Part shown: positions 1 to 64,000 of the stretch, piece by piece
Numbering within the stretch: the first letter of the stretch is position 1
How the letters are laid out: every line of letters begins with the position of its first letter
Origin: Qipengyuania vesicularis
Lineage (GTDB): Bacteria > Pseudomonadota > Alphaproteobacteria > Sphingomonadales > Sphingomonadaceae
Reading direction: 5' to 3'
Assembly (NCBI RefSeq): GCF_019711415.1
Contig: NZ_JAIGNJ010000001.1
Coordinates: 427,001-491,000 of the forward strand
Length of the DNA: 64,000 bases
Position numbers and translations under genes: made by a program
The notes under the pieces: model-generated
What the model was told of the DNA's origin: nothing
Databases searched by the model: none
What the model saw: only the letters and a program-made list of their open reading frames with translations

Positions 1-449
1 GCGATATCCGCGAAGCCCCTTTCTTCTCCGCACAAATAGGGTGAAGCGGAGAGGCGATCGTCCAAGGCGCACAGATGGACGAGAGCGGCTTGCCGGTGCT
101 CTTCCGGATCAACATCGTTGTAGCGGGTCGAATACTTGTAGCGATCGAGGTGGTGTTTGAACGGGCCGTCATTGGCGGCGAGCAATTCTGGTGCCTCGCG
201 TTCCAGCCAGCCCTCAGGATCGTTCCGCACCAAGGCCCAGCGCATGATGTCGAGGCTCTCTTCGAGCACCCCTTCGTCGGTTACGAGCACGGGGACCGTT
301 CCTTTGGGCGAGACCTTGAGCATCTGTGGTGGCTTGTCGCGCAGCACGACTTCGCGGTGTTCGTGGGCGACCCCGCTCACGTGCAATGCCATCCGGGCGC
401 GCATGGCATAGGGGCAGCGGCGGAAGCTGTAGAGGATCGGTTCAGCCAT
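1..449 (-). CDS. Glutathione S-transferase family protein (3' part missing)
   Basis: Read on the minus strand from an ATG at 449, the frame stays open to the left window edge, giving about 149 residues with no stop. It begins [20 protein letters not shown], a thioredoxin-fold N-terminus with a CPYA motif where GST/glutaredoxin-2-like proteins hold the redox or glutathione-binding cysteine. KGTVPVL follows (the cis-proline glutathione-binding loop), then EESLDIMRW (the E-S pair that contacts the glutathione gamma-glutamyl group). The helical C-terminal domain is cut off. The start lies 8 nt inside the end of trhO, so the two are probably cotranscribed and translationally coupled. A glutathione-dependent transferase or reductase is inferred; the substrate is unknown. 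Confidence 0.85.
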
Positions 450-1383
450 CGGCGTCCTTGCGCCCGATGTGCTCTTCATCGCGCTTGGTTGCGAGTTTGG
501 CCTGGCGGTGCCTTTCACGGTAGCGGGCGCGCTGTTCGTCGGAGCGCTCACCGAAACACTGGTGGCAGGAGATGCCTTCCTCATAGCGTTCGTGGGCGAG
601 ATCACGATCGCTCAAGGGGCGGCGGCAGGCGCGGCACAGGCTGTGCGTGCCGACATCGAGGCCATGCGTGACGCTGACCCGCTCGTCGAAGACGAAACAT
701 TCGCCCTGCCAGCGGCTTTCTTCCGCGGGTACATCCTCCAGGTATTTGAGGATGCCGCCTTTGAGGTGATAGACCTCTTCCAGCCCTTCTGATTTCACGA
801 ATGCGGTCGATTTCTCGCAGCGGATACCGCCAGTGCAGAACATCGCAATCTTCGGCGTCCTGCCTTCCGCTTCGAACTCCGCGCGGCGTGAACGAAACCA
901 TTCGGGAAATTCGCGGAAGCTCCTGGTTCCAGGATCGATCGCGCCCTCGAATGTGCCAATAGCCACTTCATAGTCGTTACGGGTATCGATCAGGATGGTG
1001 TCGGGATCGGAGATCAGCGCGTTCCATTCCTGCGGATCGACATAGATGCCCACACCACCGACCGGATTGAGGTCGGGCTGGCCCATGGTCACGATCTCCT
1101 TCTTGAGGCGGACCTTGGTGCGGTGGAAGGGCATTTCGGCCGCGCGCGATTCCTTCCATTCGAGGTTCGAGCAACCGGGCAGGGCGCGGATGTAGCCGAG
1201 CAGCGCCTCGATGCCCGCGTCGGTCCCCGCAACGGTGCCGTTGATCCCTTCGTTCGCCAGCAGCAATGTCCCGCGAACGCCATGGTCTTCGGCGCAGGCC
1301 AGCAGACCGGGCTTGAGTCCGGCAGGATCGTCGAACCGCGTGAAATGATAGAGGGCGGCAATACGGATAGGCAGGTCTGACAT
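442..1383 (-). CDS. trhO: tRNA uridine(34) hydroxylase TrhO (rhodanese family, YceA-like)
   Basis: A 313-residue protein of the usual family length. An N-terminal ferredoxin-like domain carries NEGINGT (about residues 44-50). A rhodanese domain follows with active-site loop [12 protein letters not shown] (catalytic Cys183). The C-terminal part carries CRAC and CHQC pairs that could bind metal. Known family role: oxygen-dependent 5-hydroxylation of U34 in certain tRNAs, the first step to cmo5U/mcmo5U. The gene overlaps the downstream GST gene by 8 nt. Nothing looks truncated. Confidence 0.93.
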
Positions 1384-1418
1384 GTCGGCGGGCCCTTAGC
1401 AGCCCCGCGCCAGCGATG

Positions 1419-1916
1419 CTATTGGCGCGATCGCAGGTTGTCTGCCATCCATTCAGCGGCCTGCCCGACCTTCGCGGGGCCCAGCTGCGCTGCCACGCTG
1501 CGGCTGAGGGTTACCAGATCGACGCGCGCAAGGCTTTCCCGATAGGCCGCCTCCGCCTGCGCAAAGCCGGCAGCAATGTTGCAGGGCAGCTTGCAGTCCT
1601 GGGGCTTGCTGGCGCAGGGCCCGTTCTGGCGGATTTCCGTGCAGCGAAACATGGGTTCCTCGCCATCGACGGCAAGCAGGATGTCGAGAAGCGTGACCTC
1701 CGCCGGTGGTCGCGCCATGCTGTAGAACCCGCTTCGTCCGCGACCGCCATTCACGATACCGGCGCGGGCGAGCGCCTGCATCTGCTTGGCCATGTAGGGT
1801 TCGGGGACGCCGTGGAACTCCGCCAGTGCGGAAAGCGAAAGCCCGCGATCCGGCCACAGGGGAGCCAGCAGCGCGCAGGCATGCGCAGCCCATTCGACAC
1901 CCTTGTTGATCCTCAT
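1419..1916 (-). CDS. Rrf2 family transcriptional regulator with four C-terminal cysteines
   Basis: 165 residues. The N-terminal winged helix (MRINKGVEWAAHAC, then LAEFHGVPEPYMAKQMQAL as helix-turn-helix) is typical of Rrf2. The signalling segment has Cys92, Cys101, Cys108 and Cys112. IscR and NsrR ligate an Fe-S cluster with three cysteines in this region, so a cluster or redox-sensing role is plausible but unproven. The start has a GAAGGA ribosome-binding site 8 nt upstream. The gene is divergent from the DoxX/AhpD-like fusion and only 68 nt from it, with a palindrome between them, so it most likely controls that gene and itself. The signal could be nitric oxide, peroxide or iron status. Confidence 0.88.
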   Translation of the reverse strand: MRINKGVEWAAHACALLAPLWPDRGLSLSALAEFHGVPEPYMAKQMQALARAGIVNGGRGRSGFYSMARPPAEVTLLDILLAVDGEEPMFRCTEIRQNGPCASKPQDCKLPCNIAAGFAQAEAAYRESLARVDLVTLSRSVAAQLGPAKVGQAAEWMADNLRSRQ

Positions 1917-1930
1917 CCGAAATATCCTTC

Positions 1931-1965
1931 TTGCGCGCCCTCTAAAATATGGATATCAAATATCC
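1931..1965 (+). promoter_or_regulatory. Promoter with overlapping palindromic operator, candidate Rrf2 site
   Basis: Seen: TTGCGC at 1931-1936, a 17-nt spacer and TATCAA at 1954-1959, pointing at the fusion gene starting at 1985. A perfect inverted repeat GGATATCAAATATCC (1951-1965) covers the proposed -10 box, and a further AATATCC lies at 1921-1927. A repressor bound here would block the promoter. Assignment to the adjacent Rrf2 protein is inferred from position. Confidence 0.55.
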
Positions 1966-1984
1966 GAATATAAGGAGATGCGCG

Positions 1985-2911
1985 ATGTTGGGCAAACCTG
2001 ATGGCCTCGACCGGTTGATGCAAGTGATGATCGCGCTGGTTGCGCTTTTCGCGATCGCCAACGGGCTCTTCATGCTGACCGACCCGCTGGTCTGGTACGG
2101 CACGCTGGAGACGGTGCAGACCACCGGCCCGGCAAATCGCCATTTCATCGGCGATATCGGGTTGGCCTACATGATCTCGGGCGCGGTGCTGCTCTATGCG
2201 GCAGCCAATCTTGGGCTGCGCTGGGGAGCGGCGCTGATTGGGGTCAGCTGGCTCGCGGCGCATGGCGCGTTCCACGTCTACGAAGTAACCACCGGGATCT
2301 GCAACCCCTCGGTATTCTGGCAGGACGCACCGGGCGTGCTCGGCCCGCCGTTGCTGGTACTGCTGGCGGTGGGCATCCAGTTCGCACGTCGACGCGTCTC
2401 GCCGGTTCCTCTTCCAAAGCACGTCTTTCTTGCTGCCATGCGCAAGGTAGCGGGCGAGGCCGAACCTTACATGGATGACCTCGACCGGGCAGGGGGATTT
2501 GCAACTGAAAAGTTCCAGCATGCGATGCTGCTTTCCGGCCACCGGCATCATGCTCCCTCTGCCCTTTTGCATATGGCGCGGCTGGGCTCGACCCGCGCCG
2601 AGGACTGCGGCCCCTGCGTGGAGATCGTCCGCCAATTCGCACTGGCCGATGGCCTCGATCCTGCGCGCATCCAGAATGCGTTGATGGGCAGGCCCGAAAG
2701 CGAAGAGGACAAGCTTGCCTATGATTTCGGCGCGGCAGTCTCCTCGGGCGATGTTGCCACGGCCGCCGAGCTGGGCGAGCGACTCGAGGCGCTATTCGGG
2801 CGCAAGGTTCGCACCGAACTGGCGCTCGGCGCGGCGAGTGGAAGGCTGTTCCCGGCAATCAAGCGCGGGCTTGGCTTTGCTTCGGCCTGCACCATCCCTC
2901 AGGCCGCCTGA
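1985..2911 (+). CDS. DoxX-like membrane domain fused to AhpD-like (CxxC) domain
   Basis: 308 residues from the ATG at 1985, chosen because AAGGAG (1972-1977) sits 7 nt before it; an in-frame ATG at 1949 lies inside the operator and has no ribosome-binding site. Residues 10-135 hold four hydrophobic segments (about 12-32, 55-75, 80-98, 118-135) resembling small DoxX-like membrane proteins. Residues 145-300 resemble an AhpD/carboxymuconolactone-decarboxylase-like domain with E206 and the pair C208-G-P-C211. AhpD has a histidine four residues after the second cysteine; here that position is valine, so the chemistry may differ. The divergent Rrf2 gene suggests an inducible redox or nitrosative defence role. 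No characterised homologue is recognised. Confidence 0.75.
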   Translation: MLGKPDGLDRLMQVMIALVALFAIANGLFMLTDPLVWYGTLETVQTTGPANRHFIGDIGLAYMISGAVLLYAAANLGLRWGAALIGVSWLAAHGAFHVYEVTTGICNPSVFWQDAPGVLGPPLLVLLAVGIQFARRRVSPVPLPKHVFLAAMRKVAGEAEPYMDDLDRAGGFATEKFQHAMLLSGHRHHAPSALLHMARLGSTRAEDCGPCVEIVRQFALADGLDPARIQNALMGRPESEEDKLAYDFGAAVSSGDVATAAELGERLEALFGRKVRTELALGAASGRLFPAIKRGLGFASACTIPQAA

Positions 2912-2950
2912 CAGCGCGCCGCCAGCCGGGCGAATGCGTATGCCTGCGGC

Positions 2951-2979
2951 TTGACGGGACACCTCCGGCCCCCTAACCC
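2951..2979 (+). promoter_or_regulatory. Predicted purA promoter
   Basis: TTGACG (2951-2956), 17-nt spacer, TAACCC (2974-2979), giving a leader of about 95 nt before purA. The leader has a short dyad around 3029-3048 (GGTC...GACC) and CCCCTGGCAGGGG near the start codon, which could fold. The -35 is strong, the -10 poor but similar to other proposed promoters in this window. Confidence 0.5.
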
Positions 2980-2994
2980 GCGCACCGCATTTGA

Positions 2995-4371
<1,377 letters not shown>

Positions 4372-4420
4372 TGCGCCGGCCCGTCTTGCGGGCTCTCGCG
4401 CACGAGACTAGGCACGCCGC

Positions 4421-5563
4421 ATGACTGACCATGCCAAGCTGACCGGCCGTCCGGTAATTTCGTCGACCGGCCTTTTCACGCCTTCCGAAAGCATCACCAA
4501 CGAAGAGCTGGTTGCCAGCTTCAACGAGTTTGTGAAGCGTCACAACGAGCGGAACGCCGCCTTGATCGAAGTAGGCGACATGGAGCCGCTAGCGCCGAGC
4601 TCGGTCGAATTCATCGAAAAGGCGAGCGGGATCAAGGCGCGCCATGTAATGGCAAAAAAGCCGGTCCTCGATCCGGAGATCATGGCGCCGCGCTGGCCGC
4701 AGCGGTCGAATGACGAGCTGTCGATCCTTGCCGAGATTGGCGTGAAGGCTGCCCGGGATGCGCTCGATCGTGCCGGACGCAGGCCGGAAGACGTCGACGC
4801 CGTGCTCTGCGCCGCTTCGAACATGGAGCGCCCCTATCCGGCTATGGCGATCGAGATCCAGCAGGCGCTGGGAATCGAGGGATTCGGATTCGATATGAAT
4901 GTCGCCTGCTCCTCCGCCACTTTCGGCATCCAGACCGCAGCCGACTATATACGCGCTGGTAATGCGAAGAGCGTGCTGGTCGTCAGCCCGGAGATCACAA
5001 GCGGGCACCTGAACTGGCGTGACCGGGACAGCCATTTCATTTTCGGCGATGTCGCAACAGCCGTGCTGGTCGAGGATGCGGGTGTGGCACCTGCCGCGCA
5101 TTGGGACATCATCGGCACCAAGCTGAAGACAGTTTTTTCGAACAATATCCGCAACAACTTTGGCTTCCTCAATCGCGCCTATCCGGAGGAAGCGGGCGGA
5201 GCAGACAAGCTGTTCGTCCAGGAAGGACGCAAGGTGTTCAAGGAAGTCGTGCCGATGGTCGCGCAGATGATCATCGACGAAGCACAGCGGCTCGACCTTG
5301 ATCCGCAGGGCTTGCGGCGCCTGTGGCTCCACCAGGCGAATACGGGCATGAACCGGCTAATTGCGCACCGTGTGCTGGGGCATGAGGCGAATGAAGACGA
5401 AAGCCCGACAGTGCTCGACACCTATGGGAACACCTCCAGCGCCGGGTCGATCATTGCCTTTCACCTTCACAGCGATGACCTCCAGAACGGGGACACGGGG
5501 CTGATTTGCAGCTTTGGCGCAGGTTATTCGGCGGGCACTGTTTTCGTGCGCAAGGCTGCCTGA
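4421..5563 (+). CDS. Beta-ketoacyl-ACP synthase III-like protein (PA3286-type FabH)
   Basis: 380 residues with the KAS III catalytic triad: Cys163 (NVACSSATFG), His304 (LWLHQANTGMN) and Asn337 (YGNTSSAGS). It is longer than housekeeping FabH (about 320) and has an extended N-terminus (ITNEELVASFNEFVKRHNERN). From memory it closely resembles Pseudomonas aeruginosa PA3286, which condenses medium-chain acyl-CoA from beta-oxidation with malonyl-ACP, shunting it into fatty acid synthesis. That function is inferred here. It precedes psd-pssA by only 41 nt, so it may be linked to membrane lipid supply. Confidence 0.88.
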   Translation: MTDHAKLTGRPVISSTGLFTPSESITNEELVASFNEFVKRHNERNAALIEVGDMEPLAPSSVEFIEKASGIKARHVMAKKPVLDPEIMAPRWPQRSNDELSILAEIGVKAARDALDRAGRRPEDVDAVLCAASNMERPYPAMAIEIQQALGIEGFGFDMNVACSSATFGIQTAADYIRAGNAKSVLVVSPEITSGHLNWRDRDSHFIFGDVATAVLVEDAGVAPAAHWDIIGTKLKTVFSNNIRNNFGFLNRAYPEEAGGADKLFVQEGRKVFKEVVPMVAQMIIDEAQRLDLDPQGLRRLWLHQANTGMNRLIAHRVLGHEANEDESPTVLDTYGNTSSAGSIIAFHLHSDDLQNGDTGLICSFGAGYSAGTVFVRKAA

Positions 5564-5604
5564 CCGGCTTGTGAGCAAAGGTTCGAGCGCCTAAGCCCGC
5601 TCCC

Positions 5605-6354
5605 ATGGCAGGAGACCTCCAAGACAATCGCGGCCGCGGCGACATCCCCTCGAGCATTCCGCGCATTCATCCCGAAGGGCGCAAATTCGGTCTTGCCGCC
5701 CTCGGCCTCTCGCTGGTTTTCGCCTGGTTCGCGTGGGAAACGCTGGCTTGGCCGTTGGCTTTCCTGTCACTGCTGATCTTCGCCTTCTTTCGCGATCCGG
5801 AGCGTGTGGTTCCACAGGACGACCGGTTCATCGTCGCGCCAGCTGATGGCAAGGTCATTCAGATCGTCGAAGTCGAGCCTCCACACGAGATGGTGATCCC
5901 CGACGGCAGCGGAACCGAAGGCCTCACGGCCACACCGGTGACGCGCATATCGATCTACCTGTCGCTGTTCGACGTCCATATCAATCGCACGCCCATCGGT
6001 GGCGTGGTGCGGCGGCTCGTCTATATTCCCGGCAAGTTTCTCAATGCAGAGCTCGACAAGGCGAGCGATGACAACGAGCGCCAGCATATCGTCATCGAGC
6101 GGTCCGACGGGGTGAAGGTCGGAATTACGCAGATTGCGGGAATAATCTCGCGGCGCATCATCGCCTTCGTGAAACCGGGCGATACGCTCGGCGTTGGCCA
6201 AAGAGTGGGAATGATCCGCTTCGGTAGCCGGGTCGATGTCTACCTGCCCGCAGGTACGGGTGCCTATGTCATGGTCGGCCAGAAGGTCGTGGCGGGCGAA
6301 ACCGTGCTTGCAGCGGTCGGTAGCCAGCCGCTGCTTGAAGGAGTGTCGCAATGA
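5605..6354 (+). CDS. psd: Phosphatidylserine decarboxylase proenzyme
   Basis: 249 residues, the short alphaproteobacterial form. Hydrophobic segments at about 28-62 anchor it in the inner membrane. Conserved PADGKV, SLFDVHINRTP and the self-cleavage site RFGSR (Gly207-Ser208) are visible; Ser208 should become the pyruvoyl group. It converts phosphatidylserine to phosphatidylethanolamine. Its stop overlaps the pssA start by 4 nt (ATGA), so both enzymes of this branch are translationally coupled. Confidence 0.96.
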   Translation: MAGDLQDNRGRGDIPSSIPRIHPEGRKFGLAALGLSLVFAWFAWETLAWPLAFLSLLIFAFFRDPERVVPQDDRFIVAPADGKVIQIVEVEPPHEMVIPDGSGTEGLTATPVTRISIYLSLFDVHINRTPIGGVVRRLVYIPGKFLNAELDKASDDNERQHIVIERSDGVKVGITQIAGIISRRIIAFVKPGDTLGVGQRVGMIRFGSRVDVYLPAGTGAYVMVGQKVVAGETVLAAVGSQPLLEGVSQ

Positions 6355-7193
6355 ACCAGCCGCCCGAACACCGACCGGTCACCGAGCTTGAAGAACGAGC
6401 ACGGCTCGGACCGAAGGCGGCCGAGGACGAGAAGCCGGTCATGGGCCGGTCGCGCGGGCTTTCACTTCGCGCAATGGCACCGAACGCAATTACTGCTGCC
6501 GCGCTTTGTTCAGGGCTGACGGGCATCCGCTTCGCAATCTCGGAACAGTGGTCGGCCGCAGCCGTGGCGATTATCGTCGCGGGACTTCTCGACGGCATGG
6601 ACGGGCGCATCGCGCGTCTGCTCAAGGCGCAGTCTCGTTTCGGGGCCGAGCTCGACAGTCTCGCCGATTCCCTGAGCTTCGGTACCGCACCCGCCATCAT
6701 TATCTACCTGTGGTCGCTTTCGACCGAGCCGCGCTGGGGCTGGCTTGCCGCACTGGCGCTGGCCATCTGCTGTGCATTGCGGCTGGCGCGGTTCAATGCG
6801 CAGATCGACGTCGAGGACCAGCCGCACAAGTCGCTGGGTTTCCTCACCGGCGTACCTGCACCCATGGGGGCTGGGCTGGCCTTTATGCCGTTCTATCTAT
6901 GGATGGCGACCGGACAGGAGATATTCCGCGAGCCGATCTTTGTGGCCCCGTGGATCCTTGCCACCGCACTCTTGATGATTTCCAGCATGGCTACGCCCAG
7001 CTGGGCCTCGTTGCGCCCGCGTCGCGGGATTCGCCTGTGGGTGCTGGTGTTCGTGGGGCTGCTGTTCGGTGCCCTGATGTTGGAACCCTGGTGGACCCTC
7101 AGCGTGATCGGGATAGGCTACTTGGCGCTTCTTCCGTTTACGCTCATGCGTTACGCAAGGCTCAAGCGGCGCGCTGCATCGCCTGCCGAATGA
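6351..7193 (+). CDS. pssA: CDP-diacylglycerol--serine O-phosphatidyltransferase
   Basis: 280 residues. The CDP-alcohol phosphotransferase signature runs from Asp81 to Asp106: LLDGMDGRIARLL, then Gly, then LDSLADS. Six or more hydrophobic segments fill residues 45-270. It makes phosphatidylserine from CDP-diacylglycerol and serine at the inner membrane and feeds psd directly upstream. The N-terminal 40 residues are charged and poorly conserved. Its 3' end overlaps the convergent small gene at 7162-7404 by 32 nt. Confidence 0.95.
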   Translation: MNQPPEHRPVTELEERARLGPKAAEDEKPVMGRSRGLSLRAMAPNAITAAALCSGLTGIRFAISEQWSAAAVAIIVAGLLDGMDGRIARLLKAQSRFGAELDSLADSLSFGTAPAIIIYLWSLSTEPRWGWLAALALAICCALRLARFNAQIDVEDQPHKSLGFLTGVPAPMGAGLAFMPFYLWMATGQEIFREPIFVAPWILATALLMISSMATPSWASLRPRRGIRLWVLVFVGLLFGALMLEPWWTLSVIGIGYLALLPFTLMRYARLKRRAASPAE

Positions 7194-7404
7194 CCGGATA
7201 GGCGCGGGCCTGGCGCCCGAAGCCATTGGCGCTGCCGGTAACGACTGCGGGCCGCGGGCCAACGCCGGCCGTCGAATAGCCTTGCTTCATACGCTGCCGC
7301 AGCATGCCGAAGGCGGACCACCAACGCAGCCCGCTGTCGGCAAGCACGAGCACCGTCGCCAGTCCGGCGAGGGCGAATGCGGCAATGAGAACAAATGCGA
7401 ACAT
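7162..7404 (-). CDS. Small single-span membrane protein under predicted SOS control
   Basis: 80 residues from the ATG at 7404, chosen because AGGAG lies 9 nt upstream; the frame could also start at GTG 7437. MFAFVLIAAFALAGLATVLV is one strong transmembrane helix, followed by a basic tail rich in Arg, Gly and Ala with GFGRQARAYPVIRQAMQ. I do not recognise the family. A consensus -35, a LexA box and a -10 lie upstream on this strand (7509-7537), so the gene is probably DNA-damage inducible. Small LexA-controlled membrane proteins such as Caulobacter SidA block cell division; that role here is inference only. Its 3' end overlaps pssA. Confidence 0.62.
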   Translation of the reverse strand: MFAFVLIAAFALAGLATVLVLADSGLRWWSAFGMLRQRMKQGYSTAGVGPRPAVVTGSANGFGRQARAYPVIRQAMQRAA

Positions 7405-7508
7405 CTCGATCATCTCCTGCCCCGTCTGCCTGTGCACAAGGCTGTTGACAGCCGGGGTAAATCTACGGGAGAACCCCTATTGACCGCCGCAGTTCCGGCG
7501 ATGAGAAC

Positions 7509-7537
7509 AATGTTCTCGTTCTGTTCCGTCCTGTCAA
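7509..7537 (-). promoter_or_regulatory. LexA box within a minus-strand promoter
   Basis: On the minus strand: TTGACA (7537-7532), 17-nt spacer, AACATT (7514-7509). Between them the plus strand reads GTTCTCGTTCTGTTC (7512-7526), a perfect alphaproteobacterial LexA site of the form GTTC-N7-GTTC. The box fills the spacer and touches the -10, the classic position for LexA repression. The nearest minus-strand gene starts at 7404. Confidence 0.72.
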
Positions 7538-7760
7538 GCGCTTTTTGCGTTCGGATTCCCTTTTTCGTCGGTGAATTGAGGCTGGATTTATCCGGGAAAG
7601 GCCACTATGTGCGCGCCGTTCGCCACAGAATCGGCCAATCCGGGCCAATTCGAACGGCGGGCAAATCCACATGGAAGGCGCTCATACCGGTGCCCGATCG
7701 CGGGAAGCTCCGCATCACGGGTTCCAGCCTTCCAGAGGTACAACCGGAAAGGAAATGACC
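7538..7760 (+). other. Non-coding leader and promoter region of rpsB
   Basis: The gap between the small gene (7404) and rpsB (7761) is 356 nt. After the SOS promoter the remainder carries no credible ORF. TATGTG at 7606-7611 followed by GCGCGCC resembles the -10 of the rpmE promoter in this window, but a good -35 is not evident. The roughly 150-nt rpsB leader may host autoregulation by S2; no specific fold could be assigned by eye. Confidence 0.4.
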
Positions 7761-8510
<750 letters not shown>

Positions 8511-8631
8511 GGCCCATTCCCGTGAGGCGAGGGCGCCATGCTCTCGTCACACAAGCGAACTATGCGCCGGGCCGCTGCTCACAGCAGGTCCGGTGCCTAC
8601 GCATTCAAGACGACCCAAGAAGGAAAATACC

Positions 8632-9558
8632 ATGGCTGCATTCACTGCCGCTGACGTAAAGGCCCTGCGCGAGAAGACCGGCGCGGGCATGATGGACGCC
8701 AAGAAGGCGCTCGAAGCCGCTAACGGCGATATCGAAGCCGCTGTCGACGCACTGCGCGCAAAGGGCCTCGCCACCGCCCAGAAGAAGTCGAGCCGTACCG
8801 CGGCCGAAGGCCTCGTCGGCATCGCCGTCGAAGGCACGAAGGGCGTTGCCGTCGAAGTGAACTCGGAAACCGACTTCGTTGCGAAGAACGACCAGTTCCA
8901 GGACTTCGTCCGCAAGACCACCGAAGTTGCCCTTGGCACCGACGGTGACGACATCGAAGCGCTCAAGAACGCTGCCTACCCGACCGGCGGTACGGTTGCC
9001 GAGAAGCTGACCAACAACGTCGCCACGATCGGTGAGAACCAGCAGATCCGCCGCATGAAGACTGTTTCGGTCAGCAATGGCGTGATCGTGCCCTACATGC
9101 ACAATGCTGTCGCTCCCGACCTCGGCAAGATCGGCGTTCTCGTTGCGCTCGAGTCGGAAGGTGACAAGGCGAAGCTGGAAGAACTCGGCAAGAAGCTGGG
9201 CATGCACATTGCTGCTGCATTCCCGCAGGCGCTGACCGCTGAAGGCCTCGACGCCGACGTGATCGCGCGCGAGCGCGCAATCGCCCAGGAAAAGGCTGCC
9301 GAGAGCGGCAAGCCCGAAAACGTCCAGGAAAAGATGGTCGAAGGCGCGGTCAACAAGTACGCCAAGGAAAACGCGCTGCTCAGCCAGATCTACGTGATCG
9401 ACAACAAGACCCCGATCTCGCAGGTCGTCGAGCAGGCTGGCAAGGATGTCGGCGCCAAGGTCGAACTGGTGGACTACGTCCGCTTCCAGCTCGGCGAAGG
9501 CATCGAGAAGGAAGAAACCGACTTCGCTGCCGAAGTGGCTGCTGCCGTAGCCGGCTAA
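8632..9558 (+). CDS. tsf: Translation elongation factor Ts
   Basis: 308 residues from the ATG at 8632, preceded by [24 protein letters not shown] is the conserved N-terminal UBA module, and SETDFVAKN is the nucleotide-exchange signature that disrupts the EF-Tu magnesium site (residues about 79-87). It recycles EF-Tu-GDP. Cotranscribed with rpsB (121-nt gap) and ended by a strong terminator. Confidence 0.98.
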
Positions 9559-9581
9559 GCGAATTTCGCTTCCCATCGAAT

Positions 9582-9616
9582 TGGGCCGCCGGACCTCAGG
9601 GTTCGGCGGCCTTTTT
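9582..9616 (+). terminator. Rho-independent terminator of rpsB-tsf
   Basis: Ten-base-pair GC stem (GCCGCCGGAC pairing with GTTCGGCGGC, one G-T) followed by TTTTT at 9612-9616. It lies partly inside the 3' end of the convergent phosphoesterase gene, whose stop is at 9596. No T-run exists on the opposite side, so it acts only rightward. Confidence 0.88.
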
Positions 9617-10450
9617 CGTAGGTGGCACGAGGTCGATCACCCAGATTTCCGGCTGGGTGAACAGGCGAAAGGGCAACACGCTGGTCCCCAGGCCTGCGCT
9701 GGTGACAAGGACGTTCCCCTGCTCCTCTACGACCCCGCAGGAATAGCGTTGACCGTATCTCGACATTGTCGCTGGAGACCCGCCCCAGGGCCAGCCGATC
9801 TGGCCGCAATGCGTATGACCCGCGAGCATGATCCCAGTCTTCGGCGGAACCGCAGCGAAGGGATCAGGGCTATGGCTGAGGAGTATCGCAGGCCTGTCTG
9901 GTAGTTCGAGCCCGGCCAGCACAGCGGGCAGGTCGGCCTGTCCGGTGAAGTCGTCGTCCAGCCCACCCACGGTGATACCCGCGAACTCAGCCACCTCGTT
10001 TCGCAGGACCGTGATGCCGTGGCCGACAAGCTCGGCTTCGATCGCGTCGATATCGCGCCAGTGATCGTGATTTCCCGGGACCGCGACCTTTACGGCAGCA
10101 GGATAGAGATGGGCTAGCGGGGCGAGGGCCTCCTCAACCGAATAGTGGCGGGTAGCAGTCCGCTTGTCGCTAACGAGATCGCCCGCGATCATGATGATCG
10201 TCGGACGGATGGCGTTGACCTGTTCGACTATTGCAGCAAGCCGATCCGGCGGCATGTCGGGCCCAGAGACGTGGAGATCGGCCAGGAGGACAATCCGGTG
10301 CGTCTGGCTGGTCTCAAGCGCATCCCATTCTAGCTCGACCCTCTGCACGACGGGGTCGCGCATAGTGTCGTGCCATGCCTTGGCCGCGACGCTTCCCAGC
10401 AGAACGACAAGGACAAGCACGGCGATCCGCACATGTTTCGAGATTCTCAT
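9596..10450 (-). CDS. Metallophosphoesterase (YaeI-like, membrane-anchored)
   Basis: 284 residues. An N-terminal hydrophobic helix (about 8-26) is a signal anchor. The calcineurin-like metal-binding motifs follow in order: LLADLHVSGPD (D-x-H), AGDLVSD (GD), GNHDHW (GNHD), and AGHTHCGQ (GHxH). The family includes YaeI/YkuE-type enzymes that hydrolyse phosphodiesters, possibly in lipids or cell wall, at the outer face of the inner membrane; the substrate here is not known. Its last codons overlap the tsf terminator. Confidence 0.88.
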   Translation of the reverse strand: MRISKHVRIAVLVLVVLLGSVAAKAWHDTMRDPVVQRVELEWDALETSQTHRIVLLADLHVSGPDMPPDRLAAIVEQVNAIRPTIIMIAGDLVSDKRTATRHYSVEEALAPLAHLYPAAVKVAVPGNHDHWRDIDAIEAELVGHGITVLRNEVAEFAGITVGGLDDDFTGQADLPAVLAGLELPDRPAILLSHSPDPFAAVPPKTGIMLAGHTHCGQIGWPWGGSPATMSRYGQRYSCGVVEEQGNVLVTSAGLGTSVLPFRLFTQPEIWVIDLVPPTKKAAEP

Positions 10451-10499
10451 GATAGCAGGCTTACCGGCCTGGCAGCGCTTGCCAATGCCCTGTGCCGGT

Positions 10500-11564
10500 T
10501 CAGCTTAAGACCGCGAGCGCCAGCGTGAATGTCTGCGCATCGAAGCTCGCCTGGATGCCGGCATCCTTCATCATCTCGGGCCCGACGTAAGAATTGGCGC
10601 TCGCGGAGTTGGCGAGGGCGGCATATTCGTCCGGATCCATCTGGGTTTCGACGAGCTTGAGGACTTCGCCCAGCTTTACCGAGGCGAGCTCTCCATCGAC
10701 GAGCTGGACCGATTCCGGCGAAGGCTGCCCGCTGATCGTGGGCGGGGCCGTGGCCGCAGCCAGTTGAGCTGCCTCTTCCGCCCCAAGCCTCGTGTCGCGT
10801 GCGGCACCGGTGCCAGCCAGCGTGTTCGAATAATCGCGGCGGATGTAGTCGCGACCCGTAGTCGGGGTTGGTGGAGTACTGGCAGGTGGAGCCATGGCGA
10901 TTTCAACGCTCAGCGAATCTGGCCGGGCGCCAGCAGGTTCGGGCGCTTGGCGGATCGCCGTCGCAAGCGATTGCTTGGCCGGGATAGACTTTGCGCTTGG
11001 GACAGCCACGGGAGCCGCATCGATCTGAAGCGGGGCCAACTCCTCTATGCTGCGGGTACGCGGCGCGAGTGCTTCTGTTTCGACTGAGCTGTCGCGCGCA
11101 GGTCTCGCAGCCATCTCATATTGGCGCTTGTCCGGCGTTGCGGGCTGCCAGCTTCCGGATGCCTTTACAGAAGGCGAGGCGATCGGGCTGGGGCCCGCAC
11201 TGTACTGCCGAGGTTCGGAGCGGTTTTCGAGCGCAACAGGAGACTGGAGCGGGATTGTTGGAATCGCGACGCGAACCGCCGGACCGCTCGCTTCGGGTGA
11301 GATGTCATCATTGCCGAAGGTCTTGTCCGACCTTTCGTCCTGCGGAAGGTCGCTGGTGGTGACGAAAGCCAGCGCACCCAGGGCCAGGGCTGCTGCCGCG
11401 GGAACGGCGCCCGAGATATTCCATGCCAGGCTACGCTCTTCGCTTTCGTCTGCCTTTGGCGCACGCTGTTCGGCGCGCGGCGCGACCCCGTAGGTCACGA
11501 TCGGCGCGGACTGACGATACCTAGCTGCGAAAGCCTGTCCCACTGTCTCCTTTCCATCTGCCAC
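10500..11564 (-). CDS. Unknown membrane protein with Pro/Ala-rich periplasmic domain
   Basis: 354 residues, not recognised. About 48 polar residues come first, then one transmembrane helix (ISGAVPAAAALALGALAFV), then about 220 residues rich in Pro, Ala and Ser without obvious fold, and a more conserved-looking last 70 residues (ELASVKLGEVLKLVETQMDPDEYAAL). The layout (cytosolic tail, one span, disordered periplasmic linker, small end domain) recalls TonB-like or anti-sigma-like proteins but no signature of either is present. The start is GTG; a second GTG seven codons on sits just after AAGGAG and is an alternative. It stands alone on the minus strand. Confidence 0.7.
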   Translation of the reverse strand: MADGKETVGQAFAARYRQSAPIVTYGVAPRAEQRAPKADESEERSLAWNISGAVPAAAALALGALAFVTTSDLPQDERSDKTFGNDDISPEASGPAVRVAIPTIPLQSPVALENRSEPRQYSAGPSPIASPSVKASGSWQPATPDKRQYEMAARPARDSSVETEALAPRTRSIEELAPLQIDAAPVAVPSAKSIPAKQSLATAIRQAPEPAGARPDSLSVEIAMAPPASTPPTPTTGRDYIRRDYSNTLAGTGAARDTRLGAEEAAQLAAATAPPTISGQPSPESVQLVDGELASVKLGEVLKLVETQMDPDEYAALANSASANSYVGPEMMKDAGIQASFDAQTFTLALAVLS

Positions 11565-11579
11565 TTCGCCCGGCGCAAA

Positions 11580-11598
11580 TGTTACACGAAAAGTAACA
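11580..11598. promoter_or_regulatory. Dyad upstream of the unknown membrane protein
   Basis: TGTTAC and GTAACA (11580-11585 and 11593-11598) form a perfect 6-bp inverted repeat with a 7-nt spacer, 16 nt upstream of the GTG at 11564. The rest of the 218-nt gap to pyrH shows no ORF or terminator that I can support. Binding protein unknown. Confidence 0.3.
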
Positions 11599-11782
11599 AT
11601 ATGCGAAAGCCCGCTTGGGTATTTATGCGCGGTGCAGTTTCGTTAAAGGAAACGATTGGACTGGGTAATGGCTCCGAGGGGCCGACAGCGACGCCTTTCC
11701 TTAGTGCTCGGGGCATCCCCACTTGGCAGGAAAGCCCACGCGCTCTAAGGCCGCGCAAACCTTAAGAATAGAGACCGCCCGC

Positions 11783-12508
11783 ATGACCCTGCCCAAGATG
11801 AACCGCGTCCTCCTGAAACTCTCGGGCGAGGTACTAATGGGTGACCAGCAGTTCGGGATCGATCCGGCCTTCGTGCTTGAGCTTGCCAAGGAAGTGAAGG
11901 CAGCGAAGGATACCGGGCTCGAAATCTGCCTCGTGATCGGCGGCGGCAATATCTTCCGCGGCATGGCTGGCGCCGCGCAGGGCATGGATCGCGCTCAGGC
12001 AGATTACATGGGCATGCTGGCCACGGTGATGAATGCGCTGGCGATGCAAAGCGCGCTCGAACAGCTGGGCGTACAGACCCGTGTTCAGAGTGCGGTGCAG
12101 ATGGACCAGGTCTGCGAACCCGTTATCCGCCGCCGCGCAGAACGCCATCTGGAGAAGGGGCGCATCGTGATCTTCGCCGCTGGCGTCGGGGCACCCTATT
12201 TCACCACCGACAGCGGCGCAGCCCTTCGCGCCGCCGAGATGAACTGCGATGCGCTGCTCAAGGGCACCAGCGTCGACGGGGTCTACGACAGCGATCCGAA
12301 GAAGAACAAGGATGCCAAGCGCTACGAAACTGTCAGCTATGGCAAGGTGCTGGCCGATGATTTGAAGGTCATGGACGCCAGCGCGGTTGCGCTCTGCCGA
12401 GACAATGACATCCCGATCGTGGTCTTCTCGATCCGCGAGAAGGGCAATGTCGCCAAGGTCCTGTCTGGCAAGGGCGTGCAGACCGTCGTGACCGATCACA
12501 CCGCTTAA
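11783..12508 (+). CDS. pyrH: Uridylate kinase
   Basis: 241 residues from ATG 11783 ([20 protein letters not shown]); the upstream 20 codons in frame are unlikely. [18 protein letters not shown], and GLAF-like nucleotide loops of the amino-acid kinase fold are present, as are [20 protein letters not shown] and [11 protein letters not shown]. It phosphorylates UMP to UDP in the cytosol. It opens the long envelope/translation operon pyrH-frr-uppS-cdsA-dxr-rseP-bamA-skp-fabZ. The ribosome-binding site is weak. Confidence 0.97.
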
Positions 12509-12538
12509 GAAGAACGAGAGAAGACGAGGAAGCCGATC

Positions 12539-13096
12539 ATGGCAAAATATGACAAAGCCGATATCGAACGCCGGATGAAGGGTGCGATCGATAGCCTGAA
12601 GGGAGACCTTTCGGGCCTGCGCACAGGCCGCGCCAATACCAGCCTGCTCGATCCGGTCGTGGTCGAGGTCTACGGATCGATGATGCCACTGAACCAGGTG
12701 GCCACCGTATCGGCGCCCGAGCCGCGCATGCTCAGCGTGCAAGTGTGGGACAAGGCCAATGTGACCGCAGTCGAGAAAGGGATTGCGAAGGCAAATCTCG
12801 GCCTCAATCCGATGATCGACGGCCAGAATGTTCGCCTGCCGATGCCCGACCTGACCGAGGAGCGCCGCAAGGACCTCGCAAAGCTCGCCGGACAGTATTC
12901 CGAGCAGGCAAAAATCGCGATCCGCAACGTGCGCCGCGATGGCATGGAAGCGCTCAAGGACGACGAGAAGAAGAAGGAGATCTCCGAAGATGAGCGCAAG
13001 CGTTCGGAAGACGAGGTCCAGAAGCTGACCGACAAATATGTCGGGGAGGCCGATCAGGCCGCGACGGCCAAGGAAAAGGAAATCATGACGCAGTGA
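12539..13096 (+). CDS. frr: Ribosome recycling factor
   Basis: 185 residues, standard length. [25 protein letters not shown] is the N-terminal helix, [23 protein letters not shown] the beta domain, and the C-terminal helix ends [12 protein letters not shown]. With EF-G it splits post-termination ribosomes. It follows pyrH by 30 nt with GAGAGAAG and GAGGAAG as ribosome-binding sequence. Confidence 0.98.
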
Positions 13097-13132
13097 GGTC
13101 CATCCGGACCCTTGCTGAGCGGATTGCAGGTC

Positions 13133-13819
13133 ATGGCTGACAGCCTCGAGAAAACTGCCCGCCACGTGGCCATAATCATGGATGGCAACGGGCGCTGGGC
13201 AAAGCGCAAGCACCTCCCGCGAGCCATGGGGCATCGCAAGGGCGTGGAGGCGGTGCGCGAACTCGTGCGTAGCCTCAAGGATACCCCGATCGAGTGCCTG
13301 ACCCTATACGCTTTTAGTAGCGAGAACTGGAAGCGGCCCGACGAAGAGGTCGACGATCTGATGAATTTGATGCGCAAGTTCATCAAGTCGGACCTGCCGG
13401 AATTTATCGCCAATGACGTGAAGCTGCATATCCTTGGCGATTGGCGCGGGCTGGCTCCCGATATCGTCGAGATGCTGGAAGACTCGCTTCAACAGACTTC
13501 CAAAGGGTCGCGGACTCTGGCGGTAGCCTTGAACTACGGTGCGCATGCCGAAATAACCCAGGCGGCCCGCAAGGCAGCCGAGGCGGGCGAGGTGACGGAA
13601 GATACCATCGCAGCCAATCTCTATTCTGCAGAGCTGCCCCCGCTTGATCTCCTGATCCGTACGAGCGGCGAGGTGCGCCTGTCCAATTTCCTCTTGTGGC
13701 AGGCCGCTTATGCGGAAATGATCTTTACCGAGGTACTTTGGCCCGACTTCACCCCGGGGCACCTTCGGGATGCGCTGGACCAGTTTGCGGGCAGGGAGAG
13801 ACGTTTTGGCGGACGGTGA
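13133..13819 (+). CDS. uppS: Isoprenyl (undecaprenyl) diphosphate synthase
   Basis: 228 residues from ATG 13133. IIMDGNGRWAKRK holds the catalytic Asp and the diphosphate-binding residues; YAFSSENWKRP and LLIRTSGEVRLSNFLLWQAAYAE are the other cis-prenyltransferase regions. It makes the C55 lipid carrier for peptidoglycan and glycans. The canonical RTSGE-x-R-x-SNFLLWQ is intact. The last 14 nt overlap the cdsA start. Confidence 0.96.
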   Translation: MADSLEKTARHVAIIMDGNGRWAKRKHLPRAMGHRKGVEAVRELVRSLKDTPIECLTLYAFSSENWKRPDEEVDDLMNLMRKFIKSDLPEFIANDVKLHILGDWRGLAPDIVEMLEDSLQQTSKGSRTLAVALNYGAHAEITQAARKAAEAGEVTEDTIAANLYSAELPPLDLLIRTSGEVRLSNFLLWQAAYAEMIFTEVLWPDFTPGHLRDALDQFAGRERRFGGR

Positions 13820-14504
13820 GAGCCCGGCGAAAAGGAATGCGGATCTGCCGGTACGGCTTATGTCCGCCGCAGTCATGCTGGCGGTGGCCATCGGGGCACT
13901 ATTTGCCGGCGATCCCTGGCTCGACATGTTCATCACGGCGGTGGTGATCGCGACGCTGGTCGAATTCGTCCTGCTAGTTCTCAAGGCCACGCAAAGCACG
14001 GTTGCGCGCATTATCGCGGTGGTTGCCGGTGCTGCCTATATCGTGCTCGCAGGCGTGGTTCTGACGAGGCTCACGGTTCCCCTTGTGGTCGGCGTCGTCG
14101 GTACCGTTATCGCTGTCGATACTTTCGCCTATTTCTTCGGACGCACACTCGGTGGGCCCAAAATTGCCCCCAGCATCAGCCCGTCGAAAACGTGGGCGGG
14201 GCTGCTCGGGGGTGTTGTCGGCGCAAGCGCATGGCTTGCCCTGTTCATCTACCTCGCGGCCCGTCAGGTCAGCGGCCCGACCACCATGGGTTTCGAACTT
14301 GGAGAAATCGGCACGATCTTGGGACTGGGCGCAATGCTGGCCACTGCCGCACAGGCTGGCGATTTCCTCGAAAGCTGGCTCAAGCGCAAGGCGGGCGTCA
14401 AGGATAGCTCGCGGCTCATTCCGGGCCATGGCGGCGTGTTCGACCGCACCGACGGGATGATACCCGTGGCGCTGCTGGCGGGCCTGTTCCTGGGCACGCT
14501 GTGA
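13806..14504 (+). CDS. cdsA: Phosphatidate cytidylyltransferase (TTG start)
   Basis: 232 residues if translation starts at TTG 13806, which gives MADGESPAKRNADLPVRLMSA and has GGGAGAG about 5 nt upstream; longer frames run into uppS without a site. Multiple transmembrane helices and the family signature SPSKTWAGLLGG...DFLESWLKRKAGVKDSS...LPGHGG-like (here IPGHGGVFDRTDG) are seen. It makes CDP-diacylglycerol at the inner membrane, the precursor for pssA and pgsA products in this window. Its stop overlaps the dxr GTG by 4 nt. Confidence 0.94.
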   Translation: MADGESPAKRNADLPVRLMSAAVMLAVAIGALFAGDPWLDMFITAVVIATLVEFVLLVLKATQSTVARIIAVVAGAAYIVLAGVVLTRLTVPLVVGVVGTVIAVDTFAYFFGRTLGGPKIAPSISPSKTWAGLLGGVVGASAWLALFIYLAARQVSGPTTMGFELGEIGTILGLGAMLATAAQAGDFLESWLKRKAGVKDSSRLIPGHGGVFDRTDGMIPVALLAGLFLGTL

Positions 14505-15652
14505 CGAGGAGCATCACCATCCTGGGCGCGACCGGATCGGTGGGCGCCTCGACGCTCGACCTGGTCCGGCGCAACCGCGAGGCTTGGAAGGTCGAGGCGC
14601 TGACCGCCCATTCCAATGTCGAAGAACTGTCCAGGCTGGCGCGCGAATTCGATGCACGGTGCGCGGTAATTGCGGACGAAGCACGTCTTGCCGCATTGCG
14701 CGATGCGCTGGAGGGGACGGGCATCGAAGTGGCGGCCGGTAGGGCGGCGCTGTGCGAAGCTGCGTCGCGACCGGTCGACATCGTGATGGCGGCCATTGTC
14801 GGGTGCGCAGGTCTCGGCCCGGTCATGGCCGCAATCGAGCAGGGGACGACCGTCGCACTCGCCAACAAGGAAGCTCTGGTTTCCGCGGGCGAGGTGATGA
14901 CGGCGGCCGTAGAGCGGCACGGTGCGACCCTGCTTCCTGTCGACAGCGAGCACAATGCGATTTTCCAGTGCCTTCAGGGCGGAAGGCTCGACGAGGTCCG
15001 CACGATAACGCTTACGGCGAGCGGTGGTCCGCTCCGGCTGGTCGAGGATCTCGATGCAGTCACTCCGCAGCAGGCGATTGCGCATCCAAATTGGGACATG
15101 GGCGCCAAGATCAGCGTCGACAGCGCGACGATGTTCAACAAGGGCCTCGAACTGATCGAGGCACATCATCTGTTCCCGGTAGGCCTCGACCGGATCCGCA
15201 TCGTGGTTCACCCGCAAAGCGTGATCCATTCGATGGTCGAATATCGCGACGGCTCGACTCTCGCGCAGCTGGGGCCCAGTGACATGCGCGTGCCGATTGC
15301 ATCCTGCCTCGCTTACCCAGCGCGCATGGACACGCCGATGGCATCGCTCGACCTTGCCGAAATCGGCGAGCTAAGCTTTTTCCGCCCCGATGAAACCCGC
15401 TTCCCTGCCACGAAACTGGCGCGGCAGGCTGCCGAAGCGGGAGGCGCGGCTCCGGCAGTGCTCAACGCCGCCAACGAGGTGGCAGTTGCCGCATTCCTTG
15501 CCGGTAAGATAAAGTTCAGCCGCATTGCGCTAATGGTGGAAGCCGTACTGAATGCCGGAAACTTGTCCGACGCGCCGCGTTCGCTTGATGACGTGCTCGT
15601 GATAGACGAGGCCGCACGCGCGCTCGCCGAAGCGCAAATGGAGACTGCCTGA
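14501..15652 (+). CDS. dxr: 1-deoxy-D-xylulose 5-phosphate reductoisomerase
   Basis: 383 residues with a GTG start in a GTGA overlap with cdsA. GATGSVGASTLD is the NADPH-binding loop; LANKEALVSAGEVM, PVDSEHNAIFQ (metal-binding Asp and Glu), SGGPLR and PNWDMGAKISVDSATM are family landmarks. It converts DXP to MEP, the second step of non-mevalonate isoprenoid synthesis, feeding UppS. Complete. Confidence 0.97.
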   Translation: MTRSITILGATGSVGASTLDLVRRNREAWKVEALTAHSNVEELSRLAREFDARCAVIADEARLAALRDALEGTGIEVAAGRAALCEAASRPVDIVMAAIVGCAGLGPVMAAIEQGTTVALANKEALVSAGEVMTAAVERHGATLLPVDSEHNAIFQCLQGGRLDEVRTITLTASGGPLRLVEDLDAVTPQQAIAHPNWDMGAKISVDSATMFNKGLELIEAHHLFPVGLDRIRIVVHPQSVIHSMVEYRDGSTLAQLGPSDMRVPIASCLAYPARMDTPMASLDLAEIGELSFFRPDETRFPATKLARQAAEAGGAAPAVLNAANEVAVAAFLAGKIKFSRIALMVEAVLNAGNLSDAPRSLDDVLVIDEAARALAEAQMETA

Positions 15653-15655
15653 ACC

Positions 15656-16789
15656 GTGGACGGATCGATCCCCTTCTGGATGTATATCATCGGCTTCCCG
15701 CTGTTGCTGGGGCCGCTGGTGACCCTGCACGAGCTCGGCCACTATCTCGTCGGGCGGATGTTCGGTGTGAAAGCGCTGGCCTTCTCCGTGGGCTTCGGGA
15801 AGGAACTGGCTGGCTATACAGACAAGTGCGGGACCCGCTGGAAACTCTGCGCGCTCCCACTGGGCGGATATGTCCAGTTCAAGGGCGATATGGATCCCGC
15901 AAGCATCCCGCATCCCGAGGTTGCAGCCAAGGCCACTGCAGAGGAGCGCGACGGCAGCTTCCATCACGCCTCACTCTGGAAGCGCGCGCTGATCGTGTTT
16001 GCAGGTCCTGCTGCCAATATCCTCATTACGCTCGCGATTTTTGCGAGCTTCTTCGCGCTCTATGGCAAGCCCGTTTCGGACAATGCCAGCGAGACCAACG
16101 TTGTACGCAGCTTTGCCGAGGAATCGGTGGCGCGCGACGCAGGCCTGCTCGAAGGCGATCGGATTGTCTCGATCGATGGCGAGGCAATCGATGAATTCCA
16201 GGACATCCAGGATCGCGTCCTCATGTACCCCGGGAAAACCATCGAGGTCGGTATCGAGCGTGACGGTTCCGACCTCACCCTTCCGGTAACGATCGCTGAC
16301 ATTCGCGAAACAGACCGCTTCGGGAATGAATCGAGAATTGGTCGCCTCGGGATCTACTCGACAGGAATGAGGTTCGAGGACGTCGGGATCGGCGAATCCA
16401 TCAGTCTCGCTTTCACCCAGACCGGCAAGCTGGTCGATATGATGGTCACCGGCATCAAGCAGATCATCGTCGGCGATCGGTCGGTGAAAGAACTGGGTGG
16501 ACCGGTCACGATCGGCAAGTTCGCAGGCGAGCAATTGAGCCTGGGCTGGATCGCATTTGTCAACTTCGCTGCGCTGATTTCGCTTAACTTGGCATTCATC
16601 AACCTCCTGCCAATCCCGGCACTCGACGGCGGGCACCTGGCTTTTTATGCGGCAGAGGCAATCCGCCGCAAACCGCTGGGACCGCGCAGTACGGAGGTGG
16701 CCTACAGGGCCGGTGTGGCGCTGGTGCTCGCACTGATGGTTTTCGTCACCTTCATCGATATCGCCAAACTTCCCTTCTTCGGGAATTAA
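15656..16789 (+). CDS. rseP: Site-2 membrane protease RseP
   Basis: 377 residues, GTG start 3 nt after dxr. The first helix carries TLHELGHYLVG (HExxH zinc site); a PDZ domain follows at about residues 130-215, and the last helices include NLLPIPALDGGHL, the third zinc ligand region. It cuts membrane-embedded substrates such as anti-sigma factors and leftover signal peptides, linking outer-membrane stress to transcription. Its place just before bamA is conserved in Proteobacteria. Confidence 0.96.
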   Translation: MDGSIPFWMYIIGFPLLLGPLVTLHELGHYLVGRMFGVKALAFSVGFGKELAGYTDKCGTRWKLCALPLGGYVQFKGDMDPASIPHPEVAAKATAEERDGSFHHASLWKRALIVFAGPAANILITLAIFASFFALYGKPVSDNASETNVVRSFAEESVARDAGLLEGDRIVSIDGEAIDEFQDIQDRVLMYPGKTIEVGIERDGSDLTLPVTIADIRETDRFGNESRIGRLGIYSTGMRFEDVGIGESISLAFTQTGKLVDMMVTGIKQIIVGDRSVKELGGPVTIGKFAGEQLSLGWIAFVNFAALISLNLAFINLLPIPALDGGHLAFYAAEAIRRKPLGPRSTEVAYRAGVALVLALMVFVTFIDIAKLPFFGN

Positions 16790-16892
16790 GGCGGGGACAG
16801 GGCCGTTGGAGGCGCCTTGCGGCGTGTCACACGGCTTGATTGGACGGCCTTCATCGGGCAGGGGGCCTTCGGGCTTCCGGACGGGGAAGCCG

Positions 16893-19670
16893 ATGACTAA
16901 TTTGAGGACGGGATTTCCCTTGTCGATGACTGGATTTGCTACTGCCGCCGGCAATACGAAAACGCGGGCCAAGCGGCTGACGGCTAGCCTCCTTGCAGGC
17001 ACGATCATGGGCGGCCTTCCCGCCGCCGCCTTGGCGCAGGAAACCCCCGAGGAGCCGACCGAGGCTGAAGCTACTCCTGTCGCGCAACAGGACATCGTGC
17101 GGACGATCGCCGTCGCCGGAGCGCAGCGCCTCGAACCGCAGACGATCCTGTCCTATATCCGCCTTCGTCCAGGCGACACCTACACGCAGGCAGCCGGTGA
17201 CCAGGTCCTGAAAGACCTCTACGCGACCGAACTGTTCTCCAATGTCAGCGTCGTGAACAATGCCGGTAACGTGGTCATCACGCTAACCGAGAACCCGGTG
17301 ATCAACCGCATTCTGCTCGAGGGCAACAAGCGGATCAAGAACGACAAGATCATCCCCGAAATCCGCCTTGCGCCGCGCCAGATCTTTACCCGATCCAAAG
17401 TTCGCGCCGACGTTGCCCGCATCATCGAGCTGTACAAGCGCCAGGGCCGCTTCGCCGCCACGGTCGAACCGCAGATGGTGCAGCTGAGCCAGAACCGCGT
17501 CGATATCGTGTTCGAGATTGACGAGGGGCCGAAGTCGAAGGTCCGCCAGATCAACATTATCGGGAACGAGCAATTCTCCGATGGTGAGCTGAAGGGCGAA
17601 ATGGTCACCAAGCAGACCGGTGGCCTGTTCAGTTTCCTCAGCTCGAACACCAGCTACGACCCGGACCGCCTGGCTTTCGACCAGCAAAACCTGCGCACAT
17701 TCTACCTCACCGAAGGCTATGCCGATTTCCGCGTCGTCTCCGCGGTCGCTGAGCTGACCCCGGACAAGGAAGACTTCATCGTCACTTATGTGGTCGAGGA
17801 AGGCGAGCGTTATAAGTTCGGCGACGTCGACGTGCGCAGCGATTTGCGCGATTTCGACAGCGAGACCATGACCCAGCGCCTCCCGATGGCCAAGGGCGAC
17901 TGGTACAACGCCGAGACGGTCGAAGACACGGTCGAACAGCTGACTGATCTCGCCGGGACATTCGGTTATGCCTTCGCGGACGTGCGCCCGGATTTCCGTC
18001 GCAATCCCGAAACGCTGACCATGGACGTCACTTTTGTGCTGCGTGAGGCGCCGCGTGTTTATGTCGAGCGGATCGATGTCAACGGCAACACCCTAACCCA
18101 GGACAAGGTCGTCCGCCGCGAGTTCCGCGTGTCGGAAGGCGACGCTTTCAACAGCCTTGGCATCAAGCGTTCGGAAGCGCGTATCAATTCGCTCGGCTAC
18201 TTCCAGGAGAATTTCGAGATTGCCCAGGTCGAGGGCAGCGCACCCGACCGCGTCGTCCTCGAGGCGAACATAGAGGAGCAGCCGACCGGCGAGTTGCAGC
18301 TTTCCGCAGGCTTCTCGTCGATCGAGAAATTCGTGCTGGCCGGCTCGATCCGCCAGCGCAATTTCCGCGGTCGTGGCCAGACGATCGGTCTTAGCCTCAA
18401 CTACTCGCGCTTCTCGCGTTCGGCGCAGGTAAGCTTTAGCGAACCCTATGTCTTCGACCGCAACGTGTCGCTCGGCGCGGACATCTACCATCGCGAATAC
18501 GACAACGATTTCTTCGCTTCGGACCGCAATCGCTACAAGCAGGCGACAACCGGCCTCTCGATCCGGGCCGGTGTCCCGCTTACCGAATACATGTCCGCGA
18601 TCGGCAGCTACACGCTGAACTTCGAGGACGTGACCGTCGGCACCGACTTCTTCCAGGACCTCGATGGGGACGGGGTCGAGGAATGTATCCAGTCGCGCTT
18701 CATTTGCGAGGCGATCGGCAAGCGGACCAGCTCCATCCTCGGTCTTACGCTCAACTATGACACGTTGAACAACCGCTTCCGCCCGACGCGAGGCGAATCG
18801 ATTTCGACGACGGCAGAATTCGCCGGGCTTGGCGGCGATGTGAAGTACCTTCGCATGCGTTCCAAACTCGGCAAATGGATGCCCCTGGGCGGAGGTTTCA
18901 TCTTCTCGCTGCAGGCCGAAGGCGGCTGGATCAGGTCGCTCAAGGACCGTGCGGAGCCGGGCTTCGACGACGTCCGCCTGACCGACCGCTTCTTCCTCGG
19001 CGAACCTCAGTTCCGCGGTTTCGATATCCGCGGCGTGGGACCGCGCGTCATTCGCCTGAATTACCTAGACGACGATGGCGATCCCACGACGCCGCGCATC
19101 CTCCAGACGATCGACGAGTTCCGCGACAACGACAATCGCCAGTTCGACGATGCCCTGGGCGGCAAGGCCTATTACCTTGGCCGTGCGGAAATCGAGATTC
19201 CGCTGGGCAGTGGCGCACAGGAAATGGGGCTTCGGCCTTCCGTCTGGCTCGATGTCGGCTCGCTGTTCGCAGTGACGCGGCCGAAGCTGGATGATTTCCC
19301 GGATGGTCGTCAGGCGGTCAACGCCGATGGTGACCTGCTCTTCAGCGGACCTCTGTTCAACGATGACGGAACACCGCGAATCAGTGACAACAATACTCCG
19401 AATGATCCCTCGGACGATTTCCAGATTGTCGGTATCACTACAGATGCCACTGCTCCGGATGGCACAGCAAATGCTCGCGCGATTGTGCCGAACACCTTCT
19501 ACAAGGAGGTATTCCTCGGCAACAGCGTGAGCCCGCGCATCACTGCCGGTATCGGGGTCAACTGGAACTCGCCCTTCGGTCCGTTCAGGATCGATATCTC
19601 CCAGGTCATTAAAAAGCAGCCGGGTGACGACACCAAGGTCATCTCATTTAACGTAGGAACGCAATTCTAA
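16893..19670 (+). CDS. bamA: Outer membrane protein assembly factor BamA, enlarged
   Basis: 925 residues from ATG 16893 (GGGGAAG just upstream); an in-frame ATG at 16926 is the alternative. A signal peptide ends at AAALAQ; five POTRA domains (about 65-420) and a 16-strand barrel follow, with FRGFDIRGVG as the loop-6 motif and a terminal Phe. BamA is the core of the BAM insertase in the outer membrane. It is longer than the usual 760-810 residues, partly through Asp-rich extracellular loops: DLDGDGVEE (nt 18657 on), DDDGDPTTP (19069 on) and a DG/DN-rich loop near 19320-19480. These look like possible calcium-binding loops. Confidence 0.96.
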   Translation: MTNLRTGFPLSMTGFATAAGNTKTRAKRLTASLLAGTIMGGLPAAALAQETPEEPTEAEATPVAQQDIVRTIAVAGAQRLEPQTILSYIRLRPGDTYTQAAGDQVLKDLYATELFSNVSVVNNAGNVVITLTENPVINRILLEGNKRIKNDKIIPEIRLAPRQIFTRSKVRADVARIIELYKRQGRFAATVEPQMVQLSQNRVDIVFEIDEGPKSKVRQINIIGNEQFSDGELKGEMVTKQTGGLFSFLSSNTSYDPDRLAFDQQNLRTFYLTEGYADFRVVSAVAELTPDKEDFIVTYVVEEGERYKFGDVDVRSDLRDFDSETMTQRLPMAKGDWYNAETVEDTVEQLTDLAGTFGYAFADVRPDFRRNPETLTMDVTFVLREAPRVYVERIDVNGNTLTQDKVVRREFRVSEGDAFNSLGIKRSEARINSLGYFQENFEIAQVEGSAPDRVVLEANIEEQPTGELQLSAGFSSIEKFVLAGSIRQRNFRGRGQTIGLSLNYSRFSRSAQVSFSEPYVFDRNVSLGADIYHREYDNDFFASDRNRYKQATTGLSIRAGVPLTEYMSAIGSYTLNFEDVTVGTDFFQDLDGDGVEECIQSRFICEAIGKRTSSILGLTLNYDTLNNRFRPTRGESISTTAEFAGLGGDVKYLRMRSKLGKWMPLGGGFIFSLQAEGGWIRSLKDRAEPGFDDVRLTDRFFLGEPQFRGFDIRGVGPRVIRLNYLDDDGDPTTPRILQTIDEFRDNDNRQFDDALGGKAYYLGRAEIEIPLGSGAQEMGLRPSVWLDVGSLFAVTRPKLDDFPDGRQAVNADGDLLFSGPLFNDDGTPRISDNNTPNDPSDDFQIVGITTDATAPDGTANARAIVPNTFYKEVFLGNSVSPRITAGIGVNWNSPFGPFRIDISQVIKKQPGDDTKVISFNVGTQF

Positions 19671-20359
19671 TGAAACTTCTCACCAAGACCCTCGCCGCCG
19701 CGAGCATCGCAACTGCCGCACTCGCCGCAGTCCCGGCCGCCGCGCAGGTAAGCGGCAATATCGCCGTGGTGAACCCGCCGGCGACCGTCGCGGCCTCCAC
19801 TGCGCTTGGTAACGCCTACCAGCAGATCAACACCACCTATGCTTCGCAGATCACCCAGATCCAGCAGAAGCAGCAGCAGGCGCAGACGCTTCTCCAGCAG
19901 CTCGATACCAATAGCGACGGAAATCTGGACCAGGCCGAACAGCAGGCTGCGCAGAGCGCACCGCAGGCCCAGCAGCTCCAGACGCTGGAAGCCGAGATCG
20001 GCCAGCTGCAGAACCAGATCGATGCGGCCCGCGTCTATGCAGTCGAGCAGATCCTGGTCCAGTACAGCGCCGCGCTTCAGTCGGTCACGACTGCGGACAA
20101 CATCCAGGTCGTGCTTTCGCCGGATGCGGTGACCTGGTCGAACCCGGCTACCAACATCAATTCGAAGGTTGTTGCGGCTCTCAACGCCCGAGTGCCGTCG
20201 GTACAGATCACGCCGCCGCAGGGTTGGCAGCCGAGCCAGCAGGCCGTTGCAGTCTTCCAGCAGGTCCAGCAGATCTACATGATGGCTGCACGCCAGCAGG
20301 CTGCTGTGGCCGCCCAGCAGCAGCAACAGCAGCAGCCGGCACAGCCTTCGGGCCGCTAA
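19670..20359 (+). CDS. skp: OmpH/Skp family periplasmic chaperone with an EF-hand loop
   Basis: 229 residues; the ATG overlaps the bamA stop by 1 nt. A clear signal peptide ends at PAAAQ (residue 26). [23 protein letters not shown] begins the Skp-like core with long Gln-rich helices (about 45-125). Residues 79-90, [12 protein letters not shown], match a canonical 12-residue EF-hand calcium loop at every ligand position, sitting at the turn between helices. A polyglutamine run (about 216-222) ends the protein. It should escort unfolded outer-membrane proteins to BamA. Classical Skp has no EF-hand, so calcium control is a possibility worth testing. Confidence 0.88.
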
Positions 20360-20379
20360 TCGATACGGGAGCAGGGGAT

Positions 20380-20832
20380 ATGAGCGATACCGGTTTCGAT
20401 GTCGTCGAGGTGCTGAAGCGCCTGCCGCACCGCTATCCCCTGCTGCTTGTTGATCGTGTGAAAGAACTCGTCGTCGACGAGCGCATTCACGCGGTCAAAG
20501 CGGTCAGCTTCAACGAAGACTTCTTCCAGGGCCATTTCCCTGGCTCACCGATCATGCCCGGCGTTCTCCAGATCGAGGCGCTGGCGCAGGCCGCTGGTGT
20601 GCTCGCAGTGGAAAGCCTCGGCCTCGCTGGATCGGGCAAGCTCGTCTATTTCATGGCGATCGAGAACGCGAAGTTCCGGGCGCCGGTCACGCCGGGCGTA
20701 CTACTCGATCTCGAAGCGGAATTTGTTCAAAAGCGCGCTCGTGTCTGCAAGTTCGCAGGCAAGGCAAGCGTCGATGGCAAGGTCACTTGCGAAGTCAGCT
20801 TCACCGCTATGATTGCGGACGCACCCGAATAG
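20380..20832 (+). CDS. fabZ: 3-hydroxyacyl-ACP dehydratase FabZ
   Basis: 150 residues from ATG 20380 with GCAGGGG upstream; the longer frame overlaps skp and is a shadow. [16 protein letters not shown] and [23 protein letters not shown] (catalytic His and Glu) are diagnostic. It dehydrates 3-hydroxyacyl-ACP in fatty acid elongation. In most Proteobacteria fabZ here is flanked by lpxD and lpxA; both are absent, the next gene being rpmE. Confidence 0.97.
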
Positions 20833-20834
20833 CC

Positions 20835-20863
20835 TTGCGAATCCCGGCGCACGCCGCTATGCG
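20835..20863 (+). promoter_or_regulatory. Predicted rpmE promoter
   Basis: TTGCGA (20835-20840), 17-nt spacer, TATGCG (20858-20863), followed by CGCGCC. Leader about 56 nt. It begins right at the fabZ stop, so rpmE can be expressed apart from the envelope operon. Confidence 0.45.
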
Positions 20864-20925
20864 CGCGCCTTTCCCAACACAGCTGGACCGGTCGGAACCG
20901 CTCCGAAGCTAGAAGGACGTATATC

Positions 20926-21150
20926 ATGAAGGCCGAAGGTCACCCCGATTACCACATGATCACGGTCAAGATGACCGATGGCACCGAATTTCAGACGCGC
21001 TCGACGTGGGGCAAGGAAGGCGACACGCTCGCCCTCGAAATCGACCCGACCAGCCACCCGGCATGGACGGGCGGCAAGCAGCAGCTTCAGGAAGGCGGCC
21101 GCGTTGCAGCCTTCAACAAGCGCTTCGGCGGGCTTACCCTCAAGAAGTAA
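20926..21150 (+). CDS. rpmE: 50S ribosomal protein L31 (zinc-free form)
   Basis: 74 residues. [28 protein letters not shown] and [13 protein letters not shown] are L31 hallmarks. The CxxC zinc ligands of the zinc-type protein are missing (no cysteine at all), so it is a zinc-independent form and does not serve as a zinc store. AGAAGGA precedes the ATG. Ends in a strong terminator. Confidence 0.96.
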
Positions 21151-21176
21151 GCGCTCGAGCAATCGACGAGATCAGG

Positions 21177-21205
21177 AAGGGCGGCCTCGCGGGGCCGCCC
21201 TTTTT
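21177..21205 (+). terminator. Rho-independent terminator of rpmE
   Basis: AAGGGCGGCC (21177-21186) pairs perfectly with GGCCGCCCTT (21193-21202) around a 6-nt loop, followed by TTT. The convergent DksA-like gene ends just beyond at 21216. Confidence 0.88.
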
Positions 21206-21215
21206 GCTTGGGCTG

Positions 21216-21533
21216 CTAATCCGCGCAATCGATGCAGCGCGTGGCGATCGGGCGCGCTTCGAGACGTGCTTCGGAAATCTGCTTGCCGCATTTCGCGCAA
21301 GTTCCGTAGGTTCCGTTCTCTATCCTGAGCAGTGCCATGCGGATTTGGCTGACTTCATTGCGAAGGACGTCATCCACTCCTTCGAGCGCTTCGTCGTCGG
21401 CCAGGTCTACCGCTTGCTCGCTGGAATCGGCATCCAGCGGATGGCGCAGGTCGTCCTCGATTTCCTCGGCCCGCTCAAGCAGGTTCTGGAGACGGTCTTC
21501 CAAACGGGCGCGCATTGCTTCGTATTCGCTCAT
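21216..21533 (-). CDS. DksA/TraR-family C4 zinc-finger protein
   Basis: 105 residues from ATG 21533, preceded by GAGGA at 7 nt; a longer frame adds 12 residues without a site. A helical N-terminal hairpin (residues 1-70) leads to a C4 zinc finger, Cys79-x2-Cys82 and Cys100-x2-Cys103. DksA and TraR insert the hairpin into the RNA polymerase secondary channel. This one is shorter than DksA (about 150) and its tip sequence (DLADDEAL) is only loosely DksA-like, so ppGpp partnership is uncertain. It could be a general stress-type relative. Confidence 0.88.
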   Translation of the reverse strand: MSEYEAMRARLEDRLQNLLERAEEIEDDLRHPLDADSSEQAVDLADDEALEGVDDVLRNEVSQIRMALLRIENGTYGTCAKCGKQISEARLEARPIATRCIDCAD

Positions 21534-21617
21534 GGTCACATCCTCGAAAAGCTTCGGCAAATGTAGCACGGCGGCCGAGAGGAGCGTTTGACCTGGATCA
21601 ATTGCGGACCTGCTTGC

Positions 21618-22253
21618 CTACCAACCCCATTCCTTTTCGCGGTACCATTTGGTGATCACGTATTTGACGCCTTTCCTCACCTTCATCCCGTGATGAAGGG
21701 TGTTGGGGTTCTCACGCCCGTCCGGTCGCATGTTGTTCCAGCAAACGAGCTTGCCGGTTTCCGGCTGGAATGTCTTCTTCACCGCCTTGAACCGGGTCGC
21801 CCCTCCGGCCTTCACTTCGTTCAGATAGATCATGAAGGTCCACGTCCGCTGACCCGCGACCGAGCAATACTTGTCCCAGTCCTGCCCGCCTCGATTGAAA
21901 TAGTCGCAGTGAGGCTTGAATTCCTGGCCCACGTCATAGCGCTGGCCTTGCAGCGGTTCGCCGTATGCAGGATCGATCCCGTTGAGGGCGGATAGTAGCG
22001 ATTCCAGCTCTCGTACCGCCGGCAAGTCGGCATCGAGATCGCAGGTCTCGCTGGTCCGGAAGTAGTGGTCGTCACCGGCATCGGCCAGCGTCGAGGGGCG
22101 GCGATCCTTCTCGATCAGTTCGATTAGTTTGCCGCACAATTCCGCGTTTGCGAAGTCGCGCAACTGGAAGAGCTCGATCTTGTCCGAGGGCACGCGTTGC
22201 ACCCCCGGACGGGTAAGGAGCAGCTCTGTGGAGGATTCGCCTGGTCGGTTCAT
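21618..22253 (-). CDS. 2-oxoglutarate/Fe(II) oxygenase, prolyl 4-hydroxylase type
   Basis: 211 residues from ATG 22253; GTG 22262 is an alternative and lies 5 nt after GGGGAA. The double-stranded beta-helix motifs are visible: PHCDYF (HxD iron ligands), NTLHHG (distal His) and the basic residue in KYVITKWYR that binds 2-oxoglutarate. YDVGQEFKPHCD and WNNMRPDG-x-NPNTLHHGM match the P4Hc group. It probably hydroxylates proline in a protein or peptide; the target is unknown. It is a single gene between the DksA-like gene and tRNA-His. Confidence 0.9.
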   Translation of the reverse strand: MNRPGESSTELLLTRPGVQRVPSDKIELFQLRDFANAELCGKLIELIEKDRRPSTLADAGDDHYFRTSETCDLDADLPAVRELESLLSALNGIDPAYGEPLQGQRYDVGQEFKPHCDYFNRGGQDWDKYCSVAGQRTWTFMIYLNEVKAGGATRFKAVKKTFQPETGKLVCWNNMRPDGRENPNTLHHGMKVRKGVKYVITKWYREKEWGW

Positions 22254-22386
22254 GGCGGGCACGATAATTCCCCGCCACGGCTCCGCAAGCCACGAAAGAT
22301 AATTACGCCGGGAACGCCATTTTCGCTTTTTCGCTTCCCATTTGCGGTCCGTTGTGCAACAGGCGCTCGCCGTTGCGCAAGGCGGG

Positions 22387-22414
22387 TTGACGGCCCGTTT
22401 GTCGCGTATATGTG
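22387..22414 (+). promoter_or_regulatory. Predicted tRNA-His promoter
   Basis: TTGACG (22387-22392), 16-nt spacer, TATGTG (22409-22414), about 32 nt before the tRNA. Overlapping TATATG gives a shorter spacer. Confidence 0.5.
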
Positions 22415-22445
22415 CCGCCTTCCCGGCAGCGTTCCGGGGGCGTGT

Positions 22446-22523
22446 GGCGATCGTAGCTCAGTTGGTTAGAGCGCCGGTTTGTGGTACCGGAGGTCGCGGG
22501 TTCGAACCCCGTCGATCGCCCCA
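22446..22523 (+). tRNA. tRNA-His (anticodon GTG)
   Basis: Full cloverleaf: acceptor GCGATCG pairs with CGATCGC, D-arm GCTCAGTTGGTTAGAGC, anticodon stem CCGGT/ACCGG with GTG at 22481-22483, T-arm GCGGGTTCGAACCCCGT. The extra G-1 (22446) can pair with C73, the identity mark of tRNA-His, and CCA is encoded (22521-22523). Confidence 0.97.
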
Positions 22524-22579
22524 TTTTCTCCTTTCGCTCCGGGTTTGAGAGACACCTTATTGCAAGGGGCGAGAGGCCG

Positions 22580-23644
22580 ATGACAGCGTTCTGGACCGAA
22601 GCGGATTACGACGATCACGAGCTCGTGCAGCTTGTGCGCGACGCGAAAAGCGGCCTGACGGCGATCATCGCCCTGCATTCCACCCACCTCGGCCCGGGCG
22701 CCGGCGGAACGCGGTTCTGGCATTACGCCGAACCCGAAGCCGCCATGCGCGACGCGCTGCGTCTTTCACGCGGCATGAGCTACAAGAACGCCATGGCCGG
22801 CCTGCCCATGGGCGGCGGCAAGGCCGTGATTCTCGCTGACGAAAGCAAGACCAAGACTCCCGAGCTGCTCGCAGCCTTTGCTGACGCAGTGCAGGCGCTG
22901 GGTGGCCAGTACGTGACCGCAGAGGACGTCGGGATATCGGAAGCCGACATGGCGGCCGTGGCCGAACGCACGCAGTATGTCTCAGGCCTCCCGGTCGAGG
23001 GCGAAGACGCCGCTGGTGGCGATCCGGGCCCGTTCACGGCCCTCGGCATCTTCCACGGCATCAAGGCGGCGGTGAAGCACAAGCTGGGCAAGGACAGCAT
23101 GGAAGGCGTACATGTCGCCATCCAGGGCACGGGCAGCGTGGGCGGCGGCGTAGCGCGCCTGCTCGCGAAAGAAGGCGCGAGGCTCACCCTCTCGGATATC
23201 CACGAGGATCGCTGCGAGGCACTCGCGGCCGAACTCGATGCGGACAGCGTGGCACCCGATGCGATCATGTCGGTATCGTGCGATGTCTTCAGCCCCAACG
23301 CGCTCGGCGCGATCCTCGATGACGAGGGCATTGCGCGCCTTGACTGCCAGATCGTGGCGGGCGGGGCGAACAACCAGCTCAAGCGCACCGAGCACGGTCC
23401 GATGCTGGCCAAGCGCGGTATTCTCTACGCGCCTGACTATGTGATCAACGCCGGCGGTATCATCTCGGTGACCCTCGAATACCTTTGCCGGACCGATGGC
23501 GCGCCCTGCGATATCAACGAAGTGCGCAAGCGGATTGCGCTGATCCCCGGCAGGCTCGAGCAGATCTGGCAGGAAAGCGACAAGACTGGTGTTTCACCCG
23601 ACCAGGTCGCCGACAAAATGGCGCAGGAACTGATCGGGCGCTGA
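22580..23644 (+). CDS. Leucine (Glu/Leu/Phe/Val family) dehydrogenase
   Basis: 354 residues from ATG 22580 (GAGAGG upstream). The N-terminal substrate domain has LHSTHLGPGAGGTRFW and MSYKNAMAGLPMGGGKAVI (catalytic lysines); the Rossmann domain has GTGSVGGGVARLL. Size and motifs fit leucine/valine-type dehydrogenases, which deaminate branched-chain amino acids to 2-oxoacids with NAD+. Phenylalanine or other specificity cannot be excluded. It stands alone before the ccm operon. Confidence 0.9.
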   Translation: MTAFWTEADYDDHELVQLVRDAKSGLTAIIALHSTHLGPGAGGTRFWHYAEPEAAMRDALRLSRGMSYKNAMAGLPMGGGKAVILADESKTKTPELLAAFADAVQALGGQYVTAEDVGISEADMAAVAERTQYVSGLPVEGEDAAGGDPGPFTALGIFHGIKAAVKHKLGKDSMEGVHVAIQGTGSVGGGVARLLAKEGARLTLSDIHEDRCEALAAELDADSVAPDAIMSVSCDVFSPNALGAILDDEGIARLDCQIVAGGANNQLKRTEHGPMLAKRGILYAPDYVINAGGIISVTLEYLCRTDGAPCDINEVRKRIALIPGRLEQIWQESDKTGVSPDQVADKMAQELIGR

Positions 23645-23700
23645 TCGCTCTTGCGACCACGTGCGGGGGCTGCAATAGGCTGGCAGCGACGATTTACGAC

Positions 23701-24423
23701 ATGCACGGTTTCGCCAATCCCAAACGGTTCCTTGCCCTTGCAGGCTGGTTGACCCCGGTCTTGCTGGTGGGAGGCATTTTGCTCACTGCCGGCGCGCTCG
23801 GCTGGGGGTTCACGCAAGTTCCGCCAGACCGGCTGATGGGCGACACGGTTCGCATCCTCTTCATCCACGTCCCTACCGCGTGGCTCGGCATGGGCGGATG
23901 GACGGCGATCGCCGTGTCGAGCCTTGTCTTCCTTGTCTGGCGCCATCCACTTGCGGCAATCGCCGCGCGCGGCGCGGCCGTGCCTGGCCTCGTCTTCACC
24001 CTGATCTGCCTTGCCACGGGTTCGATCTGGGGACGCCCTACCTGGGGCACGTGGTGGGTCTGGGACGGAAGGCTCACCAGCATGCTGGTGCTTGCGTTTC
24101 TCTACATCGCCTATATCGCGCTCGCCCAGTCGGCACAGCGCGAGGGTGTTTCGGCGCGAATCCCGGCGATCTTCGGCCTTCTCGGCGCAATAAACATCCC
24201 GATCATCAATCGCAGCGTCGTGTGGTGGAACTCGCTCCACCAGCCGCCCAGCATCACTATGGGCAAGAGCGCTATCGACAGCGAGTTTCTGGTGCCGTTG
24301 CTCTTCGCGGTGGTCGGTTTTTCGCTGATCTTCGGCGGTGTGGTCCTGGCCCGCATGCGGGCCTTGCTCGCCGATATCCAGGCGGAGGCACGACTGCGCC
24401 GCCGAGCGATGGAGGCCGATTGA
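23701..24423 (+). CDS. ccmC: Heme exporter/chaperone CcmC
   Basis: 240 residues from ATG 23701. Six transmembrane segments; the tryptophan-rich WWVWDGRLTS (WWD domain) that holds heme sits between segments, flanked by histidine-bearing loops (HVPTAW, NSLHQPPS). CcmC loads heme onto CcmE. It opens the operon ccmCDEFGHI; ccmA and ccmB are not in this window. Overlaps ccmD by 1 nt. Confidence 0.95.
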   Translation: MHGFANPKRFLALAGWLTPVLLVGGILLTAGALGWGFTQVPPDRLMGDTVRILFIHVPTAWLGMGGWTAIAVSSLVFLVWRHPLAAIAARGAAVPGLVFTLICLATGSIWGRPTWGTWWVWDGRLTSMLVLAFLYIAYIALAQSAQREGVSARIPAIFGLLGAINIPIINRSVVWWNSLHQPPSITMGKSAIDSEFLVPLLFAVVGFSLIFGGVVLARMRALLADIQAEARLRRRAMEAD

Positions 24424-24563
24424 TGCGCGAGGCGCTCGACCAGTGGACCTTCGTTTACGCTGCCTACCTCATCGGTATCGGCGGCACCTTGGCGATGATC
24501 GCCTGGAGCTGGCTGGCGATGAAGCGAGCAGAAGCACGTCGAGAGAGGGCGAGGCGCAAATGA
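24423..24563 (+). CDS. ccmD: Heme exporter small subunit CcmD
   Basis: 46 residues: MREALDQWTFVYAAYLIGIG begins it, one transmembrane helix follows and an Arg/Glu-rich tail (KRAEARRERARRK) ends it. This tiny protein helps release holo-CcmE from CcmABC. It fits exactly between ccmC (TGATG overlap) and ccmE (ATGA overlap). Short and weakly conserved, but position and shape are decisive. Confidence 0.9.
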   Translation: MREALDQWTFVYAAYLIGIGGTLAMIAWSWLAMKRAEARRERARRK

Positions 24564-25021
24564 AGGCCAAGCACCAACGCCTTGTTCTTGTCCTTCTGGC
24601 GCTTGTCGCGCTGATAGGGGCGGCACTGCTGGCGATCTACGCCCTGCGCAACCAGGCGAGCTATTTCTACCTGCCAGAGCAGATGGAAGCCGATCCGCCG
24701 CAAGTGGGTCAAGCAGTGCGCCTTGGCGGAATGGTCGCCCCCGGATCGCTGGCAACAATGCCCGATGGGATCACCGTTACCTTTACCGTGACCGGACGCG
24801 AAGATTCGGCCATCGCGGTACGCTATGCCGGAATCCTGCCCGATCTCTTCGTCGAAGGCTCCGGCGTGGTGGCCGAAGGTCGCCTCGGTGCCGATGGCAC
24901 ATTTGTCGCCGACAACCTCCTTGCCAAGCATGACGAAAACTACGTCCCACGTGAACTCGAGGGCATGAGCGAGCACCAGGCCGCCGAGATGGCCGAAGAG
25001 ACGACGGTCGGCCTCGAATGA
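24560..25021 (+). CDS. ccmE: Cytochrome c-type biogenesis heme chaperone CcmE
   Basis: 153 residues from ATG 24560. One N-terminal anchor (residues 8-27), then an OB-fold domain with RLGGMV and the heme-binding motif HDENY (His124 covalent heme ligand, Tyr128 axial). It carries heme in the periplasm from CcmC to the CcmF ligase. Overlaps ccmD and ccmF by 4 nt each. Confidence 0.96.
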   Translation: MKAKHQRLVLVLLALVALIGAALLAIYALRNQASYFYLPEQMEADPPQVGQAVRLGGMVAPGSLATMPDGITVTFTVTGREDSAIAVRYAGILPDLFVEGSGVVAEGRLGADGTFVADNLLAKHDENYVPRELEGMSEHQAAEMAEETTVGLE

Positions 25022-26973
25022 TCGCAGAAATCGGATTGGCCGCGCTGTGGCTGGCGGCGGCTCTCGCGGTGTTGCAGCTGGCGGGGGGCTTGCTCGCCCT
25101 GCGCGGCGACGGCGCGAACGAGATTGCGGCACTGACCCGCCCAGCGGCAGTGCTCCAGGGCGGATTGGTTGCACTGGCCTTCGGTGCATTGCTCTGGGTA
25201 TTCGCGATCACCGATTTGTCGGTGAAGCTGGTCGCCACGAGCTCTCACACAGCGAAGCCTCTGATTTTCAAGATTTCCGGTGCTTGGGGCAATCATGAAG
25301 GATCAATGCTGCTATGGGTCACGGTGATGGCCCTTGCCGGGGCCCTCATTGCAGCGATCGAACGTCGCCTGCCCGAGCGGACCATGCAGGCGACGCTGGC
25401 CGCACAGGGGTTCGTCGCGCTCGGTTTTTATGCCTTCCTCCTGCTCAGTTCGAATCCTTTCGAGCGGCTTCCGCAACCGGCGGTGGAGGGATTGGGCCTC
25501 AACCCCCTGTTGCAGGACATAGGCCTCGCCTTCCATCCGCCCACGCTTTACATCGGATATGTCGGCCTCTCGGTCGCCTTCAGCTTCGCCGTTGGTGCGC
25601 TGATCACGCGGCAAGTCACCCCCGATTTCGCCCGTGCCATGCGGCCATGGATACTCGGAGCGTGGGTTTTCCTCACATTGGGACTCACCGCGGGAAGCTA
25701 CTGGGCCTATTACGAACTCGGATGGGGCGGCTACTGGTTCTGGGACCCGGTGGAGAACGCAGCGCTCATGCCGTGGCTTGCGGCGACCGCGCTCCTTCAC
25801 TCCGCAAGCGTGCTTGCAGGCCGTGACGCCTTGCGCGTTTGGACCATCATGCTGGGCGTGGTTGCCTTCTCGATGTCGATGCTCGGCACTTTTCTCGTTC
25901 GCTCGGGCGTGTTGACCAGCGTCCATGCATTTGCCGTTGATCCGGAACGCGGGAGTTTCATCCTGTTCCTCCTCGCCATCTACATCGGCGGGGCGCTGCT
26001 GCTGTTCGCCCTGAGGGCGGGCGCGATCAGCGAGGGTGAGCGTTTTTCCATGGCCAGTCGCGAGGGTGCGCTGGTGGTCAACAATGTGATGCTCAGCGCG
26101 ATCCTCGCGGTCGTGCTGCTAGGCACGCTCTATCCGCTCCTGACCGAAGCCTTCGATGTGCGGGTCTCGGTCGGCCCGCCCTATTTCAATCCGGTTGGCG
26201 CGATTTTCGCTTTCCCGATGCTGACGGTGATGGCGGTCGGCCCGCTGCTGCGCTGGCGGCAGGATCGCTGGGGACGCATTTCAAAGGAGATGGGGCTGGT
26301 CGCGGCTTTGCTGCTTGCCGGCGTGGTTCTGTTCGGCCTGCTGGCCGAGGCAAGCCTGCTCGCTCTTCTCGGCCTGACGTTTGCGGTCGCCCTGGCTGCT
26401 GCGAGCTTCCTTCCGCTCAAGGGCCGTAACCTGCGCCGCGTCCCCATTGCGACTTGGGGGATGGTAGTTGCGCATCTCGGTGTTGCCATGATGCTGTTCG
26501 GCATGGCTAGCGAAAGCGCCTTCTCGAAGGAGAAACTTGCCGCGCTTGAGGAAGGCGGAATGACGAGCGTCGGCCCCTGGTCCGTCAGACTCGAAGCGGT
26601 CGAACCCGTTGCAGGTCCCAACTGGACCGCGATCGCCGGCCGGATGAGCGCCAGCTACGAACAGGGCGAACCGGTTCAGATCGCGCCACAGTCACGCAAT
26701 TTCTGGGCACCTCCGCAGCAAACCACCGAGAGCGTCCTGATAACGCGCTGGGACGGCCAGCTTTACGCGGTGATGGGAGGGAGCAGCACTGATGGACGCT
26801 GGCAGGTACGCCTGTGGTGGAAGCCCTTCGTCACTTTCATCTGGTACGGCGGCTTGCTGGTCGCGCTTGGCGGCGTGATGGCACTGGTGGGCCGCGTACG
26901 AGTCGACCTTCGTCGGCGGCTAGTCAGGCGCAAGCTTGCCGAGCGCCGCAACGATATGGAGACGGCAGTATGA
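25018..26973 (+). CDS. ccmF: Heme lyase subunit CcmF
   Basis: 651 residues, about 14 transmembrane segments. GWGGYWFWDPVENA is the WWD heme-handling domain; conserved His residues appear at HPPTLYIGY and elsewhere. CcmF attaches heme from CcmE to apocytochrome c together with CcmH/I. Start ATGA-overlaps ccmE, and the stop overlaps ccmG. Complete. Confidence 0.97.
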   Translation: MIAEIGLAALWLAAALAVLQLAGGLLALRGDGANEIAALTRPAAVLQGGLVALAFGALLWVFAITDLSVKLVATSSHTAKPLIFKISGAWGNHEGSMLLWVTVMALAGALIAAIERRLPERTMQATLAAQGFVALGFYAFLLLSSNPFERLPQPAVEGLGLNPLLQDIGLAFHPPTLYIGYVGLSVAFSFAVGALITRQVTPDFARAMRPWILGAWVFLTLGLTAGSYWAYYELGWGGYWFWDPVENAALMPWLAATALLHSASVLAGRDALRVWTIMLGVVAFSMSMLGTFLVRSGVLTSVHAFAVDPERGSFILFLLAIYIGGALLLFALRAGAISEGERFSMASREGALVVNNVMLSAILAVVLLGTLYPLLTEAFDVRVSVGPPYFNPVGAIFAFPMLTVMAVGPLLRWRQDRWGRISKEMGLVAALLLAGVVLFGLLAEASLLALLGLTFAVALAAASFLPLKGRNLRRVPIATWGMVVAHLGVAMMLFGMASESAFSKEKLAALEEGGMTSVGPWSVRLEAVEPVAGPNWTAIAGRMSASYEQGEPVQIAPQSRNFWAPPQQTTESVLITRWDGQLYAVMGGSSTDGRWQVRLWWKPFVTFIWYGGLLVALGGVMALVGRVRVDLRRRLVRRKLAERRNDMETAV

Positions 26974-27497
26974 GCTGGCGCCTGTGGCTTCCCCTGGCGA
27001 TTTTCTTCGGGTTTCTCGGCCTTGCCGGTTACCAGCTGACCCAGCCAAAAGACGACGCCATCAAGAGCACGATGGTGGGCAAGGGGTTGCCGTACTTCAT
27101 GCTTCCGCCCGCCAGCCTCGACCGACCCGGCGTCGACAGCCGCTATTTCCACCAGGGCGAGCCCAAACTGCTGAACATCTGGGCCAGCTGGTGCCTGCCA
27201 TGCATTGCCGAGGCGCCGCAGCTGGAGCAGCTCAAGCAAGAGGGCGTCGAGATCGTCGGCGTGGCGATCCGCGACAAGCCCGTCGATGTGATGCGATTCC
27301 TTACCGATCACGGCAATCCCTACACGCGCATCGGGCGCGACGATCTGTCCGAAGTCCAGCTGGGCATCGGTTCGTCGGGCGTGCCGGAAACCTTCGTCGT
27401 CGATGGCAAGGGCGTGATCACTTACCAGCATATCGGGGATATCCGGCCGGAGCACGTGCCGATACTGCTTGAGGAACTGCGAAAGGCCGGGCAGTGA
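26970..27497 (+). CDS. ccmG: Thiol:disulfide interchange protein CcmG/DsbE
   Basis: 175 residues from ATG 26970. One N-terminal anchor, then a thioredoxin fold with WASWCLPCIAEAP (WCxxC active site) and the cis-Pro segment SSGVPETFVVDG. It reduces apocytochrome c or CcmH thiols in the periplasm before heme attachment. Overlaps ccmF by ATGA and ccmH by GTGA. Confidence 0.96.
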   Translation: MSWRLWLPLAIFFGFLGLAGYQLTQPKDDAIKSTMVGKGLPYFMLPPASLDRPGVDSRYFHQGEPKLLNIWASWCLPCIAEAPQLEQLKQEGVEIVGVAIRDKPVDVMRFLTDHGNPYTRIGRDDLSEVQLGIGSSGVPETFVVDGKGVITYQHIGDIRPEHVPILLEELRKAGQ

Positions 27498-27898
27498 GGG
27501 TTCTGATTGCTCTCCTGATGGCCCTCATGGCGGTTCCGCTGGCAGCGCAGGGCGACGTGCCGCCTGCGCCCTATGCCTATCGCCAGCTCGACGACCCGGC
27601 TCAGGAGGCTGCGGCGCAGGAGCTGATGGAAACGCTGCGCTGCCTCAAGTGCCAGTCGCAGTCGATTGCCGATAGCGATGCTCCGATGGCGGGCGACATG
27701 CGCCACCAGGTCCGTATCCGCATTGCCGATGGAGAGGAGCCGGAGGCGATCCGCCGCTGGCTGATGGACCGCTATGGCGATTATGTCAGCTATGAGCCGG
27801 TCATGAGCGCCACTACCTGGCCGCTATTCGTTATCCCTATCCTGCTGGTCCTGCTGGCCATGCTGATCTTCCGGCGCCGCTTCAGGGGGCGCACATGA
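27494..27898 (+). CDS. ccmH: Cytochrome c maturation protein CcmH (CcmL type)
   Basis: 134 residues, GTG start. Signal peptide to about residue 19 (VPLAAQG), then ETLRCLKCQSQSIADSDAPMA with the redox pair LRCxxC, and a C-terminal transmembrane helix (WPLFVIPILLVLLAMLIF). It handles apocytochrome c cysteines with CcmG. This is the short form; the TPR half is the separate next gene. Confidence 0.95.
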   Translation: MRVLIALLMALMAVPLAAQGDVPPAPYAYRQLDDPAQEAAAQELMETLRCLKCQSQSIADSDAPMAGDMRHQVRIRIADGEEPEAIRRWLMDRYGDYVSYEPVMSATTWPLFVIPILLVLLAMLIFRRRFRGRT

Positions 27899-28530
27899 GC
27901 TGGCTGCCGATTATCGCCATTGCAGTACTGTCGTTTCTCGCGGCTATCCTTCTGCTCCGTGTCCGCAAGGGCGGATGGACCCTGCTTGGCGCAACTTTGC
28001 TGTTCGGGTTGACCGGCTACGCACTGCAGGGGTCACCTGACCAGCCCTCTTCGCCCGGGCAGGCTGAGCAGCAACAGGCGGTCGATGGCGAATTGTTGAT
28101 CGAAGCGCGGCGTGAATTCTTCGATACCTCGCAATTCCCATCGCGCTGGATTGTGACCGGTGACAGCTACATGAGACGCGGCGATTTCGATGCTGCAGCC
28201 GGTTTCTACCGAAACGCCATCGAAGAGGCCCCGGGTGATATCGAAGCCTGGCTCGGTCTCGGCATTGCCCTGGTGGAGCATGCGGAGGGCAATCTCACAC
28301 CCGCTGCGCTCCACGCATTCGAGCGGGCGCAGGAGCTTGATGAGACAAATGGCGGTCCACGCTATTTCCTCGGCCTGTCCTGGCTAAGGGCTCGGGAAAT
28401 CGACCGAACTCTCGAATTATGGCGCGAAGCACTGGCAGCTGCGCCGGACGATGCGCCCTGGCGGGAGTCGCTTGCCCTGAGGCTCGGCGCGCTCGAAACC
28501 ATGCTCGAAGCGGCGCAGGCTTCCGAATAG
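27895..28530 (+). CDS. ccmI: CcmI/CycH-like TPR protein
   Basis: 211 residues. Two N-terminal transmembrane helices (about 3-20 and 28-45) and then tetratricopeptide-like repeats (DSYMRRGDFDAAAGFYRNAIEEAPGD..., GPRYFLGLSWLRAREIDRTLELWREAL). In the ccm pathway CcmI binds the C-terminal helix of apocytochrome c and presents it to CcmF. Shorter than many CcmI proteins, lacking part of the periplasmic region. It closes the operon. Confidence 0.88.
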   Translation: MSWLPIIAIAVLSFLAAILLLRVRKGGWTLLGATLLFGLTGYALQGSPDQPSSPGQAEQQQAVDGELLIEARREFFDTSQFPSRWIVTGDSYMRRGDFDAAAGFYRNAIEEAPGDIEAWLGLGIALVEHAEGNLTPAALHAFERAQELDETNGGPRYFLGLSWLRAREIDRTLELWREALAAAPDDAPWRESLALRLGALETMLEAAQASE

Positions 28531-28583
28531 GACGCTCGTGCGCCGGATATTGCTACGCTCCATCCATGGTGCTAAGCGCCGCG

Positions 28584-28621
28584 ACCTTGCACGGGAGCGA
28601 GGCTCCCGCAGCCAAGGTTTT
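28584..28621 (+). terminator. Two-part hairpin between ccmI and kup
   Basis: Inner stem GGGAGC (28593-28598) with GCTCCC (28602-28607) around GAG, enclosed by ACCTTG/CAAGGT (28584-28589 and 28613-28618), followed by TTTT. It could end the ccm operon or be a folded leader 30 nt upstream of kup. Confidence 0.5.
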
Positions 28622-28650
28622 GACGCTATGCGGCAGGTAACACCCACCCT

Positions 28651-30588
28651 ATGACAGAGGCCACCGCGCCGACCTCGCAGCCCGATGGCGGCGGCGACAA
28701 TGCTCATGGCCATGGCCACGGGGCGTCCAAGGCAGCACTTGCCGTGGGCGCAATCGGCATCGTTTTCGGCGATATCGGGACCAGCCCGCTCTACGCATTT
28801 CGCGAGACCTTTGCCGGTGCGGCGAACATCGCGATCGACCGGATGCATGTCCTCGGCGTTGTCAGCCTGATTTTCTGGTCGATGGTGATCGTGGTGGCGC
28901 TGCAATACGTCACGATTCTGATGCGTGCGGACAACAAGGGGCAGGGCGGGAGCCTCGCCCTGATCGCGCTGATAAGCCGCCACATCGGCCAGACGAAATA
29001 TGCCTGGCTGGTGGTGCTGCTGGGCGTGTTTGCGACCTCGCTGTTCTATGGCGACAGCATGATCACGCCGGCGATCTCGGTCCTGTCCGCGGTGGAAGGG
29101 TTGACCGTGGTGGACGCAGGCCTGCAATCCTACGTGATCCCAATCGCGCTGGTCTTGCTGGTATGCCTCTTCGTATTGCAGCAGCGTGGAACGGCCAAGG
29201 TTGGGGCCCTGTTCGCCCCGGTGATGATCATCTGGTTCACGACGCTTGCCGGGCTCGGACTCAACCAGATCGTCCAGCACCCTGAGATCCTCTGGGCACT
29301 CAATCCCTATTACGCGGTCATGTTCTTCGTGACCGACGGCTTCGTTGCCTTCCTCGCGATGGGCGCGGTCGTTCTGGCAGTTACCGGTTCTGAGGCGCTC
29401 TATTCGGACATGGGCCATTTCGGCCGTGGACCCATGCGGCTTTCATGGTTCGGCTTTGTGATGCCGTGCCTCTTGCTCAACTATTTCGGGCAAGGCGCGA
29501 TGATCGCCAGCCTCCCGGCAGAGCAGGCGGCTGAGGTCGTCAAGAGTCCCTTCTTCCTGCTCGCGAGCGAGGAATTCCGTTTGCCGCTGGTGATCCTTGC
29601 CACGGTTGCGACATTCATCGCCAGCCAGGCGGTGATCTCGGGTGCGTTCAGCATCACCCACCAGGCGATGCAGCTGGGTTTCATGCCGCGTATGACGATC
29701 CGCCATACGAGCGAGACCGAGGCGGGCCAGATATACATCCCGATCATCAATTGGGCACTGATGGTTGCAGTCATCCTGCTCGTGCTCACTTTCCAGAGCT
29801 CGTCCAACCTCGCAGCGGCTTACGGTATCGCGGTAACCGGTGCGGTCACCATCGATACGCTGCTGATGGGTGTGCTCTTCGTCGGCGTGTGGAAGTGGAA
29901 GTGGTGGTACGCCGCGCCGGTCGTCATCTTCTTCCTGATCATCGACGGTGCCTATTTCGCGGCAAACCTCTTCAAGGTGCCGCAGGGCGGCTGGTTCCCG
30001 CTGGTAGTAGGCCTGATCGCCTTCACCCTGCTCACCACATGGGCGCGTGGCCGCAAGCTGATGCGCGAGCGCATGCACGAGACCGCGCTGCCGATCGAGA
30101 TTTTCGCCAAGAGCGCCAAGAACTCTGCCACCCGCGTACCCGGCACCGCCATTTTCATGGCCAGCCAGACGGCCGGCGTTCCCAGCGCGCTGCTGCACAA
30201 CATCAAGCACAACAAGGTGCTCCACGAACGGGTGGTGATCCTGACCGTGCTGATCGCCGACAGCCCCTATGTCGATCCGGAGGAGCGCTGCGAGTACCAT
30301 GACCTGGGTGACGGATTCTACCGCGCGATCCTGCACTACGGCTTCATGGAGGAAACCGACGTTCCGCAGGGATTGAAGAAGATGCAACGCTGCGGCGGCG
30401 AGTTCGACATGATGCACACTAGCTTCTTCCTCTCGCGACAGACGCTGCTGGCCAGCGACAAGCCGGGCATGCCGATCTGGCGCGAGAAGATTTTCGCCTG
30501 GATGCTGCGGAATGCGGCAACCGCGATGGATTTCTTCAACCTGCCAACCAACCGCGTCGTGGAATTGGGAAGCCAGGTCGAAATTTAG
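28651..30588 (+). CDS. kup: Low-affinity potassium uptake transporter Kup
   Basis: 645 residues. A His/Gly-rich cytosolic start ([14 protein letters not shown]) precedes [20 protein letters not shown], the KUP signature in the first helix; about 12 transmembrane segments end near residue 460 and a C-terminal cytosolic domain of about 170 residues follows. Proton-coupled K+ uptake at the inner membrane is the family role. It may be its own transcription unit with the next gene. Confidence 0.96.
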
Positions 30589-30635
30589 GAAGCGAGCAGT
30601 CGGAACGACCTGTCACGCCGTTCATAGGTTCCAGC

Positions 30636-31139
30636 ATGAGGGACCTTCTCACCTGTTATCGCTGGCCACTCGTCACCTTGCTGCTCACCGGCATGGTGGG
30701 GTTTGCTGCCAGATCCGCCATTGGAAGGGTTTATGGTGCAGCAGAGGCTGTCGACCTTCTTAATGCCCTGTCCCGTGCCGGGCTTTATCTCGGATCGGCG
30801 GTCGCGACGGCATCGGCGACAATCATCGCGCTGATGCTGACTCTGATCGGGATGATCCGACGGATGGACAAGGACTTTGACCAAGACGCCTACCGCGATG
30901 TCGCAATGGTGGCGCGCTTGTCGACGATCACACTGCTGGTCGCGCTGCTCCTGCTCATGGCATTTGCTCTTCCGATCGGGGAGTTCGAGGAATTGCCGTC
31001 TTCCTGGTTCGAAAATGTCTACAATGGGCTGTTTGCGGGCACGGTCCTGATGGTCGGGCTGGCAGCGGCAACTGTCGTGCTGATTTATACCACCTTGATG
31101 CGTGTCATGACCAAGATCACACCCGGTGACGAGGTTTGA
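30636..31139 (+). CDS. Conserved-looking membrane protein, four predicted spans
   Basis: 167 residues, family not recognised. Predicted spans at about 10-28, 48-72, 93-113 and 133-155, with short charged loops (RRMDKDFDQDAYRDVAMVAR). It starts 47 nt after kup on the same strand and may be cotranscribed, but no signature links it to potassium transport. Codon use is like its neighbours. Confidence 0.75.
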   Translation: MRDLLTCYRWPLVTLLLTGMVGFAARSAIGRVYGAAEAVDLLNALSRAGLYLGSAVATASATIIALMLTLIGMIRRMDKDFDQDAYRDVAMVARLSTITLLVALLLLMAFALPIGEFEELPSSWFENVYNGLFAGTVLMVGLAAATVVLIYTTLMRVMTKITPGDEV

Positions 31140-31155
31140 CACGGGTAGGTTCGCG

Positions 31156-31641
31156 CTAGAGCGCTCGCTCCATCTCAGCGCGCTCGAAGCTCTGGTCGCC
31201 GATACGGACGACTTGCTGCTCGACGATGGCAAAGCCCATTTTCTCGAATGCAGGCTGAGCCATCAGGCTGGCATGCACCCAGAGCCGCGTTTCACCCATC
31301 TCGCGCGCCTTTAGCTCTATCGCTTCGTAAAGCTGCCGGAACAGACCGCTGCCCTGTGCAGACGGGCGGATATAGGCGAAATCGATATAGCCATCTGCAT
31401 CGAGGCTCATGAAACCGAGCGCAGTCCCACCTTCCGAACGGACAAGGATGATGTCCTGGCGCAGGAGCCGTTCATCCCAGGCATCGCCGCTACGGGGCGC
31501 TGGTACCCAGGCGGCACGTTGGGCTTCCGAATAGCGGCTCGGCCCGTTGCGCACGGCGTCGAACATGATGTCGGCGAGGATCGCGTGGTCCTGATAGCTT
31601 GCCCATGAAAGATCGATTCTCGCAGTCATCGGCGGGCTCAT
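31156..31641 (-). CDS. GNAT family N-acetyltransferase
   Basis: 161 residues from ATG 31641 (157 if ATG 31629 is used). The GNAT core shows IDFAYIRPSAQGSGLFRQLYEAIELKAREMG, the acetyl-CoA pyrophosphate loop (Q-G-S-G instead of the usual Q/R-x-x-G-x-G/A), and AFEKMGFAIVEQ at the end. It should transfer an acyl group from CoA to an amine; the substrate is unknown. It follows yciB/ispZ in the same direction. Confidence 0.88.
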   Translation of the reverse strand: MSPPMTARIDLSWASYQDHAILADIMFDAVRNGPSRYSEAQRAAWVPAPRSGDAWDERLLRQDIILVRSEGGTALGFMSLDADGYIDFAYIRPSAQGSGLFRQLYEAIELKAREMGETRLWVHASLMAQPAFEKMGFAIVEQQVVRIGDQSFERAEMERAL

Positions 31642-31660
31642 AGGCCGCCAGTCTGGCAAA

Positions 31661-32314
31661 TCAACCGGTCGGCGGTTCGTCCTTCAACACGTCGTCGGTG
31701 TCCTCCAGCGAAAGCCCGTGCTTCAGCAGCATCGGAATTTGCGTGAAGGTGAAGAGGAAGGTCAGTGGGAGAAACACCCAGAGCTTTGCCCAGAGCCAGC
31801 TTTCGAAACTCAAAGTCTCGACCAGCACTTCGTTGAGACCTGCGAGAGCAAAGAAGAAGAAGCCCCAGTTGCGCGAGAGTTTGAGCCAGCCTTCTTGCGT
31901 GACGCCCTCGAATGCCGCTTCCAGCAGGACCTGCAGCCACGCGCGCCCGCGCAGCCAGCCAACGATAAGTACGACGCCGAAGAGAAGGTAGATGGCGGTC
32001 GGCTTGAACTGGATGAAGCGTTCGTCTCGCAGCCAGATGGTGAGCGCGCCGAAGCCGACGATCAGTGTGGTCGAGAGGATCAGCATCGGGCTGACCTTGC
32101 CGAACTTCCATTTGCTGAAAATGAGCGCGACGACGGCTGCAACCATGAAGGCGATCGTGCCATAGATGACTGCAGCGATCTCGCCGAATGTGGAGGTCTC
32201 GGGTGGCTGGTAGAATTTGTAGACGCCGAGGAAGACCAGCAGCGGCCCGTAGTCGACCAGCGTGTGCAGCCAGCCTGTGGGCTTTTTCTCGGTCGGTTTC
32301 GTCTCGGTCATCAT
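31661..32314 (-). CDS. Inner membrane septation protein A family (YciB/IspZ)
   Basis: 217 residues, five to six transmembrane segments. LVDYGPLLVFLGVYKF and KWKFGKVSPMLILST-x-LIVGFGALTIWLRDERFIQFKPT are IspZ/YciB hallmarks. Homologues act in envelope integrity and septation. Its ATG overlaps the ftsY stop by 4 nt, a common alphaproteobacterial order. A C-terminal acidic tail (EDTDDVLKDEPPTG) is present. Confidence 0.93.
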   Translation of the reverse strand: MMTETKPTEKKPTGWLHTLVDYGPLLVFLGVYKFYQPPETSTFGEIAAVIYGTIAFMVAAVVALIFSKWKFGKVSPMLILSTTLIVGFGALTIWLRDERFIQFKPTAIYLLFGVVLIVGWLRGRAWLQVLLEAAFEGVTQEGWLKLSRNWGFFFFALAGLNEVLVETLSFESWLWAKLWVFLPLTFLFTFTQIPMLLKHGLSLEDTDDVLKDEPPTG

Positions 32315-33234
32315 GCAATCCCTGCAATTACACGCGCCACAAGGTCTGGATCGAAGGGGCGCAAATCGTCGATCTTCTCGCCCACGCCGATGGCATGAAT
32401 TGGCAGGCCGTATTGTTCTGCAGCCTGAACCAGCACACCGCCACGCGCCGTTCCGTCGAGCTTGGTCATGACGAGACCCGTGACGCCGGCGACTTCCTTG
32501 AACACATCGATCTGGCTGAGCGCATTCTGGCCGTTGGTGGCATCGAGCACCAGCACCACGTCATGCGGCGCTTCGGGATTGAGGCGGCCGAGGACCTTCC
32601 TGATCTTGGCCAGTTCATCCATCAGCTCGCGTTTGTTCTGGAGGCGACCTGCAGTGTCGACGATCAGCACGTCCGTACCAATCTCGGTACCCTTCTTGAC
32701 CGCGTCGAACACGATTGATGCCGGATCGCCACCCTCGGGGCCGCGCACGATGGGAACGCCGACCCGGTCGGCCCAGGTCTGTAGCTGGCCGATGGCAGCC
32801 GCACGGAAGGTGTCGCCTGCCGCCAGCATGACGTTGTAGTCATCCTCGACAAAGAGATGGGCGAGCTTGGCAATGGTCGTCGTCTTGCCCGACCCGTTGA
32901 CGCCGATAACAAGCAACACCTGCGGGCGCGGGAAGGCAGTAATCTCGAGCGGCTTCGCAACCGGGCGCAGAATCGCCGCGATTTCGTCCGCTACCGCCTG
33001 CTTCAGCTCATCGGCGCTGATTTCGAGGCCGAAGCGCTTTTCCTTCAGGCTCTCCCGGATACGCGCAGCGGCGCTCGGTCCGAGATCGGACATGATCAGC
33101 GCATCCTCGACATCGTCGAGCGTCGCATCGTCGAGCTTGGCCTTGGTGACCGCCTCGGTGAGGTTCTCGGTCAGGCGTTCCGACGTCTTCTTGAAGCCGC
33201 CGAACAGGCGCTCGGTCCAGCTGGGTTTGCTCAT
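32311..33234 (-). CDS. ftsY: Signal recognition particle receptor FtsY
   Basis: 307 residues, the short form without a long acidic A domain. N domain (residues 10-95), then the SRP GTPase G domain with GVNGSGKTTTIAKLA (111 on), VDTAGRLQNK and MTKLDGTARGG. With Ffh it delivers ribosomes making membrane proteins to SecYEG. Overlaps mtaB by ATGA and yciB/ispZ likewise. Confidence 0.97.
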   Translation of the reverse strand: MSKPSWTERLFGGFKKTSERLTENLTEAVTKAKLDDATLDDVEDALIMSDLGPSAAARIRESLKEKRFGLEISADELKQAVADEIAAILRPVAKPLEITAFPRPQVLLVIGVNGSGKTTTIAKLAHLFVEDDYNVMLAAGDTFRAAAIGQLQTWADRVGVPIVRGPEGGDPASIVFDAVKKGTEIGTDVLIVDTAGRLQNKRELMDELAKIRKVLGRLNPEAPHDVVLVLDATNGQNALSQIDVFKEVAGVTGLVMTKLDGTARGGVLVQAAEQYGLPIHAIGVGEKIDDLRPFDPDLVARVIAGIA

Positions 33235-34418
33235 GACAGGAGATTGTCCTCGAGTGTCTTGGGCGTCACGGTGACGATGGAGCCGCGCCGCGACCCTTCC
33301 GGAAGCTGCACGCGGGCGAATTCGGGCGAATAGCCGGTCCCGTCGGCTTCTGCGAGGACTTGCAGCGGCTTATCGACGAGCGTCCGAAGCCAGTCTGCAC
33401 GCAGCGTCGCGACTTCGGCGCGCAGCTCAGCGGCTCGGCGCTTGATCGTGGCGCGCTCGACCTGCGGCATGCGCGCAGCGGGCGTGCCGGGGCGCGGCGA
33501 ATAGGGAAAGATGTGGCCGTGCACGATGTCGAGATCACGAATTATGGAAAGATTGGCCGCGTGATGCTCCTCGGTCTCGGTCGGGAAACCTGCGATCAGG
33601 TCCGCTCCGACGGCGAGGTCAGGGCGGCGCTCTTTCAACCGCGCGACGAGGTCCACCGCATCGACACGCAGGTGGCGGCGCTTCATGCGCTTGAGGATCA
33701 GGTCGTGACCGTGCTGAAGCGACAGGTGGATATGCGGCATGACCCGGCTTTCACCGGCGAAGAGCTCGAACAGCTGTTCATCCACCTCGATCCCGTCGAT
33801 GGACGACATGCGAATGCGGGTCAGGGCGGGAAAGGCGTCGAGCACGGCACGCACCAATGCGCCGAGCTTCGGGCTGCCGGGCAGGTCGTGTCCCCAGGAG
33901 GTCACGTCCACGCCAGTGAGAACGACTTCTCCCGCACCGGCTTCGAGATGCGCTTCCACCTCGCGCAAGACCTCTGAAATGCTCAGTGAGCGGCTCCTGC
34001 CGCGACCCTGCGGGATGACACAGAAGGTGCAGGCATGATCGCAGCCGTTCTGCACTGCCACGAAGGCGCGAGTGTGGAGGGCTGGAACGGGCGGGGCACT
34101 GGCGGGCACGTTCCATGCGCGCGGGTCCAGCTTCGCTTCATTTGCGATCAGCCCGTCGACCTCTGGCATGGCAGCGAGCTGGTCGCGTTCGATATCGGCT
34201 GCACAGCCGGTGACCAGCAAGCGGGCATCGGGATTGGCCTTGCGGGCTTTGCGGATCGCTTGCCTCGTCTGGCGCACGGCTTCGCTGGTGACGGCGCAGC
34301 TGTTGACCACGACGAGGTTCTCCTCACCCGCCAGCATGGCGCGCATACGCTCGCTCTCGGAGATATTGAGGCGGCAGCCGAGCGAAACGATTTCAGGCAT
34401 TTTCATGGGAGCGTTCAC
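33231..34418 (-). CDS. mtaB: tRNA t6A37 methylthiotransferase MtaB
   Basis: 395 residues if started at GTG 34418, which forms a GTGA overlap with dapF; ATG 34406 is the alternative. The N-terminal UPF0004 domain has cysteines in SLGCRLN, VVNSCAVTSEA and VTGCAAD (one Fe-S cluster). The radical SAM triad is CDHACTFC, and a TRAM-like tail ends the protein. It converts t6A to ms2t6A at position 37 of tRNAs reading ANN codons. It lies in a dapF-mtaB-ftsY-yciB run common in this order. Confidence 0.93.
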   Translation of the reverse strand: MNAPMKMPEIVSLGCRLNISESERMRAMLAGEENLVVVNSCAVTSEAVRQTRQAIRKARKANPDARLLVTGCAADIERDQLAAMPEVDGLIANEAKLDPRAWNVPASAPPVPALHTRAFVAVQNGCDHACTFCVIPQGRGRSRSLSISEVLREVEAHLEAGAGEVVLTGVDVTSWGHDLPGSPKLGALVRAVLDAFPALTRIRMSSIDGIEVDEQLFELFAGESRVMPHIHLSLQHGHDLILKRMKRRHLRVDAVDLVARLKERRPDLAVGADLIAGFPTETEEHHAANLSIIRDLDIVHGHIFPYSPRPGTPAARMPQVERATIKRRAAELRAEVATLRADWLRTLVDKPLQVLAEADGTGYSPEFARVQLPEGSRRGSIVTVTPKTLEDNLLS

Positions 34419-35236
34419 GCGTAGTCGTCCCACTCGAATGTGCCCCGAAAGCTCTCGGTGGCGGGGCCTGTCATGCGGATCGAACCGCCAGCTTGCCATT
34501 CGATTTCCAGGTCGCCTCCAGGGAGCGAAACTGTCACCGGACTGTCGACCAGCTTTCGGCGCATTGCATGGACGGCGGTGGCACAGGCTCCCGTGCCGCA
34601 AGCGCGGGTGAGGCCCGCGCCGCGCTCCCACACGCGCAGGCGGATACTGTTGCGGTCCTCTACCGTGGCAACGTTGACGTTGACGCGTTCGGGAAAAAGG
34701 GGATCGTTTTCGATCTCCGGGCCAAGCCGGTCGAGCGGCACGACATCGGTATTCTCTACGAAGAAGATCGCGTGCGGATTGCCGACATTCACCGCGCCGG
34801 GATTATCGAGCATCTCCCAGCTGACAGGCATGGCCGACGTGTCCATGGCGTATTCAAGCGGGATCGCGTCCCAATCGAAGCGCGGCTCGCCCATGTCCAC
34901 GCTCGCTCCGCCCTTTGTCGGAGAAGCACGAAGCAGGCCGCCTGCGGTTTCGATACTAGCCTCTTCGCCATGAAGCATGGCCACCGCGCGCGTTGCATTG
35001 CCGCAGGCCTCCACCTCGCCGCCGTCATGGTTGAATATCCGCATCCGGAAATCGGCCTTGTCGCTCGGTTCGAGCAGGATAAGCTGGTCGCAGCCGAGGC
35101 CCGTATTGCGGTCGGCGAGGGCAGCGGCCATCTGTGCGCTAATGGCCGGGAGAGTATTCGCACGCGCGTCCAGCACGACGAAGTCGTTGCCGAGACCGTG
35201 CATCTTGGTGAAACCGACGCGCATAGGCCCGCGCAT
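34415..35236 (-). CDS. dapF: Diaminopimelate epimerase
   Basis: 273 residues (269 if ATG 35224 is used). Both catalytic cysteines are present: EACGNATRA and RACGTGACATA. FTKMHGLGNDFVVLD at the N-terminus is diagnostic. It interconverts LL- and meso-diaminopimelate for peptidoglycan and lysine. No strong ribosome-binding site is visible at either start. Confidence 0.97.
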   Translation of the reverse strand: MRGPMRVGFTKMHGLGNDFVVLDARANTLPAISAQMAAALADRNTGLGCDQLILLEPSDKADFRMRIFNHDGGEVEACGNATRAVAMLHGEEASIETAGGLLRASPTKGGASVDMGEPRFDWDAIPLEYAMDTSAMPVSWEMLDNPGAVNVGNPHAIFFVENTDVVPLDRLGPEIENDPLFPERVNVNVATVEDRNSIRLRVWERGAGLTRACGTGACATAVHAMRRKLVDSPVTVSLPGGDLEIEWQAGGSIRMTGPATESFRGTFEWDDYA

Positions 35237-35265
35237 CTAGGTGCTGGAAGGGGGAAGGTCCAGCC

Positions 35266-36966
35266 TCAGACCGCGTTGCGGCTGCCGTCGAGTTCCTCGT
35301 CACTGGCAGTCTTGCCCACCAGTCCGGTAATCTCGACGACGTTTTCATCGCTTGCCTCGACCAATCGGCCCAGGTTTTCCAGGCGTTCGACGACCTTTCG
35401 TGCTGGTTCCGGCCGACCGTAGTGATAGCCCTGTCCCTTGAGCTGGCCCCAGCGCTTCAGGGCGTTGGCGACCTCTTCGTCTTCGATCCCTTCGGCGGTG
35501 ATGGGCATCTTCAGGCCGTCGCTCATCGAGATGATCGCCTCGACCAACTGGTCGCCTTCGTTCTTGTTCTTGAGCTCGCGGATGAAGCTGCGATCGATCT
35601 TGAGGCGATCGAAGGGCAGGCTGCGCAGTTGCGATAGGCTGGCGTAGCCGGTGCCGAAATCGTCGAGGCTGACCCTGACCCCCTGGTTGCGCAGCGAGGT
35701 AATCATCGAACGCACCATGCCGATATTCTCGTGCAGGCAGGTCTCGGTGACCTCGATTTCCAGGCGGTTGGCGGGGAAGCGATGTTCGACCAGCATTTTG
35801 AGGATCTTCTGGGCAAACCAGGGATCGCGCATCTGCACCGGGGAAATATTGACCGACAGCGTGATGCTCGGATCCCACTGCTTAGCGTCTTCGAATGCCT
35901 TGGCGATCAGGCGCTCGGACAGTTCGGCGATGACGCCGATTTCCTCGGCGATCGGGATGAAGATGTCCGGATTGACGAGGCCCATCTCGGGCGATTCCCA
36001 ACGGGCGAGCATCTCGAACCCGGCGATCTCGCCAGTGTCGAGATCGATCTGCTGTTCGTAATAGGGCACGAACTCGTCGTTATCGATGCCGCGGCGAATG
36101 CCGGCTTCCAGTTCGTTGCGGAAGCGCAGTTCGTTTTCCATCGGCGGTTCAAACCAGTAGAAACGGTTCTTTCCCTGCTTCTTGGCGTGATACATGGCGA
36201 TATCCGCCTTGTGCATCAGGTCCTGCGCCGGTGTTTCCGTTGGTTCGTCGCCGAGGTGGTGGGAACCTGCAATACCGATCGACACGGTCACATCGATGGC
36301 TGTGGACTGGTGCAGCACGGGGCGCGCAACCTGTTCCACCATCCGCATGACAAGGTGGTCGATCCGGTCGGGCGAATGCGTGTGATAGGGGACGGCGCAA
36401 ATGAACTCGTCGCCGCCGAGGCGGGCAAGGCAGGCACCTTCAGGCAAGAGCTTGGCGATGCGCTCGGCACTCTCGCAAAGCACCCGGTCTCCGGCAGCAT
36501 GGCCGTTGAGATCGTTGACCTGCTTGAAGTTGTCGAGGTCGATCGCGATCGTCGCGATGCCATGGTCGGCGGTGCATTTCGTCGCCAGCAGTTCTTCGAG
36601 CCGGGCGGCGAAGCTGCGCCGGTTAAGCGAGCCGGTGAGGTCGTCCATGTCGGCCAGCTGACGCGCCTCCATCTCCGCTTCACGATGCGACGCGAGCTCG
36701 CTGGTCAGCACCTTGTAGCGTTGCCAGCCGAGGAGGATGAGTGCGATGTTGAGCAGCAGGGCATTGGTCAGGACTGCATCGGGAGCATTGCGGCTACCGA
36801 GATAGGATTGGGCAAGAGCAGGCAGCACCGCACTGGCGAGCGCGACGAAAAGGCCGATGGCTGAGAACGCGATGACCAATGCCACATAGTTGCGTCTTCC
36901 ACGCGCCCCTTCGGCCGGCGTTTCGCGGCTTGCGTGATCGATGTCTGTCAACTGATCCTGCGCCAA
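35266..36966 (-). CDS. Membrane-bound GGDEF-EAL cyclic-di-GMP enzyme (EML variant)
   Basis: 566 residues with a TTG start (GGGGGG 4 nt upstream; no in-frame ATG nearby). Two transmembrane helices (about 27-52 and 66-82) precede a GGDEF domain with intact RLGGDEF (184-188); the RxxD inhibitory site five residues upstream is absent (PEGA). The EAL domain has GFEMLARW (EML instead of EAL), EVTET, DDFGTGYASLSQL, KIDRSFI and TAEGIED, so its metal-binding residues are kept. It could make and break c-di-GMP. A CtrA-like box lies about 46 nt upstream. Confidence 0.93.
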   Translation of the reverse strand: MAQDQLTDIDHASRETPAEGARGRRNYVALVIAFSAIGLFVALASAVLPALAQSYLGSRNAPDAVLTNALLLNIALILLGWQRYKVLTSELASHREAEMEARQLADMDDLTGSLNRRSFAARLEELLATKCTADHGIATIAIDLDNFKQVNDLNGHAAGDRVLCESAERIAKLLPEGACLARLGGDEFICAVPYHTHSPDRIDHLVMRMVEQVARPVLHQSTAIDVTVSIGIAGSHHLGDEPTETPAQDLMHKADIAMYHAKKQGKNRFYWFEPPMENELRFRNELEAGIRRGIDNDEFVPYYEQQIDLDTGEIAGFEMLARWESPEMGLVNPDIFIPIAEEIGVIAELSERLIAKAFEDAKQWDPSITLSVNISPVQMRDPWFAQKILKMLVEHRFPANRLEIEVTETCLHENIGMVRSMITSLRNQGVRVSLDDFGTGYASLSQLRSLPFDRLKIDRSFIRELKNKNEGDQLVEAIISMSDGLKMPITAEGIEDEEVANALKRWGQLKGQGYHYGRPEPARKVVERLENLGRLVEASDENVVEITGLVGKTASDEELDGSRNAV

Positions 36967-36989
36967 GGGACCCCCCGGAATTTTCGGCC

Positions 36990-37026
36990 ATCCCGGATTA
37001 TGCAGACAAAGCTAATATGCGGTTAA
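36990..37026 (-). promoter_or_regulatory. CtrA-like box and -10 upstream of the GGDEF-EAL gene
   Basis: On the minus strand TTAA-CCGCATA-TTAG (37026-37012) is one base off the CtrA consensus TTAA-N7-TTAA, and CATAAT, one base off the consensus -10, follows 9 nt later. A box overlapping the -35 is the usual activator geometry. Binding is inferred. Confidence 0.45.
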
Positions 37027-37127
37027 TTCGCGGAGGCTTCCACAAGGGGAGGGTAGCCAAGGAATTGCGCGCTCGCTACGCAGCGCCAACTAGGACAACC
37101 CACCTGCCAATCCAGGAGAATCCCCCA

Positions 37128-37538
37128 ATGGCCCGATACTGGCTGATGAAATCGGAACCCTTCAAATACAGCTGGGACGATCTCGTGGCCGAGAAGGAGG
37201 GGACTTGGGACGGCGTTCGTAACCACCGCGCGAAGAACAATCTTGCGGCGATGGAGGTGGGTGATCAGGCTTTCTTCTACCACTCGCGCGAGGGATTGGA
37301 GATCGTCGGCATCTGCGAAGTCAGCGTCGCCGGCATCACCGATCCGACCGATCCGGAAGGGAAGTGGGCGGCGGTCAAGGTGAAGCCCAAGACCAAATTG
37401 CCGCATCCGGTCACGCTCAAGCAGATCAAGGCCGAGCCCAAGCTCGCCGAGTGCGAACTGGTCAAGCTGTCGCGTCTTTCGGTGGCCGAGATCACGCCGG
37501 ACGAGTGGTCGGTGATCTGCTCGATGGCGGGTATCTGA
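37128..37538 (+). CDS. EVE domain-containing protein
   Basis: 136 residues from ATG 37128 (AGGAGA upstream). MARYWLMKSEPFKYSWDDL, WDGVRNHRAKNNLAAMEVGDQAFFYHS and VGICEVSVAG match the EVE (PUA-like) fold of THYN1-type proteins, which bind modified bases in nucleic acids. The bacterial role is not settled; suggestions include reading modified RNA or DNA. Complete, with the family's usual length. Confidence 0.94.
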   Translation: MARYWLMKSEPFKYSWDDLVAEKEGTWDGVRNHRAKNNLAAMEVGDQAFFYHSREGLEIVGICEVSVAGITDPTDPEGKWAAVKVKPKTKLPHPVTLKQIKAEPKLAECELVKLSRLSVAEITPDEWSVICSMAGI

Positions 37539-37613
37539 CAGGGCTGGATCCAAGGAACGGGTTACGCCTGCCGCTCATTGAGTGAGTGAGTTCCTCATAG
37601 GAGAGCAGACAGG

Positions 37614-38363
37614 ATGGACCGTTTCAAAGGCAAGCGCATACTGATTACCGGCGGCACGAGTGGCATGGGCCTGGCCGGTGCGAAGTTGATCGTCGAGGAG
37701 GGTGGAGAAGTCGCGGTAACCGGGACCAGCCAGAATCATCTTGATGAAGCCGGGCGAGATTTGCCTTCCGGATCGCTCGTCCTGCGCAACGATGCCTCCG
37801 ACCCCGAAGCGGCCAGGGAACTCGGCGCCAAGATCAAGGACCAGATGGGTTCGATCGACGGAGTCTGGCTAAACGCGGGATTCGGCAAGTTCGGTGACAA
37901 TACCGAGATCGATGCCGAGACTTTCGACGGCATGACGAACGTGAATGTCCGAGGGCCTGTACTGCAGATGGCACAGCTGATTCCCCTGATTTCCGATGGC
38001 GGTTCGGTCGTCGTGACAGCATCGGTGTCGCCCTATCTGGGACAACCGCAGGGTGCAGTCTATGCTGCGACGAAAGGCGCGGTCACCGCCCTGACGCGCG
38101 CTTGGGCTGCCGATCTAGCCGGTCGAAACATCCGCGTGAACTCAATCGCACCGGGACCAATTGAAACAAACTTCTTCGAGGGAATGGGTCTATCTGACGA
38201 AGAGGTCGAAGGCTTCAGCAAACAGATCAAAAAAATGGTTCCGCTGGGCCGGTTTGGGAGTAGCGAAGAGGCCGCACAGGTGGCCCTCTTCCTGTTGTCG
38301 GACCAGGCAAGTTACGTAACCGGCTCGCAATACATGGTCGACGGCGGGATGACGATGCGTTAG
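37614..38363 (+). CDS. SDR family oxidoreductase
   Basis: 249 residues. Rossmann motif GGTSGMGLAGAKL, NAG (LNAGFGKFG), catalytic Ser in VTASVSPYLGQPQ, YAATKGA (Tyr and Lys) and the C-terminal GSQYMVDGGMTMR are the classical short-chain dehydrogenase set. Substrate unknown; the context (convergent with a TPP enzyme) does not tell. The ATG follows AGGAGAGCAGACAGG. Its stop overlaps the convergent gene's stop by 4 nt. Confidence 0.92.
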   Translation: MDRFKGKRILITGGTSGMGLAGAKLIVEEGGEVAVTGTSQNHLDEAGRDLPSGSLVLRNDASDPEAARELGAKIKDQMGSIDGVWLNAGFGKFGDNTEIDAETFDGMTNVNVRGPVLQMAQLIPLISDGGSVVVTASVSPYLGQPQGAVYAATKGAVTALTRAWAADLAGRNIRVNSIAPGPIETNFFEGMGLSDEEVEGFSKQIKKMVPLGRFGSSEEAAQVALFLLSDQASYVTGSQYMVDGGMTMR

Positions 38364-40030
38364 CCGCTGCGTAGTCCGCTTACGGTCGCTCCGCTGGCGG
38401 CGAGCTGCTCGATCTCGATGTGGCAATGGATCAGGCGCAACCCGCTGCGTCCTTCGGCAGCGACCAGCGCGTCCTTGAATTCCTGCGCGGTCGTGGCGGT
38501 CGCGGACCAGCCGCCGAAGGCCGAACCCATGGCCGCGAAATCGGGATTGGCGAGACGTGTTCCGCTGATCCGCTCCTCGCCCGGGAACTCGCGTTCCTGG
38601 TGCATTCGGATCGTGCCATAGGCCGAATTGTCGATCACGATGACGATAAGGTCTGCGCCGTGCTGGACCACCGTCGCCAGCTCCTGTCCGTTCATCAGGA
38701 AATCGCCGTCACCTGCGACGGCAACGACCGTCCGGTCGCGGTGGCGCAGAGCGGCCGCAACGGCGGCAGGAACGCCATATCCCATCGCGCCGCAGGTCGG
38801 GGCGAGCTGGGTCGGGAATCCCTCGTATCGCCAGTACCGATGCCACCAGCCAGCGAAATTGCCCGCGCCGTTGCAGATGATCGTGTCGGCTGGGAGCGTG
38901 TCGCGCATGAACTGCACGCACTGGCCCATGTCGAGTTCAAACTGCGGGGCGGGGTGTGCGGTTGCCCAGGCCTCCCATTCGGCGTGGGCCTCGACGCCGG
39001 CATCGAAGTCGATAGTCTCGCCATCGTCCCACAGCGCCGCACTCTCGGCGAACTCGTCCATCTCGGCGCAGATCGCGAGATCGGCGGGGTAGACGCTGTT
39101 GAGCTCGTTCGGGTCGGGATGGATGTGGACCAGCTTGCGATCCTCGGCCAGCAGCGGCGGGACAGTGTAGCCATCGGTCGTGGCCTCGCCGAGACGTGCG
39201 CCCACGGCAATAACGAGGTCGGCATTCTTGACCCGTTCGACCAGCTTGGGGTTGGGCCCGTAACCGAGGTTGCCTGCATAGACCCGGCTGGAAGGCGAGA
39301 TAGCGTCCTGGCGGCGGAAAGCGGTTGCGACGGGTAGGCCGAGGCGTTCGGCGAAAAGCTGGAAGTGCTGGCGGGCCTTGGCGTTCCAGCCTGCGCCGCC
39401 GATGATCGCGACCGGCGAGGCGGCATCGGCGATCAAAGCCATCATTGCCTGCATTGCGTCGGGGCAGGGGGCCTGTGCGGGACGCTCGACCCGTGGGCGG
39501 GGCTTTGCTGAAGTGTCGCGGCTGAGCATGTCCTCGGGCAGGGCGAGTACGACCGGCCCGGGGCGGCCGGAAATCGCGGTGGCATAGGCGCGCGCGACAT
39601 ATTCCGGGATGCGGTCAGCCGAATCTATCCGCGTCGCCCATTTGGCGATGGGTCCGAAGAAGGCCGCGAAATCGACTTCCTGAAAACCCTCGCGGTCGCG
39701 CATCTCGCTGTCGACGTCGCCAACGAACAAGATCATCGGCTGCGAATCCTGCATCGCGACATGGACGCCGATGCTGGCGTTGGTCGCGCCCGGCCCGCGC
39801 GTGACGAAGGCGACACCTGGGCGCTGGGTCATGGCACCGTCCGCACATGCCATCATCGCCACTCCGCCTTCCTGGCGGCAGGTGACGAGGTCGATCGTAT
39901 CCTGCTGGCCGAGCGCGTCGAGTACCTGGAGGAAGCTTTCGCCGGGGACGGTGAAAATCCGCTCGCAGCCCTGCTCGATCAGGCAATCGACAAGCAGTTT
40001 GGCGGCGGCGGGGGTGGGATGTTTGCTCAT
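38360..40030 (-). CDS. Thiamine pyrophosphate enzyme, acetolactate synthase-like
   Basis: 556 residues with the three TPP-enzyme domains: N-terminal PYR domain with the catalytic Glu in FTVPGESFLQVLDAL, a central domain (190-330), and the PP domain with GDGDFLMNGQELATVVQHGADLIVIVIDN (TPP/Mg motif). It resembles acetolactate synthase large subunits but no small-subunit gene is nearby, and residues that fix pyruvate/FAD use cannot be judged by eye. It may be a decarboxylase or catabolic synthase. A CtrA-like box is in the 147-nt gap to the divergent small gene. Confidence 0.88.
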   Translation of the reverse strand: MSKHPTPAAAKLLVDCLIEQGCERIFTVPGESFLQVLDALGQQDTIDLVTCRQEGGVAMMACADGAMTQRPGVAFVTRGPGATNASIGVHVAMQDSQPMILFVGDVDSEMRDREGFQEVDFAAFFGPIAKWATRIDSADRIPEYVARAYATAISGRPGPVVLALPEDMLSRDTSAKPRPRVERPAQAPCPDAMQAMMALIADAASPVAIIGGAGWNAKARQHFQLFAERLGLPVATAFRRQDAISPSSRVYAGNLGYGPNPKLVERVKNADLVIAVGARLGEATTDGYTVPPLLAEDRKLVHIHPDPNELNSVYPADLAICAEMDEFAESAALWDDGETIDFDAGVEAHAEWEAWATAHPAPQFELDMGQCVQFMRDTLPADTIICNGAGNFAGWWHRYWRYEGFPTQLAPTCGAMGYGVPAAVAAALRHRDRTVVAVAGDGDFLMNGQELATVVQHGADLIVIVIDNSAYGTIRMHQEREFPGEERISGTRLANPDFAAMGSAFGGWSATATTAQEFKDALVAAEGRSGLRLIHCHIEIEQLAASGATVSGLRSG

Positions 40031-40153
40031 GGCTGGGGCGGTTAGCCGCGCAGACCCTGCGGTGCAATCTTTGCTGTCGTTCCAGACGCTTATCCCCGGA
40101 GCGAAAACGCTTGTCCCGAATTGGAACAGCTTGATTTTGCGGGAAACTTTTAG

Positions 40154-40169
40154 TTAAAGAAGCGTTAAC
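40154..40169. promoter_or_regulatory. CtrA-type box
   Basis: TTAA-AGAAGCG-TTAAC matches the alphaproteobacterial CtrA consensus TTAA-N7-TTAAC at every defined base. It ends 8 nt before the ATG of the small gene at 40178 and 124 nt before the divergent TPP enzyme, so either could be controlled, the former possibly by repression. Confidence 0.55.
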
Positions 40170-40177
40170 TCGACATC

Positions 40178-40372
40178 ATGAGACGCGCACTTGTTCTTAC
40201 CAACGAGACCGCCCGGCACTGGCTTCGGGCATCTCTGCCGCAGCGCCGCCGTATGTTTGCGGATGTCCCTCAGGCCGATGTCGTCGACTGGCGGCTGACG
40301 GCTTCGGACGTGCGCGGCGTCGCGACGACCTATTTCGCCACAGTCGCTGCGGTTCTCGCCTTCATCATCTAG
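40178..40372 (+). CDS. Small protein with a C-terminal membrane tail, unknown
   Basis: 64 residues. A basic first half (MRRALVLTNETARHWLRASL) is followed by VPQADVVDWRLTASDVRGVA and a hydrophobic end (TTYFATVAAVLAFII) that could be a tail anchor. Family not recognised. The frame ends exactly at the convergent transporter's stop (4-nt overlap). The ribosome-binding site is poor (AAGAAG, 12 nt away) and a perfect CtrA box sits right before it, so a later start at ATG 40253 is possible if the promoter fires rightward. Confidence 0.55.
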   Translation: MRRALVLTNETARHWLRASLPQRRRMFADVPQADVVDWRLTASDVRGVATTYFATVAAVLAFII

Positions 40373-41718
40373 GCACTCGCGCCGGCAGCTGCCGCTGCGG
40401 TTCGCTCTGCTACCAAGAGGCGGCGGCCGAGCCATGCCGAGATCAGGCACATGGCTGCGCTGATCAGAACCTGCTCGACGATTGGCACGCCGGCGACGCT
40501 CATCCCCATCGCGAGCAGCGATCCGCAGACCATCGCCCCCGAATTGACGATATTGTTGGCCGCGATCGTTCGCGAGGCGCGATCCGGTGCGACGCGCGTC
40601 GTGAGGAATGCGTAGAGCGGCACCACGAACATCCCGCCTGCCACCGCGATCCCCAGCAGGCTCAGCAGGATCACGGTCGCAAGCGGCCAGGAGAGGAAGC
40701 CCGCGACATCGAGCAGTTCGGTCGGCTTGTCCGATTCCCACAGTTTGCAGACCAGGTAGAAGGCAACCACGAAGACCCCCATCGCGATCACCGATAGCGG
40801 CGCATAGCGGGCGGAGACCTTGCCCTTGAGCAAAGCCCCGACAATCACCGAACCGATCGCGACGCCGACCGAGAATACGACGAGGAAGATGCTGGCCACC
40901 TCCTTGCTCGCCATGATCACGTTCTTGGCGAGCGGCGGGAACTGGATGAACAACACTGCCCCGATGGTCCAGAAGAAGCTGATCGCGAGGATGGCGTAGT
41001 AGACCTCGCGGTTGTGCATCGTCTCGCGGATCAGCTGGGTCGAGGCCCTCAGGATGTGCAAGTCGATCTTCTCGATCTTGCCTTGCGGCGGGGCGGGGGG
41101 AACCTGCCGGCTGACGAGGTAGCCGACGATAGAAGTCAGCACGATGCCCACGGCGGCAACCTCGACCGCGATCCATCCGGCCAAGATCGTGCCCGCGAGA
41201 ATCGCGATATAGGTTCCGGCCTCGACCAGCCCGGTGCCCGCCAGTACCTCGTCTTTGTGCAAGTGCTGCGGCAGGATCGCGTATTTGATCGGCCCGAGGA
41301 AGGTCGACTGGATCCCGGTCATGAACAGCGCCAGCAGCATCAGCAGGACGGGAACGCTTGTCTGGATCCCGAACAGATTCACCGGCATCTCATAGCCCTG
41401 CCATGCGAGCATCAATCCGCTCGCGCCGATCAGCATCAGCACGATCTCGCAGGCCTTCACCTTGCGGATGATCGAGGCCTTGTCGCGCATGTCGGCCAGC
41501 TGCCCGGCGAGCGCGGACAGGATGAAGAAGGGCAGGATGAACAGGCCCGACGCGATCGCCGAAAACAGCCCCTCCGCCTCTTCCGAATTGAAGATCGAAT
41601 AGACAACGAACAGGACCATCGCGGTCTTGTAGAGATTGTCGTTGAAGGCGTTGAAGAGCTGCGTGACGAACAGCGGCAGGAACCGCCTGGTGCGCAGCAA
41701 GTGAGTGCTTGTGAACAT
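40369..41718 (-). CDS. MFS transporter, LplT-like (lysophospholipid)
   Basis: 449 residues from ATG 41718 (GGGGGG upstream); a longer frame adds 21 unlikely residues. Twelve transmembrane segments; LPLFVTQLFNAFNDNLYKTAMVLFV and FLGPIKYAILPQHL are typical of LplT and of the MFS half of acyltransferase fusions. Those proteins flip lysophospholipids inward for reacylation. It is divergent from pgsA, another phospholipid gene, in keeping with that role. No acyltransferase gene is adjacent. Confidence 0.86.
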   Translation of the reverse strand: MFTSTHLLRTRRFLPLFVTQLFNAFNDNLYKTAMVLFVVYSIFNSEEAEGLFSAIASGLFILPFFILSALAGQLADMRDKASIIRKVKACEIVLMLIGASGLMLAWQGYEMPVNLFGIQTSVPVLLMLLALFMTGIQSTFLGPIKYAILPQHLHKDEVLAGTGLVEAGTYIAILAGTILAGWIAVEVAAVGIVLTSIVGYLVSRQVPPAPPQGKIEKIDLHILRASTQLIRETMHNREVYYAILAISFFWTIGAVLFIQFPPLAKNVIMASKEVASIFLVVFSVGVAIGSVIVGALLKGKVSARYAPLSVIAMGVFVVAFYLVCKLWESDKPTELLDVAGFLSWPLATVILLSLLGIAVAGGMFVVPLYAFLTTRVAPDRASRTIAANNIVNSGAMVCGSLLAMGMSVAGVPIVEQVLISAAMCLISAWLGRRLLVAERTAAAAAGASA

Positions 41719-41835
41719 GACCCCCCGGGAAGAAACCTTCCGTATAGGAACCCTTGGTAGAGACATCGCGGCGGCGGACAACCCCGTGTCGCGTCTTTTG
41801 CGGCGGGGCGTTTGCCGTTAGGGGAACGAGGAACG

Positions 41836-42429
41836 ATGCTGACGCTGCCCAATATCCTGACGCTTTCGCGCATTTTCGCGATTCCCGTGCTGGCCTTCCT
41901 GCTGTGGTGGCCCGGCTGGGAACTGGGCTTCCTGATGGCATTCGGCCTCTATTCGCTGATGGGCATCACCGACTATTTCGACGGCTATCTCGCGCGCAGC
42001 AGCGGGACGGTGTCGAAGCTCGGCATCTTCCTCGACCCGATTGCAGACAAGATCATGGTGGCCGCCGTAATCCTCGTGCTTGCCGCGCAGGGCGTGCTTA
42101 CAGGGCCCTATGTCGGCGATGCGCATGTGATCGCGGGGCTCATCATCCTGATGCGCGAGATCGCCGTATCGGGCCTGCGCGAGTTCCTCGGGCCGTTGCA
42201 GGTCTCCGTCCCGGTCAGCCGCCTCGCCAAGTGGAAGACGACCTTCCAGATGCTGGCGCTGGGCTCGCTAATCCTCGGCCAGGGCCTGCCGGACTGGAAC
42301 GTGATGATCGGCACGGTCGATGCGAATGTGCCGCACACCGTGGGCCTGATCACCCTGTGGGGCGCGGCCGTGATGACGGTGATCACAGGCTGGGATTACC
42401 TGCGGGTCGGCCTCAAGCACATGGATTAG
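41836..42429 (+). CDS. pgsA: CDP-diacylglycerol--glycerol-3-phosphate 3-phosphatidyltransferase
   Basis: 197 residues from ATG 41836 (GAGGAA upstream). The CDP-alcohol phosphotransferase signature is intact: DYFDGYLAR, then G, then FLDPIADK. Several transmembrane helices. It makes phosphatidylglycerol phosphate, using CDP-diacylglycerol from CdsA. Complete; the following 182 nt carry no gene. Confidence 0.95.
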   Translation: MLTLPNILTLSRIFAIPVLAFLLWWPGWELGFLMAFGLYSLMGITDYFDGYLARSSGTVSKLGIFLDPIADKIMVAAVILVLAAQGVLTGPYVGDAHVIAGLIILMREIAVSGLREFLGPLQVSVPVSRLAKWKTTFQMLALGSLILGQGLPDWNVMIGTVDANVPHTVGLITLWGAAVMTVITGWDYLRVGLKHMD

Positions 42430-42611
42430 GACTGCGCGGGCGATCCTACAGCTTGGAACACATGGAACACGGTCTTTGAGGGGAAGCTCTCTTGGGCCTG
42501 AAGCCGCGGTGTGTGAGTGATCGACTGGGAGAAAGAGCGGACTGGAAGCTAGCTGCCTCCGGGCAGGTAGGAAATGTCGGGAATGGGGTGAAAAGCGGAC
42601 ATTCGCTAGCG
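42430..42611. other. Intergenic stretch with a short tandem repeat
   Basis: Nothing coding. It has GGAACACATGGAACAC, a 7-nt unit repeated after 2 nt, near 42455-42470. It separates pgsA from the atypical gene at 42612. Confidence 0.4.
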
Positions 42612-42995
42612 TCATTCGTTTTCCACTCTCCTGTCCGGCATTGCTTCTAATGCCGCAGCGGCGCACTCTCGAATCTGCTCCCAGCGCGGATCAGAGAAGA
42701 GCGCTTCGCGCCTCCAAAACGCCTTGTCACCGCCAGTTCGAAGGTCCCCAAAGATTGCGGCAACTGACCGCGCCGCATCAATTTCAGCCTGTGTAATTTC
42801 ACCAAGCTCATGTTTGTATTCGCAAGCAACGTAGTAATCGTCAAATTCCAATAGCAACTCGTCGTTGCCGTAGCAGGCGGCACTTTTTCCATTTGTCAAA
42901 TTTCTAAAGGTGTAATCGAGGTATTCGACTTGGGCCTGCGCAGGAGACGCAAGTATCAAGATCGAGTCTCGCAAATTTGCATACCACAAACTCAT
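42612..42995 (-). CDS. Orphan hypothetical protein of atypical composition
   Basis: 127 residues, not recognised. The protein looks real (MSLWYANLRDSILILASP, then ELLLEFDDYYVACEYKHELGEI and WRREALFSDPRWEQIRECAAAALEAMP), acidic and soluble. Its codons differ from the neighbours: TTG, ATA, AGA, AGT, CTA and many A/T-ending codons, rare elsewhere in this window. That points to recent transfer. Acidic single genes of this size are often immunity proteins, but no toxin gene is beside it, so this is a guess. No clear ribosome-binding site. Confidence 0.6.
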   Translation of the reverse strand: MSLWYANLRDSILILASPAQAQVEYLDYTFRNLTNGKSAACYGNDELLLEFDDYYVACEYKHELGEITQAEIDAARSVAAIFGDLRTGGDKAFWRREALFSDPRWEQIRECAAAALEAMPDRRVENE

Positions 42996-43121
42996 GTTTG
43001 GACACTATCTGCCAAATTTCTTGGACACAATGCTCTGCGCGAGATGTCAGACTCACAGACCTAGAAGTATTGATCGCAAATTCGGGCGGCTGTCAGCCTT
43101 CGGGTCGCTCGCGAACCTTCC

Positions 43122-44018
43122 TCACCCCGCCCGCAATTCCTCTGCCAGCAGTTCGAAATCTTCCCGCCGCGGGGAGTTCTTGCGCCAGATCAGTGCGATC
43201 TCGCGGCTGGCGCTCTTTGATTTGAGCGGGCGGGCGACCACCTCGGTGCCGCGCAGGATGCCGGCCTCGACCGCCATTTCGGGCAGCATCGTCAGCCCCA
43301 GGCCGTTGTCGACCATTTGCACCAGCGTGTGCAGGCTGGTGCCGATCATGGTGGTCGAACCGCGCAGTTCGGGCCGGTTGCAGGCGGCGAGTGCGTGGTC
43401 CTTCAGGCAGTGCCCGTCTTCGAGCAGCAGCAGTCGCCCGTCGTCGATCATGTCGGGGCTCACCGTCGCGGGTGGATCGCGCGGATCGTCTTTCGGGAAG
43501 GCGACATAGAGCGGATCGTCGGAGATATGCGCCTTCTCCACCTCTCCGGTGGCAAAGGGGAGGGCGAGCAGCACGCAATCGACGCGCCCGTGCTGGAGCG
43601 ATTCTACCGCGTCGTGGCTGGTCTCCTCGCGCAGGAATAGCTCGAGCTCGGGCCGTTCCTTGCGCAGGCGCGGCAGGAAGCGCGGGAGCAGGAAAGGCGC
43701 GATGGTCGGGATCACGCTCATGCGCAGCTGGCCCGCCAGCGGCTTGCCCGCGGCCTGGACGAGGTCCGCCAGTTCCTCCGTCTCGCGCAGCACCCGGTGC
43801 GCCTTTTCGACCACCTGGTTGCCCAGTGCCGTGAAACGCACCACCCGCCGGCTCCGCTCGACCAACGTCACGCCCAGCAACGACTCCAGCTCGCGAATGC
43901 CCGCAGACAGCGTCGACTGCGACACGAAGCTGGCCTCGGCAGCACGGCCGAAATGGCCATGCTCGTGCAGCGCCACGAGGTACTGCAGCTGCTTGAGAGT
44001 GGGGAGGTAGGTAGACAT
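43122..44018 (-). CDS. oxyR: Hydrogen peroxide-sensing regulator OxyR
   Basis: 298 residues, LysR family. N-terminal helix-turn-helix (LKQLQYLVALHEHGHFGRAAEASFVSQS begins it). The regulatory domain has EDGHCLKDHALAAC with Cys204 and Cys213, the same nine-residue spacing as the disulfide-forming pair C199/C208 of E. coli OxyR, so peroxide sensing is well supported. No catalase or peroxiredoxin gene is adjacent; targets lie elsewhere. It is preceded by a REP-like inverted repeat. Confidence 0.93.
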   Translation of the reverse strand: MSTYLPTLKQLQYLVALHEHGHFGRAAEASFVSQSTLSAGIRELESLLGVTLVERSRRVVRFTALGNQVVEKAHRVLRETEELADLVQAAGKPLAGQLRMSVIPTIAPFLLPRFLPRLRKERPELELFLREETSHDAVESLQHGRVDCVLLALPFATGEVEKAHISDDPLYVAFPKDDPRDPPATVSPDMIDDGRLLLLEDGHCLKDHALAACNRPELRGSTTMIGTSLHTLVQMVDNGLGLTMLPEMAVEAGILRGTEVVARPLKSKSASREIALIWRKNSPRREDFELLAEELRAG

Positions 44019-44034
44019 TCTGGCTCGGCCCTAT

Positions 44035-44126
44035 CCGTTCGCCCTGAGCTTGTCGAAGGGCCGTACTTCACTTTGAGCGATGCGCTAGATGAAAAAGCGG
44101 TGCTTCGACAAGCTCAGCACGAACGG
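44035..44126. repeat. REP-like inverted repeat between oxyR and rnd
   Basis: Two 24-nt arms (44035-44058 and 44103-44126) are inverted copies with 22 of 24 bases matching, built around GAGCTTGTCGAAG and CTTCGACAAGCTC, and separated by 44 nt. This palindrome type is scattered through many sphingomonad genomes (from memory). It lies between the upstream side of oxyR and the 3' end of rnd. Confidence 0.7.
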
Positions 44127-44131
44127 AAAGC

Positions 44132-45349
44132 CTACTCCGCCGTTATCACTTCATCTTGAGCCGCTTCCATCATGCCGGCGTGCACATCGTCGACGTGGGT
44201 CATCAGCAGGCGACCGTCTTTGACCGCGAATGCCAGGCGGCCTTCGACCAGTTCGAGGGCATCCTTGCCGAACACCTCGTAGCGCCAGCCCTGCAAGATC
44301 GGCAGCTTGCGCACGCCAGCCGCCAGCGCTTCCATTTCGTCGGCGCGGGTCAGGAGGCGGGCGGCCACGTCGATCTCGCGAGCGCGGATCTTGAGCAAGA
44401 GCTTGAGAAGGTCCGCCACCAGCGCGCCCTCCTTGCCCAGCGGCGCACCGCGCTTGGGCTTTTCGGGCATCTCGTCCTTGGACAGCGGTTCGGCCTTGTC
44501 GATGACCTTCATCAGCCGCTTGCCGATGTCATTGTCCTTCCACGCATTGGACAGGCCGCGGACCTTGGTGAGGTCGCCCTGCTTCTTCGGTGGGTGGCTG
44601 GCGATGTCTGCCAGCGTTTCGTCGCGCATGATCCGGCCGCGCGGGATGTTCTTGTGCTGCGCCTCACCTTCGCGCCATGCGGCGAGCGCTTTCAGGCGGC
44701 CGAGGACGGTGGGGTTGCGCCCTGGCGAGCGAATGCGCTTCCACGCCTGGTCGGCATCATTGGCGTAGTTTTCCGGATCGGCGAGCTTGTCCATCTCCGC
44801 ATCGAGCCAGGCGCCGCGGCCGGTCTTGATCAGCTTCTTCAGGATCTTGGGGAAGATCTTCGAGAGGTGCGTTACGTCGCCGATCGCATATTCGATCTGC
44901 CGGTCGGTCAGCGGGCGGCGCCCCCAGTCGGTGAAGCGCGCGCCCTTGTCCACGGTAATGCCGAGCCAGCTTTCGACCAGATTGGCATAGCCGATCTGCT
45001 CGTTCTGGCTGATCGCCATCATCGCGATCTGCGTGTCGAAGATCGGGTGCGGCGTCTTGCCGGTGAAATTATAGACGATCTCGACGTCCTGTCCGCCGGC
45101 ATGGAAGACCTTGAGGACCTCCTCATTGTCGCACAGCAGCTCCCACAGGGGTGCAAGGTCGATACCTTCGGCCAGCGGGTCGATGGCCGCGGCCTCATCC
45201 TCGTTTGCGATCTGCACCAGGCACAGCTCCGGCCAGTAGGTGTTCTCGCGCATGAATTCGGTGTCGACGGTGACGAAATCGCTCTTCGCCAGGCGCTCGC
45301 AAAGATCGGCGAGCGTATCGGTATCGGTAATCAGTTCGTGTATTTTCAT
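44132..45349 (-). CDS. rnd: Ribonuclease D
   Basis: 405 residues from ATG 45349; the longer frame adds 20 residues without a site. DEDD exonuclease motifs: FVTVDTEFMRE, VFHAGGQDVEIVYN and QIEYAIGDVTHLSKI. An HRDC domain follows (about 210-290). It trims 3' ends of tRNA precursors and other small RNAs. Divergent from aspS with the aspS promoter between. Confidence 0.96.
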   Translation of the reverse strand: MKIHELITDTDTLADLCERLAKSDFVTVDTEFMRENTYWPELCLVQIANEDEAAAIDPLAEGIDLAPLWELLCDNEEVLKVFHAGGQDVEIVYNFTGKTPHPIFDTQIAMMAISQNEQIGYANLVESWLGITVDKGARFTDWGRRPLTDRQIEYAIGDVTHLSKIFPKILKKLIKTGRGAWLDAEMDKLADPENYANDADQAWKRIRSPGRNPTVLGRLKALAAWREGEAQHKNIPRGRIMRDETLADIASHPPKKQGDLTKVRGLSNAWKDNDIGKRLMKVIDKAEPLSKDEMPEKPKRGAPLGKEGALVADLLKLLLKIRAREIDVAARLLTRADEMEALAAGVRKLPILQGWRYEVFGKDALELVEGRLAFAVKDGRLLMTHVDDVHAGMMEAAQDEVITAE

Positions 45350-45402
45350 CGTGTCTTTTCTGTCGTTCGAGCGGAGTGCCGCTCCCGCACCGCAAGCGAA
45401 CC

Positions 45403-45431
45403 TTGACAAAAGCCCGCTGGTGCCCTGTTAG
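45403..45431 (+). promoter_or_regulatory. Predicted aspS promoter
   Basis: TTGACA (45403-45408), 17-nt spacer, TGTTAG (45426-45431), then GCGCGCGCG. Leader about 72 nt. One of the best matches in the window. Confidence 0.6.
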
Positions 45432-45509
45432 CGCGCGCGATTCCCCGCTAGGGGTCCGCGCACGCCAGCGCCCTTAGCGCCATACATCCCAAATTGGAAA
45501 GACTTCCAG

Positions 45510-47330
45510 ATGCACGCCTATCGTACCCACAACTGCGCTCAGCTGACGAAAGACAATGTCGGCGAAACCGTCCGCCTGTCAGGCTGGGTGCACAACAAGC
45601 GCGATCATGGCGGCGTGCTCTTCGTCGATTTGCGCGATCACTATGGCATCACGCAGATCGTTGCCGATAGCGACAGCCCGGCGCTGCCCGTGCTGGAGAA
45701 GATGAAGCTGGAATCGGTCGTCACCATCGACGGCACGGTAAAGGCGCGCGACGAGGTTGCGGTCAACAAGAACCTGCCGACGGGTGAGATCGAGGTCTTC
45801 GCCCGCGAAATCACCGTCCAGAGCCGCGCGGACGACCTGCCGCTGATCGTGAACCAGGCAGAAGACTATCCGGAAGAGACGCGTCTCAAATACCGCTTCG
45901 TCGACCTGCGCCGCGAGCGTGTTCACAACAACATCATGTTGCGCAACCGTGTGATTACCTCGCTGCGCCAGCGCATGATCGCGCAAGGGTTTTCCGAGTT
46001 CCAGACGCCCATCCTCGGTGCATCGAGCCCCGAAGGCGCGCGCGACTATCTCGTGCCCAGCCGTCTCCACCCGGGCCGCTTCTACGCGCTTCCGCAGGCG
46101 CCGCAGATGTTCAAGCAGCTGCTGATGGTCGCCGGTTTCGACCGCTACTTCCAGATCGCGCCCTGCTTCCGCGACGAAGACCTGCGCGCCGACCGCAGCC
46201 CCGAATTCTACCAGCTCGACTTCGAAATGAGCTTCGTGACGCAGGAAGATGTCTTCCAGGCGATCGAACCGGTGCTTGCTGGCGTGTTCGAGGAGTTCTC
46301 GGGTGGCAAGACTGTGACCCCGGCCGGTGAATTCCCGCGCATCCCCTATGCCGAGGCGATGCTGAAGTATGGTTCGGACAAGCCCGACCTGCGCAACCCG
46401 CTGATCATTTCGGACGTCACCTCGCACTTTGAAAAGTCGGGCTTCGGACTGTTCGAGAAGATTGTCGGCACCGGCGGCAAGGTCCGCGTGGTCCCGGCTC
46501 CGAACACGCATGAAAAGAGCCGCAAGTTCTTCGACGAGATGAACGACTGGGCGCGTAAGGAAGGTTTTGCCGGTCTCGGCTACGTCACGCGCAAGGGAGG
46601 CGAGTTCGGCGGTCCGATCGCCAAGAACCACGGCACCGAAGGCATGGAAAAGCTCTATGCCGAACTGGGCCTCGGTGAAAACGACGGCCTGTTCTTTGCC
46701 GCGGGCAAGGAAAAGGATGCTGCCAAGCTGGCCGGTGCTGCGCGCACCCGCGTCGCTGAGGAACTGGGCCTGATCGAAGAAGGCTGCTTCAAGTTCTGCT
46801 GGATCGTCGACTTCCCCATGTTCGAATATGACGAGGAACTGAAGAAGGTCGATTTCAGCCACAACCCCTTCTCGATGCCGCAGGGCGAGATGGAAGCGCT
46901 GGAAACCAAGGACCCGCTCGATATCCTCGCATGGCAGTACGACATCGTCTGCAACGGCTACGAACTGTCCTCGGGTGCGATCCGGAACCACAAGCCGGAA
47001 ATCATGTACAAGGCGTTCGAAATTGCCGGCTACACGCAGGCCGATGTGGACGAGAATTTCTCGGGCATGATTGAGGCCTTCAAGCTCGGCGCACCGCCCC
47101 ACGGCGGTTCCGCACCGGGCATCGACCGCATCGTGATGCTGCTCGCCGACGAGCCGAACATCCGCGAAGTGATCGCTTTCCCGCTCAACCAGAAGGCTCA
47201 GGACCTGATGATGGGCGCACCCAATCTCGTCAGCCCGCGCCAGCTGCGTGACGTGCATATCCGCACCGTTGAAGCCCCCAAGCCGCAAGGCGCCGAGGCA
47301 ACCCGCGTGGACCGTAGCGGCGGCGAGTAA
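45510..47330 (+). CDS. aspS: Aspartate--tRNA ligase
   Basis: 606 residues: N-terminal OB-fold anticodon domain ([21 protein letters not shown]), class II catalytic core with motif 2 [18 protein letters not shown] and motif 3 [14 protein letters not shown], and the bacterial GAD insertion (about 300-420). Charges tRNA-Asp. In Alphaproteobacteria the enzyme is often non-discriminating, also charging tRNA-Asn for GatCAB; the sequence alone does not settle that. Monocistronic by appearance. Confidence 0.97.
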
Positions 47331-47411
47331 ACCCATGCCCCTTGCGCAAGCCTCTTGCGTTCATTAGGGCGAAACCCAACTTAATAACCCCCAAGATTGA
47401 GAGGGAATAGA

Positions 47412-47648
47412 ATGAGCGATACTGCCGACCGCGTGCAGAAGATTGTCGTCGAGCATCTCGGCGTCGAGGCCGACAAGGTTACCCAGGAAGCCAGCTTCAT
47501 CGACGATCTGGGCGCAGACAGCCTCGACATCGTCGAACTGGTCATGGCGTTCGAAGAAGAGTTCGGCGTCGAAATCCCCGACGATGCGGCTGAGAAGATC
47601 ACCACCGTCGGCGACGCGACCAAGTATATCGAAGAGCACAAGGGCTAA
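47412..47648 (+). CDS. acpP: Acyl carrier protein
   Basis: 78 residues from ATG 47412 (GAGGGAA upstream). [21 protein letters not shown] carries the phosphopantetheine serine (Ser in ADSLD). Highly acidic. A weak promoter candidate, TTGCGC-17-TAGGGC (47342-47370), lies upstream. It is the carrier for FabZ, FabF and the FabH-like enzyme in this window. Confidence 0.98.
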
Positions 47649-47689
47649 GCCCAACCTGCTTTTTGCACCCGCGTGATGCGCGGGACCGG

Positions 47690-47732
47690 ACAGGCCCGAC
47701 CCTGATGATGGGCCGGGCCTGTTGTCTTTTTT
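47690..47732 (+). terminator. Terminator between acpP and fabF
   Basis: ACAGGCCCG (47690-47698) pairs with CGGGCCTGT (47714-47722), with GACCC/GGGCC extension in the loop side, followed by TCTTTTTT (to 47732). It lies 13 nt before fabF and probably ends most acpP messages while letting some read through. Confidence 0.8.
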
Positions 47733-47744
47733 GCGGAGAATTAC

Positions 47745-49004
47745 ATGCGGCGTGTGGTCGTTACCGGACTTGGCCTTGTCACCCCCCTTGGCGGTGATGT
47801 CGAAACCTCGTGGAAGAACCTGATCGCAGGCAAGAGCGGGGCGGGGCAGATCACCCGCTTCGATACCGAAGGCCAGAAGGCCACGATCGCCTGCGAGGTG
47901 AAGGACAAGGACCACGAATGGGGCTTCGATCCTGACAAGCGCGTCGATCACAAGGTCCAGCGCCAGGTCGATCCCTTCATCATCTACGGCATCGATGCCG
48001 CCGGACAGGCGATCGAAGATGCCGGGCTCGAAGACATGGACGAAGAGACCAAGCTGCGCGCGGGTGTCTCGATCGGTTCGGGCATCGGCGGCCTGCCGGG
48101 AATCGAAAGCGAATCGCTCGTCTGCCGTGACCGCGGCCCGGGCCGCGTCAGCCCGCATTTCGTCCACGGACGCCTGATCAACCTCATCAGCGGCCAGGTC
48201 TCGATCAAATACGGTCTCATGGGCCCGAACCACGCGGTCGTGACCGCCTGTTCGACCGGCGCGCACTCGATCGGCGATGCCGCGCGCATGATCGCGCTCG
48301 ACGATGCCGACATCATGCTGGCTGGCGGTGCGGAAAGCACGATCAACCCGCTTGGCGTGGCGGGCTTTGCACAAGCACGTGCGCTCAACATGAGCATGAA
48401 CGATCGCCCCGAGGAAGCTAGCCGCCCCTATGACAAGAACCGCGACGGTTTCGTCATGGGCGAAGGCGCCGGTGTTGTCGTGCTGGAGGAATACGAGCAC
48501 GCCAAGGCACGCGGCGCAAAGATCTACGCCGAAGTGGTTGGCTATGGCCTGTCGGGCGATGCCTATCACGTCACCGCCCCGCATCCTGAAGGCAAGGGCG
48601 CGGAACTGGCGATGCGGATGGCGCTCAAGAAATCCGGTCTCGAACCCTGCGACATCGACTACGTCAATGCGCATGGCACCTCGACCATGGCCGACACGAT
48701 CGAACTGGCGGCGGTCAAGCGCGTGCTGGGCGACGATCTGTGCGGCGCCTCGATGAGCAGCACCAAGTCTGCCATCGGGCACCTCCTGGGCGGTGCGGGC
48801 GCAGTGGAAGCGATCTTTTGCATCCTAGCTATCCGCGACCAGGTCGTTCCGCCGACGCTCAACCTGACCGATCCGGATGAAGGCACGGAAGGCGTCGACC
48901 TCGTCCCGCTGCAGGCGAAGAAGCGCGAAGTGAAGGCCTGCCTCAACAACAGCTTCGGCTTTGGTGGCACCAACGCTTCGCTGATCGTCAAGAAGGTCGA
49001 CTAA
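47745..49004 (+). CDS. fabF: Beta-ketoacyl-ACP synthase II
   Basis: 419 residues. Catalytic Cys in VVTACSTGAHSIGDA, His in NAHGTSTMADTIE and His in STKSAIGHLLGGAGA: the Cys-His-His set of KAS I/II. It extends acyl-ACP chains, including unsaturated ones. GCGGAG precedes the ATG. It is followed after 1 nt by mltG, the usual order. Confidence 0.98.
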   Translation: MRRVVVTGLGLVTPLGGDVETSWKNLIAGKSGAGQITRFDTEGQKATIACEVKDKDHEWGFDPDKRVDHKVQRQVDPFIIYGIDAAGQAIEDAGLEDMDEETKLRAGVSIGSGIGGLPGIESESLVCRDRGPGRVSPHFVHGRLINLISGQVSIKYGLMGPNHAVVTACSTGAHSIGDAARMIALDDADIMLAGGAESTINPLGVAGFAQARALNMSMNDRPEEASRPYDKNRDGFVMGEGAGVVVLEEYEHAKARGAKIYAEVVGYGLSGDAYHVTAPHPEGKGAELAMRMALKKSGLEPCDIDYVNAHGTSTMADTIELAAVKRVLGDDLCGASMSSTKSAIGHLLGGAGAVEAIFCILAIRDQVVPPTLNLTDPDEGTEGVDLVPLQAKKREVKACLNNSFGFGGTNASLIVKKVD

Positions 49005-49005
49005 G

Positions 49006-49977
49006 GTGAAGAAGGCTGCCCTCTTGCTGGGGGCTGTCGTCGTACTGCTGATGGCAGGCGCCGGCGTCTGGCTGGCGAGCGGCTGGTACGGATCTTCCAC
49101 CGTGTCCGAAGATTCCGGTTTCGTCGTGCCACAGGGCGCGAGCGGGACCGCAATCGCGCAAAAGCTCGAGGAAGAGGGGCTGATCCTGTCGGCGGACGCC
49201 TTCCTCCTGCGCGCGCGGATTTTCGGTGGCAGCGGCACCATCAAGGCGGGCGAATACTCCATCCCGGCCCAGGCGAGCTCGGCCGAGATCATGGATATCC
49301 TCCAGAGCGGCGAGGTCGTCCTGAACTTCGTCACTATCCCTGAGGGGCTGCCCTCGATCCTCGTCCACGAACGCCTGATGGCAGTCGAAGGCCTGGTCGG
49401 CGAAATCCCGGTGCCCGACGAGGGCTCGATCCTGCCCGACACTTATGATTTCCAGACGGGCGAGGAGCGTTCGGCGGTCGTCGCGCGCATGCAGGCCGCG
49501 ATGGACGATTATCTTGCCGAAGCCTGGTCGAAACGCACCGACAAGTCGGTGGTGAAATCGCCCGAAGAAGCCCTGATCCTCGCTTCCATCGTGGAGAAGG
49601 AGACAGCGCAGGCAGACGAACGCCCGATGGTCGCCGGCGTCATGACCAATCGTGTGCGTATCGGCATGATGCTGGGCGCGGATGCGACCACGATCTATCC
49701 GATCACCAAGGGCAAGCCCCTGGGCCGTCGTATCCGCGTGTCGGAACTGCGCAGCACCAATCCCTACAACACCCGTGCCGTCGCGGGGCTGCCACCGGGG
49801 CCGATCACCAATCCCGGACGCGAGAGCATTGCCGCGGTGCTCGATCCGGCCGAAACGAAGGCGCTCTACTATGTCGCCGATGGCAGCGGCGGTCATGTTT
49901 TTGCAGAGACGCTTGAAGAGCATAATCGCAACGCAGCGAAGTGGCGCCAGCTGCGCCGCGAACGCGGGGAAATGTGA
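49006..49977 (+). CDS. mltG: Endolytic murein transglycosylase MltG
   Basis: 323 residues, GTG start. One N-terminal transmembrane helix (3-22), a LysM-like region, then the YceG catalytic domain with ILASIVEKETAQADER (catalytic Glu) and STNPYNTRAVAGLPPGPITNPG. It cuts nascent glycan strands in the periplasm and so sets their length. Overlaps the next gene by GTGA. Confidence 0.96.
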   Translation: MKKAALLLGAVVVLLMAGAGVWLASGWYGSSTVSEDSGFVVPQGASGTAIAQKLEEEGLILSADAFLLRARIFGGSGTIKAGEYSIPAQASSAEIMDILQSGEVVLNFVTIPEGLPSILVHERLMAVEGLVGEIPVPDEGSILPDTYDFQTGEERSAVVARMQAAMDDYLAEAWSKRTDKSVVKSPEEALILASIVEKETAQADERPMVAGVMTNRVRIGMMLGADATTIYPITKGKPLGRRIRVSELRSTNPYNTRAVAGLPPGPITNPGRESIAAVLDPAETKALYYVADGSGGHVFAETLEEHNRNAAKWRQLRRERGEM

Positions 49978-50492
49978 GCGAGGCCGATGCGTCGCTGATT
50001 CTGGCGGCCGAACTGCCGCCGGAGATGCATCGCCGCTACACCGACCTACGCACGCAATTTTTCCCGCCCGAGCGCAATTATCTCGAAGCGCATGTCACGC
50101 TGTTTCACGCCATCCCAGCGCAATGCGAAGACGAGTTGCGTCGGTACCTCGCGCGGCTGACTGGCGAGGTCCCGCCGATCCGTGGACAGGTCGAAGGGCT
50201 GATGTCTCTAGGAGGAGGCACTGCCATCAAGCTGTCGAGCCCGGATCTGCTCGCCCTGCGCGACGAAATCGCCGAGCATCTTCGCGGGATGCTGACCCAG
50301 CAGGACCAGCACCGCCCGCGGCTCCATGTGACGATCCAGAACAAGGTGACATCGAAGGACGCGAAGGCGCTGCAGGCGCAGCTGGCGGGCACGATCGAGC
50401 CCCGCGAATTCGCCTTTTCGGGCCTCGCGCTGTACATCTATCGCGGCGGCCCGTGGGAATTCGTACGGCGCTTCGCATTTCGCGGGAAATGA
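49974..50492 (+). CDS. 2'-5' RNA ligase family (2H phosphoesterase) protein
   Basis: 172 residues from GTG 49974 in a GTGA overlap with mltG. Two H-x-T motifs, AHVTLFHAIP and LHVTIQNKV, define the 2H phosphoesterase superfamily (LigT/ThpR-like). Such enzymes open 2',3'-cyclic phosphates or join 2'-5' bonds in RNA. The exact substrate is unknown, and coupling to mltG appears to be for expression only. Confidence 0.88.
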   Translation: MSEADASLILAAELPPEMHRRYTDLRTQFFPPERNYLEAHVTLFHAIPAQCEDELRRYLARLTGEVPPIRGQVEGLMSLGGGTAIKLSSPDLLALRDEIAEHLRGMLTQQDQHRPRLHVTIQNKVTSKDAKALQAQLAGTIEPREFAFSGLALYIYRGGPWEFVRRFAFRGK

Positions 50493-50495
50493 GTG

Positions 50496-50524
50496 TTGAC
50501 CACCGGGGCCACGCGCCCTAAATG
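50496..50524 (+). promoter_or_regulatory. Predicted tRNA-Met promoter
   Basis: TTGACC (50496-50501), 17-nt spacer, TAAATG (50519-50524), 44 nt before the tRNA. It begins just after the stop of the preceding gene. Confidence 0.55.
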
Positions 50525-50537
50525 CGCCGCCTGCCGA

Positions 50538-50553
50538 GCGGGCATATGCCCGC
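50538..50553. repeat. Perfect 16-bp palindrome in the tRNA-Met leader
   Basis: GCGGGCATATGCCCGC is fully self-complementary and lies between the -10 and the mature tRNA, so the precursor 5' leader may fold or the DNA may be a protein-binding site. Confidence 0.5.
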
Positions 50554-50568
50554 CGCACGGCCTTTCGG

Positions 50569-50645
50569 GGCGGAGTAGCTCAGGTGGTTAGAGCAGCGGA
50601 ATCATAATCCGCGTGTCGGGGGTTCGAGTCCCTCCTCCGCTACCA
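50569..50645 (+). tRNA. tRNA-Met (anticodon CAT), probably elongator
   Basis: Cloverleaf with acceptor GGCGGAG/CTCCGCT (G-U at the end), D-arm GCTCAGGTGGTTAGAGC, anticodon stem GCGGA/TCCGC with CAT at 50603-50605, T-arm with GGTTCGAGTCC, CCA encoded. It lacks the three G-C pairs of initiator tRNA. tRNA-Ile2 (lysidine) also reads as CAT but the acceptor differs from typical Ile2. Confidence 0.9.
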
Positions 50646-51154
50646 ATTTTACCCGATCGTTGATTTGTCCGGGCCGACTTGCGGCCACCAGTGATCGTGG
50701 GCTGCCGCAGCCCGAGGTCCCCGGCCCTCTTGCGCCAGCGCTCACCTTCGACCGTATTGGCACGCCTTGTCGGATTAACCTCGGCTGTCGTCGGCATCTG
50801 CCGCTCCGTTCGGCTCTCACCAATCCGCAAAATCCGTCAGGCCTGAGGGCGCATGGATGCGCTGCGAAGTTGCGCATTCCCGGCGCATTTGGCCACCATC
50901 TTGCGGATATCGCGGATTGCTGGCACAATATGAACATGAGCAGGCGATTTTTCTGTCCTGATTGCGGCCTCGTTGCCGTACGCCGATCGGTGGAGTTTCA
51001 TCTCACCGACTGGTTCAACGAGTAATCCCGAACCGCGCGGGATAGGCGCGGATTTCGGGCACGCTCCTGATCGTGCCTTCCGACATTCCGGGCCCATCCC
51101 CGACCATTCGCATGCGGCCATTGCGCTGCCCATGAAGGTTCGAGGGATCACACC
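50646..51154. other. 509-nt gap between tRNA-Met and the TonB receptor gene
   Basis: No convincing gene. A 31-codon frame at 50930-51025 (MNMSRRFFCPDCGLVAVRR...) has a CPDC pair but no ribosome-binding site. ATCCCG/CGGGAT with 7-nt spacer (about 51025-51044) is a small dyad upstream of the receptor gene and could be an operator. No duplicate of the tRNA 3' end was seen, so there is no sign of an integrated element. Confidence 0.5.
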
Positions 51155-53965
51155 ATGTCAATGCAATCGAATATCCGTTGCGGGGCTGCCGGCACCGCTG
51201 CCCTGCTGCTCGCAGGAATTTCCACACCCGTCCTTGCGCAAGCCGTCGCCGGGACCGAAGAGGCCACTCAGACCGACGACGAGGTAATCGTCGTCACCGG
51301 TAGCCGCATCGAAGGACTGCCATCCGATGGCCCGGTCCAGACCATCTCCATCGGCCGCGACGATATCGTCGAATCGGGTGCAGGCACTATCATCGAGGTT
51401 CTCCAGGACCTTCCAGTGGCCACCGGAGGCGGCGCGACATTCTCGACCGCAACCGCCGGACCGCTCTCGTCCGATACGCCGGTCGGCGCGTCTGCTGTCT
51501 CGCTCCGCGGACTGGGCGCGTCCTCGACGTTGACCCTGATCAACGGCCGCCGCGCACAGATCAGTGCCTTCGCGCGCGGTCAGGAAAGTTTCATCGACGC
51601 CAGCTCCATTCCCCTGGCAGCGGTAGAACGGGTCGAAGTCCTGCCCTCCGGTGCTTCGGCGATCTATGGGGCTGACGCGGTGGCCGGCGTGGTCAATTAC
51701 GTCCTGCGCGATGATTTCGAGGGTATCGAGCTCACTGCAAGCTACGGCAACTCCACGGCAGGAACAGACGAGGGGCGCTACAACATTACCGGGGTCGTCG
51801 GTACGCGTCTTGGTGATCGCAATTCGGTCATGCTGGTGGTCGACTACTTCAAGCGCAATCCCTTCTTCCTGCGCGACCGGGCCATAAGCCGCGACAGCTT
51901 CCGTCCCAGCCAGCAGGGTTTCTATCCCAGCTATAACGACCTGTTTTTCCAGTTCTTCGACCAGACCGAAGAGCCTGCCGACGGTGGCTGCGCCGCCGAC
52001 GATTTCGGTTTCGGCAATTTCGGCGAGTTCTGCGAGGTCAACACCAACGCCTTTATTTCGGCGCAGGATCGGCTGGAGACCATTGGCGGCCTGTTCACTC
52101 ACCAGTTCGAGATCTCGGACAGGCTGACGTGGTACAATGATGTGCTCTATAGCCGGGTGGAATCGCGCGGCATCAGCTCGCCCGCAAACTTCTCGCGTGC
52201 GCCCATCGATCCGGAAAATCCGTTCTGGCCCGCAGCCTTGCAGGCAGACATTGTCGAAGAAGGCGGGGTCACCGATTTCAGCGACTACTTCGGCTTCCCG
52301 ATCTTCGCCTGGGGCAAGATCCCAGAGCCGCGCGCAGTAGAAATCGAATCCGACAGCTATCGGATTACGTCAGGCTTGCGCGGCGATCTGGCAGGTGACT
52401 GGCGATTCGACGCCGCTTTCCTGTTCGGCGGCAATGACCGCATCCAGAGAGGCTTGTCCGGGCTGGTCGTCGCGCAGAATTTCTACGATCTCAATCTCGG
52501 CAACATCTGTACCGACGGGACGAGGGTGGAACGCTGGGATGTCGATCCGGGGCGCCCGACCGCGGATTTCGTGGGTGACACCTGTGAAGACATCGGCCTG
52601 ACCACGCTCTGGTACAATCCTTTCGGAGGCCAGACTACCCAGGAAGCAGGAGTGGCGGAACTGCTCGGCACCGAGGCGGAACGCAGCGGCAAGTCGCGGC
52701 TCTACGCCTTCGATGCGAGCGTCAACGGCACGCTGCTCGAGATGCCTGCCGGTCCGTTGAAGGCAGCATTTGGGGGCGAGTTCCGCCGCGAAACGCTGCG
52801 GGACACCCCGTCTGGGATTGCAGTCGCGACAATTGACAATCCGGAGCCCATCCTCGGCTTCTCTTCCACCAGCGCCGAGGCGGATCGCAACAGCTGGTCG
52901 CTCTACGGTGAATTCTACGTACCACTCGCAGCTGGGCTAGACCTGCAGCTTGCCGGGCGGTTCGACGATTTCGAAGGCTTTGGGAGCGACTTCAATCCGA
53001 AGATCGCCGCGCGCTGGGAACCAGTCGACTGGCTTGCCCTGCGCGCCAATTATTCGACCTCATTCCGCGCTCCTTCGCTCGCCCAGAGCGGTGCGGGTGT
53101 GCTGCTGAGCTCGTATCGTGTCGATTGCGAAGCGACGCCAGGCGCGTGCGACGATGATCCCACTGCCGATGGCGAGGCACTGTTGTCCGAAGATGTCGGC
53201 AATCCGAACCTCGGTGCCGAGAACGCTCGGAGCTTCGGCGGCGGCATTGTCGTCATGCCCAATTCGGATATCGAGCTGCGTGTCGACTACTGGAATATCC
53301 GGCACGAGGACCTGGTCGGCATCGACGAGGACGACTTCATTCGCCGTGCCTTGGCGGGAGAATTCGCTGTTGTCGGGGATGGGGAACTGGCCACCGGTAC
53401 GCCCGGCCTCGAAGTCACCAACGGTTTTGTGACCGACGCCCATTTCCAGATCACCAATCTCGGATTCCAGAAAACCGACGGCATCGACTTTGCCTATACC
53501 CACCGGTTTGGTGGCGGAGATGCGGGCGATTTCACCTTCTTGCTGGACGCTACCCACATCCTCAACTTCGAGCGCAAGGCCTCGGAAGCCAGCCCGCTGG
53601 AGCAGTTGGCGGGCGACTATCTTTATCCCGACTTCATCGCGAGCGGGAAGTTGCGCTGGCGCAAGGATGAATGGCGAGCCGCGCTATCCGGCCACTACAA
53701 GAGCGGGTATCGCGACGATCCGTCGGACCGCACGCTCGAGGCGCTCGGACTGCCACTGGATAGCGAATACGAGGTCGACGATTACCTGACCTTCGATCTC
53801 AGCGTGAGCTACGACTTCGCCGAGGACAGCTTCATCCAGCTATCGCTGCGCAACATCCTCGATGCGGACCCGCCACGGGTGCTTGGATCCTCCTCGAATG
53901 TCGATCTCTTCAACCATGACCTGATCGGGCGCTACGCTACGATCCGCGTGACGAAGCGCTTCTAA
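51155..53965 (+). CDS. TonB-dependent outer membrane receptor
   Basis: 936 residues. Signal peptide to about residue 29 (TPVLAQA), TonB box-like DEVIVVTGSRI (43-51), plug domain with LRGLGASSTLTLINGRR and VERVEVLPSGASAIYGADAVAGVVNYVLR, then a 22-strand barrel ending ATIRVTKRF. It imports ligands too large for porins, driven by TonB. It is first in a four-gene set with a YfcC-type transporter, cyanophycinase and isoaspartyl peptidase, so a beta-aspartyl peptide or cyanophycin fragment is the inferred ligand. A gap of 79 nt separates it from the transporter. Confidence 0.95.
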   Translation: MSMQSNIRCGAAGTAALLLAGISTPVLAQAVAGTEEATQTDDEVIVVTGSRIEGLPSDGPVQTISIGRDDIVESGAGTIIEVLQDLPVATGGGATFSTATAGPLSSDTPVGASAVSLRGLGASSTLTLINGRRAQISAFARGQESFIDASSIPLAAVERVEVLPSGASAIYGADAVAGVVNYVLRDDFEGIELTASYGNSTAGTDEGRYNITGVVGTRLGDRNSVMLVVDYFKRNPFFLRDRAISRDSFRPSQQGFYPSYNDLFFQFFDQTEEPADGGCAADDFGFGNFGEFCEVNTNAFISAQDRLETIGGLFTHQFEISDRLTWYNDVLYSRVESRGISSPANFSRAPIDPENPFWPAALQADIVEEGGVTDFSDYFGFPIFAWGKIPEPRAVEIESDSYRITSGLRGDLAGDWRFDAAFLFGGNDRIQRGLSGLVVAQNFYDLNLGNICTDGTRVERWDVDPGRPTADFVGDTCEDIGLTTLWYNPFGGQTTQEAGVAELLGTEAERSGKSRLYAFDASVNGTLLEMPAGPLKAAFGGEFRRETLRDTPSGIAVATIDNPEPILGFSSTSAEADRNSWSLYGEFYVPLAAGLDLQLAGRFDDFEGFGSDFNPKIAARWEPVDWLALRANYSTSFRAPSLAQSGAGVLLSSYRVDCEATPGACDDDPTADGEALLSEDVGNPNLGAENARSFGGGIVVMPNSDIELRVDYWNIRHEDLVGIDEDDFIRRALAGEFAVVGDGELATGTPGLEVTNGFVTDAHFQITNLGFQKTDGIDFAYTHRFGGGDAGDFTFLLDATHILNFERKASEASPLEQLAGDYLYPDFIASGKLRWRKDEWRAALSGHYKSGYRDDPSDRTLEALGLPLDSEYEVDDYLTFDLSVSYDFAEDSFIQLSLRNILDADPPRVLGSSSNVDLFNHDLIGRYATIRVTKRF

Positions 53966-54044
53966 CGCGACAAGGTCAGAAATCCGCCGTGTCGGGGCCT
54001 GCCATTGGGTGGCAGGTCCCGGGCGGCGACGACGGGAGAAGGCG

Positions 54045-55517
54045 ATGGCCGATCGAGAATCCGACAAGGCGGAGGGTGCTGCCGACGCATCGACGCGGGT
54101 CTGGCGGATGCCGGACACGCTGCTCATCATGTTCGTGCTGGCGGTGCTGGCCTGGGCCGCGACATTCGTCTTCATACCTGGCCAGTTCGACGTGGCAGGC
54201 GATCCGGCGCGGATCGTACCGGGCAGCTTCCAGGCGGCCTCCGGGACAATGCCTGCGCCCGTGCTGGGCGATGAAGACCGCGCGGGTTTCCTCGACTTTT
54301 TCTATGCCGGGCTCGTAACCGGTGATCGTTATTCGCCCACCGTGGGCCTGATGGCCTTCATCATCGTGCTGGGCGGGGTGTTCGGCATGATCATGCGCAC
54401 CCGTGCAATCGACGCTGCGCTTCAGGCCTCGCTACCTGGCGGCAAAGCGCAGGGAGAGACGCTGATACTGCTGCTGTTCGTGTCTTTCTCCCTCGGCGGC
54501 GCTGTTTTCGGCCTGTCCGAAGAAGCGATTGCCCTGACGCTGATCCTGGCGCCATCGCTGAGCCGCGCGGGCTATGACTCCATTACAGCATTGCTCGTCT
54601 GCCTGTGCGCGAGCCAGATCGGTTTCGCGACGAGCTGGATGAACCCTTTCAGCGTCGTGATTGCGCAGAGCATATCTGGTCTCCCCCCCATGTCCGGCAT
54701 GGGTCCACGAGTGGCGATCTGGGCCAGCTTCACGGTGCTCGGCGCCCTGTTTACCTGGCACTACGCACGCCGGGTCCGCCTCGGGATCCGTCCGGCAGTT
54801 GGGAAGATCGCCGACACGTCCGACAAGGGCGCAATCGACAAGTTTCGCCTCGCCCACCTGTCGGTATTGGCCACTCTTCTGGCGGGTGTCGCCTGGGTGG
54901 CGTGGGGCGTGACGACGCGTGGCTACTATTTGCCGGAAATCGCGGCACAATTCTTCGCAGTGGGCATGGTTACGGCGGTCATCGCTTATTTGGGCAAGCT
55001 CGAGGGTGGATCGACCGGCGAGATGATGGAGGCATTTCGCGAGGGAGCGGCACAATTGCTGCCGGCCGCACTTATCGTCGGTGCCGCGAAGGGGATCATG
55101 CTCCTGCTGGGAGGCGATTCCCCGACAAGCGTTTCGCTGCTCAATGCGTTGCTGAACGGCCTTGCAAACCTGACGGCGGCAGTGCCCGACTGGATGACGG
55201 CCTGGGCCATGTATCTGGCCCAGAGCATTTTCAACTTCGCGGTGTCCTCCGGCTCGGGCCAGGCGAGCATCACCATGCCGATTATGGCCCCGCTTGCCGA
55301 TCTTTCGGGCGTGACACGTCAGACCGCGGTGCTCGCCTTCCAACTGGGCGACGGCTTCACCAATTTGGTGGTGCCGACTTCCGCCACGCTGATGGGCTGC
55401 CTCGCTGCAGCACGCGTTTCTTACGGCCAATGGCTGGCGTTCTTCTGGAAACCCATGGTGGCGCTGTTCGTCTTAGCCAGCGCGGTCATGTTGATCGCCC
55501 ACGCAGGAGGGTTCTGA
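54045..55517 (+). CDS. YfcC family (ArcD/DcuC-like) inner membrane transporter
   Basis: 490 residues from ATG 54045 (GGGAGAAGG upstream). About 12 transmembrane segments; SEEAIALTLILAPSLSRAGYDSITALLV and IFNFAVSSGSGQASITMPIMAPLADLSGVTRQTAVLAFQLGDGFTNL are typical of YfcC/C4-dicarboxylate-like carriers, several of which move basic amino acids or peptides. Its stop overlaps the cyanophycinase start by 1 nt. It probably brings Arg, Asp or beta-Asp-Arg dipeptides into the cytosol; the substrate is inferred from neighbours. Confidence 0.87.
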   Translation: MADRESDKAEGAADASTRVWRMPDTLLIMFVLAVLAWAATFVFIPGQFDVAGDPARIVPGSFQAASGTMPAPVLGDEDRAGFLDFFYAGLVTGDRYSPTVGLMAFIIVLGGVFGMIMRTRAIDAALQASLPGGKAQGETLILLLFVSFSLGGAVFGLSEEAIALTLILAPSLSRAGYDSITALLVCLCASQIGFATSWMNPFSVVIAQSISGLPPMSGMGPRVAIWASFTVLGALFTWHYARRVRLGIRPAVGKIADTSDKGAIDKFRLAHLSVLATLLAGVAWVAWGVTTRGYYLPEIAAQFFAVGMVTAVIAYLGKLEGGSTGEMMEAFREGAAQLLPAALIVGAAKGIMLLLGGDSPTSVSLLNALLNGLANLTAAVPDWMTAWAMYLAQSIFNFAVSSGSGQASITMPIMAPLADLSGVTRQTAVLAFQLGDGFTNLVVPTSATLMGCLAAARVSYGQWLAFFWKPMVALFVLASAVMLIAHAGGF

Positions 55518-56752
55518 TGGCCTGGAAACTCCTGACGGCCTTCCTAGCCCTCGCGATGGGAGCCTGCACAACGCCCAGCCTTCTGGCTCAACCGGGCACT
55601 CTGGTGATCGTCGGCGGCGGGCTCGAGGCCGACAATGAGGAAGTCTTCCGGGCCTTCCTCGAAGCACGGCTAACGGAAGCTACCTCCATCGCAATTGTCC
55701 CCGCGGCGTCGGGCGCGCCGAGCCAATCTGCTGCGGACTTCCGTGATGCGCTTGTCAGGCACGGTGCCGATCCTGCCGACATCAGGATTGTCGAGCTTGC
55801 GGTAAAGGACGATCCGGCGACGGCCGATATTGACGAGGCCGGCTGGTCGGCGAACGCCGACAATCCATCGGAAATCGAGAAAATCGCGCAGGCAGGAGCG
55901 ATCTGGTTAACCGGAGGCGACCAGTCGCGACTGACCGAGTTGCTGATCGGCGAAGGTGGCCGCGACACGGCGATGCTGGCTGCCATTCGCGCGCGCTTGG
56001 AAGCAGGCGCGGTGGTAGGCGGGACCTCGGCGGGCGCCGCAATCATGAGCGATCCGATGATCACGCAGGGCGATACGCTGGCAGCACTACTGCCAAATGC
56101 TCCCGGAGAGGAGGTTCGCTTCGACCGGGGACTGGGGTTCTTTCAAAGGGCACTGGTCGATCAGCACTTCGGGGAGCGGGCAAGGCTCGGCAGGCTCGCC
56201 GCGCTCCTCGTCAGCAAGGACCAACCGCATCGGATCGGGATCGGGATCGACGAGAATACCGCAATCCAGTTCACAGTCGGAGAAACACATGTCCTCGTTC
56301 TGGGGTCAGGATATGTGACCTTCCTGGATGCGCGCTCGGCCAAGATCGGGGACGGGTCGCGGTTTGCAGTCCGGAACCTGGCGCTGAGCCTCGCCTCGAG
56401 CGGGGACCGGATCGCGCTGGGAGATGGCCAGGTCGAACCCGCGCCTAACAAGCAAGCGACCGTCGGCAATGAATATTTCGACGCTGAGACCATCTCCGGA
56501 GGCGGCATGGCGCTTGGCGGCAGCACGCTTGCCGAGGTGGCCGGCGAGGCCCTCCTCGACAATTCGGCTGCCCGCAGCGTCGAACGCCACAGTTTCAGCG
56601 GCACCTTCGGAGTAACTTATCGCTTGGTGCAAACCGACGATTCCCGGGGCTGGTGGGGGCGCTCTCCGGCCGGGAACGCAAGCTATGCCCTGTCGGGCAT
56701 CCGCTTCGACATCGAACCTATCGATATAACCATAATGAAAGCAGAAAACTGA
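55517..56752 (+). CDS. Cyanophycinase family (peptidase S51) probable lipoprotein
   Basis: 411 residues; ATG in a TGATG overlap, with CAGGAGGG upstream. An N-terminal hydrophobic stretch ends LALAMGAC, a slightly irregular lipobox (Cys17). Family residues in order: TGGDQ (132-136), nucleophile Ser171 in GGTSAGAA, DQHFGERARLGRL (His217) and GIDENTA (244-250). Length fits the secreted CphE type rather than cytosolic CphB (about 270-300), with a C-terminal extension of about 130 residues. Cyanophycinases cut cyanophycin into beta-Asp-Arg dipeptides. Alternative: a related enzyme for other isoaspartyl peptides. Confidence 0.86.
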   Translation: MAWKLLTAFLALAMGACTTPSLLAQPGTLVIVGGGLEADNEEVFRAFLEARLTEATSIAIVPAASGAPSQSAADFRDALVRHGADPADIRIVELAVKDDPATADIDEAGWSANADNPSEIEKIAQAGAIWLTGGDQSRLTELLIGEGGRDTAMLAAIRARLEAGAVVGGTSAGAAIMSDPMITQGDTLAALLPNAPGEEVRFDRGLGFFQRALVDQHFGERARLGRLAALLVSKDQPHRIGIGIDENTAIQFTVGETHVLVLGSGYVTFLDARSAKIGDGSRFAVRNLALSLASSGDRIALGDGQVEPAPNKQATVGNEYFDAETISGGGMALGGSTLAEVAGEALLDNSAARSVERHSFSGTFGVTYRLVQTDDSRGWWGRSPAGNASYALSGIRFDIEPIDITIMKAEN

Positions 56753-57636
56753 TGTCGCATGACCATGTCATAGCCTTGCACGGCGGTGCTGGAGTGAACC
56801 CGGAACGCGACTACGCGAAGGTTGAGACGCATCTAAGCGAGCTGGTCGACCGATGCGAGCAGATGCTGGCTGGCGGCGAAACGGCTCTCGACACGGTCGA
56901 ATTTGCCGTGGCCGAGATGGAAGACAGCGGGCTCTACGTTGCCGGGCGAGGATCCGCCCCGAACGACCAGGGCGTGGTGGAATGCGATGCCGCGATCATG
57001 GACGGCGCGCGCCTGAGGGCTGGCGGCATCTGCGCCGCCGTCGATGTTGCGCAACCTATCCGGGCTGCACGCGAAGTTCTCGAGAATACTCCCTACGTCC
57101 TACTGGCTGGTGACGGAGCGAACGCATTCGCTCGCGAGCGGGGTCTGGAGATGGTGTCGGACCCGGTCTCCCATTTCGTATTGCCTGTCGGAGTTGAGGC
57201 GGAGGAACTGCTGAAGCTCGATGACGGCCTCGCGCATGGGACGGTCGGTGCCGTCGCCCTAGATCGCAACGGCCAGCTCGCGTCGGCGACCTCGACCGGC
57301 GGCTTGCTGGGAAAGCGGGCTGGCAGGGTGGGCGACACGCCTATTACGGGGATTGGAAACTGGGCCGATGAGGAGGTCGCGGTCAGCTGCACCGGGATTG
57401 GCGAGGCGTTCATCTACGCCGGGGGCGCGCGCGATCTCGCGTCTCGCATGGCATATGCCGGGCAAAGCCTGGAGGATGCCGGCGCCTCTTTGCTCGCGGA
57501 AGTCGCGCGGCACCGCGGCGATGGCGGTCTGATCGCAGTCCACCGGACTGGCGAGGTTATCATGCCTTTTAATTCGGCCGGCATGAAACGGGCGGTCGCA
57601 GGTTCTCGGATCACCCGGGCGGTAGCGATTTTATAG
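56752..57636 (+). CDS. Isoaspartyl peptidase/L-asparaginase (Ntn hydrolase)
   Basis: 294 residues; ATG in a TGATG overlap with the cyanophycinase gene. HGGAG near the start, GRGSAPNDQGVVECDAAIMDG, and the autocleavage site HGTVGAVALD with Thr164 as new N-terminal nucleophile define the plant-type asparaginase/IaaA family. CTGIGEAFI is also conserved. It splits beta-aspartyl dipeptides to Asp plus the second amino acid in the cytosol, the natural last step after cyanophycinase. No signal peptide. Confidence 0.92.
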   Translation: MSHDHVIALHGGAGVNPERDYAKVETHLSELVDRCEQMLAGGETALDTVEFAVAEMEDSGLYVAGRGSAPNDQGVVECDAAIMDGARLRAGGICAAVDVAQPIRAAREVLENTPYVLLAGDGANAFARERGLEMVSDPVSHFVLPVGVEAEELLKLDDGLAHGTVGAVALDRNGQLASATSTGGLLGKRAGRVGDTPITGIGNWADEEVAVSCTGIGEAFIYAGGARDLASRMAYAGQSLEDAGASLLAEVARHRGDGGLIAVHRTGEVIMPFNSAGMKRAVAGSRITRAVAIL

Positions 57637-57715
57637 CGCAAACTGTCCGGGCGATTGGTCGCAAGAGAGGCTTCGCAAGCCTTGCAGTCCCGCCCCATTC
57701 CCTCCTGACCGAGCG

Positions 57716-59104
57716 TCAGAAGGAGTACTTCGTCGAGACCTGGACCTTTTGCAGGTTCCCGCTCTGGCCGTCCTCTGTCGTGCGTTCGGCATACATGTAT
57801 TCGATGCCGATATCGATCGGTCGGGCAGGGGAGTAGATGATGTTCGCCAGCACGTTCCAGCTTTCATCGGTGGCTGCGCCCGAGGTCAGCAGGACGGGAT
57901 TATCCGCCTTGAAGTAGGAAGCGCCGATATTGGAGCGGAGCTTGTCGGACCACGAATGGCGCAAGGCACCGAATCCGGAATAGGTGAAGATCGGGTCGAG
58001 GTTGCCCTCGGCATCGACCGCCGCATCGTTGACGATGTTCAGGCCGATGTAGCGTCCGAGCCCGTCACCGACGGTCCCCATGAACCGGAAGTCATCGCGC
58101 TCGCCGAGTTTGAGCTTGCCCGAGACGCTGAGGCCGTAGCCGAACGCGCTGTCCGAACCCGTGCCGAAGTCATCATCGGATATGCGCAGCGTCCTGAAGA
58201 TGCCTGCAGTCGAAAGCGAACCCCAGTCGCCGGTGAAGTTGTATCGCGCGACGATATCCGGGATCGTGTCGTCGCCTGCCAGCACGCGCGATCCATCGCT
58301 GGCGGTCACGGTCGTTTCGGGTTGTTCGACTGCAAGCATCAGCCCGCCATCGGTGTAGCGGATCATCGGCTGGCGTTCGAACACGGTCCCCGGCGTCGTG
58401 CCGATGAAATCGAGGCTTTCGGGCAGTGCACCCACGTTCTGGAAGGTCGACCAGGCTTGGCCGAACAGCCACTTGTCATAGGTGATGAATGCTTGCCGCA
58501 GGCGCGGTTGGTAGCTGTTCGAGATGCGTTCGTCGCCTCCCGGCGTGACCATGAAATCGAGCTCGATTTGCGAATTGAGCGAATGTTCGGCGCCGACATC
58601 GGTCGCAGTCTTGAAAATGAAGCGCGTCTGGCGCGCGTTGAAATCGGTGTCCCAGCCGGATGACTCGCCGCCCACCGGGATGGCGCCGGGAATGAGGAAA
58701 TCGCGCACGATGCTGCCCGTACCGACCTGTCCCGCGCTCGTGCGCTGGGCGATCGCATCGAGCTTCACATAGCCAGCATAGGATACGAGCGTGCTGCCAA
58801 CGCGGAAGCCCTTGTCTTCCTGCTTCTTGGGTTCGTCGATCTGGGCGGCGAGTTCTTCCTGCCTTTCCTGGAGCGCGCGTGTTTCGGCTAGCGCTTGCTG
58901 CGTCTGTGCGACGGTTTCGGCCTGTTGGGCATCCATCTGGCCTTCCTGCGCATCGAGCCGCTCGACCAGCTGCATGACCAGCGCCTCGAGCCGATCCAGC
59001 CGCGCTTCGACGTCGTCGTCCTGCGCCGCGGCAGGAGCTGCCGCAAGGCATGTCCCCGCAAGTAGACCCGCACGGATCACGTTCCTCAAAGCGCTGCCTG
59101 CCAT
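57716..59104 (-). CDS. DcaP-like trimeric outer membrane porin
   Basis: 462 residues from ATG 59104 (GGAGGAAGGA upstream). Signal peptide to about residue 27 (APAAAQ), a coiled coil of about 55 residues (VEARLDRLEALVMQLVERL, then Gln/Glu-rich helices), then a barrel beginning STLVSYAGYVKLDAIAQ and ending VSTKYSF with terminal Phe. This is the DcaP plan, known for uptake of small organic acids. It is divergent from acs with a palindrome between, so it may bring in acetate or related acids under the same regulator. Confidence 0.88.
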   Translation of the reverse strand: MAGSALRNVIRAGLLAGTCLAAAPAAAQDDDVEARLDRLEALVMQLVERLDAQEGQMDAQQAETVAQTQQALAETRALQERQEELAAQIDEPKKQEDKGFRVGSTLVSYAGYVKLDAIAQRTSAGQVGTGSIVRDFLIPGAIPVGGESSGWDTDFNARQTRFIFKTATDVGAEHSLNSQIELDFMVTPGGDERISNSYQPRLRQAFITYDKWLFGQAWSTFQNVGALPESLDFIGTTPGTVFERQPMIRYTDGGLMLAVEQPETTVTASDGSRVLAGDDTIPDIVARYNFTGDWGSLSTAGIFRTLRISDDDFGTGSDSAFGYGLSVSGKLKLGERDDFRFMGTVGDGLGRYIGLNIVNDAAVDAEGNLDPIFTYSGFGALRHSWSDKLRSNIGASYFKADNPVLLTSGAATDESWNVLANIIYSPARPIDIGIEYMYAERTTEDGQSGNLQKVQVSTKYSF

Positions 59105-59177
59105 TCCTTCCTCCCATTCACATTGCGAGGTCGAATGATGCGCTCGTTTGTGCCCACCGATAAATCGGCAGATGGTC

Positions 59178-59195
59178 GTAAGACCTTGGTCTGAC
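59178..59195. promoter_or_regulatory. Palindromic site between porin and acs, candidate CrbR site
   Basis: GTAAGACCTTGGTCTGAC: two 8-nt arms around TT with one mismatch. It is centred about 63 nt upstream of the acs ATG, and about 42 nt upstream of a start point expected from the weak -10 TATCCG near 59219-59224. That is a normal activator position for a LuxR/NarL-type regulator. Binding is inferred. Confidence 0.45.
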
Positions 59196-59249
59196 AGCGC
59201 GGGTGTGGGCAGGAGTGCTATCCGAGTCGGCAGACAAGGGAGACTTTCC

Positions 59250-61181
59250 ATGCTCGATGCCGTCCAACGCCTGGGCACCGCCAGCGAAACCCACTGCACC
59301 TCGGAACAGTATGATGCGCTTTACCGCCGGTCGGTCGAAGACAGCGACGGATTCTGGCTCGAACAGGCAAAGCGGCTAGACTGGATCGAGCAGCCGACCG
59401 TGGCGGGCGAATGGTCATACGACCCGGTCGAGATCAGCTGGTTCGCCGATGGCAAGCTCAACCTGTGCCACAATGCCGTTGACCGGCACCTGGAAAGCCG
59501 GGCCAATGAAACCGCACTGATCTTCGAGCCCGACGATCCGAAAAGCGCGGGCCGGTCACTCACCTATCGCCAGCTCCATGACGAAGTCGTCGCAATGGCC
59601 AATGCGCTCAAGGCGATAGGCGTAAAGAAGGGCGATCGGGTTACCATCTACATGCCGATGATCGTCGAAGGCGTGCTCGCGATGCTGGCTTGTGCACGGC
59701 TCGGAGCGATCCATTCAGTGGTCTTCGGCGGCTTCTCTCCCGAAGCCCTTGCCGGGCGGATCGAGGGCTGTGGCAGCCGCTTCGTGGTCACTGCCGACGA
59801 AGGCCTGCGCGGGGGCAAGCGCGTCCCGCTTAAGTCCAATGTCGATGCCGCGCTCGCCGAACCGGATCACGACACGCCGGTCGACGGCATGCTGGTAGTT
59901 CGCCACACAGGCGCGGAGATCGCGATGACGGCCGGCCGCGACCATTGGTATCACGATGTAGCCAGCGATGCTGACTGTCCCTGCGAGCCGATGGATGCGG
60001 AAGATCCGCTATTCATCCTCTATACCTCGGGCTCGACGGGTAAACCCAAGGGGGTGGTGCACACCACCGGCGGCTATGGCGTGTGGACTGCGACCACCTT
60101 CCACTACGTGTTCGATTACCAGAAGGGCGAAGTCTTCTGGTGCAGCGCGGACATAGGCTGGATCACCGGGCACAGCTACATCGCCTATGGCCCGCTGCTG
60201 AACGGTGCAACGCAGATGATTTTCGAGGGCATTCCGAGTTTTCCGGACCACAGCCGCTTCTGGGAAGTCGTCGAGAAACACAAGGTCAACATCCTCTACA
60301 CCGCGCCGACCGCGATCCGCGCGTTGATGCGCGAGGGCGATGCCTATGTGACGGCGCACGACCGGTCCTCGCTCCGCCTGCTCGGCACAGTGGGCGAGCC
60401 GATCAATCCGGAAGCATGGCGCTGGTATTTTGACGTCGTTGGCGAGAAGCGTTGCCCCATCGTCGACACCTGGTGGCAGACCGAAACCGGCGGCACGATG
60501 ATCACCACATTGCCTTCGGCCCACGACATGAAGCCGGGAAGTGCCGGCAGGCCCTTCTTCGGCATCCAGCCGCAGCTGGTCGACAACGATGGTGCCGTGC
60601 TCGACGGAGCGACCGAAGGCAACCTCTGTATCACCCACAGCTGGCCGGGGCAGGCGCGCACGGTCCACGGCGATCACGAGCGCTTCGAGCAGACCTATTT
60701 CAGCACCTACCCGGGCAAATACTTCACGGGTGATGGCTGCAAGCGCGACGAGGACGGCTATTACTGGATTACGGGCCGGGTCGACGACGTGATCAATGTC
60801 TCGGGTCACCGCATGGGTACCGCCGAGGTCGAGAGTGCGCTCGTCAGCCACGCCAAGGTCGCCGAGGCGGCGGTGGTCGGCTACCCGCACGACATCAAGG
60901 GGCAGGGCATTTATTGCTACGTCACCCTCAACGCGGGCGAGGAAGGCTCGGACGAGCTCTACGCCCAACTGCGCGGCCACGTGCGCAAGGAAATCGGTCC
61001 GATTGCCTCGCCTGACCATATCCAGTTCACCGATGGCCTGCCCAAGACGCGTTCGGGCAAGATCATGCGCCGGATCCTGCGCAAGATTGCCGAGAATGAC
61101 TACGGCTCGCTTGGCGATACATCCACGCTGGCCGATCCGAGCCTGGTTGATCGCCTGATCGAAGGAAGGCAGAACCGTTAG
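59250..61181 (+). CDS. acs: Acetyl-CoA synthetase
   Basis: 643 residues from ATG 59250 (AAGGGAGA upstream). Adenylation motifs [30 protein letters not shown] and [17 protein letters not shown], and the C-terminal [11 protein letters not shown] whose Lys is the usual acetylation switch. It activates acetate through acetyl-AMP. The two-component genes that follow resemble CrbS/CrbR, known activators of acs in Vibrio and Pseudomonas. The crbR-like gene starts 5 nt after the stop. Confidence 0.96.
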
Positions 61182-61186
61182 TCGAG

Positions 61187-61822
61187 ATGGCAAGCCGCAT
61201 CATCATCGCCGACGACCACCCGCTGTTCCGCACGGCGTTGAGCCACGCGGTGGCCAAGGTCTGGCCCGAAGCCGAGATCGTCGAGGCGTCGAGCGCTGGC
61301 GAGGCGAGGCGGGAAGTCGAACAGGGCGCGGAGGCGTTGCTGCTCGACCTTCACATGGAGGATTCGAATGGGCTGAGTGCGCTCATGGATTTCCGGCAGG
61401 ACTTTCCCGCGCTTCCCGTCGCCATCGTCTCGGCGAGCGAAGAAGTGCGCGTCTATGATGCGGCGAGTCAGTTGGGCGCGGCGGCCTTTATACCCAAATC
61501 GGCCAGCCTCGAGCTGATGCGCGAGGCGCTATCTTGCGTGCGCGAAGGCGACAGCTGGTTTCCCGAAAGCGGGGGCGAAACCGACGATGACCTTGCCCGC
61601 ATTGCCAGCCTGACCCCGGCCCAGCGCCGCATTCTTGGCCAGTTGAACGAAGGACTGCTCAACAAGCAGATCGCCTACGAGCTCGACATCAGCGAGGCTA
61701 CGGTGAAGGCCCATATCACCGCCATCTTCCGCAAGCTCGGGGTGGTAAACCGCACGCAGGCAGTGCTGCTCGCGGGCAAGCTCGATGTCTCTCAGGACGT
61801 GGCGGAGTCGGCCTCCGATTGA
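61187..61822 (+). CDS. CrbR/ErdR-like LuxR-family response regulator
   Basis: 211 residues. Receiver domain with acidic pocket ADD (9-10), phospho-accepting Asp54 (LLLDLHM) and Lys104 (FIPKSAS); LuxR/NarL helix-turn-helix at about 145-205 (LTPAQRRILGQLNEGLLNKQIAYELDISEATVKAHI begins it). Directly behind acs and opposite a CrbS-like kinase, it is most likely the activator of acs. Its last 31 nt overlap the convergent kinase gene. Confidence 0.92.
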   Translation: MASRIIIADDHPLFRTALSHAVAKVWPEAEIVEASSAGEARREVEQGAEALLLDLHMEDSNGLSALMDFRQDFPALPVAIVSASEEVRVYDAASQLGAAAFIPKSASLELMREALSCVREGDSWFPESGGETDDDLARIASLTPAQRRILGQLNEGLLNKQIAYELDISEATVKAHITAIFRKLGVVNRTQAVLLAGKLDVSQDVAESASD

Positions 61823-64000
61823 TCGCGAGACGAGCCGCGCGCAACGCAATCCGAAATAAGCGCCCGTAACGCGGCGGGCGAAGACGGTTTCAACAGGCGG
61901 TTCGCACACATGCGCCCTGCCGCAGCTTTTGTCTCCTCGCCCGCTTCCGCTGTCAGCAGGATCGCAGGTGGGCGTGTGCCCCAGGCATTGCAAAGGGCCT
62001 CGTAGACAGTGTCACCGCGCTCATCTTCGTCCAGGCGGAAATCCATGATTACGACGTCGGGTGGGGCAGGGGCACTGGCCAAGGCCTCCTGTTTGCTTGC
62101 CGCGCATGTTACTTCGAGCCCCCATTTCCCGAGCAGAGCGGTGGTCGCCGCAAGCGCGGACGGATCGTTGTCGACCACGAGAATGCGGGCACCGGACAGC
62201 GTCGAGGCTCGGCGACGTCGGCGCTCGGGCTCGGCACGAGCTCCCCAGCGAAGCACCGGCAATCGAACAGAGAAACTGCTCCCACGCCCGAGAACGGAAC
62301 GCGTGACGACCTCTATTCCCAGCAATGCGGTGATGCGGCGCACAATGGCAAGGCCGAGGCCAAGCCCCTCGCGATCGGCTGTCCTGCCACGCTGAAACTC
62401 GTCAAACAGGCGTTCGACATCTTCTTCGGGAATCCCCGGTCCGGTGTCGAACACGCACAGTTCGATATCGTCTCCCGCCCGGCGCACACCGAGCAAAACA
62501 CCACCACTTTCGGTATAGCGGATCGCGTTGCTCATGAGATTGCGCACTACGCTGGCAAGCAGCGCCCTGTCGGTCCGGATCCACGCACTCGTGTGAACAC
62601 GGCGCATGGAAAGGCCCTTGTTTTCTGCCTGCACGGTGAACTCGCGCATGATCTCATCGAAAATATCGTCCAGCGCTACCGGCTCCGGCTTCGGCTCGAT
62701 CCCGCCCCCGTCGAGCTTGGAGATATCGAGCAGCGCACGGATAAGGCGGTCGGCCGAGGTGATCGAACCATCGAGGTCACGAACCAGCACTTCCAGCCGG
62801 TCTTTTCCGCGCACCTCCTCGCCCAGCGCCGAGGCGAATAGCCGCGCCGCGTTGAGCGGCTGGATGAGATCGTGACTGGCCGCAGCAAGAAAGCGGGTCT
62901 TGGACCGCGTCGCTGCCTCGAGCTTGGTATTCGCCTCGCTTAGCTGCCGGGTACGTTCGGCAACCTTGTGTTCGAGCGCCTGCTCGGCGCGGCGATCGGC
63001 TGTCACGTCGCTGTAGCTTGTTACATAGCCGCCACCGGGCGCGGGATTGCCGATGATACGCATGATGCGTCCGTCGTGCTGTTCGCGCTCCATGCGATGC
63101 TGGCGGCCGGCGCGCATGTGCTCGAGCCGTCGAGCGACCTGTTCCTCGATTTCCTCTTCGGGCGTGCCGCCTTGTTCGAGGTTGAAGCGGATGAGATCGG
63201 CGATTGGTGTACCGACGCTGGCCAGTTCGTCGGGCAGCGTGAACATCTCCTGGTAGCGGCTGTTCCAAGCCACGAGGTTCATGTCCGCATCGACCAATGC
63301 CACGCCTTGGTCGATGTTTTCGATGGCGAGTTGCAGGAGGTCGCCGCTGAAACTGAGGCGGCGGTTGGTCTCGTCAAACATGGCGACGACCTGCTCGAGC
63401 GGGACAGGATCGCCCTGCGACCAGCTCGACACGAGCATCCTCGCCGATGAGGTTCCCACCACCCCGGCAATTGTCCGTTCGGCCATGGCCACGATGTGCG
63501 GATCGGCCGGATCGCTATCTTTTCGGCCGGTCCCCAGGGCTTCCGTTGCCCGCTTCTGGCCGACGAATTGCGCGAGGAGCAGGCGGATATCCGCTACGCG
63601 TTTCGCAGTGACGAATGCCGGCCGCGACCCCGGCGGAGCCGTGCCTACAAACGCTGCAGCCTGCGCTGCATCGACCAAGGTTTCACGGCCGAAGGCGGAA
63701 CCGGCCCAATAGGCAGCGGTATTCGCGCCAAGGCTCAGCAGCACGCCCGAAACCAGGTGATCGGGATGGATCAGGAACAGCGGGGCCTGTCCGGTTGCCG
63801 GCGGCACGATCAGCAGCACCAGCCAGCATGCAAAGCCGGCAACAAGGCCGCAGATCATTCCGGTCTTGTTGCCGCGTCTTGTGATCATGCCGAGCACGAG
63901 GCCGGGCGCGAATTGCGCCATGGCCGCAAAGGCAAGAGTTCCGAGCCCGGCAAGGTTGGCCGTGGCACCGAAGCCGAGGTAGAAGAGATAGGCGAGAAAC
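61792..64000 (-). CDS. CrbS-like hybrid histidine kinase with transporter-type N-terminus (5' part missing)
   Basis: The frame is open to the right edge, so the N-terminus is missing; about 735 residues are in view. Numbering from the Met at 63921: transmembrane segments with sodium/solute symporter-like sequence (FAPGLVLGMITRRGNKTG) to about 75, a PAS domain about 195-310, a coiled coil, HisKA with phospho-His350 (AAASHDLIQPLN), HATPase with N box SNAIRY and FDTGPGIPEE, and a receiver with Asp627 (VIMDFRL). The SLC5-like part plus this kinase layout is that of CrbS/MxtR/CbrA sensors. It should phosphorylate the adjacent response regulator in the acetate switch. Confidence 0.92.
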   Translation of the reverse strand, partial: FLAYLFYLGFGATANLAGLGTLAFAAMAQFAPGLVLGMITRRGNKTGMICGLVAGFACWLVLLIVPPATGQAPLFLIHPDHLVSGVLLSLGANTAAYWAGSAFGRETLVDAAQAAAFVGTAPPGSRPAFVTAKRVADIRLLLAQFVGQKRATEALGTGRKDSDPADPHIVAMAERTIAGVVGTSSARMLVSSWSQGDPVPLEQVVAMFDETNRRLSFSGDLLQLAIENIDQGVALVDADMNLVAWNSRYQEMFTLPDELASVGTPIADLIRFNLEQGGTPEEEIEEQVARRLEHMRAGRQHRMEREQHDGRIMRIIGNPAPGGGYVTSYSDVTADRRAEQALEHKVAERTRQLSEANTKLEAATRSKTRFLAAASHDLIQPLNAARLFASALGEEVRGKDRLEVLVRDLDGSITSADRLIRALLDISKLDGGGIEPKPEPVALDDIFDEIMREFTVQAENKGLSMRRVHTSAWIRTDRALLASVVRNLMSNAIRYTESGGVLLGVRRAGDDIELCVFDTGPGIPEEDVERLFDEFQRGRTADREGLGLGLAIVRRITALLGIEVVTRSVLGRGSSFSVRLPVLRWGARAEPERRRRRASTLSGARILVVDNDPSALAATTALLGKWGLEVTCAASKQEALASAPAPPDVVIMDFRLDEDERGDTVYEALCNAWGTRPPAILLTAEAGEETKAAAGRMCANRLLKPSSPAALRALISDCVARGSSRDQSEADSATS

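Follow-up and report, generated by a model that had tools for sequence, protein, structure and literature searches.

A candidate cyanophycin-scavenging operon of Qipengyuania vesicularis preceded by a conserved small open reading frame

In the window, i.e., the whole 64,000-nucleotide stretch of DNA analysed here, four genes on the + strand (51155-57636) probably form an operon for the scavenging of cyanophycin, headed by a small open reading frame (ORF) that would act as a controlling leader; we assign to this reading a probability of about 0.72. The features of a scavenging locus found here are clustered cyanophycinase and isoaspartyl peptidase genes, a transporter gene and the lack, in the genome, of a cphA1 match exceeding the cut-off. 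Cyanobacteria store nitrogen in cyanophycin; to our knowledge, little is known about its uptake by other bacteria, for which the operon would provide a concrete route. Cyanophycin fragments or oligomers would cross the outer membrane through the TonB receptor and be cut to beta-Asp-Arg by the exported S51 cyanophycinase; the dipeptide would then be moved across the inner membrane by the YfcC-type carrier and split into Asp and Arg by the cytoplasmic isoaspartyl peptidase. The mRNA is predicted to start at the first base of the 29-codon leader ORF, the translation of which would control the operon. A preliminary description of the locus had proposed a similar scheme, of which the cyanophycinase, the operon, the lack of a synthetase and the receptor clade held up, whereas digestion at the cell surface and the novelty of the uptake did not.

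Table 1. Features of the operon and of its upstream region, with positions in the window.
Feature	Position	Strand	Details
tRNA-Met gene	50569-50645		
Promoter-like element	50901..50929	+	TTGCG -35..-31, TG -15/-14, CACAAT -12..-7 (distances to the A in the ATG of the small ORF)
Small ORF of 29 codons that may encode a leader peptide; start apparently leaderless	50936..51025	+	
GC-rich hairpin right after the small ORF's stop	51026..51065	+	
TonB-dependent receptor, 936 aa	51155..53965	+	PF00593 + PF07715 (Plug and barrel domains)
YfcC/DcuC-family carrier, 490 aa	54045..55517	+	NF008611, PF03606
Exported S51 cyanophycinase, long CphE type, 411 aa	55517..56752	+	TIGR02069; key residues Q136, S171, D215, Q216, H217, R221, R223, R226, E246
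Isoaspartyl peptidase, plant-type asparaginase family, 294 aa	56752..57636	+	PF01112

The four genes lie where the preliminary description had placed them, and the 1-nt TGATG overlaps that it reported are found at the last two junctions, carrier/S51 (55515-55519) and S51/peptidase (56750-56754). The search for the same gene order in relatives, which it had proposed, showed that the order of the window recurs in seven further genomes, including two MAGs of Henriciella. The comparison covered 24 loci, eight of which have the four-gene order, with a spread comprising Sphingomonadales and Henriciella (gene starts in the relatives were picked by script). Since it is kept in eight loci whose receptors are 56-92% identical to that of the window, the order is not due to chance. 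A ninth locus (L046, in genome G049) keeps carrier, cyanophycinase and peptidase with a different TonB receptor behind them, and in the remaining 15 loci the S51 gene is present without the carrier.

The distribution of the operon is patchy. The carrier-S51-peptidase operon was found in 5 of the 296 genomes of the order and, of the 23 genomes that the window's genus contributes to this sample, in three. Qipengyuania sphaerica is among the bacteria carrying the operon. At the 23 short CphB-type loci of the same 296 genomes, viewed up to 1.5 kb on each side, a peptidase was matched in three, a TonB receptor in three and the carrier in none; eight S51 matches of low significance (E 9e-7 to 1e-3) were set aside, as was a second one in genome G119 (E 4e-12). 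The class-wide sample of 385 genomes gave an S51 match at E 1e-20 in nine genomes and the receptor in one, the window's own, counts too sparse for linkage tests on this sample. Among plasmids, 17 records carried S51 matches, none above 42% identity. We also considered an insertion of the operon as a cassette at the tRNA-Met gene: the operon, the window's left-hand genes and the tRNA-Met gene are absent from all 12 congener stretches holding the DcaP-acs pair, which is downstream in the window and for which these regions had been chosen, and no empty site could be demonstrated from them.

Counterparts of the small ORF are present upstream in all nine operons. Its C-terminal motif, which reads R-x-S-x-[ED]-[FY]-x-L-[ST]-[DE]-W-F-[ND]-E-stop where it is fuller, occurs in five of the 296 genomes of the order, the same five that carry the carrier-S51-peptidase operon. 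A 24-base motif finds the operon in five of these 296 genomes with zero false matches, and gave one false match among 105 genomes of another family; the motif of the leader ORF offers a marker for finding such operons. Conservation of the C-terminal part extends to the stop codon, and the N-terminal part differs among the counterparts both in sequence and in length. Third codon positions carry most of the differences among the five close sequences, which indicates selection on the small ORF at the protein level in close relatives (in the four distant ones this skew is weak), and translation of the ORF appears likely. This conserved ORF had been missed in the preliminary description.

Upstream of the ORF, the TTGCG, TG, CA and T of the promoter-like element are invariant at exact positions in the window and in L039, L040, L041 and L047, with variable surroundings, and in five genomes the small ORF begins at the predicted +1 of the element, suggesting that transcription would start at its first base. 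The element is not evident upstream in L042, L043, L045 and L046, and a consensus promoter scan returned no site at its position in the window. As for the hairpin, of the GC-matched 40-mers taken from the same locus no more than 0.3-4.5% fold equally well in the five close relatives; the corresponding values are 9.8% in L045, 44% in L046, 47% in L043 and 84% in L042, and the hairpin is ordinary in three of the nine operons and marginal in one. Between 50400 and 51300, nothing but the tRNA exceeded the Rfam threshold, so that no RNA element already known was recognized in the leader.

TnaC, SpeFL and the fungal arginine attenuator peptide are leader peptides controlling operons. The small ORF resembles them in layout, being a short ORF before an operon with a C-terminus conserved to the stop, and differs in its apparently leaderless start; stalling and a ligand are hypothetical here. 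We infer that it encodes a leader peptide controlling the operon. As a tentative mechanism, the nascent chain made from the leaderless mRNA might itself be the sensor, the motif pausing the ribosome at the stop codon on arginine, ornithine or beta-Asp-Arg and switching the operon without a protein regulator; if product-sensing, the ORF would join the small number of leader peptides known to sense metabolites. Attenuation by codon counting through Arg codons is less likely than a nascent-chain effect, as the peptides of L042 and L043 have one Arg each. It is conceivable, if doubtful, that the ORF encodes a separate small protein, such as a regulator of the operon proteins or a partner to them, and not a cis-acting leader. 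The selection at the protein level would suit such a product, as would the CPDC of the window copy and a match of this copy, below threshold, to a family of zinc-binding proteins (E 0.008; 16.4 bits, cut-off 33.2 bits), but the cysteines are not conserved, with none in L042, L043, L045 and L047, and the confinement of the conservation to the part running up to the stop speaks for a leader.

The S51 protein is a cyanophycinase as judged from its sequence. It exceeds the TIGR02069 equivalog cut-off (186.7 vs 126.6 bits) and remains below that of the PepE dipeptidase (21 vs 156 bits). The residues reported as critical in CphB are Q101, S132, D172, Q173, R178, R180 and R183 (PMC3235067). In an alignment to CphB (3en0), these pocket residues and the catalytic His and Glu are kept, in agreement with the catalytic motifs recognized before, and the key residues are present in all nine operon homologues. 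The structural model has a mean pLDDT of 75 and a beta-rich C-terminal part. According to the available text on CphE, the extracellular enzyme of Pseudomonas, the two proteins share the long form, the export signal, the serine, His and Glu, and the pocket Gln, Asp and Arg; the window protein keeps Gln where CphEal has Thr and, unlike CphE, is encoded by a gene that overlaps carrier and peptidase genes (PMC3235067).

By eye, the N-termini of all nine operon S51 proteins are hydrophobic, as expected of export signals, and the lipobox proposed for the window protein is present with Cys17, so that the protein is probably lipid-anchored in this species. The preliminary description went further and had the polymer digested at the cell surface by this lipoprotein, with the receptor importing the dipeptide. 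Clear lipoboxes, again by eye, also in L039, L040 and L042 would agree with this scheme, but five of the nine homologues lack one (L041, L043, with a doubtfully placed Cys, L045, L046 and L047). Moreover, dipeptides of about 290 Da should cross porins without a TonB receptor. We therefore regard digestion outside the cell as unlikely; a periplasmic enzyme fits equally well or better.

The peptidase scores 251.8 bits against a PF01112 threshold of 27 and has no signal sequence by eye. The Thr nucleophile previously noticed is Thr164, at the autocleavage site in GTVGAV (the motif starts at residue 163), and aligns with the N-terminal residue of beta subunits of known structure; the best solved match is the beta-aspartyl-peptidase 9hnc. 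The carrier passes the NF008611 equivalog cut-off (548 vs 500 bits), a model itself named 'putative', and has no solved relative by sequence; beta-Asp-Arg as its substrate and its direction of transport are predictions. No cphA1 over the cut-off was found in the window's whole genome (best 82.6 bits vs 850) or in any of the nine operon genomes, at least three of which are MAGs by title. This agrees with the earlier proposal of an external source of cyanophycin, the scavenging of which remains the best reading. General scavenging of beta-aspartyl (isoAsp) peptides from damaged detrital protein, with cyanophycin as one possible source, appears improbable: it would be compatible with the promiscuity described for isoaspartyl peptidases of cyanophycin clusters, which accept many isoaspartyl dipeptides (PMC10206079), and with a peptidase far under the E. 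coli-type equivalog cut-off (NF007589, 203.2 vs 567 bits), but the S51 protein keeps the residues critical for cyanophycinase activity and is assigned to cyanophycinases and not to PepE by the cut-offs given above.

The operon is not wholly new, since cyanophycin utilization loci (Ben Hania et al., as cited in Sharon and Schmeing, 2023, PMC10206079) and a TonB-receptor proposal have been published before. Of 32 genomes without cphA1, 94% reportedly have their cyanophycinase and iaaA genes in a cluster (PMC10206079). The published loci, as described there, likewise combine cyanophycinase, isoaspartyl dipeptidase and transporter genes without cphA1, whereas in the alphaproteobacterial operon of the window, headed by a candidate leader ORF, the peptidase belongs to the plant-type asparaginase family, the carrier is of the YfcC type and a dedicated TonB receptor is present. 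The conserved small ORF is the most novel part of the locus.

Citromicrobium is presumably related to the window's bacterium. In Citromicrobium sp. JLT1363, a TonB receptor is located next to a cyanophycinase and cyanophycin was proposed as its substrate (Tang et al., 2012, PMC3400609). The available text of this description does not name the YfcC carrier, the peptidase or the small ORF; the locus may be the same operon. The earlier remark that no TonB/YfcC uptake of cyanophycin had been described is therefore superseded for the TonB part.

The substrate of a TonB receptor is not readable from its sequence, and cyanophycin would be a substrate suggested by the operon; the best solved matches, BtuB, cover only the N-terminal part. 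In a quick tree (34 of 36 rows used, seven of these under half filled), the eight operon receptors form a clade of their own (SH-aLRT 100). That the receptor serves another nutrient and stands at the operon head by chance is hardly credible: TonB receptors are abundant in the genome (23 matches) and the operon of G049 does without this one, but its orthologues occur in 4 of the 296 genomes of the order, all inside the operon (Fisher p ~1.6e-8, a value that ignores kinship), and G049 has an unrelated TonB receptor directly behind the peptidase gene. Given this replacement, the operon seems to want a receptor. The receptor swap in L046 is an observation that the preliminary description had not made.

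The four genes of the operon were found with the coordinates and junctions claimed for them in the preliminary description; both the carrier/S51 and the S51/peptidase junctions are TGATG with a one-base overlap, and the family assignments of the operon proteins were consistent between Pfam and NCBIfam. The observation is real and the outline of its interpretation, scavenging of external cyanophycin, is good, while two of its elements, digestion at the cell surface and novelty, fared less well. The cyanophycinase identity of the S51 protein is borne out by its sequence, as it scores 186.7 bits with the cyanophycinase model (cut-off 126.6) and only 21 bits with the PepE dipeptidase model (cut-off 156). 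In an alignment to Synechocystis CphB (3en0), the residues given as critical in the extract of PMC3235067 (Gln101, Asp172, Gln173, Arg178, Arg180 and Arg183) are kept as Q136, D215, Q216, R221, R223 and R226, and the catalytic Ser (S171), H217 and E246 are also present. In the AlphaFold model of the protein (6 rows; mean pLDDT 75), the S51 region is accompanied by a C-terminal part rich in beta structure; residues 316-352 are poorly predicted.

Coordinates of the features in the window and in two loci of other genomes
Feature	Sequence	Position	Strand	Remark
Leader ORF	window	50936-51025	+	29 codons
TonB receptor gene	window	51155-53965
Carrier gene	window	54045-55517		starts with ATG, preceded by GGGAGAAGG
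S51 gene	window	55517-56752
Peptidase gene	window	56752-57636
DcaP-type outer membrane porin gene (PF19577)	window	57716-59299		convergent with the operon, adjoins acs
Gene of an unrelated 778-aa TonB receptor	L046	4400-6736	-	directly behind the peptidase gene
S51-peptidase fusion gene	L056	6864-8801	-	both domains confirmed

One genome scan yielded five loci, from Qipengyuania sphaerica, Aurantiacibacter odishensis, a Croceicoccus MAG and two Henriciella MAGs, and the cyanophycinase model matched in 48 of 296 genomes of the order, above its cut-off in 35. Regions were fetched for 19 longer or lower-scoring matches of the latter search; G263, apparently the Q. sphaerica genome again, was left out, and the resulting set, the window and 23 loci, was queried with the four operon proteins. 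The same four genes, in the same order and on the same strand, were present in seven loci besides the window (L039, L040, L041, L047, L042, L043 and L045), with identities to the window proteins of 56-92% for the receptor, 48-85% for the carrier, 43-76% for S51 and 54-83% for the peptidase. A ninth locus, L046 in genome G049, keeps carrier, S51 and peptidase without the usual receptor at the operon head, and the remaining 15 of the 24 loci have S51 without the carrier. Longer S51 genes also lie in other neighbourhoods, some of them shared (L051, L052, L053 and L054); the L054 protein lacks the catalytic Ser, His and Glu. In L118 and L119 (G563 and G468), which come from another family of the class, a TonB receptor gene is directly 5′ of a long S51 gene, with no carrier or peptidase near it. 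The DcaP-acs pair is present in 12 further congeners, where the fetched stretches do not contain the operon.

An orthologue of the receptor (E 1e-100 or better) was found in four of the 296 genomes, all of which have the operon. A quick tree that also included the remaining receptors of the genome, and used 34 of 36 rows, separated the eight operon receptors from the others by a branch with SH-aLRT 100 and placed those of L056-L061 in another group; grouping with siderophore or sugar receptors, proposed beforehand as evidence against the interpretation, was not seen in this tree, from which characterised receptors are absent. Solved receptors match the window receptor weakly, the best being BtuB (E 2e-15, residues 40-234).

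By eye, all nine operon S51 proteins have a hydrophobic N-terminal stretch, and the nine peptidases lack one. A clear lipobox Cys, likewise judged by eye, is present in only four of these S51 proteins (window, L039, L040 and L042; that of L043 is doubtfully placed), which leaves digestion at the cell surface weak. With the peptidase in the cytoplasm, a carrier in the inner membrane is required, and the operon does encode YfcC. L056-L059 and L061 show a second architecture, in which S51 and peptidase form a single exported polypeptide of 643-646 aa, whose gene adjoins a TonB receptor gene on the opposite strand, and YfcC was not found in stretches of about 8 kb on each side; this agrees with a need for the carrier where the peptidase lies inside the cell. 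L060 has S51 alone. The S51 parts of L056-L062 are below the cyanophycinase cut-off (93.6 bits for L056), and in L056-L061 Thr replaces Gln173 (CphB numbering), a likeness to CphEal, which has Thr at this position according to the extract of PMC3235067.

As to cyanophycin synthetase, there was no cphA1 match above the cut-off in the own genome, ten relatives (four with the operon) and the four genomes of L040-L043, at least three of the tested genomes being MAGs that may be incomplete; the cut-off is 850 bits, and the best match reached about 100. The claim that TonB-dependent cyanophycin uptake was undescribed proved too strong: in PMC3400609, a TonB receptor that adjoins a cyanophycinase in Citromicrobium sp. 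JLT1363 is proposed to have cyanophycin as its substrate, and the general idea is already in print in PMC10206079 and PMC3400609. Among the literature matches listed, as far as their extracts go, none was noticed to describe the four-gene arrangement and its leader ORF across Sphingomonadales and Henriciella; this does not prove that they are undescribed.

The part that a specialist would want to test is the leader ORF. When the flanking genes of the window were used as tblastn queries, four relatives gave a match to a short stretch 5′ of the receptor gene, and reading of the upstream regions revealed a short ORF with a shared C-terminus ahead of all nine operons. It is 29 codons long, counted from an ATG, in the window, L039, L040, L041 and L047, which are the five closest; its length differs or its start is unclear in the other four. 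Conservation is confined to the last residues before the stop (window, ...RRSVEFHLTDWFNE; L042, ...RSSADYQLSEWFDE; L045, ...GREYDYRLSEWFDE). Over the last 18 codons of the five close ORFs, differences summed over the ten pairs were 12, 10 and 63 at codon positions 1, 2 and 3, with 3, 2 and 10 variable columns, respectively, and dN/dS was at most 0.23, the pattern shown by a translated peptide. The skew was weaker in the four distant ORFs: their closest pair gave 1, 1 and 4, and most of the other pairs about 6, 5 and 9.

When the C-terminus was sought as a strict DNA pattern, the window genome contained a single match. The looser pattern L-x-[DE]-W-F-[DN]-E-stop occurs at one place each in five of the 296 genomes, the same five that have the carrier-S51-peptidase operon (Fisher p ~5e-11, ignoring kinship), and the reversed control pattern matched once in the 296. 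In the family of L042 the looser pattern was found in three of 105 genomes, namely the two known operons and G783, where the match ends in TGG and not in a stop; among 116 loci, each of the 18 with the pattern was an operon locus or a repeat of one. G049, which lacks the usual receptor, still has the ORF ahead of the carrier, and this ties the ORF to the operon rather than to that receptor. The leader was below every Rfam, Pfam and NCBIfam threshold, and such a leader was not noticed in any of the literature matches listed.

Within 100 nt 5′ of the ATG, the longest invariant run in the five closest genomes is TTGCG (-35 to -31); TG at -15/-14, CA at -12/-11, T at -7 and four scattered bases are invariant as well. 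With the A of ATG as +1, a -35 box, an extended -10 and a -10 box occupy just these positions; judged from this spacing, transcription would start at the ATG of the leader ORF in these genomes. The element was not seen in the upstream sequences of the other four operons, and a consensus promoter scan found nothing in 50480-57900. Taken as a whole, the window leader shows no unusual stability (z -1.3). A hairpin 3′ of the stop codon is unconvincing in the other four operons, where 10-84% of GC-matched 40-mers fold equally well; the figure for the five closest genomes is only 0.3-4.5%, and the hairpin is present also in L047 despite the differing sequence.
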